64,000 nucleotides of DNA from Blastocystis sp. Blastoise (Eukaryota; Sar; Bigyra; Opalinata; Blastocystidae). The stretch covers positions 372,001 through 436,000 of the forward strand of contig JBBPEB010000029.1 of assembly GCA_039096225.1 (NCBI GenBank). The letters are read 5' to 3'. The translations under genes and the position numbers were made by a program. The notes beneath the pieces were generated by a model, which had not been told where the DNA came from, did no database searches, and saw nothing but the letters and a program-made list of their open reading frames with translations. Positions within the stretch are counted from its first letter, which is position 1. Each line of letters opens with the position of its first letter. Shown piece by piece: positions 1 through 64,000 of this stretch.

Positions 1-169
1 TATTTATTATTTAAATGATTATTTATTATATATATATACAATATTTTATGTTATTATATATGTATATATAATAATTTTGATTATTATTATTTAATATGAT
101 TATTTAATATTTATTATTACATATATGTATACTATTATTATATATTCATATATATATATATATATATAG

Positions 170-600
170 GGTCACAGTTGGATTACTGCTCCTGCTGAAT
201 ATACACATACTGATGTTGCTCCTGTTAAATGTTATATACCTAAGAAATGTATTCATACTTGGTATATATATATATATTATTATTATTATTTCTTTTTATC
301 ATTATAGAATTACTAGTCATTTATTATTATTGTAATTTCTATTTTATTATTATTATATTTAGTATTTTTGTCATTATAAAATTGATTTTATTATTATACT
401 TATAATGATTATACTTATCTATATAGGTCAGGCCATACTAATGCTGTTCAATCTATTCAGTTCTTCCCTGAAACATCACATCTACTTCTCTCTGCTTCTA
501 TGGATAAAAAGATTAAAATATGGGAAGTATATGATAAGAAACAATGTAAACGAACTTATATAGATAATCTATATTATTATACTTATTATTATTATACATA

Positions 601-637
<37 letters not shown>

Positions 638-1687
638 CATATTATTATTATCATTATTATACATTAATTATTATCATATTATTATTATTATATTCATGAA
701 ACTTATTATACTTATATTATATAGTTATATGGGTCACAATGGAGGTGTACGTTCTGCTGCGTTTAATTATGATGGAACACAATTCTTATCTGCTTCATTT
801 GATCGTAATATAAAATTATGGGATACCGAAACAGGTAAATGTATATATAATTATACAAAAGGTACAATTCCCTTCCAAGTCGCTTGGTCTCCTTTAGATC
901 ATAATATGTTTATTGCTCCTTGTCAAGATTGTAATGCTCATCAATTTGATATACGTACAGGGGAAGTATATATATATATATATATATATACATATATATT
1001 ACAATTTAATTTCTTTATATTTCTATAAAAATAATATCAAATACTATAAATATATATATATATTATATACAATTATCTATTATATTTAGTATCTACTATT
1101 ATATATATATATTCACTTTGATTTCTTTATATTTCTATAAAAATACTATTAAATGCTATAAATATATATAGTTAATTCAGACATATTCAGCTCATTTAGG
1201 TCCAGTAAATACTGTAACGTTCTTTAACGACGGTAAACGATTTGCAACTACATCTGATGATAAGAGTATACTTATTTGGGATTATGGTATTAATCCTCCT
1301 ATTAAAGAAGTTCGTGATGTTTCTATGTCCTCTATGCCAAGTGTAACATTATCATCAACAAAAGATAATTTATTCTGTCAATCTCTAAATAATCAAATTG
1401 TTACTTATTCTATTACAGATGATAGTGTTCATCAAAATGGACGTAAACGTTTCAGAGGTCACGTGCTTCAAGGGTACGCATGCCAAATAGCCAATAGTCC
1501 TGATGGTCAGCTGATCTCCTGTGGTGATGGTAACGGTAATGTATATTTCTGGTCCTATAAAAGTTGTAAAATGATGAAAATGTTTAAAGCTCACAATACA
1601 GCTACTGTTGGCTGTATATGGCAACCGAATCAACCAAGTAGAATGGTTACTAGTTGCTGGGATGGTACTATTAAATACTGGGATTAA
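170..1687 (+). CDS. CDC40: PRP17/CDC40 splicing factor, 3' part
   Basis: WD40-repeat protein of the second catalytic step of pre-mRNA splicing, acting in the spliceosome. The 5' end lies before the window. Exons 170-261, 427-555, 725-965 and 1172-1687 (TAA) give 325 residues in frame. They begin at the conserved PKK-IHTWSGH segment and carry successive WD blades (IKIWEVY, LWDTETGKC, ILIWDYG) to a terminal IKYWD, exactly where human PRP17 ends. The family-specific run GYACQIANSPDG..SGDGNGNVYFW is present. Introns 1 and 3 are GT-AG. Intron 2 (556-724) has no GT donor that keeps frame: the only GT nearby, at 546, gives the wrong phase. The required join CKRT-YMGH uses the repeat TTATAT present at both borders. 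Identity is confident; the intron 2 border is inferred from homology. Confidence 0.92.
556..724 (+). other. Non-GT intron in PRP17, flanked by TTATAT repeats
   Basis: The insert separates conserved CKRT from YMGHNGG. It starts TTATATAG and ends TATATAG, and the next exon again starts TTATAT. Removing one repeat copy plus the insert restores the WD40 frame. No GT in the right phase exists across 541-724. Confidence 0.7.
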
Positions 1688-2313
1688 AAACATAATCTCT
1701 TTATATATATAATATATATTAACTGTTTTATTAATTTATATAGATTCCAGATTATTCTATATAGTTTTTAAATCATTTTTTTTCTATTATTTAAATAGAT
1801 AAATTGTGATATCTTTTTTTCTTCTATTTATCATTTGTAGGAATATTTTATGTATTTTTTTTGTTATTTGAATTATTCTATTTGATTCAATATTTTAGTT
1901 ATATGCTTTTTTACACTATATTTTTTTATATACAGAAAAAATCAAATTTTTAAATATAATTTCTAAAGACTTCTATTTCAATAACAATACATATATATTA
2001 AAATGCACTGAATTCTATTTATACAATGATAATACAAAATATAAAACTTTTCTAATATATAAAGAAAAAGATTATCATATATATAAATATGAAAAATGTT
2101 AATAAACTATTCTATAATACTAATAGAAAAATTTATAAATATTCGCAAACAAATAAAAAAAAGATAATAATAGTATAAACATATAAGTGTTAATTATTTC
2201 GAGATCATATTATTTTCAATTACAAATAATTCAAAGAAAATTAAATAAAAATAAATAGAAAAACAATAATATATATAAATAATAATAGAATATATATAAA
2301 CATGATTATATTG
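1688..2313. other. Convergent spacer PRP17/DONSON
   Basis: AT-rich 3' flank shared by two converging genes. I see no coding exon, RNA gene or notable repeat. Confidence 0.6.
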
Positions 2314-5008
<2,695 letters not shown>

Positions 5009-5352
5009 CAATTTCTTGAAAAAGAGTAAATTAAATAAATACCTGTTCTGAATCTGTCTGCGTTTTTTTTCAGATGTTTCCACTATTTTTTTTTACTTTT
5101 CTCAATTTTGAGTGGTGTTTCAATAAATTTCCATGTTTTTCATGTTATTAACCCCCTTTTCGATTTGTATTTCTTTTTATGAAGAAAAGTCATGATTATT
5201 GTAATGTAAACAGTGCAAAACTTATAAATAATCGTGGAACAAAAAACATCTAGAATTGTGGCTCTTTGGTTCTCCAAATTCCAAATTCATTTCCATTTGT
5301 GTATTTTTTTTACTTTATTTGTTATTTGTTGTTGTTTCTTGTTATCGTTGAC
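5009..5352. promoter_or_regulatory. Divergent 5' region DONSON / ROK kinase
   Basis: About 340 bases between two divergent start codons, less TA-repetitive than the introns and carrying poly-T tracts. It must hold both promoters, but I recognise no specific element. An in-frame upstream start at 5266 would add a hydrophobic leader to the kinase; ATG at 5353 is preferred because it follows directly with a compact signal anchor. Confidence 0.4.
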
Positions 5353-7094
<1,742 letters not shown>

Positions 7095-7545
7095 ATATTA
7101 ATATATGTAATTTTTATTCATCATCATTTTTTATTTTGATGGTTTAACATGTATTTTACATTCTATTTTGTTTTTGTTTATAATTTCATGCTTTTTTTTT
7201 AACTAAAAAATAAGAGATTAAGCAAACACATTCTGTATCTGTTTCTTAGCTTTTTCGTACACTAAAAATAATGAAACACCAATTCGTTAAAAAATCATTT
7301 TCATAAATTATTAAAAAACAATCCTATTTGTTACAATTAAAAACGACTTCATGGTCTACATTGACTAAATATGCCAAAAATTAATCATTTCTAGTCCTGA
7401 ATAACAAAAAAAAATGTATAACAAGAAAACTGATTAAATTTTCATCCTAGAACTGAATTTACAATTACTATTAAAAAAAAAATTAAAAACAAAACAATAT
7501 TCTTGTTGTGATTATCAATTCAAATACGCCTCTAATATCAAAGAA
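7095..7545. promoter_or_regulatory. Spacer ROK kinase / PCF11
   Basis: Tandem-gene spacer of 450 bases with poly-A and poly-T tracts. No coding potential seen. It presumably holds the kinase poly(A) site and the PCF11 promoter. Confidence 0.4.
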
Positions 7546-8020
7546 ATGAGCTTAACAGAATACGATCGTCATGTATTAGATGATTTCCATAAAGATATTG
7601 ACAAATTGCGTATTCAATATACAAAAGACTTTATTGATAGGCTTACAGAGACAGCTAAATTAAATGTAAACCTTCGTGAATATCTTATCAATGATCTTAT
7701 CACTAAAATAAATAATGTTTCACCGAAGGAATGCTTAGGATTCTTATATCTTCTTGATTCTATTATTCGATATGCTGATGTCTCATATCGTGAATGTGTT
7801 CAACCTCGAATTGTTATTCTCATGTCTAGTTGTTATTATGGTAATCCTGTTATTAGACCCAAGTTAGAAAAACTTTTAAATATCTGGTTAGCAGAATCTA
7901 TTTTTCCTACAAATATATTTCTTTCTATTTGTGTATATATTTAATATATATTTTAGTATATTATTTGAATGATTATCTATTTTTTTTAATCACATTATTA
8001 TATATTTTGAAAAAAAAATC

Positions 8021-8057
<37 letters not shown>

Positions 8058-10314
8058 ACAATATATTTCGTCAATGCCATATTCAAGTAAAATTAAGTTT
8101 TCCCTCCCAAAATCAACTTGTCAATCTCCCTCCACCTACTATAGTTTCCACAGTTTCCACTTCTGAGAATATTATTCCTAGGTCTTTACCAAGATTCTCA
8201 CCTGGTCATTCCTATCCTTCTCAATATAATAATATTAACAATAATAATGATAATATGGTTGGATATGATAACATAAACTCTATTTCACAGTCACAAAACC
8301 CCTATATACAAAATAATACGAATAATAATATACCTCCAAATAACTATTTACCTCCAAATATTGATAATGGCCGTTATCGTTATGATACTATATCCAATGA
8401 ATCTAATAGTGTTCCCAGTAGTATTCAGCAACCGATTCCTGACGACACACAATCAGAAAGTATATTATATTATTATATTTATGTTTGTATTTATTAGGTT
8501 TATATTTATATTATATTAATTTATATTTATTAAATTCTTTTATTATAATTACGATATTATTTTATAGAGTCAGTTATACCCTCAAAAATTAATAAAGCAT
8601 TATTTGAAGAAGAGGTACCACGAGTATATTTATATATGTTATATTGTTTAAATACTATTATATATATACAATATTATTTATTTCCTATTTATATATATAT
8701 ATATATTTATTATTTATAAACTATAATGAATATATAAAAATATATAAATTATAATATGAATATATATAGACATTATTACAGCACGTTGAATATATATATA
8801 AAGTATTACAATATAATATAAAGAATAATAAATTCGATGAATCAGCAGAGTCACACGATGACGTCATTCGTGCGGGTGAACTGACTCCCGAACAATTAGA
8901 AATTCTATTAAATATTCCAAAGAATCCTGAATGTAAAGGTATATTTTATTATACTAGGTTATTATTATCATTATTAATTATTATTAATGTTAACACTATT
9001 ATTATTATTATCGATATATATATTTTTCAACATTTTTAAAGTTTTATTTCTTTATATTATATTATATATATATACATTTTTAGATCGTTATGATTTTTCA
9101 CATATAAATGATGATGTTTCTTATGCCGTTATAAACCGTTACAAGAACCCCCCTGGAAATAAATGTTCCAATTGTGGAGCACGTTTATTAGAAGATGAAG
9201 TATATCCATATATAATACTAATAATAGTTCTATTGTTTTTAATATAATTCTTGTTGATGTGATTAATATTATATTATATTATATATATATATATATTACA
9301 TTTAATATATCATCATAAATATATCATAATACATTTATAATACAATAATAGATTACACATTTATATATATAAATATATAGATAGATGATCATTATATGGA
9401 TCACATGAAGATAAATAAAGAGCATAAAGAGATGAAGACGTATAGAGGATGGTATAGTACTAAAGAGGAATGGATAGAACAAAAAAATATCAATAATAAT
9501 CAACAAGAGAAACAAGTATCATAATTATTCATATTCTATAATTTATATATATTATTGTTTAAAAGTATTATTTTGTTTTATATTTTATTCATTTACTATT
9601 TTATGTTATATTATTATTTATGTTATAAATTTTGTTATATTTATTCATTATTTATTATCAAGACTAATAATAATAATTATATCTATATATAGGATGAACT
9701 AAAAGAGCAAGAACATATAGTAATACAAGATCTATTACATTCGACTTGTGAAACTTGTGGTGAACCATTCTTAACTGAATTCAGAGATGATATTGAAGGC
9801 GGAAAATGGGTGTATATATATATATATATATATAGTTATATATATATATATATTTCTATGATTCTCATCAACATATATATATATATATATATTATATTAT
9901 TCTTATATACAAATCTTCATTATTTCAATAACTATATATAACTATATATTTATTTCTATGATTCTCATCAATATATATATATATATTTGTTATATTATTC
10001 TTATATACAAATCTTCATTATTTCTATAACTATATATATATAGTTATTTGAATGCAATTCGTTCTGAAGAAGATGGTTTAATATATCATTATGATTGCTA
10101 TATGCAAGAAAAGAAAGAAGAAGAAGAAGAAGAAAATGATACTATATCGAATACTAAAGAGAATTCTATGAATATAAATTCTAAAAATACAATCTCTAAT
10201 TCATCAAATAATATATATGATAATAACAAGAATAAGGATATAGACATAGAAATGAATAATCAATATGATTTTATAAATAATCATGATTTTGATCAAAATG
10301 ATTTCCAATTTTAA
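7546..10314 (+). CDS. PCF11: PCF11-like mRNA cleavage and termination factor
   Basis: Subunit of cleavage factor II that couples 3'-end cleavage to the RNA polymerase II C-terminal domain. Eight exons (7546-7932, 8057-8459, 8568-8623, 8770-8938, 9084-9199, 9381-9515, 9693-9811, 10044-10314) give 551 residues. Residues 1-125 form a CTD-interacting domain (YDRHVLDDFHKDI..., ECLGFLYLLDSIIR..., KLLNIWLAESIFP). A proline/asparagine-rich linker follows. Two zinc modules typical of PCF11 close the protein: CSNCGARLLEDE with HYMDHMKIN, then GWYSTKEEW, then CETCGEPF with LIYHYDCYM. Exon 7 must end with GT|GT for phase. The tail after residue 480 is acidic and Asn-rich. It is compact relative to yeast and animal homologues. 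Confidence 0.85.
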
Positions 10315-10999
10315 TATTCTCTAATTAGTTTCATATTTTAAAATTTTGTTCATTCTCCTCTGCCACCGTAATTATGTTTTTATTTTATGTTCCGTTTTCT
10401 TATGTGACTCTCTACGTATTCTATTCATTTAATGTTGTTTTTATTCTCATTTATTGCAAAACATCTTTCTAATTATTTTATTTCAATTTCATACTATTTA
10501 AAATATTTTTAAACTTTATAATGATTCTTTAATTCCATATAACAATAATAAAAAACTTCATTTCGCTAAAAAATATCGTTATTATCGATAAAATAAAAAG
10601 AGTATTTAATTATTAAGACATTATATTTCATATTGTGTATCATTTTTCATAAAATCATTTAATAAAAATCAAAATGTTCAAACCAAATGTCAATAACTAC
10701 AACATTTTTTATGTTCTCTTATTATTTATTCTAGAGTTTTATAAATAACTAAAAATCAAACTTTTTCTTTAGTATTAGAGAAATGATCATCAAAAAGAAC
10801 TAAAACATAAAAAAAACAAAATTCAGAAAGATTCATCTTTGTTTCCCCATGATTTTTCGTTTATTCTTCAGTATATTTCGAAAATAATTTCTTTCAATAT
10901 CATGAACAACGTCTGTTGTATTTTCTACAGAAATGAAAATTGCTTTTAAACTTTAATAAAAAAGTTTTTCTTAGATTTCTCATTTTTTAATTAGAAAGA
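10315..10999. promoter_or_regulatory. Spacer PCF11 / pseudokinase
   Basis: About 685 bases, less repetitive than introns, with no exon recognised. Contains the 5' flank of the pseudokinase gene. Confidence 0.4.
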
Positions 11000-18524
<7,525 letters not shown>

Positions 18525-19811
18525 AGATATTAAATAGATATCTATATATGTATTTTTTTTTATATATACCAGTTGTTTCTAATTATTCATGAATACTATT
18601 ATTTATTACTATTCTCTTTTTATATATATTATATTTATATATATTCGTTAGTCAACATTATTTCAAATCATAAATATCTATTTTCTTTAATAACTAAGAT
18701 CTTTAAATTTCTTAGTTTTTTTTTGTTTTTGTTTTCAATATTTTTATACTATTTATTCCTTTTTCATATATATATATTACTAGTTTTTGTTATCTAGTTA
18801 TATATGTTCTATATACATTTATATATTAATATTTGTTAAACTTCTATACATTTTTTTATGGTGTTTTGTTTAAAGTAATTATTATTAGAATATCATTAGT
18901 GTTTTATATTAAACTTAATCTACATACTATCATACAATAGCAATTCACATAAATAATATATTATTTATAAAATGAGAAATAAAACTATTTATTTTTTTCA
19001 TTTTCATTATTCATAAGACATAACGATCATAATATGATATATATTTAAAGCAACAAAACAAAATATTGGCGTTGAACCTTGAACAATAAAAAGGATAGAC
19101 AAGTATATTGAAATGAAAAGATATATATTATATAAAGAAGATATATAAAATGAGTATAAAGAATTCTATGGTTAGAAAACTGAATAGTATTATATTTTGA
19201 GTAATAAGAGAAGATATATCAAGAATTAGAACCAAGATATATCTATATAATATTGGAATAAGAAAAATAAAATATTGTATGATGATAATAATATTATTAG
19301 TTATATACTGTTTCTATATGTATATAAATAATAAGAATAATAATAGATATTGATATGAAAATATATATGATATATAGGTAATATAGATATAGTTACAAAA
19401 TATAAAATAATAAACGAATATCATCATAAAAAATGAATAAAAATTTGTTAAGAATATAGTTTAATAAAAAATTCTTTTTCAAAAGAAAACATGTTATGAA
19501 ATAAAATAAGTATAAAGAAGAAGATACACAATAATCAGTAAGTATCCATATAAATTAAAAAAATAAGAAAAAATGTTTATTATTCACTTGATATACAAGA
19601 ATAATATTATATATAGATAATATATATGATAAAAAAAAAAGGTATTATAGAAATTAAATAATATATATAAAGAATCATCTATGTATCTTATTATATATAA
19701 TTAAAAAAGAAATAATAATATTACTTGAATATTTATATATATGTTGAAAGAATTTTTTATTTTAAACATTAGATAATTTTCTAGCTAACAATAAGCAGTA
19801 TTCACTTGGCG
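18525..19811. other. Convergent spacer, about 1.3 kb
   Basis: 3' flank of two converging genes. A/T-rich with purine-biased stretches. I find no conserved exon, RNA gene or transposon. Confidence 0.55.
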
Positions 19812-20755
19812 CTAATATATCACAGATTGGACAGCAGAATAGCTTATATGAATAGTCTCCTTTAATTGACTATATAAGATCTTTTCATCGAAATAATTGG
19901 AAACTGTTGCATTTTCTACAAAATATTGATCAGGTACACTAAATGAATAATAAATAAGAAGAACTCCGTCATTTGACATGAAAGTAAAACTCTTTAATTG
20001 AGAAATAGGGACCTTGCTAGATATTAAAAAAGATCTATATATAGATATAAATATATCAGGTTGAATCCACATATTTTTGAAATCATAGAATCCTAATAAT
20101 AATTTATAATTAGTTGTACGTATTTCAGCAAATTTAACTGTTATTGGAAAATAATTTAATTTTTCTTGTTTACAGAAATATGTTATATACAATAGCTTTT
20201 GACTTTCTATTTCTTTATAAGTATTTACATAATAATTTACTGGAATACGTACATCTTGGTTTGGAAGTTGACAATACTCATTAGTATTATATAAAGTAGC
20301 TTGACTATTAAGAAGAGAAGATGAAGAACCAAATGGAGCATTAGGATAATTAATAATATTACTTATATATAATTTTCTTTTAGAAGAAGATGAAAAAGAA
20401 TAAAAATCTCTATTTGAACCATAATATGCATGAAGGAAAAGAGAATTAGTGGACTATATATAATATATTATAAATAATAATATATAATAATATACATCAT
20501 CGCTAGTTGTATAATTTGTAGTAATAAGAAGATCTGTAAGTTGATATGAATAAGTATTCACAAAGGTTCTTGCTAAAGATACTAATAAAGAATAAATATC
20601 ATCAATAGTTGTCGTTAATTGCATAGAATACTCTAATGATTCTAAAGCTTTTCCAGGAATAGAAACTGGTTTAGGATCTATATAATGATAATAATGTAGA
20701 TAATAATGTAGATAATAATATAGATAATAATGTAGATAATAATAATAAATATAAC

Positions 20756-20835
<80 letters not shown>

Positions 20836-23800
20836 CATACAACAAAGATCTTTATTAATATCATTAGACCAAGTAGGCGTATCGGATATATAATCACAAA
20901 ATAATTTATAGTAACCATATTGATTGTCATTAGTACAATTGACAACAGCATTCTTCAATATATCAGTTTCAGGATATAAATAGGAATCAATAGTTTTAGC
21001 AGGACAAGTAGCATCATTAGGATAACATTTATTATTAATAACAACTTCATTATCATTACAAGGAGTACATAAATAATTATTACCATTTAATGAAGTTACA
21101 AAACCATTTATACACTCTTCACATTCATTACCATTATAATATGCAGTACCAGTACAAGGAGTAGAACCATTAAATATACATTCACTACTATTAGGTTCTT
21201 CCCATTCACCATCATAATTACACAATCTAGATTGATTACCTTCATAATATTGAGGACAAGAAATAGAAGCAGTACAATCAGAATGAGTGGCTGGCCAATT
21301 ATTATCAACTGAACATAATAAATCAATAACTGTTATAGAAATTTGAGATAAATCTATAAGAACACCTTCATTATTTGTATAAGAGAGAGTATAAGTAGTA
21401 GTAGGAGATGCACTAGTAGGAGTACCATATAGTTTTTGAGACTTAGAATCTATCATAATACCATCAGGAAGAGAAGGAGAACTTGTAATAACAGTATCAA
21501 TGGCATCCATTGTATAAAATTGCTCATATTTATGTCCTTTTATCATAATAATAGATGTTTCTTCAAAATATAATTCAGAAGGATTCATCTTTATACATGT
21601 TTCATCACCTTCAATTCCTTGTAATGTACCATCGCTACATAAACGTTTAGCATTACTGGTATATCCTTTTGGACAAATCTTATATGAATATTTATCATAT
21701 CTAGATAAAGACCATTCATCATTTACACAACCACTACTAGGAATACTAGAATAACTTAGTTCATTTAGAACAGTCATACTTTCACTTTCACTTTCAGATA
21801 TATTTGGATCTGTTCCACATTCTGTGATTCTCATACGATAAGAATTATAACATTTATTTAGATATAAGGGTCCATAATAGTCTACACTCATACTGATTCC
21901 ATCTATTAAAGATAGTTCATCCCATTGTGCACCATTATTATAAGTTCCTTCTATTGCAATAGATACAGGACTATAGGATATACTCATAGAATGCAAGTAA
22001 AATAGAGAATATTTATTTATATCTATACATATTTCATCATTATATGTATATGTGAATATAGTATTTGAACATTTATTAAGTACTTTTATGTACGAAAAAA
22101 TATCATTATCATATATTTTACTTAATGGATATTTAGGATCTACATCACCGTTAACAGACCATGAACCTTCTATTGGTGAGTCTACTTGATTAAACAATTC
22201 AATTACTATTGAAAGTTCATTCTTTGGTTGAATAATGTTATTATATCTATGTATTTCAATAGCAATTACATTATCACCCATGAGATATATACTTGGATCA
22301 ATATAGGTACTTATAACAGATTTAAATGATTTATATTCAGTATATCCAGTTGTTGCTAATGTATTATATTCAATGTTATCACCATCATTCATATTTACTC
22401 TTCTCACTTCATAACCATTTATATATATAATCAGACCAGCATATGTTGATACTGTAATATCTAATTGATAATTTGTAGGTATTGCTTTATCTATGCTATA
22501 ATGTATTCTATAATATTGAGTTATACTATCTTCAGGAACATCAGGAAGAGAAGAAGAAGAAGGAACAGTAGACCATAGATTATCATTAAATAAATTAGTA
22601 GTCCAATGTTTAGGAGGATTAATATTATCATATGAATAAACAATAGGTATCTTGGATGCATCCGCATATTGAAGGAAAGATAAAACAACTTCTTTATCCT
22701 GATTAAATTTACTAAAATATTTATTATTGACATAAATATGGGATACTGAATGAGATACTCCAGACATAATAGACATAGATAAGGAATATTCTGATGGAGA
22801 TAAACATACATTATATTCTTCTGAACTTTTTTTATATATATGATAATTATTTATAATGTGTTGAGATGTCATAGAACTAACTAATTCTATTTTATAAGCA
22901 GCTCCTTGTTCATATTCTAATTGGATATTAACAAAACTATAAGGAAATTGACATGATTGAATGGAGATAGTTAATGTATAATCACATTGGGTATTTGTTA
23001 TAGATATAGCATGAATAGTATAATCAATATTGCCAGTCTCTCCATGAATAATACCATGTATTGAGCCATTAGTAGTATCAAATGATACTCCATCAGGAAG
23101 AGAAGGAGTTATAGTTAAATCATGATAATAATCGAAATTAATAAATGATATAAATATAGTTGTATTATCATAAACATAATAATGATTAGAAGATGTAGAT
23201 AATAATGGTATTGATTCAGATGTAATATCATCTACGAATAATTCAATTTCAGATATATAATAATCATTCTTAGCTTTATTAATCATATTATTTGTTAATG
23301 TGAATTCTAATTTATTGATTACAGTAGTAACATCAGACAAGAAGAAACATCTTCTTTGAGAAGTATAAGTATTAAATTCATCTGATACAACTGATTGTAC
23401 ATAACTATTGCCATATACATCTATAGTTTCCAGTTTCCATGATGTTGGCGCATAAATAAAATTATCAAAATCATAACTTATACAATATTTATTTATCAAT
23501 TTATATCCACCATTAGTTGTTATTGATAATATAGGGTTTGTATTATCTGACTTACCTCTTACAATTATGCTTGACGAATATGTTAAATCAAATATTTCAA
23601 GTGGAGAATCAAAAGAGGACGCATTTTCTACTGTTACATCATAATCACTATAGACTGGAAAACTAGTATCTACAACCATTATAAGAGATGCGTCAAATGC
23701 AACCTCATGATTTTTATTGTAGAATACTAATGCAGAAATAGTAATAGTTTCTTGATTATCAAATAGAGAGAGAGGACCTGTTACGGTTTTCTTTATATAT

Positions 23801-25382
23801 GTAGAGGCATCTCCTGAATCCAAATAATCATCTTTAAATCCATATACAGCGAGTTCATGATTATTTATATAGACCTTTGTATTTTTGTATGTTTTAAAAC
23901 CTAATATAAAATATTTTTGATTAACAATAGAAGGAGTATTAATAGTTCTACGGAATACTATGTATTCAGGTTTAGTAAGATAAATGTTATTACTACCAAA
24001 AATAGTAGGCCACTTCGAATCATCAACAAAAGAACCATACCATTCTGTAGGTAAAGAATAATAAATATTGCTTTTCCATTCAGAATTCATTAACATAGAA
24101 TAAACAGTATTAACATAATATGTTTCAGGAGACTTATACATAGTTCTCATTTTAGTCACAGGAAAGGATACACCCTCTGTTTCATCTATAATATATATAT
24201 TCATAAGTGATTTATCAGACCAAAGACTATTAACTTCTTCTACTAATTCAAAAGACCATATACCTACAGGACCATAGATATCATAGGGGAAATTTGTATT
24301 ATCATATATTGGTTCTATACTACTAAGACCAGTTCCATCTTCTAATTTAATATGAGCTTTTTCATATGAAGTATAATCTTTTGAAACTCTTTCTATATGT
24401 AGATGTGCGCAATAGGAAGGTTCACATTCAACAGTAATATAAAAACCATATTGTTCTGGAGTACTAAATGTCAGATCAGTATAATAAGTAATAACGTATA
24501 AATTAGATGATGGTTCCCTAGGAGTACCATCAATAACACAACCAAACATATATAAGCCAATAGGTAAAGAAGGTCTTACAGAACAATGAACTAATGGATC
24601 AGATATTAAAGTATGAAGATCAATAGATTTAATCTCTTCAAGGACTTTATAGTAATATCGAGGGATATCCTGTAATCTTCGAGAGGCAAGCATAGAGAGG
24701 GTATTCATAGAATCTATAATATATATATTATTAATGTATTTATATATATGTATATACCTTTAGAATCATTAATATAAGTAAGAACATCAAAAGAAGAAAA
24801 AAGTTCAGGACGATCTTCTTTAGTATGTAATTCAATAGCTATTTTTAATATAGTAAAAGAAACAGAGGAAGTAAGTAATTCTTTAGGAATGATAATACTA
24901 TATAAATTATAGAGTAATATTAATGATATATATACTGCTTATAAGTAGGAATATCTTCGAGAGACTGAGAAGGAGTATATTGAGTGATATTAGAGGATCT
25001 ATAAATTAATAATATATAAAAGAATAAATTATATAAAAATTAATAAATTAAACATACTCTGGTAATAAATAAGTATCCACTTTAATTCCATTCACGTAAA
25101 CAATGAATCCACTTTGACTTTGAACAGATAATTGAAGACCAACAAATGAATCATCTACAGTTATATCCTTTCTAAAATAAGTAGTAATTTCAGCATTCTT
25201 GATTTCTTTATTCTTATAGTCTTCACCCCATTCTTCTATCTTACTTTCCTTCCAAGAAGCAGAATCAACCTTTGTAGAATATTTCCAATTCATTCTTGAA
25301 TCAACAAGAGATGATACTATATAAATAATTTATATTAGATTAAGAGATAAGAAAACATATAGATAGATATTAAAAGTATATT

Positions 25383-25415
<33 letters not shown>

Positions 25416-25954
25416 GTTAAAAAATAATTATATACATATAAAAAAAGTTAAAAAAACAAAAATTACATACAGTTAAACTTAATCACTTTCTTTCCATTAC
25501 CATCTTTATTCAGACTTGTTTTCACAAGAATAATTTCGTTATATGTTAACGTTATAAGGGATCCGTCAGCCCACGTAGGAGAGTTCCTATAAAAATAACA
25601 ATAAAAAACAAATAATTACATGAATATACTTTGATAACAATTCTAGATTATAATCAGTATGTCCATCGATACAGACTTTATAATCAACAACTGTATCTTG
25701 AGAAGCAACAGATTCATCATTAAAAGCAAGAGTATTTCTTAAATTGGCAGAATCACCAGAATAAAGTTGAATGATTTCACCAGCATTCTTTGCATATTGT
25801 CTTTGAAGAGTAGCTTCATATTCACCATATGGGCAGGCATAAACAACTATAATAAATTAACAAAAAAGAAATTTAGAATGAAGATAAGTATATGAGATAT
25901 AAGTGTACCCATAAAAATAAATGTAAAAACAAGTATCTGCTTATAGTAATTCAT
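19812..25954 (-). CDS. Large secreted protein with putative Ig-like and Cys-rich modules
   Basis: A signal peptide (MNYYKQILVFTFIFM..., cleavage likely before ACPYG) opens at 25954. Several small exons lead into one giant exon (about 24713 to 20837), then two more exons, ending QSVIY-TAG at 19812, roughly 1,850-1,900 residues. No transmembrane segment is seen after the signal peptide. Two segments match the He_PIG putative Ig pattern (ITPSLPDGVSFDTTNGSIHG and SSPSLPDGIMIDSKSQKLYG). Galactose-binding-like beta-rich repeats with LIIYINGYEV and FIVYVNGIKV occur several times. A Cys-rich region (NGNECEECINGF, CTPCNDNEVV) resembles sushi or hormone-receptor folds. Probably extracellular or cell-surface, possibly an adhesin, but function is inferred only. 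The poly-ATT/AAT intron at 20759-20833 reads as poly-Tyr if translated through. Confidence 0.7.
20759..20833. repeat. (AAT)n microsatellite in intron
   Basis: About twenty-five AAT units within the intron that follows the giant exon of the secreted-protein gene. Confidence 0.9.
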
Positions 25955-27341
25955 TTTATACTGTTACTGATAAAACAAGTAAAAATAAATATGTGTTAAA
26001 CAAAAATCTTATATAGACTGTTTATACAGAATAAACATCAATAAAACTCGAGAAACCATCATGTTATTCATATAAGATATAGACCAATTGAAGGGAATAT
26101 GTATATCACTGAACAGTTTTATTTATCAATAATGACACATCTATCAAATAAGGTGCCATAAAAAACACTGTTCAACGATAAATACCATACTAAAGAAGTA
26201 TTTATGTATGCTTTTTCACACAAAAAAGTGAGATTTGTTTATAAAAAATGTGGAGAAAATTTATATTTAGGGTCAATTAATATTTATGAATATGGATAAA
26301 AAGGGACTCTAAAAAAGAAAAAGAAGATATCGTCGAGGACTAGCCACGATTATTCTTATAGTAGATTCTTTTATGGAAACTTGAAGCTCTTTATGAAGAA
26401 GGCAGAAAACTAAGTATTCTTAGTGTTGGTTAGTGATATCATGTATATCTAAAGAGAAATCTATGTATACAAGAAGATAACCTTCAAGAAGGTGAATGAG
26501 CGAAACAAAATTACTACTTTAGCAAATTTGTCCCGATATTCTTTAAACAATCAAATTCAATTATTTATATAATGAGATAAATAATGAAGTATATTAAAAT
26601 AAAGGAAGACCTTCTTAAAAGAGTACATTTTTTTAATTGCCTTTCTAAAGTTATTTAAGTTTTTTCTAATATATACTAACTTTCCACAGATAATATTATA
26701 TACTCACAATATATCTACGTGGATATCAATGTAAACTATTTTATTTTATAATTACTATTAATTACCACTAATCATTAGAGATGGACAAAACTAGCTACAA
26801 GTGTGGCTGCTACTTGTAACTACAAAGTAGCTGAAAGTAGCTGCTCAAAGTAACTACTAAATTTTAATTTTTTTCACGGGAATAAAAAGTGGTTTTTTGG
26901 GATATGATAGAGACACTATTAGGTATTTTGACGTTTTAAGAAAAATGATTGGATAAAAATGTGAATTTTGCCAATCATTTATTCTAAAAGGTCAAAAGTG
27001 CCTAGTACTGCAGTGTATTTTCCACATTTATTTTAACTCACATAAAAAATTTCATTCTTCAAAAAAAATATACTATATATACATAGTTCATTCAAACCCT
27101 ATAAACATAAAAATAAACATTTATTTATTTAAAAATTATAACTAAAAACATCTGTGTTTTTTATTGTTAACAAAACCCCACAAAAAAAGAGATACCATTC
27201 TTCATGACACTATTTTTTACCACGAAATAAAAAGCAGATGAAATGATTTTTTTTGATTTAGTCTTACAATGTGTTTTCTAATAGTGTTTATCTAAAGTTT
27301 TTCATTATTCATCATCATTAAGTTGCTTTTTTATTTAAAAG
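25955..27341. promoter_or_regulatory. Divergent spacer, about 1.4 kb
   Basis: 5' regions of the secreted protein (-) and ABC transporter (+). Contains an 11-base imperfect inverted repeat with a 9-base loop at 26793-26823, followed by repeated GTAGCT words, and a CACGGGAAT word at 26875. No exon seen. Confidence 0.45.
26793..26823. repeat. Imperfect inverted repeat
   Basis: Arms TAGCTACAAGT and ACTTGTAACTA pair at 10 of 11 positions around a 9-base loop. The AGTAGCT and AGTAACT words that follow (to about 26858) are related in sequence. Confidence 0.6.
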
Positions 27342-30300
27342 ATGTCTGAGTCTAATAAAGTATATATACCAATTATATTTATACTCGTTTTGTTCAGCAA
27401 AAAATTGTTTTATTCTACAATTAATCCAAAACTATATTCATTTATTATTCTAATGACGTTTAATACTAGGATGTCAATTGTTCAGATGATGTAAGACAGA
27501 ATGATGGTGCAGATCAGTGCTTTGAAGAGCGTTCCAATTGGTTCACATGGCCAATGTATGTTATTAATATTTCTTGTCAATTCTATATGATTTAACATCT
27601 CACTAGGACTTTCTTTATGTCAAAAATTATCAGGAAAGGATACAAAAGATCACTTAATGAAAAAGATTTAGGCCAACCTAGTCATTTGGATAAACCAGAT
27701 ATACTTTATGAACGTTTTACAAAGTATTATGAAAAAGAGACAACGAAATCTAAAGAGAAACGAAGCCTTTTTATTCCCATTTTCAAAGCTACAGGTGCTA
27801 GCAAGTGGTATTTATTTTTTTATTATTAATAGTATTATAGATATGTCATACAATTGAGTTTATATTCATTTTTATCAGTATTATTTATTTATTTATAAAA
27901 ATATTATGATATAGGTTTTATTCTGTTTTTTTCTTTATAATAACCATTGGACTTGCTTATATACCTACATTAATATTAAAGGAATTAGTAACTGATTTAG
28001 AAACAACTAATGAGGATTCTTATTTAGACGATCAAACACGATGGCTTTATTGTATTTTATTATTAATATCTCCTATTGTATCTGCGTATTTAACTGCTAT
28101 TTCTAACATGATGATGGCAAGAGTAGGTGTTCATATGAAATCAATTGCTTCTGAAGCTATCTATAGAAAAGCTATTAATTTAAGTTCTACCGCAAAAGGT
28201 AAAACATCAACTGGTCAGTTAGTAAACATAATGAGTGCTGATACTAATATGTTACAAATGTTTTCAACTTTCTTTTTAATGTTTGTTAGTGCACCTATAT
28301 ATATTATTGTTACTCTTTGTATTATCGGTAATATGATTGGCTGGATTACATTAATTGCTTTAGCTATTCTTATATTTATGGTTATTATTCAAATTACTAT
28401 TAGCACCTGTGCTCGAAAATTTAAAATAAAAGCCTTACATTTTGCTGATGAACGAATTAAATTACTTAATGAAATCCTTATGGGTATATATAGATTATTA
28501 TTATTAATAGTATAATTGTTTGTTTTAGTTTTTAGATTTTCAATTATAAAATTGTAGTTTTAAATTTTAAACTATTATTATACTTATTATTATTATTATT
28601 ATATATATATATATTTATATTATATTTGTATCCTACAATAAAAGTAATAAATCTTTTTATGATATATTTATATATAGGTATTCGTATAATTAAATACTAT
28701 TGTTGGGAAAAGCCCTTTTTAAAGAAAGTCGATAAAATTCGTGAAAAGGAATTAGTTCAAGTTTGTAATATGCATATATTAATGACAATAAATGCAGAAA
28801 TACTGATACAAATAGTTCCTTATATAGTTCCTTTTGTTATATTTGCATTATATTCATCAGCAACAGGTCAATCTCTTACACCATCTATGATATTCACCTT
28901 ATTATCTTTATTTGATCTACTTCGAAATCCATTTCGTACAATTCCTTTTTGCTTATTACAATTCATTCAATTTAATGTTTCTTTGAAACGTATTAATAAT
29001 TTCTTATCATTAGATGAAGTTGATAATAATATAGTATTACATGACCTTCTATCTACATCACAAGTTGAATATATAGATGAATTCGGAAACAAACAAATTG
29101 TTGATCATTATAATTCAAATGAAGATGCTATTGTTATTCAAGATGGTTCTTTCGCTTGGGGTGATGGAGATAATGTCTTAAAAGATATTAATTTAAAGGT
29201 ATTTATTTAGTTTTTTTTGTAAATACATATTTTTTATCATATAAAACAATTTTTTTATTATTATTTTATTATTATTTTGTATAAAATATAATAATATAAT
29301 ATATTATAGGTTAAGAAAGGTTCATTAGTAGCTGTAGTAGGTAGAGTGGGAAGTGGTAAGACTTCATTTGTTTCTGCTCTTATTGGTGAAATGACAAAGA
29401 ATAGTGGTTGTTGTATTGTTAATGGTTCTGTTTCTTTTGCTTCTCAACAAGCTTGGATGGTCAATGATACTGTTCGAGGTAATATTTTATTTGGTAAAGA
29501 ATTCGAAGAAGAAAGATATAAACGTGCTTTACATGTATGCTGTATGGAAGATGATTTAAAGGTATTAAAAGGTGGTGAAATGTGTGAAATTGGTGAACGT
29601 GGTATTAATCTTTCTGGTGGTCAAAAAGCTAGAATTGGTTTAGCTCGTTGTGTATATAGTAATACTGATATAGTTATTATGGATGATCCTATTGCTGCTG
29701 TTGATGCTCATGTTGGTAAATATTTATTTAATAAATGTATTAAAACTGAACTAAATGGAAAGACTCGTATTCTTGTTACCAATGCTCTTCAATACTTACC
29801 TAAATGTGATTATATTGTATTATTAGGTGATAATACTATAGAAGCTCAAGGTACTTGGGAAGAATTGAAAGCTATGAATATTAATATATTAGATGAAATA
29901 GAAGGACATGGAAATCGTTCCAGTGATGGAACTTCTAATAGAGCAAGTATTCACCAAAATGAGAAAGAAGATAAAAAGAAAGATGAACATTCTAATGAAG
30001 GAAAACTAGTCGAAAAAGAAGAACAAGAAAAAGGAAAGATACCTTTTTCTGTATATAATTATTATTTCAAACGATTTAGTTGGGCTCTTATTGTAATAAT
30101 GCTTCTATGTTTATTTATTGGTCAGTTTTTAACTGTATATTCTAATTTTTGGCTTTCTAATTGGTCAGAAGACCCATCTTGTCTCAATAATACTACTGAT
30201 TCTTCTCTAGTCAGTAATACTACTACAATAATTACTGATATATGTACATCTTCAACTCAACATTATCTTTCTATTTATGGATATATTATTATTGGTATTT

Positions 30301-31883
30301 GTCTTTCTTTTATTATTGTTGTTGTTTGTAATGTTCCTGGTAGAATTAGAGCCAGTTTCCGTATTCATAAAGATTTAGCTACTGTTATTGTTTCTGCACC
30401 TGTTGCTTTCCATGATATTACTCCTATTGGTAGAGTATTAAATAGATTTAATAAAGATATGGATATGATCGATAATATGCTTGCTCAAACTATTATGCAA
30501 GTATTACAACAATTTTTTGTTGTATTAGGATATGTTATTCAAGTGTCTATTACTACTACTGGTATTATGATTCCTCTTTTAATTATTATTATCTTTATTT
30601 TCTTTATGTTTCAGTCCTATTTTATGAGAGCTAATACGGATGTTCAAAGACTCGAATCTGTTTCTCGTTCTCCTATATTCGAAGATTTTCAAGCTGTTCT
30701 TTCTGGTGCCCCTACTATTCGTGCTTATGGTCATCAAGAACGTTTTGTAAAACGTGTTGAAAATAGAATTTCTCTTAATAATCATCGTCTACTTATATAT
30801 CAATATTGTTCTTGTTGGTTGACTTTTAGAACAGATATATTAGTTGCTTTTGTAGCTTTCTTTGTAGTTCTTCTTTCAAATAGTTTAAAAGGATTTATTT
30901 CAGCAGGCGCTTTAGGTATTGCTTTAAATGCTTCTTATGGTATGGGAAATACATTAAAACAATGGACAAAGTTTATTGCTCAATTAGAAGCTAATATGAA
31001 TAGTGTTGAAAGAGTTAAGTATTATATAGATACAGTAGAACCTGAATCAAATATGATACTAGAAGATCATAGACCTCCTGAAAATTGGCCTACTGAAGGT
31101 GCTATTAAATTTGATAACTTTGAAATGAGATATAGAAATGGTCCTAAAGTATTAAAAGGTGTGAATATGGATATTCATCCTATGGAGAAAGTAGGTGTTG
31201 TAGGTAGAACAGGTGCAGGTAAAAGTAGTCTTATGGTAGGTTTATTTAGAATAAGTGAATGTTGTGGAGGTGCTATATATATGGATAATATTAAATTAGA
31301 AGATATTGGTTTAGAAGATGTTCGTCGTCATTTATGTATTATTCCTCAAGATCCTGTATTATTTAGTGCTTCTGTTCGTTTTAATTTAGATCCTTTTAAT
31401 GAATCAAGTGATGAAGAGATTTGGAGAGTATTAGAAGAAGTAGAATTAAAAGAAGCTATTGATGCTTTACCTGGTAAATTAGATGGTGATGTTCATGAAG
31501 GAGGTAGTAATTTCTCTGTTGGTCAACGTCAACTTATATGTATGGCTAGAGCTTTATTAAAGAGACCTAAGGTATTAATTATGGATGAAGCTACTGCTTC
31601 TTTAGATAATGAAACTGATGGATTCTTACAAACTATGATTCGTAAACAATTTATTAATTGTACTGTATTAACTATTGCTCATCGTTTGAATACTATTATG
31701 GATAGTGACAGAGTCTGTGTCATGGATCAAGGTATTGTCGCTGAATTTGATACTCCTCTTAATCTATTAAATAATCCTAATAGTATATTCAGTGGTATGG
31801 TAGTAGCTGCTAATGATCCTAATCTTTATACTATGGTTAAAGGATATATACCTAATAATACAGAAAAGACAAAGCCTATATAA
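27342..31883 (+). CDS. MRP/ABCC-type ABC transporter
   Basis: ATP-driven membrane exporter of the multidrug-resistance-associated (ABCC) family, typically moving anionic conjugates. Exons 27342-27359, 27470-27555, 27607-27804, 27915-28483, 28678-29198 and 29310-31883 give 1,321 residues, all GT-AG. Order: short cytosolic N-terminus without TMD0, TMD1 (with the family motif GIRIIKYYCWE), NBD1 (Walker A GRVGSGKT, signature LSGGQ, Walker B VIMDDP), a charged linker, TMD2, NBD2 (Walker A GRTGAGKS, signature FSVGQ, Walker B LIMDE). The non-consensus NBD2 signature and the NBD1 Walker B ending Asp-Pro are normal ABCC asymmetries. The large last exon contains everything from NBD1 on. Start chosen at MSESNK because it is the first ATG in phase with exon 2; the short first exon is the least secure part. 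Confidence 0.9.
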
Positions 31884-32364
31884 ATAAATGAATTTCTTTA
31901 TAATATTCAATATATATATTATATATATTATAATTATAGAGTATACTCTATATTTTTTTCTGTTTTTATTATTAAATCATATTAATTATATTATATATAT
32001 ATATATATATATTCTTATCTTTCTGGAAATTGTTTTAGTTGCTGTGATAGATCAATATATCTATCTTATATATTTTATGGATATGTTTTCAAATAATTGT
32101 TGTCTTTTACATATTTTTTTATAAATACATAATTGATTCTTGTAGTTATTATTTTTTGGAAAACATAAGACAAAACTATAATTATTAAAGAGAAAAGAAC
32201 TCAAGTGAAAAAATCAAAAAGATGTGATGAAACAGATATTGAGTATAATAAACCACAAGAAAAAACATATTTATATGAATACAATAAAAAGGAGAAATAG
32301 ATATAGTATATATAAAAGGAATACATGAATATAATGAATAGATATATATAAGATACTATATTGT
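31884..32364. other. Convergent spacer ABC / RAD51
   Basis: 3' flanks of two converging genes, TA-rich. Nothing else recognised. Confidence 0.5.
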
Positions 32365-34134
32365 TTATTCATCAGCATCCACAATACCTTGGTCACTAAT
32401 ACCGAAAGTAGCTTCTGCTTCAGGTAAGCAGGGACTATCTACTACTTTACATATACGACATATACCACGACCTTTACGCATCTTCAGTCTAGTATAAGGA
32501 GAATAAGAAGTAAATATATATAGATGTAAATATATAGATATATAGATGTAAATATATAGATATATATATAGATGTAAATATATAGATATATATATAGATG
32601 TAAATATAATAATATATATATAGATGTAAATATATAGATATATATATAGATGTAAATATAATAACATATATATATAAGGAGAATTATATTGATAAAAATA
32701 GATAATATTTTTATAATAATGCAATATAATATAGAACAAATCAAATGATAGAAATAAATATAAATATGACTATAGCTATAATATATCCTATAAAATAACA
32801 CTTATATATAATAAATATCAACTATATATATATATACCTAGTTGTAGAAGCATGTGCTATAATATTACCACCAATAGGTTTCAAAGGATCTTTAGCGAAC
32901 ATTCCGCTATCTGGATTGGCTACTACTTGATTGGTAATCACAACAGCTACCCCATATTCATCAGCTAAACGCTGAAGCTGTCTTAAAAATTGGGCAAGTG
33001 ATTGTTGTCTATTAGATAATTCTCCTCTTCCTGTATAATCAGTTCTAAATAATGCTGTTGCAGAATCTACTATAATCAACGAATATCTATATATATTTAT
33101 ATATTTATTATAAGATTTTTACAATAATATATATATATATATTTATAAAATAAAAACTTAATATATATATATATATATATATATATACTTCGATTCGGCC
33201 ATCATAGCGGACGCTTGAATAAGTAATTGTATTTGATGATCACTATTATAAGCACGTGCGCATGCAACGTTATCCAATACATCTTCTCCATTTAAATTAA
33301 ATCGTTCGGCTATTTGTACTAATCTTTCAGGACGAAATGTACCTTCAGTATCAATATATCTATATAAAAAATAGAAATTTATATTATATAAAATAATTAT
33401 TAAATAATGTATTTAATTTTTTATATACAGTAATATATATATATATGTATGAAGTATTATATATATATATATATATATACAATGCTTTTCCTTCTGCACC
33501 TCCTTGGTCAATAGGTAATTGACTGATTACACATAATGTATGACACAACTGAGTTTTACCTGTACGAAACTCACCATATATTTCAGTAATAGATCCAGTC
33601 TCCATACCACCTATAATAAGTATTATAATAATAAATAAATAATAATATAATAAAGATAATAAAAATATAATAAATAAATAATAATATAATAAAGATAATA
33701 AATAGAATAAAGAAAAAAAATACCTCCTAAGACTTTATCAAGTTCCTTACTACCAGTTGAAATGTGTATAATATCTTCTCTTTGTTTGTTAATCTCTGTT
33801 GCCTATATTATATATTATTTATTAATTTCAAAAAATATCAAAGATTATAATTATGGTGGTAAAAATAAATGTTAATAAATACAGTCTGGAAGCCCATAGG
33901 AATAAGTTTAGAAGCAACTTGTTGAATCTTTTGAGCTTTTGCTTCACTAATACCTTTTACATCTATCAATTTTTTCATTGTGGCATAAGCAACAGATTCA
34001 ACAGTGAAATAGCCTGCTTCTTGAAGTTTTTTAATATCGGTAGAATTAATACCTTGTCCTTCAAGTTTCTCGATAAGCATAGGACCACTTTCACCTTCTT
34101 CCATTTCAGTAGTTTCTTCTTGAGTTCTCTGCAT
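32365..34134 (-). CDS. RAD51: RAD51 recombinase
   Basis: Forms the ATP-dependent filament on single-stranded DNA for homologous recombination. Six exons (34134-33883, 33802-33724, 33610-33481, 33359-33189, 33086-32838, 32488-32365), all GT-AG, give 334 residues, the usual RAD51 length. The helix-hairpin-helix N-terminus ([23 protein letters not shown]..., [13 protein letters not shown]), Walker [10 protein letters not shown], Walker [21 protein letters not shown] and [20 protein letters not shown] are all intact. The VAYA and ATEI wording at the N-terminus fits RAD51 rather than DMC1. Divergent from TAF7 across about 425 bases. Confidence 0.95.
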
Positions 34135-34559
34135 ATTGATTGTTAATGTGTTTAAATATATAAATAGTTATTTTAAACTTATTTGAAGATCGTATGGAAG
34201 CAATATAAAATCGCGCCAAAATAAAATAAAATGTTTTTTTATATTTTTATAAAAAGGACAGTTTCATTTTACAAGTTGGAATAAAAAGTGAAATGATTGG
34301 CTTATTCAATTGACTGAAACAACGTTTCTCTACCGTATCGGTATTTGCGATAATTCTAATAATTCTGCGCTATAAGTACTGTTTCTCATAACTTTTTATT
34401 TTGTATGATGGCTGAAATACTTATTCAGATGACTGAGCTATTTAGGTTTATTGAGTTTGATTCTCGTAATTATTTCCAAAAACATAGGTAAAAAAACGAA
34501 ATAAACACAATACTTCAAAATAAAATTCAATTATTAATATATCTTACACAACTAAGTTG
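34135..34559. promoter_or_regulatory. Divergent 5' region RAD51 / TAF7
   Basis: About 425 bases with relatively mixed composition. It should contain both promoters; no specific element recognised. Confidence 0.4.
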
Positions 34560-35273
34560 ATGAGTGATTATAAACCTTATAAAGAAAGAGTGTCAATCTT
34601 TCGTTTACCAGAAGAACTTGTGGGTCCTGTTGACGAAGCACTTGAGAATGATTCTTCTTCTGTGAATATAGAAATTTGCTCTTATGATCCCAAACAAGAT
34701 AAATATAGAAAAGCATTCTTTTATTTTCAAAATCACAAGTTTCCAGCTATTATATATAATCTTCCAAGAAATGTAGAAACATACAAAACAATAGATAAAA
34801 CTCAATTTTATAAAACAAATGATATTTCTCAAATTATTGGTATTTGGGTTTATTTTTTTTTTTTCTAGATATAAAAAATATTTAAAAAAATATATATATA
34901 GTTATTCATTCATTAATATATATATATATAGAAGTCTTTATGAAAGAAAGTGATATAGATGAAAAAATGAAAAAATTTGACTATAATAATGGCTTAACAC
35001 CTCCAACTCATGTATATTTATATATATATATTATTATCTACTATTTTTTTTTTCTTTTTAATTTTTTTTTTTTTTTTTTTTTTGTTGTTTTTTTTTTATT
35101 ACTTTGATTTGTATTACTTACATATATATATATCATATAGGGTGCATTAAAATCATTGAATACAGCAGAACAATCTTTACAGAAATATCCAAAAGAAGAA
35201 GTATATATTATTATATTTTTTATATTACATTTTTAATATATTGAATATTATTCTATAATAATAATATATAAAA

Positions 35274-35318
<45 letters not shown>

Positions 35319-35479
35319 ATATATAGGTAAAACAGATGGAAGATTTATTGATTCGTGGTAAAGATAATACTGTTTGTAGTACTATTGTTATGGAAGATTT
35401 AATTGAAGAAGAAGAATGTATGCAAAATTGGGGAGAGACACAAAGCTTTCTATTTGAAGATGAATCTACAAAAAAGTAA
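34560..35479 (+). CDS. TAF7: TAF7, TFIID subunit
   Basis: Small TBP-associated factor that binds TAF1 within TFIID. Exons 34560-34839, 34932-35011, 35141-35200 and 35327-35479 give 190 residues. The TAF7 core is clear: SIFRLPEELVGPVDEAL near the N-terminus, then FPAIIYNLPRNVETYKTIDKTQFYKTNDISQII, matching the family [29 protein letters not shown]. The region after it is short and acidic, so this is a minimal version compared with animal proteins of 350 residues. All introns are GT-AG. Confidence 0.85.
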
Positions 35480-35888
35480 TTTGATGAAATAATAATAAAA
35501 GAAAATACAAAAATTAGTTTCAAAAGAAATATTGTGATTCTTGTTGTATTACATAATATCTAGAAATATAATGCATGATTTGATTTTTTTTTTCTTTTTT
35601 GCCATATGAGATTGATTCTATCATCATTATTTATGATAGAAATAAAAGCAAATTCTAATTCAAATATATTTTTATTTTAATTCTATTTCTTTCTCAATTC
35701 ACATTAAATACTTTGAGACATTTAGAATCAACAAAAATACACTCTACATAATTCTATATATATATTTAATGAAGAAAAACACAATAATGGAAAAACGATA
35801 AAAATCCCTGAAAACATAATAAAATACATGGGAAAACGAGAAATCTTTAAAAAGAGTTTCTTCATATAAATTCGTAGAAAACGTTAGA
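35480..35888. promoter_or_regulatory. Spacer TAF7 / TRAPPC2
   Basis: Tandem spacer of about 410 bases. A CATGGGAAA word lies at 35828, some 60 bases before the TRAPPC2 start. Otherwise AT-rich. Confidence 0.4.
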
Positions 35889-36460
35889 ATGTCTAAGCCT
35901 ATTCGTTTTGTCATCGTAGGAGATGAGATGCCATTGATTTCTGTTGGCCTTGCATCCGATAATGATAAGGGAGCTGATATCAGTCCTCATTTAAGTGAAT
36001 TCTTAATTCATGCATCCTTAGATATGATCAGTGATGCTGAAGATAATACGCCAACAAATTATTTAGGTATAATAGATAAAGTGAATAATCTATGCGTCAG
36101 CGCATTTATTACACCAGGAAGTATGATTTTTATCTTAATGACCTTTTTATTTTTTCTTTTTATTATATATATTTTATATATTGTTATTATTATTATTATT
36201 ATGTTTTTTTTTCCTAAGGTCATTTATGTTAATCATATTTAATGATATTAACTTATGTTTTTCTATTTCATTCTCTAGATCGTAAGTTTATGCTATTACA
36301 TAAAGATCCAAGTGATGACAGTATACGACTATTTTTCAATGAAGTTTATGATTATTATGTTAGAGCTATTATGAATCCATTTTATAAACATAATGGTTTA
36401 ATTCATTCTGTAGAATTTGAACGTAAAATAAGAGAAATAGCTGATAAATACCTTCGATAA
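35889..36460 (+). CDS. TRAPPC2: TRAPPC2 (sedlin/Trs20)
   Basis: Longin-fold core subunit of the TRAPP tethering complex, acting in ER-Golgi vesicle traffic. Two exons (35889-36120, 36279-36460) give 137 residues, the family length. Matches include RFVIVGDEMPLI at the N-terminus, HLSEFLIHASLDMISD, YLGIIDKVNNLCVSAFITPG, FMLLHKD and the C-terminal FFNEVYDYYVRAIMNPFY. These fit TRAPPC2 better than its paralogue TRAPPC2L (for example the MNPFY and SAF words). Confidence 0.9.
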
Positions 36461-37906
36461 AATAAAAACATAAAATAACTAAACACTATATATGGATAAC
36501 AATAACACTATGATTTTATTTTGTTTTTTGATAATAAGAGATTTATATATAAATACGTTGTTGATAATAAGAATACTAGAAATATAATTATATGGAAGAT
36601 TATTTAAAAAACATATATGATATACTTCATAAAAATAAGTTTAATTAGACACACATAGAGATGATAAAAAAAATAACATATACAAGTCAAAAAGAAAATA
36701 ATTAACTTATATATATTAGGCCAATAATAAAGATGTAATAATGGAATTAATAATCAGATTAATAATAAAATTTTATATTTATTTTTTAGAAAAAGATGAT
36801 ATAAATGCAGTTAAAAATAAGAGATAGCAAAAAGTCAAAAAAAAGAAATACTATAAGATATATCTGCAAAGACAATTAAAAAATATTTAATATTTACCAA
36901 ATGAATAGAAAAAGGGAAGTTATAAAGAAAAAGGAATCAAAGATATTTAATTATATATATATATTCAAAAGAACAGTTATTATTTAAAGGATAAAGAGAA
37001 AGACAGCTAAATTAATAATGATAAAAAAATGAATTTAATAGTCTATTAAATAAAAGGAATATATGATAAGAGCCATAGAATAAAGAATATGAGCAGAAAA
37101 AGCGAACACATCAAAAGAAGCAAATATAATAAGAAAAAGAAAAGAAATATATAGAAGAAGAGAGAATAACTACATAAAGAGAATAGACTGGGAAGTTAGT
37201 TTAAAAATAGAAAAACCAAAATGATAAATATATGATTTGATCAATAGAGAAGAATTGATATTTAATATGAATAAATAAGATATATATATAATATTCAAGA
37301 TTAAAAGAATAGATACAATAAATATATAGATAATAAGAATATATATAACCATAGATAAATAAAATAATTCTATCATAATAATTAAGATAGAATTCAGAAT
37401 AAGAATGAAGAGGAAAGAATAATATTATATAAAGAAAGGAGTTTTATAAATTGATAAGATAAAGACATTGATATAAGAGACATATAAAATAAAAAGTTAT
37501 ATATATAATAAAGATATGTTATGTAATAATAATACAGGTTATTCAACAATAAACTCAAATATTAGTAACATATACATATCCGATAATGAGTAAAAAATGT
37601 ATATAGATGAATTAACTAAGAAAAAGAGAACTAGAAATAAATGCAATATATATTTAGAGATATATATTATAGAAAAACCAAAACTATATAAAGAGATATA
37701 CAAATATTTTTTAAATGAGATAAATAAATATTTGCATTCAATAATATAAGAAAAATGTACAAATAATCAACATAAAACTATTATTGATATTATTTGTACA
37801 ATCAAAAGTATATATATATTATGTGTAGATATATATAATATTTATATATGTTATATATATAGTAAACATATATAGTATATATATGTTAAATATATATAAA
37901 AAAATG
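36461..37906. other. Convergent spacer, about 1.4 kb
   Basis: Purine-biased on the + strand (AAGAGAAA-type runs), no conserved exon found on either strand. One of the two longest gene-free stretches. Confidence 0.5.
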
Positions 37907-40459
37907 CTATAGATCTTCATAAGGAGAAAAGACAGCGTTATTTTCATAAGGATCAATAATTTCAACGGGAATATAAGGGCTTCTATAACGTGGAGTATTT
38001 AAATAATATTCACGGGAATCATTGAATTTTGACTGCTTATAAAAATCAACACTTTGATTCTTAGGAAGGGGAGAACTATATATATATATAGAATATATTA
38101 TACGATATAAATTGTTATTAATATATATATATATATATATATATATACAGGCGAGATTTGTTAGTAGAATATGTTTTTGTACATTTAGAAAGAGAGAAGG
38201 AAGGATGTAAATTCTTATAATACTGTTTATTCACATTATATTTAGCATCATAGCTATTTAAAAGATCATTAGAACACGTACTTTCTTGAGAATCTATTGG
38301 TTGAACATGATTGTGTCTCATAGCAGTAGTATTATAATTCACTTTTGGCTTATAAGTAGACGTATTTTCAGAAACTGAAGAGTTCGAATAATGACGTGTA
38401 GATACCACTATATATATATATATATATATAATGTATATTATATATAATGTATATTATATATATATACTGTTAGAAGAACATAAGACAGGAGTTGATGATG
38501 AACGATAACGACTTGGATCCGAAGATTCTATATATATACATAATAATGATATACATAAATATATTATACATAATAAATATTATATAATAAATATAAATAT
38601 AATATAATATAATATATATAATAAAAAAATAAATATAATAAATATAATAAATATAATATATACCTGTTTGACTAGTGTGTTTAGCTGACATACTCTTACG
38701 AATCGAAGGAATTGAGGGAGAAGGAGAAATAGAATGAGAAGACTGCACATTAGAAGGGAAAGATGCTATATATATATATATATATATATTAATATTCTTG
38801 AAAAAAATAGAATAAATAAATATATACAAGATTTAAGCAAGGATTCAAAAGGTTCAGTATTCCTATAGATTTAATAGAATAATAATAAATAGTATATATG
38901 TATATACAATGAATAAGAATTAGATTCTATAACGGATTCTGAGATGACATCTATATATATAATATAATATAATATAATATATATAATATAATATAATATA
39001 ATATAATATAATATAATATAATATAATATAATATAATATAATATAATATAATATAATATAATATAATATAATATAATATAATATAATATAATATAATATA
39101 ATATAATATAATATAATATAATATAATATAATATAATATAATATAATATAATATAATATAATATAATATAATATAATATAATATAATATAATATAATATA
39201 ATATAATATAATATAATATAATATAATATAATATAATATAATATAATAAAAGTAATATAATAAAAAATAATAAAATATAATATAATATAAATTATATTAA
39301 ATATAATATAATATAATATAATATAATAATAAAACAAATATCTATATATACTTTCAGGAGACAAACAATTGATATTATTAGATAGAGGATATCGTTTATA
39401 AACATCGGAAGTAGATAAAAAGCTGATGGGAGTTTTTGAAGAATAAAGTTCTTCTTCATCATTCGAATCATCTTCTATAGGAGTAATAGACATTGATTTT
39501 CCATCTTCAATAAAAGATTTTGGATATGATTTATTATTAAGAGAAACAGTAATAATAATATGTTCATGAGATTTAGATTCTTTATTCTGTAATAAATTTG
39601 TTGGAGTAACATTCTTTGAGGATAACTGACTAGAGGAATAACAACGATTTTCAACAGAAGTTGTATCTATACTCTCATATTTACTTGGACTTTTAGAATG
39701 AATAACAGTAATATTATTATTATTAATATTCTCAAGTGAAGTCATAGAAATATCATTAGAAATATCATTAGAAATATCATTAGAAATATCATTAGAAATA
39801 TCATTAGAAATATCATTAGAAATATCATTAGAAATATCATTAGAAATATCATTAGAAATATCATTAGAAATATCATTAGAAATATCATTAGAAATATCAT
39901 TAGAAATATCATTAGAAATATCATTTGAAACACCATTAGAAATATCTAATGAATTATCTACATTTGAGTCAGTATTATTAGATATAATATCCTTATCTGA
40001 TTGAATAGATTGATTTGATATTACTTGTGTTAAAGAAGATGATGGTAATATAGATTCATCATCTACAGTAACAGAGCAATCGGAGAGAGATTGTTTGTTT
40101 GATATAGAGGCAGTATTATCCTCTATACTAGTTACTTTATCTAAAGAATTTCGATGAAATAATGAATTCCAGAATTGTTTAAAGGGTACCCATTTCTTCT
40201 TCGACATAGCTTCAAAATCTTTTCGTTCTTCTCTATTGACGGACTCATCAGTATAAGGAGAACGAATCGATACAGAACTATATACTTTCGATCTGTAAGA
40301 ATCATTTCGAGAAAACATTCCATTATAATAATCATTATTTAAAGGTTTTCCAGTATAACTACGAAGTTTTTGAATTCGTTTACTATCAGATTTATATCGT
40401 TTTCCATCAGAAACGGTTGACACACTAGATCTTCGAGATAAGGAACCTTTAGGTTTCAT
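37907..40459 (-). CDS. Ser/Asn-rich low-complexity protein
   Basis: Not recognised. Starts MKPKGSLSRRSSVSTVSDG at 40459. The first exon runs to 39353, followed by at least six short exons (near 38953-38909, 38874-38828, 38766-38665, 38529-38468, 38409-38151, 38075-37907) joined by GT-AG, ending PYENNAVFSPYEDL-TAG. The N-terminus is basic and serine-rich with many RxxS sites. The middle has about fifteen tandem NDIS tetrapeptides. The rest is rich in Ser, Asn and Pro without predicted domains or membrane segments. Likely disordered; could be a cytoskeletal or signalling scaffold, but there is no evidence for a role. Exon boundaries between 38.1 and 39.0 kb are moderately certain. Confidence 0.6.
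38951..39330. repeat. (AATAT)n pentamer array in intron
   Basis: Roughly sixty copies of a 5-base unit, with an interrupted distal part after 39245, occupy the first intron of the Ser/Asn-rich gene. On either strand it stays open and mimics a repetitive Tyr/Ile protein. Confidence 0.9.
39747..39936. repeat. 12-base coding repeat encoding (NDIS)n
   Basis: About fifteen nearly identical copies of AAATATCATTAG (+ strand) in frame within exon 1 of the Ser/Asn-rich gene. The near-perfect DNA identity suggests recent slippage rather than protein-level selection alone. Confidence 0.9.
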
Positions 40460-40533
40460 AAAGAAAAGCTTTATTCGCTTAAATATACCTATACATTATT
40501 GTATTTAGAAAAAATGCTTTTAAAAACAAAATT

Positions 40534-41324
40534 TTAAAAAAAGTAAAAAATAAGAATAGATGAGTTTCTTTTATAGTAAAAAAAAAGAAAAGTATTTAAT
40601 TGAGAAATAAGCTTCATATCAAATAGCATACTAAGTTTTTCATTTTCGAAGACAAATGAACTATAACGATTTCTTCGAGACATTTGTTTTCCAGTACCTT
40701 TAATAACAGTATTAGATGGTTTGTTCACATTAGTAAGGTAAATCGAAGGTGTATGTGTATATTTAGCTGGTTTTCCTTCCTATAGAGCAAGATCGATAAA
40801 AATAGAGTATTTAAAGCATATAAGTAAATCAATTATTATTATAAGAAGATGAGATGATGCTGGAGTATATATAACACTGAAAATAGCATTATATATATAC
40901 TAAGACATTACATCGTTCTTTATAGTATTCTAACTCTCTTCTAAGACTTACAATTGTTTCCATACAAGATTCGCGCTCGAATCTCATATCATCATATTTT
41001 TGCCGGCATTCTGAGACTTCTTGAGTTAATCTATAATGAACGTTAGAAATAATCACAATAATGGAGTTATAATAGTATTAATACCTGTTCATTTTGAGTT
41101 TCAATAAATATATCTCAAAATCCTTGTCTTCAAGGCTTTCTAATAAATAAAAAAAATGTATGTATTTCCAAAGAATAAGGAATGCATAGAATAATAGGGT
41201 GAAAATTTCATCAATTACCATTGTCTTCGCCTGAGGTACTACTTGCATTTGATTGGCTAATAAAAAAATGGAAGAATTATGGGAAAAAGTACTTTGATTT
41301 GAGTTTCGCTGATGCATGCGTCAT
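40534..41324 (-). CDS. Small coiled-coil protein
   Basis: Five exons (41324-41293, 41256-41219, 41139-41085, 41030-40907, 40779-40534) give 164 residues, starting MTHASAKLKS. Residues 25-80 form one heptad coiled coil (ESLEDKDFEIYLLKLKMN, then RLTQEVSECRQKYDD). A basic stretch follows (KGTGKQMSRRNRYSS). The start at 41324 was chosen because it alone gives consistent phases through the coiled coil. The gene lies only 74 bases upstream of the Ser/Asn-rich gene on the same strand. No orthologue recognised. The last 20 residues are hydrophobic and of doubtful reality; a further intron may exist there. Confidence 0.55.
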
Positions 41325-42365
41325 ATCCAACAGCCAATTATCTTGCTCAGTTTCCTATAGTAGCAAGATTGTATGAATACATTTTTTAAAGAAATACAAG
41401 TTGTTTTTGACTGTTTTGCAAAGTTGATGATATCAATGCTTTGTCCTTAAGGTTATATTCCTTGTGGGAAGTGTAATCTTTATTTTTTGAATACATATAT
41501 TAAAAAGAAAAAGTGACTGAAAAAAAATAAAAGCTCAGGAGAAATGAATATTTAGAACGACAAATATTGTCATGAAGACTCTCCTATAATTGTGAATGTA
41601 TTGCTATAGTATAGAATAGATCGTGTTAGAAACGCAAATATATTTTTTCGGGCATTGACGTGTTTCAGATACTTTATAAAAACCCTATCAATACCAAGTT
41701 TAGATGAAACAATAGCATAAAATAGTACGACGAAGCTCACAAGTGTCATGAAGAAGTCAAAATCGAGAACTGAATGCAAAACGAGTGGTATCTGGAATTT
41801 TTTGACGAGGCAATTTTGATTGGTGATTTATAATGAAACTACCAATAGAATGAATGGATTATATCGTGACATCATCAATTCTATGGAAAATGTCTAACGA
41901 AGCTAAATAAACCTATCAACTTTATCTCCATTTATCTGATGTGATCTATTTCTTAGTTATGAAGATATAGCATCTCAGAATTGATGTATATCCCCTCTTG
42001 TCAGTTCTGAGTTTGTACTTTAAAATAATCTATATACTTTTATTATGATGGAAATAATATAAAATCACACATTCATTTCGTGTAAAAAAAATAAAATATA
42101 TGAAAGATAAATAAGTTTTTTACAAAGGTTTAAAATAACAAAAGAATGGAGTAAATAAAGAATATTAATAGAAAGGAAAGAAAAGATAAACACTTATGGA
42201 ATCGATATTAGACTATCAACAATAATAATAGATAATTGTGAATTATAAAAAATCACAGTGACTTACTTGACTTTTGAATGATATAGGGTTTCCTAAAAAG
42301 GAAATGGGAACTAACAACAGTTAAATAGAAAAAAGAATCTTTTAAAAATTCATATAATTTATAAA
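41325..42365. other. Spacer nuclease / coiled-coil gene, about 1 kb
   Basis: Lies between two minus-strand genes. An open frame of 69 codons at 41570-41779 has no features I trust. No RNA gene or mobile element seen. Confidence 0.45.
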
Positions 42366-43121
42366 TTATAATAAATACAGGATAGTTGCAATAAGGATAG
42401 CGACTCCAAAACATAAAACATATAAAATATATGTTGTAGAACTCTTATAGTTGTTGATTAACATAAGATTTTCTTTTGAATCTAAAGAATGACTTCTCAT
42501 GTTACCATGAGTAGAAGTAGTATCTATAGACTCAAAAGCATATTTTAATGTTTTACCTAGTCGAATACCAGACTTACATATTAAACGAACAGATTCCTTT
42601 TGTATATATAATAATTTCTCTTTTGAAATCGTCATATTTGGAGTCACACCTTATATAGTATTATGTTCATTATATTTATAGTATTATATTTAAAGTATTA
42701 TATTTATATTATTATGTTATTTATATTTATATTATTATGTTATTTATGTTTATATTATATATATAAAATATAAAATCTTCTATATATATATATATCCTTT
42801 ATAGACTTCAGGAGAGAGATCAAACGTTTCTCTTGCCCATAATTCAGGAGAAAATTGAAAGGGAATGGATTCATCCCTATATATATATATATATATATAT
42901 TAGTAAATTAATAAATTCAAAAATATATATTAATAAAATATTTTTTTTAATAAATGAAATAAAAATATAAAATAGTTATGGGAATATATATATATATAAA
43001 TCCTCATCTTTACAAGTATGTAATAAGTCTTTAGCAACATTCTTCAAGTAATCCACGTCTTCTTGGTTCTATATATATATATATAATAGAAGATAAGAAA
43101 GTGAATATATATAATAAATAG

Positions 43122-43164
<43 letters not shown>

Positions 43165-44218
43165 TTTGAGAGGGACTCGAAGCGATCTATAAATAGAGCC
43201 AGCTCGATCCCATATATAATGGTACGTCTCACGTGCCATAGGAATAACGTCTTCGTACGGAGAATGAATTGGAATATAATGAGCATCTATATGTATATAT
43301 ATATAATATATATAATTATTATAACTATTCATATATATATATATATATATACGATGAGATCCAACCAGTCCACATAATTCAGTTGTATAAAGAGTAGAGA
43401 TATGAACCTATATATATATATTATTATAAATAATAAAAAATAATAATATAAATATATAATAAAAACATATAATAAAATGATTATATATATATATATAAAC
43501 AGGACAGTGAACATCTCCTAAATAATGAATCAAAAAACGTGTATTAATTGCTTATATATATATAGAATATCAAAAAATAATATATATATAAAACAAAGAC
43601 AGGAATAACAAAATAAAATATATATATTTGCTAAATCCGTTTCATTTCTATATTCAGCTGGTCTTTTTAAATTATCCATGACTTTAAATAAGCATTCATA
43701 TAAAGCACGTATAATACTTTCAGCTTCATCTTCATAACCAGGAGTACAATCTCCGTGTAAAAAGATTTAATATATATACTCAATAATATATAAACAAAAA
43801 AATATGTTTTTTTAATTTTAAATAATAATAAATTATCCCAAAACCCATTCAATACTTAAATACACAAAAAAATTATTTTTATATATATATAAAATAACCA
43901 ATAAATCATATAAAAACATCCGACAATGTACTTCCAGCTTGTTCCATGCATCGGAGCTGTTTCTTTCCATGGATCTAAACGTTTTGCAGAGTCAGCCCAA
44001 CAAGCAGCATTCATTAATCCTTGATGGGTAGAATACAAAGGTAGTTTCTGAGATGCCTCACTAGAAATAATCTCGTTGATCATTTTCTCGATTTCTGGTC
44101 CTGCATAAAGAACACCAAATTCTGCAATAATCATATGAACAACATCGAACCATCCATATGCACTTTGTATTAACAACAAAAGGAATATCGCTACATATAT
44201 CGATTTCATATTGTTCAA
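42366..44218 (-). CDS. S1/P1-type nuclease, membrane-tethered
   Basis: Secreted zinc nuclease family that degrades single-stranded nucleic acids. A signal peptide (SIYVAIFLLLLIQSAYG) is cut before Trp, which in this family becomes a zinc ligand (WFDVVH). Further family motifs are CWADSAKR, MHGTSWKY and LIHYLGDVHCPVH. The usual later NLHxxWD-like ligand motif is not obvious, so activity is uncertain. The C-terminus has a hydrophobic helix (YILYVLCFGVAILIATILYLL), suggesting surface or luminal tethering. Eight exons (44218-43919, 43751-43631, 43550-43501, 43407-43353, 43286-43165, 43068-43004, 42876-42797, 42649-42366) sum to 358 codons in frame. Introns 3, 4 and 5 are GT-AG. Introns 1, 2, 6 and 7 are not; each is bordered by a short direct repeat (CGGA, AGCAA, GGAT, AAGG). 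Confidence 0.8.
42650..42796 (-). other. Non-GT intron 7 of nuclease, AAGG repeats
   Basis: Joins SPEVYK to GVTPNMT. Both borders carry AAGG; the donor side reads GATATATA and the acceptor side TATATAAG. Confidence 0.65.
42877..43003 (-). other. Non-GT intron 6 of nuclease, GGAT repeats
   Basis: Joins TCKDE to DESIPFQF. The insert begins GGATTTATAT, and the next exon after TATAG begins GGAT. Confidence 0.7.
43551..43630 (-). other. Non-GT intron 2 of nuclease, AGCAA repeats
   Basis: Joins NETDLA to INTRFLIHYLGD. Both borders read AGCAA; the interior starts ATATATAT and ends TATATA. Confidence 0.7.
43752..43918 (-). other. Non-GT-AG intron 1 of nuclease, CGGA repeats
   Basis: Joins KYIVG to DCTPGYEDE. 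The word CGGA occurs at both borders in the same codon phase. No AG lies between the last in-frame stop and the second exon in the needed phase. Confidence 0.6.
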
Positions 44219-44364
44219 ATGGTAAAATGAAAATAATTATATATTTTTCCTGAAACGGTCGCTTTTCTAAAATTTCCGAATGATTTATTTAGTTTAATTA
44301 CTTTCATTTGTATCATTTTTTATAAATCTCTTATTTTCATTTAAAAATCATTTTTAAAGGAAAG

Positions 44365-46077
44365 ATGTTCAGTCCAAAGTATTTAGAATATAAGAAAAAC
44401 GTTTCTCATGATTTATATAGACCATTAGTTCGATACCTTTCCATTATACCATCATTTGTAATTATTGCTTTGTTTATAACAATATTCATATCTTATTTTG
44501 ACAATATTTTGCTTCCTGATTATCAAAAAATCAACTTTTCCTGGAATATATCATCACTTCTATTCATTTTGAAACATATCCCATTCAACTTTTGTTTCTT
44601 TTTGAGTTTTTATTCCTATATCAAGTGCATTTTCACAAGTATATTTGTTTTTTTACAATTCATAACTTTATTAAACTATGTAATCTTCATAATATAGATC
44701 CGGGACGAGTAGATGAAGAAGTGAATCATGAATTATCAAAGAGATTACCTTCATCTTCTGTTGTTCGTCATTGTTTCTATTGTAATATCGATAAATTTCC
44801 TCGTATCCATCATTGTAGTGTTTGTAATGTATGTTTTTAATTCCATTTCTTTGTTTATAAGTACTTGTTTTGCATTTAGATGTGTGTAACGAATATGGAT
44901 CATCACTGTGTATGGCTCTGCAACTGTATTGGCCATTATAACAAGAAATTTTTCAATCTTTTTCTTTTTTATGCTACTCTTGGCAGTCTTTTCTTTTTTC
45001 TTTTTGCATCTCAAATTGTTTATCATCATTTCCAAAAAAGAGTGTATGGCGTTCTTCCTCCTATGCTTATGATTGGGTATGTGTTTATATATATATATAT
45101 TTCATCTATTTTTTTTTAATAAATCGTATTTTTAAGAAATAAATGTTTTTTTTTAAATATTGCTATTTTATTTATTATCTTAAAACATTTTATATATATT
45201 ATTCTATAATTGATATAGATATTCATATATATATATATTTGTTTTTAATTATCTATTTCTTTTTCTTTTCTTTTTGTCTTTATTCCTATATATATATAGT
45301 TTATGTTTAAGTATTTCATTCTGTTTAACTCTTATATTTTTTGGTGGGTTTCACATTTATTTAATTCTCAATAATATTACAACATTAGAAGTGAATACTT
45401 ATTTATTTTCACGGGAACGGGGTATTAATCCATATGATTTAGGATGGAAGAAAAACTGGTGTTTTATTATGGGAAAGAATCCTTGGCTAGTATATATATA
45501 TATATATATAGTTATATATTATTTTTTTATTTGTATGTTATATATTTTATTATTAATTATTAATTATAAAAGTATATTATTTACTTATTTTTTACTAATT
45601 ATTTTGAATTATATATTATATATATATATAATATATATAGTGGTTGTTACCCGTAGCAAATACGCCTCCATTTTCATGGGAATTACGTCATGATTTTGTT
45701 CCTTACGAATCGGATATAGAGCAACAGGATTCCTCTTTTTATGAAGAAGAAGAAGAAGCAGAAGAAGAAGAAAATAGTAATAATCATAGACAACACAATA
45801 TTGTATATATATATATATATATTTATTTATTCTTTTCATCTATTGATGTTATTCATTAATATTCATTTATTCTTTTATATGGATTGATTTCTTTAGTATT
45901 TTTTTTTTAATGATTATATATAATTATAATATGATATTATGACAATAGAATAACTATAAACAATTGCTATATATATTAATCATAAACATTATTATATAGG
46001 AATATAATATTCCTTTTCAATCAAATATCCTAAAATATTCAAATGAAGAATGTGCACGTCTTTTACCTCCTGTTTAA
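44365..46077 (+). CDS. DHHC-type protein S-palmitoyltransferase
   Basis: Integral membrane enzyme that attaches palmitate to cysteines of target proteins in Golgi or plasma membrane. Exons 44365-44638, 44698-44828, 44880-45076, 45300-45489, 45641-45802 and 46000-46077 give 343 residues, all GT-AG. Two N-terminal transmembrane helices are followed by NPGRV and the Cys-rich domain (HCFYCNIDKFPRIHHCSVCN, then the catalytic MDHHCVWLCNCIGHYN), two more helices, then the conserved NNITTLE (TTxE) motif. The cytosolic C-terminus is acidic (poly-Glu). Divergent from the nuclease gene across about 145 bases. Confidence 0.9.
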
Positions 46078-46616
46078 AGAATAATTTATTATTTTATTGT
46101 GTATTTTTATTTATTAATCTTTTCTTCTTCTTTAGATTTGATTTTTATGTTTTTCCATTATTATTATAAATTAATACATATATATTTTAAATTTCATATA
46201 TAATACTTTAGAATTATAATTATTATTATTGTATATTTTTAAAGGCTATATACAGATATATCAAAGTTCGTTATATAAACACTGTGATGCAGTTTTTATT
46301 TATTTTTTAATTTTTTTGTGTTTACATTTTTATTTATATTTTTTAAATATTTCTCATCATTATACAATTGTATCCTTTTATTTACTCAAATAATAAAAGT
46401 CATCTGCCATTTGTCATCTATTCTTTTAAAAATAATTTTTGATTGTTTCTTTTTTTTTCACTATAAGTTTATGTTATGTATATACATTTATACTATTATT
46501 CTTATCTCCAATTTACAAAATATCAATTAATAATAAATAAAATTCACTTTAAAGAACTGACTTTTTCTTACAACTTTTCTTTCTTATATTATTATTATTT
46601 ACTTACGTCAATTAAT
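46078..46616. promoter_or_regulatory. Spacer DHHC / TFIIS-like gene
   Basis: About 540 bases, T-rich on the + strand, with no exon recognised. Presumably carries the 3' end of the DHHC gene and the promoter of the next. Confidence 0.4.
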
Positions 46617-47834
46617 ATGTTGTGTCCTTTATGTAATGCAAAAGAAGCTTGTGTACAATGTTGTGGAATGAATTTTTGTGCATATGATTATTTTTGTTCT
46701 CAACATGTAGATCATCCTGAAAAAGCAATTATTATAGATCAACAGACTTACTCTAAAGACTTCCAACTTATGTCTAAATTAATGAGTAATTTAAAAGATC
46801 AAATTATTCATGAATTGAATAACGCTGAAGGAATAGAAGATAATACTATGGAATCAGGTTCCCAAAGACATACCATAAATGACTTAACTGGAACATATTC
46901 TGTTCCTGATCATCCTATGACTGAAGATGATCAAATTCATAATAAATCAGAAATACCATTAAAGAGTATTATTTATGAATTCTTTCTTATTATGTATAGA
47001 GTCTCAACAGTCTCAATTGGAAGATCTTGATTTGTCTATTCCAGAAAATATACGTAAAAAGGTATCTATCATATTATATAGATGATATAACACATATATA
47101 AATAGTTTTTGAATAATTTAAATGATTGTTTATATGACCGATATCAACAGATTTATGGAACCATTGATGAAATGCAATTGGCTTATATTCAAGATCTTGT
47201 TTTTTCAATCAGTGAAGAAATAGAAATGACGGCATTTGTTTTTTGTGGTGATTCAACGGATGATGATTATCGTTATTTAATGAGAAATCTTATATATAAT
47301 ATAGAAATCACACCCAAAATTGAATATATAAAACAAATAATTGAAAAAGTATGTTATTACATGTATAATGATATATAGAATTATTTAATTTATATTATTT
47401 ATTTATATGATGAATTATATATATATATATATAGAAATTGTCTCCACAAGAACTTATTCAAAAGGATCAATCTGATTGGGTAATTCAATCGTCTACAAAA
47501 CGACCACTTGAAGAAAATTTGGAGTATATATATATATATAATTAAATAATTAAATAATTAAATAATTAAATAATTAAATAATTAATATTCTATGAATTGT
47601 TCTATCCTAATAACATAATTATTATTAATAAATATTATTTTATATAGGAATAGAGGATATATAAAATTGGTAGCAACTTGTCCGAAATGTGGTCATGCTA
47701 CATATATGAAAGTATTAAGAGGAAATATATCTTCTGGAATGAAAGGTGAGATTTGGGGTAGTAAAGACATGCCTTCATTAGTTACAGAATATATATGTGA
47801 TCATTGTGATTATAGATTAGTACAAGAAGAATAA
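46617..47834 (+). CDS. B-box plus TFIIS-central-domain protein
   Basis: Probable transcription-elongation-related protein. Exons 46617-46965, 47000-47061, 47106-47348, 47435-47523 and 47648-47834 give 309 residues. Residues 1-40 form a B-box-like zinc module (CPLCNAKEACVQCCGMNFCA with CSQHVDHP). Residues 110-230 match the TFIIS central domain that docks on RNA polymerase II (IRKKFLNNLNDCLYDRY..., with EIEMTAFVF and YRYLMRNLIYNI). The C-terminus has a two-knuckle zinc ribbon (CPKCGHATY ... CDHCDYRL) that lacks the acidic Asp-Glu pair used by TFIIS for transcript cleavage. It may bind polymerase without stimulating cleavage, like the Bye1/PHF3 group. Introns are GT-AG. Confidence 0.75.
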
Positions 47835-47975
47835 ATAAGTAGTATTTATAGAGATTCTATTATGTAGTTGTATATACATTGTTGAATATATAAAATACTT
47901 AAAAACAAATACAATAGTCAATAGTAATGAAAACAATTAAATTAAAAAAAAAAGAATGTAAATTATATAAGTAGA

Positions 47976-48907
47976 TTATTGTTTAGTTATTTGTTTTTCT
48001 GTATTATTATTTCTCTCTTTCATTTTGGTCACCGCTAGTTCACATAATGACTTTAAATTCTTTTTTAGAAACTGTTCATATATAAAGAAATATTCTTCTC
48101 CTTTTATATCTATTAGTATAGTATTAAAGAAGTATATAAAAATGAAAAAAATAAAGTATAGTAATAAGGATATATATATTTGTAATAGAAAGTAGAATAT
48201 CGATAGATAATGGATCATCACTTGTGTTCTATATATATATATATATATAATGTGATTTTTAGATTAGTTTCAAATGATATTATGGATAATAATATTGTAT
48301 AAATGAATATATATATATACGATAATATAATCCAGTTGATAAACGATGTAATTATAAAGCAGTAGATCTACAGAAGAAGAAGTAGAATTGTTTGTTTCTG
48401 AAGTATATAAGAGAAGACATGATTCATAAATCACTGTACATAATAATTCCCTATATATATAAGTCAGTATGAATGAAATTTCAAGAAGAGCTATTAAAAT
48501 ATATATATATATATATAAATACTTTTCAAGTATAGATTCCAAAGAAGTCATGGAATAGTGTGCAATACGGTCAATGCATTTCTCACGAATGATTGGATCT
48601 TTGTCATGTGACTTGACAACTAAGATGGGGAGCATGGAAATAAAATCATTTTGCATTTCAATTAGTAATGAAATACATTCACGACGTATATTACTATATA
48701 TATAGTTATAAATATAGTTATATAATATTGTGACTCTATAGATCTATTCCATGTTAATGAATAAGGTATAAAAAATATATATATTCTCTTTGCATATATT
48801 ATGTATAGTTACATAGTTATATAGTTATATACACATCAGGTTCTCGTTGAATAACTTCTTCCATTAATTGACACACTCGTGTTCGCCATTTAGATATAGT
48901 ATCATTA

Positions 48908-48949
<42 letters not shown>

Positions 48950-49335
48950 TAATAAAAACTTTATAATAGAATTCGGATTATTATTAAGAAATAATATATA
49001 TATATATATACTACTAAGTTTAGTATTAATATTAATAATGGGAGCAACAGTCTGAAACGATATTTGTAGCGCTATATAATAATAATAATACGTATAATAA
49101 TAATAGTAAGTATAATAATAATATGTAGATATACATTCAGATATTACCCATCTGTTTTTATTCTGTATAGAAGAATGACTCCAGTTGTTTATATGTATTT
49201 TTTCATTCTCTTTTTCCTCTTGATAAACACGTTTCATAGGAATATCAAAAGAATGAATATTCCCGCGATTATCTTCAAAATTAGAATTTAGATGAGTATT
49301 TTCTATAGTATCCACAGGAGTAATAACTGATACCA

Positions 49336-49410
<75 letters not shown>

Positions 49411-51480
49411 CTTGGATTTGTTTACATATTTTCTGAATTTGGTGAATAGCTTCAAGTCTAACTTTCCCGTGGGAATCCGAGAGAAGTATATGTTGTCCAA
49501 GTAGAGGAAGAGAAAGAGAAGGAGGAAAAATAGAACTACATACAGAACACATATATAGACGTTCTATAGAGAGATATATGATAATATTATTCCATGAAAA
49601 TATTATTATATATATTTATTAGTTAATACAATCTCAATATTTATATAAGTTTATAAATAAAATAAGAAAATGTTGTTTTTACATAAAAAAATGAAATAAA
49701 TAAAATGATAACATAATAAAGAGAAGAATTATATACTTGTGTATGTAGCTGTTGAATATATAGTTCTATATATATATTTTGCATATAGACGCGGTGGTCG
49801 TGATATATGTGTATCATTATCATACCATGATATACTAGAGGAGAAAGTATACATATATAAATATATAAATTTATATTACATATAAAAAATGTAAAAGAAG
49901 AAAATTAAATAATATAAATAATGAGAGTCAATATAATTGATAATAATGTTATAATAATACAACCATAAATGTTATTTAGTATATATATATACTTATCAAT
50001 GGATATGATAGCTTTTAAAATAGCAAGAAATGTATTAAAAAGACTAGATTGTTTTTCTGCTTTTGTATATAAAGAGAAAAAATGATGAAGAAGAGAAACT
50101 GTCTATAGAGAATTTAATATGTATAGAGAATAATAATTTTAATTATTATAAATATAGATAATAATAATAATAATAAATATAATAATAATGATAATAATAA
50201 ATATTATAATAAATATTATAATAAATATTATAATAAATATAATAATGATAATAATAAATATAATAATAAATATAATAATAAATATATACTCCATCTTTAC
50301 TTGCTTCAGGAGATATTTTATAAAGAATATAGAATATATTTGGCATAAATATATTGATATAATCACATAAGGAAACAACATCAATCTATAAAATAAGAAT
50401 AGGAATATATAGAGTATACTTACAAGAATATCAATCATATTCAAATAATACATAACAATATATATATAATCATAAGAGAGAAACATACATCTTTATATTG
50501 ATAACCTTGAATATAACCAATAATAAACATAATAATAGAAATAACGGCCATATATCGTTGTTTAGAAATATTACTATTTGAATCCGTTCCTTGTAGAGTG
50601 ATATGTATATTATAGATAGATTCTTGAGTATCACAAGTGAGATAAGAAAGAAGAAGAGAAGTAGTAGTAGTAGACAATAAGGAAAGAGGAGTAAGAAGAA
50701 GAGAAAGGAAAAGATAAAATGTACATATATATTGAGAAGAACAAAGATAGGTATGAAGTTCTGTTGATATTGTTGATAATAAGTATATACAGATTTCTAA
50801 TATACCTAATTATATAATAAATAATAATTATTTAATGAATCATAATATTTGTAATATATACAAGATTGAGTATAATAATAGATCATGCATTCAAGTTGCT
50901 CTTCATTTCGAAACACTTCATAAGGGGGTATATATATAGATATAATTGCTTTTAATGTTGAGATATCTGCTGTTTCTAAGATTAATGAATTCTCTCGTAT
51001 TTTTTTCAGAAAAAGCATATGAAAACTATTGATGACTTCCAAAATATTGGCATACTTCTATACTATTCTGTCTATATATAAAACAAACACAAAAAAATTA
51101 CTTTTTCAGGTATTTGAGACATATCTTTCTTCGATTTTGATGTTCTAGAATCTAAATTGAACAAAATAAAAAAAATAGTCTATCAAATAATACTGGCATC
51201 CAATTTTTGTTTTCTAGTTCTCTTTAAATTTGATTTATTTTCATATTCCATTTCTTGATAAACAATTGAAGCTGAGTATATTTCACTAAATGAGTATGAG
51301 TAATGAAAAAATAGAGAAATACAATTGAAAATGGTGAATGCATTGAATATATTGAATGAATTGATTCTGGTTTGATGAATTCAAGTTATTCATGATATTG
51401 TCCATCCATTCATGAATCGTTTGAACAACTGTTTGTGGGTTTAATTCATAATCAGTGAGTGTAAAGTTGCTATCAAGCAT
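47976..51480 (-). CDS. HEAT-repeat protein, condensin NCAPG-like
   Basis: Multi-exon gene from MLDSNFTLTDYELNPQ (51480) to EKQITKQ-TAA (47976). Helical repeats are clearest in HILLSDSHGKVRLEAIHQIQ and in REPDVNIRRECISLLIEM, with ISMLPILVVKSHDKDP following. The last two resemble the NCAPG/CND3 segment of paired repeats (NDSNPEVRRAVLSCIAPS and VGRTKDVKEAVRKLAYQVL). If correct, it is a non-SMC condensin I subunit for chromosome compaction. Other HEAT proteins (cohesin STAG, phosphatase scaffolds) remain possible. Exon structure in the N-terminal half, 49.6-51.2 kb, is only partly resolved. A poly-Asn run encoded by AAT repeats (about 49336-49410) interrupts one repeat pair. Confidence 0.5.
49336..49410. 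repeat. (ATT)n coding microsatellite, poly-Asn
   Basis: About twenty-four ATT units on the + strand, read as poly-Asn in the HEAT-repeat gene on the minus strand, between ICKQIQD and MVSVITP. Confidence 0.85.
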
Positions 51481-51841
51481 GACTTCATATAGTATAATAT
51501 ATCAAAGAAAGATATTAGATGATGTTAATGCGTCTATGGACATTTATAATGAGCAAATCCAAAAAAAACAAATAAAGTGTTTTAAATAAAGAAGAGGGAA
51601 CGTTTCTGATTGGCTAATACTGTGAAATTTCCAGAAGTTTCTTGATAAATTTTTTAAGCGAACGATTGCAAGTGTCGACTTTAATATATATTAGAAAACT
51701 ACTAAAAAGGGCAAAATAACATGAATGGTCTGAAATAGTCAAAATTATTTTTTGTTATTGCAACCATTTCTTTTTTATCACAACTTTTCAAGGTTTTGAC
51801 AAAATCAGTGTATATATTCCCTCAAACTATTTAGAAACAGA
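51481..51841. promoter_or_regulatory. Divergent 5' region HEAT gene / eS10
   Basis: About 360 bases of comparatively mixed composition between divergent starts. No specific element recognised. Confidence 0.4.
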
Positions 51842-52606
51842 ATGCTTGTTCCCAAGAGAAATCGTGTTTTAATCTACTCTTACCTCTTCCAAGGTATGCT
51901 AACGAATAACATATAAACCACCATTCCTTACTACTTTTACTTGATGATCTATAGAAGGTTGTATTGTTATCAAGGATAACGTTGCTTGCAACAGATCCTT
52001 CGGTAAGGACGAAAAGGGTCAAGACCAAGTCGTTCCCAATATTGAAGTTATTAAGGTATTACAATCCCTCTGGTCTAGAGAATATGTCAAGAAAACTTAT
52101 TCTTGGTGCCATTTCTATTACTTCTTAACTGATGCTGGTATTGAATACTTAAGAAATTATCTTCATCTTACCGCTGATGTCGTCCCTGCTACCCTTAAGA
52201 AGCAAGCTCCCGTCCGTCCATTTATATTTATATATATTTTTTTAAATATTTTCTCTATTCATATAATATTTATATATCGTTTTATGTATCTATAGCCGTC
52301 CCGATCGTGAAGAAAGACCCCGTAATTATTTTACATTTATAATTTGATTCAACTCAACAATTTATATTTTTATCATATAATCATATATATATATATATTT
52401 TATAGGTCGTGATGGTGAAAGAAGAAACTTCGTATGTTTTTATATTCATTATATATATTTTATTATATATAAATGGTGTTATATACTAATTTAATATTAT
52501 TATAATATTCTTTTCTTATAAATTTATTTATATATAGCGTAGCAACAGAAACTTCCGTGAACGTAGACCTGCTGCTGAAAAACCAGTCGAAGCTACTCAA
52601 GCTTAA
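51842..52606 (+). CDS. RPS10: Small-subunit ribosomal protein eS10
   Basis: Component of the 40S beak. Exons 51842-51893, 51955-52213 or 52219, 52296-52321, 52406-52431 and 52538-52606 give 143-145 residues. The eS10 plectin/S10 domain is unmistakable ([19 protein letters not shown], then [14 protein letters not shown] and [15 protein letters not shown]). An Arg/Gly/Glu-rich tail follows ([17 protein letters not shown]). Codons use more C-ending forms (GTC, AAC, TCC) than neighbours, as expected for high expression. Introns 1, 3 and 4 are GT-AG. Intron 2 has no GT donor in phase 2 and is bordered by CCGTCC on both sides. Confidence 0.93.
52214..52295 (+). other. Non-GT intron 2 of eS10, CCGTCC repeats
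   Basis: The repeat CCGTCC stands at 52214-52219 and at 52296-52301, the second just after a TATAG acceptor. The two available GT dinucleotides lie in phases 0 and 1; the Arg-rich tail needs phase 2. Confidence 0.75.
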
Positions 52607-52845
52607 GAAGCACGATTTCTAAAGCTTCTCCTATGAGAGGGAAACATTTATTTATGTCTTTTGTTATTATTATTTTTATTCAATGGAATCATTTGAAATA
52701 CGAATACAATACTATTATAGAATTTATTTATTTATTATTATTTTAATTATTAGAACAAAACAAAGAAATATGGAATACATAAACAAAACATATAAAATAC
52801 ATAAGAGACTGAGAACAAATAAACCAAAAGAAAAAGTAATAAAGC

Positions 52846-54322
52846 TTAGTTTTCTTCTTCAGTATCTTTATTGAACTTTTTTTCTTTACGAATAATCTTA
52901 AGAGCTTTAATTTTTCTTGTTTGCATATGAGTCATATCTTGTTTCTCCATATGAACTCTACCTAACTTATCACCAAGAGGATTATGAGATACATTCTTGA
53001 CTTTCTTAGGTTTAATAGTTCTAGGTATTTTAAGACTATCTCTCTTAAGTTCTTTAGAAGCCATATGTTTACGTCGAAGTTCAAAATCAATAGCAGGACC
53101 TTGTTCTAAGAGTTCGATACGAGGAAGAGAACTACCACTCTTCTTTAATAATGGAACTATATATATATATATGTTTAATAATTATAAACATAGTTGGATT
53201 CATAAGAATGTAATAGAGAAACATAAAGTAATATAATTAATAAATAATTATTAAATAATATATATATATTAAATAATATATATATATATATAATACTGTA
53301 TATATAAATGATAAAGTTAATAAATAGAATAGAATATACCATAGACTCTTAAGAAGAAAGAAGGTGTTTCACCGTTATCAGGGAAAGTAGCAGAACAAAC
53401 AATAACTTCATCTAAACCTGAAAGAGAAATCTTATCAATCTGTTCACCTCTAAAGAAATCTAATAATAAATTCTTTAATAATTTATAATCTTCATTATAT
53501 TCCCAAATATCTCCTTGGAAGATAAAACATGGTTTATGACCTACTAAAGCCTATATATAGAATTATTATTATATTATTATGATTATAATTATGATTATGA
53601 TTATATAATTAACAACATTAAAACAATATTAAAAAAAATAAATATATAAAAGCTTACTTTTTGTCCTTTAAAAGATTCAATAGATTTATAATTAGTAACA
53701 CCAAGTTCAAACATATCTAATAATTGAAAGTTAAATAATCTACCTAATACAATATTATTAGGTCTTTTCTTAGAATCAGAAGCTAATCCAAAAAGAGAAC
53801 AATCATTTTTTTGAGCTAAAAATTCAACAGAATTAGCATCATCAAAGGGATGAATTTCATTCTTTTTAACCATTAACTTTGAATGAGGAGCCTTCAAACG
53901 AGCCTAGAAACATATATATATGTAACATAATTATATATAATTTATTTAATTATTTATATAAACGCAAATAGAAAATATATAAATTGATACATTTTATAAA
54001 ACAACAATAAATAGAATATAAATTATAGGCATACAAGATCCTTAAGAACATCTACAATATATTTTGAAGCAGTTGTAGTCTTTAAAAGCATAGCGGTCTT
54101 AGGATTTTCGTTAATCTTAGGAGCTCTGTTTTCTAAATATCTTTTAGCATGACCTCTTACTTGTTTCTGCTTAGGTTGTTTCTTTCCTTTCTTCTGAGTT
54201 TTAGAAACTTTCTTACCACCAACAGGAGGAGTAGCAATTACCAATCTTCCCTTACTATCCTTTGTATTTATATTCTTAGGAACCTTACGCTCCTTTTTTT
54301 CTTTTATTTTAATTAAAGCCAT
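52846..54322 (-). CDS. RPF2: RPF2-like Brix-domain ribosome biogenesis factor
   Basis: Nucleolar protein that, with RRS1, brings the 5S RNP into the pre-60S particle. Four exons (54322-54035, 53903-53658, 53550-53340, 53156-52846), all GT-AG, give 351 residues. A Lys-rich N-terminus precedes the Brix domain: RAPKINENPKTAMLLKTTTAS, then VLKDLARLKAPHSKLMVKKN and HPFDDANSVEFLAQKNDCSLF. The domain ends with FFLRVYGV. The C-terminus is strongly basic (KELKRDSLKIPRTIKPKKVK). Convergent with eS10 across about 240 bases, which gives a ribosome-themed gene pair. Confidence 0.9.
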
Positions 54323-55497
54323 GACTCTATAATGAAGTAATCAAGAAGAAAAATAATATGGACAAAAATTATGGAACAAGCCTCTAAACAGAAATTCATG
54401 GTTATCAATGAATTATCACTGAGTATTTTTTATCAATTATTTCTCTATATTTTATTTCGTTTCTTATTATGATTCAAGAAATTCTAACTATATTTTTATT
54501 ATTATTTCTAAATAAATGATCTGATTGAGAAAAATAATGGAAAAGATATATTAAAAAAATAAATGAAATTCTTTTGTGCTCAGATTTATTACTTTTAAGC
54601 ATTTCTACAAGTATGTATAATGAACTATATAATCATTCCAACTTATACAATATATTATCTATCTATTTAAAGAGTATAACGTTTTTATTCTACTGTTTTT
54701 ATAGATATTTTTTATGAAAAAATTGCTTAAAATAAATTAGAATATGAGTGGATCTGTAGAACAATTATAAAAAATATATATTTAAAAAAATTTAAAAGAA
54801 TTATCACATTCTACTTGTACTACGTTTTTATGGATTACGAAATATATTTAAATATATAGAAATTGTTCCAGATATTGTTTCATTAATTAGATAAATTCGT
54901 GTATATATTTGAATTGGAATTCTTGCAGTTATGGATGATGAAAGTAAATATAAGAATTGCATTCTATTCAAAAAAAATAGCAAGCCGATCTTATAGTTCA
55001 TGAAACTTGGATAAGTCTTTGTTTGTAGGCATATCTTGAAAATTGACATTTCTCAGTTACGTGTTATTCATGGTCATTTCTCAAATATAAATATGTAAAG
55101 TGATAATGAATTAATAAAAGAATTGAATAAATTTATGATTTTAAATGATCATAAAGAAAATGGAGAATGGCTCTAAATGGAGAAATAAATTCGTTTGTTT
55201 CTTTTGTTTCATTCTTCATGTTAAATTAATAATGATTGGTATATTATTCATTCTGCTTGAAAGACGATACTCCTTGTAATTTTATTCATTTTCGCAGAAA
55301 AACATTATTTTCTCAGGCATTTTTATATAAACACAAACATGGCCCAATCATATGAAGGATCTATATAAGTGGATTTCACTGGCTAATTTTTTCCATTTTT
55401 TAAATCCATTCCTTTTTATGTAACTTTAATTTTTATTTTTTAAGGATTTTCCTATATAAAGAAATAAGTTTTATATGATATAGATTTACTATTTAAA
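54323..55497. promoter_or_regulatory. Divergent spacer, about 1.2 kb
   Basis: 5' regions of RPF2 (-) and the MFS transporter (+). No exon, RNA or repeat recognised. Confidence 0.45.
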
Positions 55498-59131
<3,634 letters not shown>

Positions 59132-59889
59132 ATATAAAACAATACTCATTTTTTTTAACTTTTAAGAAAGCGTTCATATAAATAATAAATCACTTTATTT
59201 TATAAAATAAAAAGCATATACTCAAAGTTTAATATATTTCTAATAATTGTTATTCACTCTGAAGACATTGTTTCCTATTTATATTTATACTTTTTAAATC
59301 ATTTTTTAAATATTATAATAGTTTCGTTCAAATAATAACATTCACATAAACTTATTATTAATAATAAAAAAAGAACTTTTCCAAGACGTATTTTTGAATA
59401 TTTTTTATATATTATCTTGCAAAATAATATAAACATTTATTATTGGTTTTATATGACAATAAATATACCGTACAAATAATCCAAAAGCTAATTATTGAGA
59501 AAAAAATAAAAAACTGTTGTAACACATTTAAACGTATTTTATACTTCATATTCAATATAGACACTATTTTCTAAATTTGAATAATATATTTTAAATCGAT
59601 ATATATATCATAACAAACCTGATGGACCTAGATAATGTATATTTTACATCTTTATTCTATTCTAGAATAATCCTTATATGAAAATCAAAGAAAAGGAATC
59701 TTTTGGATCATTATTTTAATTGTTCTTCGAAATGAATAGAATCTAAAAAACAAAAACGTTTATTTCTTGGGATACTTTCAGTGAAAATAAATGAAAAAGA
59801 AGTTCGTTATTATTCTAAAAGAACTCGGTCAACTTCTTTTATGGAAATTTTTTTTCATATTTTTTTATTCATTATACAGTTTATATACA
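59132..59889. promoter_or_regulatory. Spacer MFS / TPR-TMEM33
   Basis: About 760 bases. An ATG at 59791 opens an 80-codon frame with a hydrophobic run that reaches the exon at 59890; I prefer the later start MSHEAAE because TPR homology begins there. Confidence 0.4.
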
Positions 59890-60498
59890 ATGTCTCACGA
59901 AGCTGCTGAAGTATTTATATATTTTAAGATTGTTTTAAATCCATATAGGCTATTAAAGAAAGAGGTAATCAAAGATTACGAGATGGCAATTACTCTTCTG
60001 CTGAATTATTATATACAGAAGCTATTGATTTAGAACCATCTAATGCAAAGTATTACAGTAATCGTTGTACAGCTAGAATTCATTTAAAGAAATTTGACGA
60101 AGCGTTAGAGGATGCTGAGAATATTATTAAGAATGATCCTAATTGGATTAAAGGATATATTCAAAAAGGTTCTGTATTAATGACTTTACATCGTTATGAT
60201 GAAGCTATTAGTACATTCGAAAAAGCGAATCAGATTGAGCCTAATAATGAAACTGCAAAATCACTCTATGAAAAAGTTAAATCAATGGTATATATTATTT
60301 ATTGTGTATTTTATATTTTTATTTTTATTTTTGTATTATTTTTAATTATTTTTATATTATTTTTATATTATTTTTATATAGAAGGAAACTACTTCATCTG
60401 ATTCTACCAATCTACGTCATTTTCTTATTGGTACAAAGGAGAACACCGTACAAACAATTGTGAATGCGTCAAGAATCATCATTCTTATTCTATTTGTA

Positions 60499-60573
<75 letters not shown>

Positions 60574-60841
60574 GATATCTTTATTACTTCCAATATTTAA
60601 ATTTCAGAGATCACCAACTATATACCCAATTATATTATTCTTTTATATTATAATTACTATTGCTTCTGTTCTTTATGCTTATGGTAACATTCAATTTAAT
60701 ATGACTTATCTTACACGTGTCATGAGGGATGGTCACGTGATGTATGTTTATTATCTCCTTCTGTTTATCACTTTTAAACGTACTCCTCTTGCCTTATTCC
60801 CTGTATATATATATTATTATTATTATTATTATTATTATTTA

Positions 60842-60883
<42 letters not shown>

Positions 60884-60904
60884 CTACATTATTATTATTA
60901 TCTA

Positions 60905-60965
<61 letters not shown>

Positions 60966-61305
60966 GATTATATTATCTGAAAGTCGCTATTTGTTAACGT
61001 GGTTTATTCGACTTTTGTCCTATATTTCTGTTAGTACTTCTAACAAATTAATAGAAGTTTTATCATCTATTGTTCCGCGATTACTTCAAGTACCTAATTT
61101 TAATTCTCTCTCTGATAATGAGAAATGGTCCTGTGTATATACATATACTTCTACTCTTTGTTGTCTCTGGGAAATCATCATGATTGTTCCAATAACCGCG
61201 GGAATATTCAAGGGAATAAGAGGCATAATGCTAGTAGTAATTTATATTAATTATTTAATGAGCAGATCTATTCAAGATGCATATATGACGGTATATATAT
61301 ATATA

Positions 61306-61398
<93 letters not shown>

Positions 61399-61626
61399 GA
61401 ATGCTATGCGTACGATTGATGCAGCCATCACTACTTTGGTTTCCAGATTACCTGCTTTTATTCGTATATTATATATATATATATTAAAATGTTGTATAAA
61501 TAATACTAATATATTAATAAAAATATATAAATAATGCTAATATATATAATATAATATATAGGTAATATATATTATAAGATGCGTACAGTTATTGTTCGTA
61601 TGTATACACAACGCCGTGGATATTAA
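59890..61626 (+). CDS. TMEM33: TPR-TMEM33 (Pom33/Per33) fusion protein
   Basis: Seven GT-AG exons (59890-59910, 59949-60287, 60382-60495, 60575-60802, 60967-61290, 61400-61463, 61562-61626) give 384 residues. Residues 1-120 are three STI1-like tetratricopeptide repeats (EAIKERGNQRLRDGNYSSAE, then YSNRCTARIHLKKFDEALED and IQKGSVLMTLHRYDEAIST). Residues 150-384 match TMEM33/Pom33, an ER and nuclear-envelope multi-pass protein: NASRIIIL with the LLLPIFKF helix, LTRVMRDGHVMYVYYLLLF, ESRYLLTW, and SVYTYTS-like and YINYLMSRSIQDAYM segments. TMEM33 proteins normally lack TPRs. There is no stop, start or unphased junction between the halves, so I read one gene. Confidence 0.75.
60804..60965. repeat. 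(ATT)n intron microsatellite
   Basis: Intron 4 of the TPR-TMEM33 gene is almost wholly ATT repeats with TATCTACATT interruptions. Introns 3 and 5 of the same gene are similar. Confidence 0.85.
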
Positions 61627-62007
61627 GATATACATATATGTATTTATATGTATCTATTATTTATATAATTGTCGTTTTATCTACTTTCTATGAGTTTTCA
61701 ATAACCTAAAATAATAATATATATATGTTTATATATGTTAACACTTTTCCTCTTTTTTTATTATAACCGTAACCAAAGTTACATTAAAAATAGTTTTCTT
61801 TTAGTTATTTATGTGTTTAGTTATTATTATGTTATTATTATATGAAATCATGAATACAAATCATATATTACAACTATTTATATTATGAGCAAAACTAAAA
61901 TGATATGAAAGTGATGTTTTTATTATAAAATATATATATATATCTAAAAAAAAATTAAATAAATGTTCTATATATTAATAATAATATAAAAATATATAAA
62001 ATTATAA
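61627..62007. other. Convergent spacer TMEM33 / OST3
   Basis: 3' flanks of two converging genes, AT-rich. Nothing further seen. Confidence 0.5.
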
Positions 62008-62778
62008 TTAATTTCCTCTTGGTTTTAATACGGATATATACCAAGGATTCTTCACAATATAACAGAATGTATATATAAGGAAAAGAGTAATAAATACTAA
62101 AACAGCAGTATTAATATATTCTCCTTTATTTTCTTTACCAGGCTATATATATATGTTATATATATATTATTATTATTATTATATAAATTATATATACTTT
62201 AGCTCCAAATTCAATGAGATATAATACAGCCATACAACAAGCAATATCTATATATATATATATAAGTTATGATTATTATGATTATTATTATGATTATTAT
62301 GATTATTATATATATATACTTAGTACACCCGTAATAAGTCCTTCTAGGACGAATTGTCCCTGGCCATTTCTACTGAATACTTCGCATCCCTGTTGAGTAC
62401 AATACATAAATGGAGGCTCTTTAATAATATCATAGATAAGACCTGACACTGCAAGGGCATATCTATTTATATAGTTATATACATAGTTATATATATAGTT
62501 ATATACATAGTTATATATATAGAGAGAAATAAAATGTTATTTCATATATATATATCATTATTTAAAAACATTGTAATAATATTAATTTTAAATATATATA
62601 TATATATAATAATGAATAATATATACACCATTAAGCAAAGAACTAAATAATAGAATTTATGGCCCACAATCTTATATATATTTTCAGCTTTAAATAAATA
62701 GAGATAAGCAGCCAAAGGGAGCCCAAATATAAATACACAACTGATAATAACCTGAGGCCAAGGGAAACGATATATAGG

Positions 62779-62810
<32 letters not shown>

Positions 62811-62904
62811 TTAGTATTATTGAATAAACTAATAATAATAATAATAATATCTCAAATAATAATAATATCTCAAATAAGAATAATAATAGATGTATTTATA
62901 AAAC

Positions 62905-62939
<35 letters not shown>

Positions 62940-63554
62940 TAAGAGCCAATTTACTACGAATAAAAGAGGCATAATGTTCTGCTCTTAAGGCGCCTTCGAC
63001 GTTGTGATTCATCATATTATCTTCAGGAAGCTATATATATATATATAGAATATAAAAGATTGAATATAGAATATATATAATAAATACTATATAATAAATA
63101 CTATATAATATAATTTATTTATAATAATAAAAATATAAAATAAAAAATATAAATATACTTTCTTATTAATATGAAGAGTACGAGGAATAAAAGCAAAGTT
63201 AGGAATACTTTCAAATTCATGATATTTAAATACACGAGGAGCATTCTCATGTAATACACGAATAAATAAAATATTATTTTCAGGATTTTCCATTTTATCA
63301 TAGCAAGAAGCTAATAAATTAAATTCGGTGTTTGAGTTTCTACAAGTACCACAATGATAACGAGAAGATAAAACAGTATAAAGAACAAACGCATCAAAAT
63401 CTCTTCTTTGTCTTAAAATATATTCTTGATATTGATCATCATTTAATGTGACAATACCATTCTTTTTTAATTTACTCAAAGTTTCAAAATTTGAAGAAGC
63501 AGTAGCTTGACATAAAATTAAGCTTGCAATTATAAACAAAGAAAGACGAAACAT
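62008..63554 (-). CDS. OST3: OST3/OST6 oligosaccharyltransferase subunit
   Basis: Thioredoxin-fold subunit of the ER N-glycosylation enzyme (TUSC3/MAGT1 in animals). A signal peptide (MFRLSLFIIASLILCQATA) leads to a luminal thioredoxin domain with active-site YHCGTC and the cis-proline segment ESIPNFAF. Exon 1 is 63554-63159, exon 2 is 63030-62938. Four membrane segments follow: FPWPQVIISCVFIFGLPLAAY, then KFYYLVLCLMV, EGLITGVL with NIACCMAVLYLIEF, and AVLVFITLFLIYTF. The tail KNPWYISVLKPRGN-TAA is at 62008. Two oddities: intron 2 (62770-62931) lacks an AG acceptor and joins best through a TATAT repeat (LALNVY-RFPWP), and the frame shifts by one base at about 62689-62694 between YLYLK and AENIYK. 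Confidence 0.85.
62770..62931 (-). other. Intron 2 of OST3 without AG acceptor
   Basis: Exon 3 is preceded by CCTATATAT with no AG for about 60 bases. A join at the TATAT word present on both sides gives VYRFPWP, aligning with VFRPPNY of animal TUSC3. Confidence 0.5.
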
Positions 63555-63918
63555 GGTTCTATAGATAGTTTATAAATAGAACATCTATAAAATAAAACAA
63601 ACGTACATTATATCTTCTCTTGTAGATACGATAACAACGATATAATCTATCAATAGTCTTTTAATAAAAACATATCACATTCTTTAATGATTTTCATGGG
63701 AAATTGAAAAGAGACAAAAACACAGCGATTCTTGCAGACTAGAAGTTCATGAAGAATCCCACGGGAATACACGTCGAACAAGAAGAATTTTCGTTTTCTC
63801 TCAAGAATTCAGCGAGTTCTTATTCTTTTTTCTGTTTCTTTAATTATTATTTCTGTTTATATCAATTTCATTTTCTATTTTACTGTTTATAATACCTTGT
63901 TGATTTAAAAAAATAAAA
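63555..63918. promoter_or_regulatory. Divergent 5' region OST3 / RING gene
   Basis: About 360 bases, with CATGGGAAA at 63697 and CACGGGAAT at 63760, two copies of the recurrent CRYGGGAA word. Confidence 0.45.
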
Positions 63919-64000
63919 TGTCATCGGAATACGAAACATCTCAATCAAATGAGAAAGAAGAAGATAAAGAGAATCTTCTCGAGTGTAACATATGTTATGA
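63919..64000 (+). CDS. RING-finger protein, 5' fragment
   Basis: Starts MSSEYETSQSNEKEEDK and reaches LLECNICY at the window edge. The CxxC with an acidic lead is the usual opening of a C3HC4 RING, as in RNF5/RNF185 membrane ubiquitin ligases. Only 27 codons are visible, so the family is tentative. Confidence 0.5.

Follow-up and report, generated by a model that had tools for sequence, protein, structure and literature searches.

The window, a stretch of 64,000 nucleotides (C19:372001-436000), belongs to the genome of Blastocystis sp. Blastoise, a stramenopile and gut protist (NCBI record), which counts 33.3 Mb in 34 contigs. It carries an S1/P1 nuclease-like gene (Table 1) of about 355 codons with no stop or frameshift, whose strand, exon order and borders match the original prediction. 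Exons 2, 7 and 8 of this gene match Arabidopsis ENDO2 (4cxo). The protein reads WKYI where its paralog on contig C18 (L001) reads WHFI, a His to Lys replacement at a residue that we take to be a zinc ligand of the S1/P1 family. Elsewhere in the window, the exon at 38951-40495 (minus strand) encodes a long tandem DISN repeat, and long Asn runs are found in several genes. Outside the window, contig C19 holds clustered model ORFs, most of them without introns (C19:280939-302478), that resemble an integrated element or virus-like region, and model proteins that look transposase-derived when judged by eye (C19:265248-266414, 196737-200088 and 309105-310923).

Table 1. The S1/P1 nuclease-like gene, its introns 1, 2, 6 and 7, and the introns of other genes that depart from the GT-AG rule. 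Positions are those of the window unless contig C19 is named.
Feature	Position	Strand	Border repeat (nt)	Description
S1/P1 nuclease-like gene	42366..44209	-		Eight exons, C-terminal membrane segment; NCBI WA158_004747 (P0001) covers part only
S1/P1 intron 1	43751..43917	-		Ordinary GT-AG, GTTTTTATATG...ACACGGAG; join used in NCBI P0001
S1/P1 intron 2	43551..43630	-	5	Repeat AGCAA; read as CA-AG, or as GC-AA at the phase of the paralog's GT-AG intron
S1/P1 intron 6	42877..43003	-	4	GG-AG register, repeat GGAT; no internal GT/GC
S1/P1 intron 7	42650..42796	-	4	GA-AG register, repeat AAGG; no internal GT/GC
CDC40/PRP17 intron	556..724	+	6	TT-AG, repeat TTATAT; no internal GT/GC
ROK glucokinase intron a	6353..6481	+	1	TT-AG; sole G is the last base
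ROK glucokinase intron b	6569..6663	+	5	AT-AG, repeat AGATA
Kinase-like gene intron	17245..17448	+	6	TT-AG, repeat TTATAT; weaker case
RBBP4 intron	C19:446135-446003 (outside window)		5	GT-AA in the repeat register

Four introns of the S1/P1 gene had been proposed to escape removal by the GT-AG rule, with a short repeat at the borders of each. For intron 1 this does not hold. An in-frame GT-AG join exists, with GTCGGAT before GTTTTTATATG and ATTGT after ACACGGAG, that yields WKYIVGYC and is the one used in NCBI P0001; in a longer view of the borders, GTCGGAT/GTTTTTATATG...CACGGAG/ATTGT reads WKYIVGYCTPGYEDEAE. Intron 1 lies outside the non-GT class, its repeat CGGA being present but unnecessary. 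The repeats AGCAA, GGAT and AAGG are found as described at introns 2, 6 and 7, for which the enumeration of joins and the ENDO2 alignment agree that there is no usable GT donor. No in-frame GT/GC-AG join is available within 60 nt for intron 6. The six such joins of intron 2 each add residues (seven in the mildest case) or lose INTRFLIHYLGD, and the four of intron 7 each remove at least VYKGVTPNMTISKE. The alignment to ENDO2, made with a query that already carried the proposed joins, crosses the intron 2 and intron 6 joins ungapped, and at the intron 7 join ENDO2 matches YKGVT. The C18 paralog lacks intron 6; it has a GT-AG intron at the site of S1/P1 intron 2, which is therefore probably old.

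Homology extends over non-GT joins not only with ENDO2 but also with Prp17, ROK kinases and RBBP4. Prp17 aligns ungapped over the CDC40 join, through CKRTYMGHNGGVRSAAFN, and the NCBI CDC40 protein (P0122) is devoid of the ten conserved residues KRTYMGHNGG. Both glucokinase joins are exactly those of NCBI P0002 (WA158_004737, partial), with 352 identical residues, which gives indirect support to their removal from RNA. Searches for a retrocopy or a second, spliced copy gave, among the best candidates, no match beyond the own exons of the gene concerned. CYEKYAS or close variants are common to ROK glucokinase relatives, and the glucokinase of Blastocystis DL has equal length over the second join (intron b). 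The join of the kinase-like gene rests on the frame and on the kinase pattern HPxIxxLYG; solved kinases, including B-Raf, align with gaps at this place. RBBP4 aligns ungapped through GEVNKARFMPQ, and an alternative frame-keeping AT-AG join of its intron would alter a conserved Ala. No GT or GC is present anywhere inside the CDC40 intron, glucokinase intron a and S1/P1 introns 6 and 7, which led to rejection of a nested intron or stwintron for these four. The remaining three window cases contain GT internally.

The class thus counts seven non-GT introns in four window genes (S1/P1 introns 2, 6 and 7, the CDC40 intron, glucokinase introns a and b, and the kinase-like intron) plus one non-GT-AG intron in the nearby RBBP4 gene. 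The second class of inserts proposed in the original prediction stands to this extent: it is a minority of non-GT introns, mostly between short direct repeats, that are interspersed with ordinary introns and recur in CDC40, glucokinase, kinase-like and RBBP4 genes. Model introns have about 13% GC, a median length of about 80 nt, a usual start GTATAT and a usual end TATAG, the latter found in 237 of 435 canonical introns. An exon/intron HMM, run ab initio on about 324 kb with decoding restricted to GT/GC donors, yielded 698 introns. With other donors allowed, the same HMM gave 43 non-GT introns, nine of them gaining at least 8 nats; several are on the wrong strand or lie within tracts of Asn repeats. 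The HMM is too blunt for joins ten codons apart and homology was therefore used for non-GT calls. Ten conserved genes outside S1/P1 were counted: PRP8, RBBP4, PP2A, CDC40, glucokinase and those that we presume, without alignment, to be PFP, CIAO1, SLC35-like, RPF2 and calreticulin. They have 61 canonical introns (script count, after manual removal of 13 model positions that were either false splits or the very non-canonical and U12-like sites at issue), four non-GT-AG introns and one U12-like donor. The resulting non-GT-AG share of about 6% may be too high because CDC40 and glucokinase were picked after their cases had been seen. The PRP8 model has 14 canonical introns, 11 of these inside the aligned region, and RAD51 introns are outside the filter of the canonical-intron count.

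Direct repeats are enriched at the non-GT introns, six of the seven window cases having repeats of 4-6 nt. In the S1/P1 gene, whose joins were chosen by repeats, the single-repeat chance is P 0.007 for AGCAA, 0.011 for GGAT and 0.027 for AAGG. Individually these are only mildly unlikely; support is drawn from the five cases outside S1/P1 (CDC40, glucokinase a, glucokinase b, kinase-like and RBBP4). With small n and registers partly chosen, repeats of at least 5 nt are found in 4/5 of these cases versus 1/61 among the canonical introns counted in the ten genes (Fisher 3.4e-5) and 5/268 among high-quality canonical introns (P 2.7e-6). The proportion is 3/4 versus 1/61 when the kinase case is dropped (P 3.6e-4) and 2/3 versus 1/61 when RBBP4 is dropped as well (P 0.004). 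For the five outside cases taken together, P is 7e-5 under a null in which every intron retains its own ends. Border repeats were rejected as a general intron trait, repeats of at least 4 nt being found in 14 of 435 canonical introns for a mean of 13.5 in the shuffled-flank null. Of the 61 canonical introns only one has a long repeat, the 9-nt GGTGATTAT; this intron lies in the PP2A catalytic-subunit gene (C19:366349-366438, minus strand) and splits FMGDYVDRG. GT-AG is available inside this repeat and, since GGTGATTAT stands at both intron ends, the GT would be supplied by the duplicated target.

The 3' end of the window cases is AG in all seven, as TATAG in five and ATAAG in two. Their lengths are within the range of the 435 canonical introns, and glucokinase intron a and the kinase intron have a lower GC content than about 96% or more of these. 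The genome encodes two copies of U1 snRNA (86 bits) with the 5' start ATACTTACCT, no altered U1 was found among the best candidates scored, and U6 snRNA carries ACAGAGA. The AG ends and the normal-looking U1 and U6 lead us to read the minority introns as spliceosomal with a deviant 5' site, and not as products of DNA excision or of a separate machinery. This favours the major spliceosome as the probable agent of removal, in which case the repeats would mark the origin of the introns and not the mechanism of their removal. Comparison of donor sequences revealed no U12-type RTATCCTT donor in the non-GT cases. A U12-type donor, ATATCCTTTT, is found outside the window in the SLC35-like gene (C19:339610, minus strand); together with U6atac (63.8 bits, above cut-off) and a U12 candidate that at 46.8 bits falls short of the cut-off, it indicates that the minor spliceosome is probably present. 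Pairing of the intron ends was rejected as a mark of the class: duplex energies spread over the canonical distribution and are no stronger as a group, with three of the seven window cases among the strongest 12% and one near the weakest. An RNA structure joining the intron ends, as in euglenid-like introns, was not found in the window cases.

We prefer, with about even confidence, the explanation that the U2-type spliceosome removes a minority of introns lacking a GT start and that the border repeats are left over from their birth. An insert rich in AT would enter an exon and duplicate a short target, either by staggered-break repair or by transposon-like insertion. A splicing register inside the repeat would then restore the former reading frame, with AG supplied by the insert or by the duplicated target. 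GT would be missing at first and may evolve later; the AT-rich body and the AG 3' site are kept. The lack of S1/P1 intron 6 in the C18 paralog and the PP2A repeat that carries its own GT speak for this explanation. No family of inserts was recognisable because the introns are of low complexity; DNA matches of the S1/P1 introns are low-complexity, and self-complementarity of TA-rich ends is a property of introns in general. Against insertion as a universal origin stand the 1-nt repeat of glucokinase intron a and the ordinary intron of the paralog at the S1/P1 intron 2 site. The repeat registers without AG in RBBP4 and the weakly supported kinase join speak against the preferred explanation itself.

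A serious rival, which we nonetheless hold to be unlikely, is mutation of the first intron base under a lenient spliceosome: older U2 introns would have had their donor changed, for example from GTATAT to TTATAT or ATATAT, and the repeats would be coincidental. In its favour, four of the five cases outside S1/P1 depart from the GTATAT type chiefly in their initial base (TT, TT, AT, TT), the S1/P1 intron 2 site holds a GT-AG intron in the paralog, and GA-AG and GC-AG introns already occur in Blastocystis ST1, as reported in the intron section of PMC5608401. Mutated donors leave the border repeats unexplained, however, and these would not be produced either by assembly errors, in which a G or T lost beside AT-rich repeats masks an ordinary GT-AG intron. 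Such errors seem improbable, even though one or two border bases would cure most cases and the borders adjoin TA/TAA repeats, a difficult template for sequencing: the conserved genes that were followed are free of frameshifts in their coding sequence (PRP8 and PP2A; others by model). A frameshift suspected in PP2A proved to be absent. For the S1/P1 gene only, decay with broken splice sites could be invoked, as NCBI P0001 omits 30 residues before intron 2, reads into intron 6 and terminates there with the C-terminus KDEDLYIYIFP, and as the His of the paralog's WHFI is replaced. The open codons throughout and the ENDO2 matches of three exons make decay very improbable, and it cannot explain CDC40 or glucokinase. 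Least probable of all is the removal outside the spliceosome put forward in the original prediction, either at the RNA level as in euglenids or by excision of DNA inserts between repeats, which would suit the border direct repeats and the variable termini but has against it the canonical-range lengths, the lack of extra end pairing and the constant AG ends, the last of which DNA-level excision would not predict.

Introns of Blastocystis ST1 are 98.3% GT-AG and about 0.5% GC-AG, with 59 GA-AG (0.16%) and 346 U12-type introns, according to the section of PMC5608401 devoted to them. Non-GT donors with AG are found there as in Blastoise, and their removal is credited to the major spliceosome. S1/P1 intron 7 is readable as a GA-AG intron of this kind, whereas that section makes no mention of TT, AT, GG and CA donors with border repeats such as those of Blastoise. 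Newly gained introns of Daphnia pulex have direct repeats of 4-12 bp at opposite ends, ascribed to staggered double-strand breaks in the part of PMC4202315 that treats them, and short opposite-end repeats are common to these neointrons and the Blastoise non-GT introns. Unlike in Blastoise, the Daphnia neointrons are nearly all canonical and their recency was shown from populations (PMC4202315). The same source cites newly gained introns of Oikopleura as often non-canonical. The introners of Amoebophrya, as presented in the relevant passages of PMC7789003, are also non-canonical with border repeats of 3-5 nt; more than 60% of introns are non-canonical in that organism and its introners have inverted repeats of 8-20 nt, whereas the non-canonical introns of Blastoise are a minority with simple-sequence ends. 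Non-GT donors are frequent in Eurytemora affinis, as here, with GA and GG donors, the only kinds named in the abstract of PMC5714493, in about 12% of introns. Fritillaria borealis has non-GT donors at notable frequency, ascribed to the U2-type spliceosome in the portion of PMC13326754 concerned; it changes the 3' end too, whereas the window cases of Blastoise keep AG. In the PMC literature, whose scope leaves subscription papers and preprints largely aside, no paper was found that joins Blastocystis, direct repeats and introns, nor one that names both Blastocystis and Blastoise.

Gene models restricted to GT donors damage conserved proteins, as NCBI CDC40 loses ten residues and the S1/P1 protein ends in intron 6. 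More broadly, how new introns arise and get spliced before good splice sites exist is an open question. A genome whose non-GT introns still bear insertion-like repeats and stand next to ordinary introns, while its U1 and U6 look normal, would open this question to testing. The features of the minority introns suggest that they may be young and removed by an unusually tolerant, otherwise normal splicing machinery. We put forward, more tentatively, that the genome could be gaining introns actively at present: AT-rich inserts without GT, flanked by repeats, would be spliced at once by the standard spliceosome in the register set by the repeat, and would later mature to repeat-free GT-AG introns. 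If this is true, a gut stramenopile shows introns between birth and maturity.
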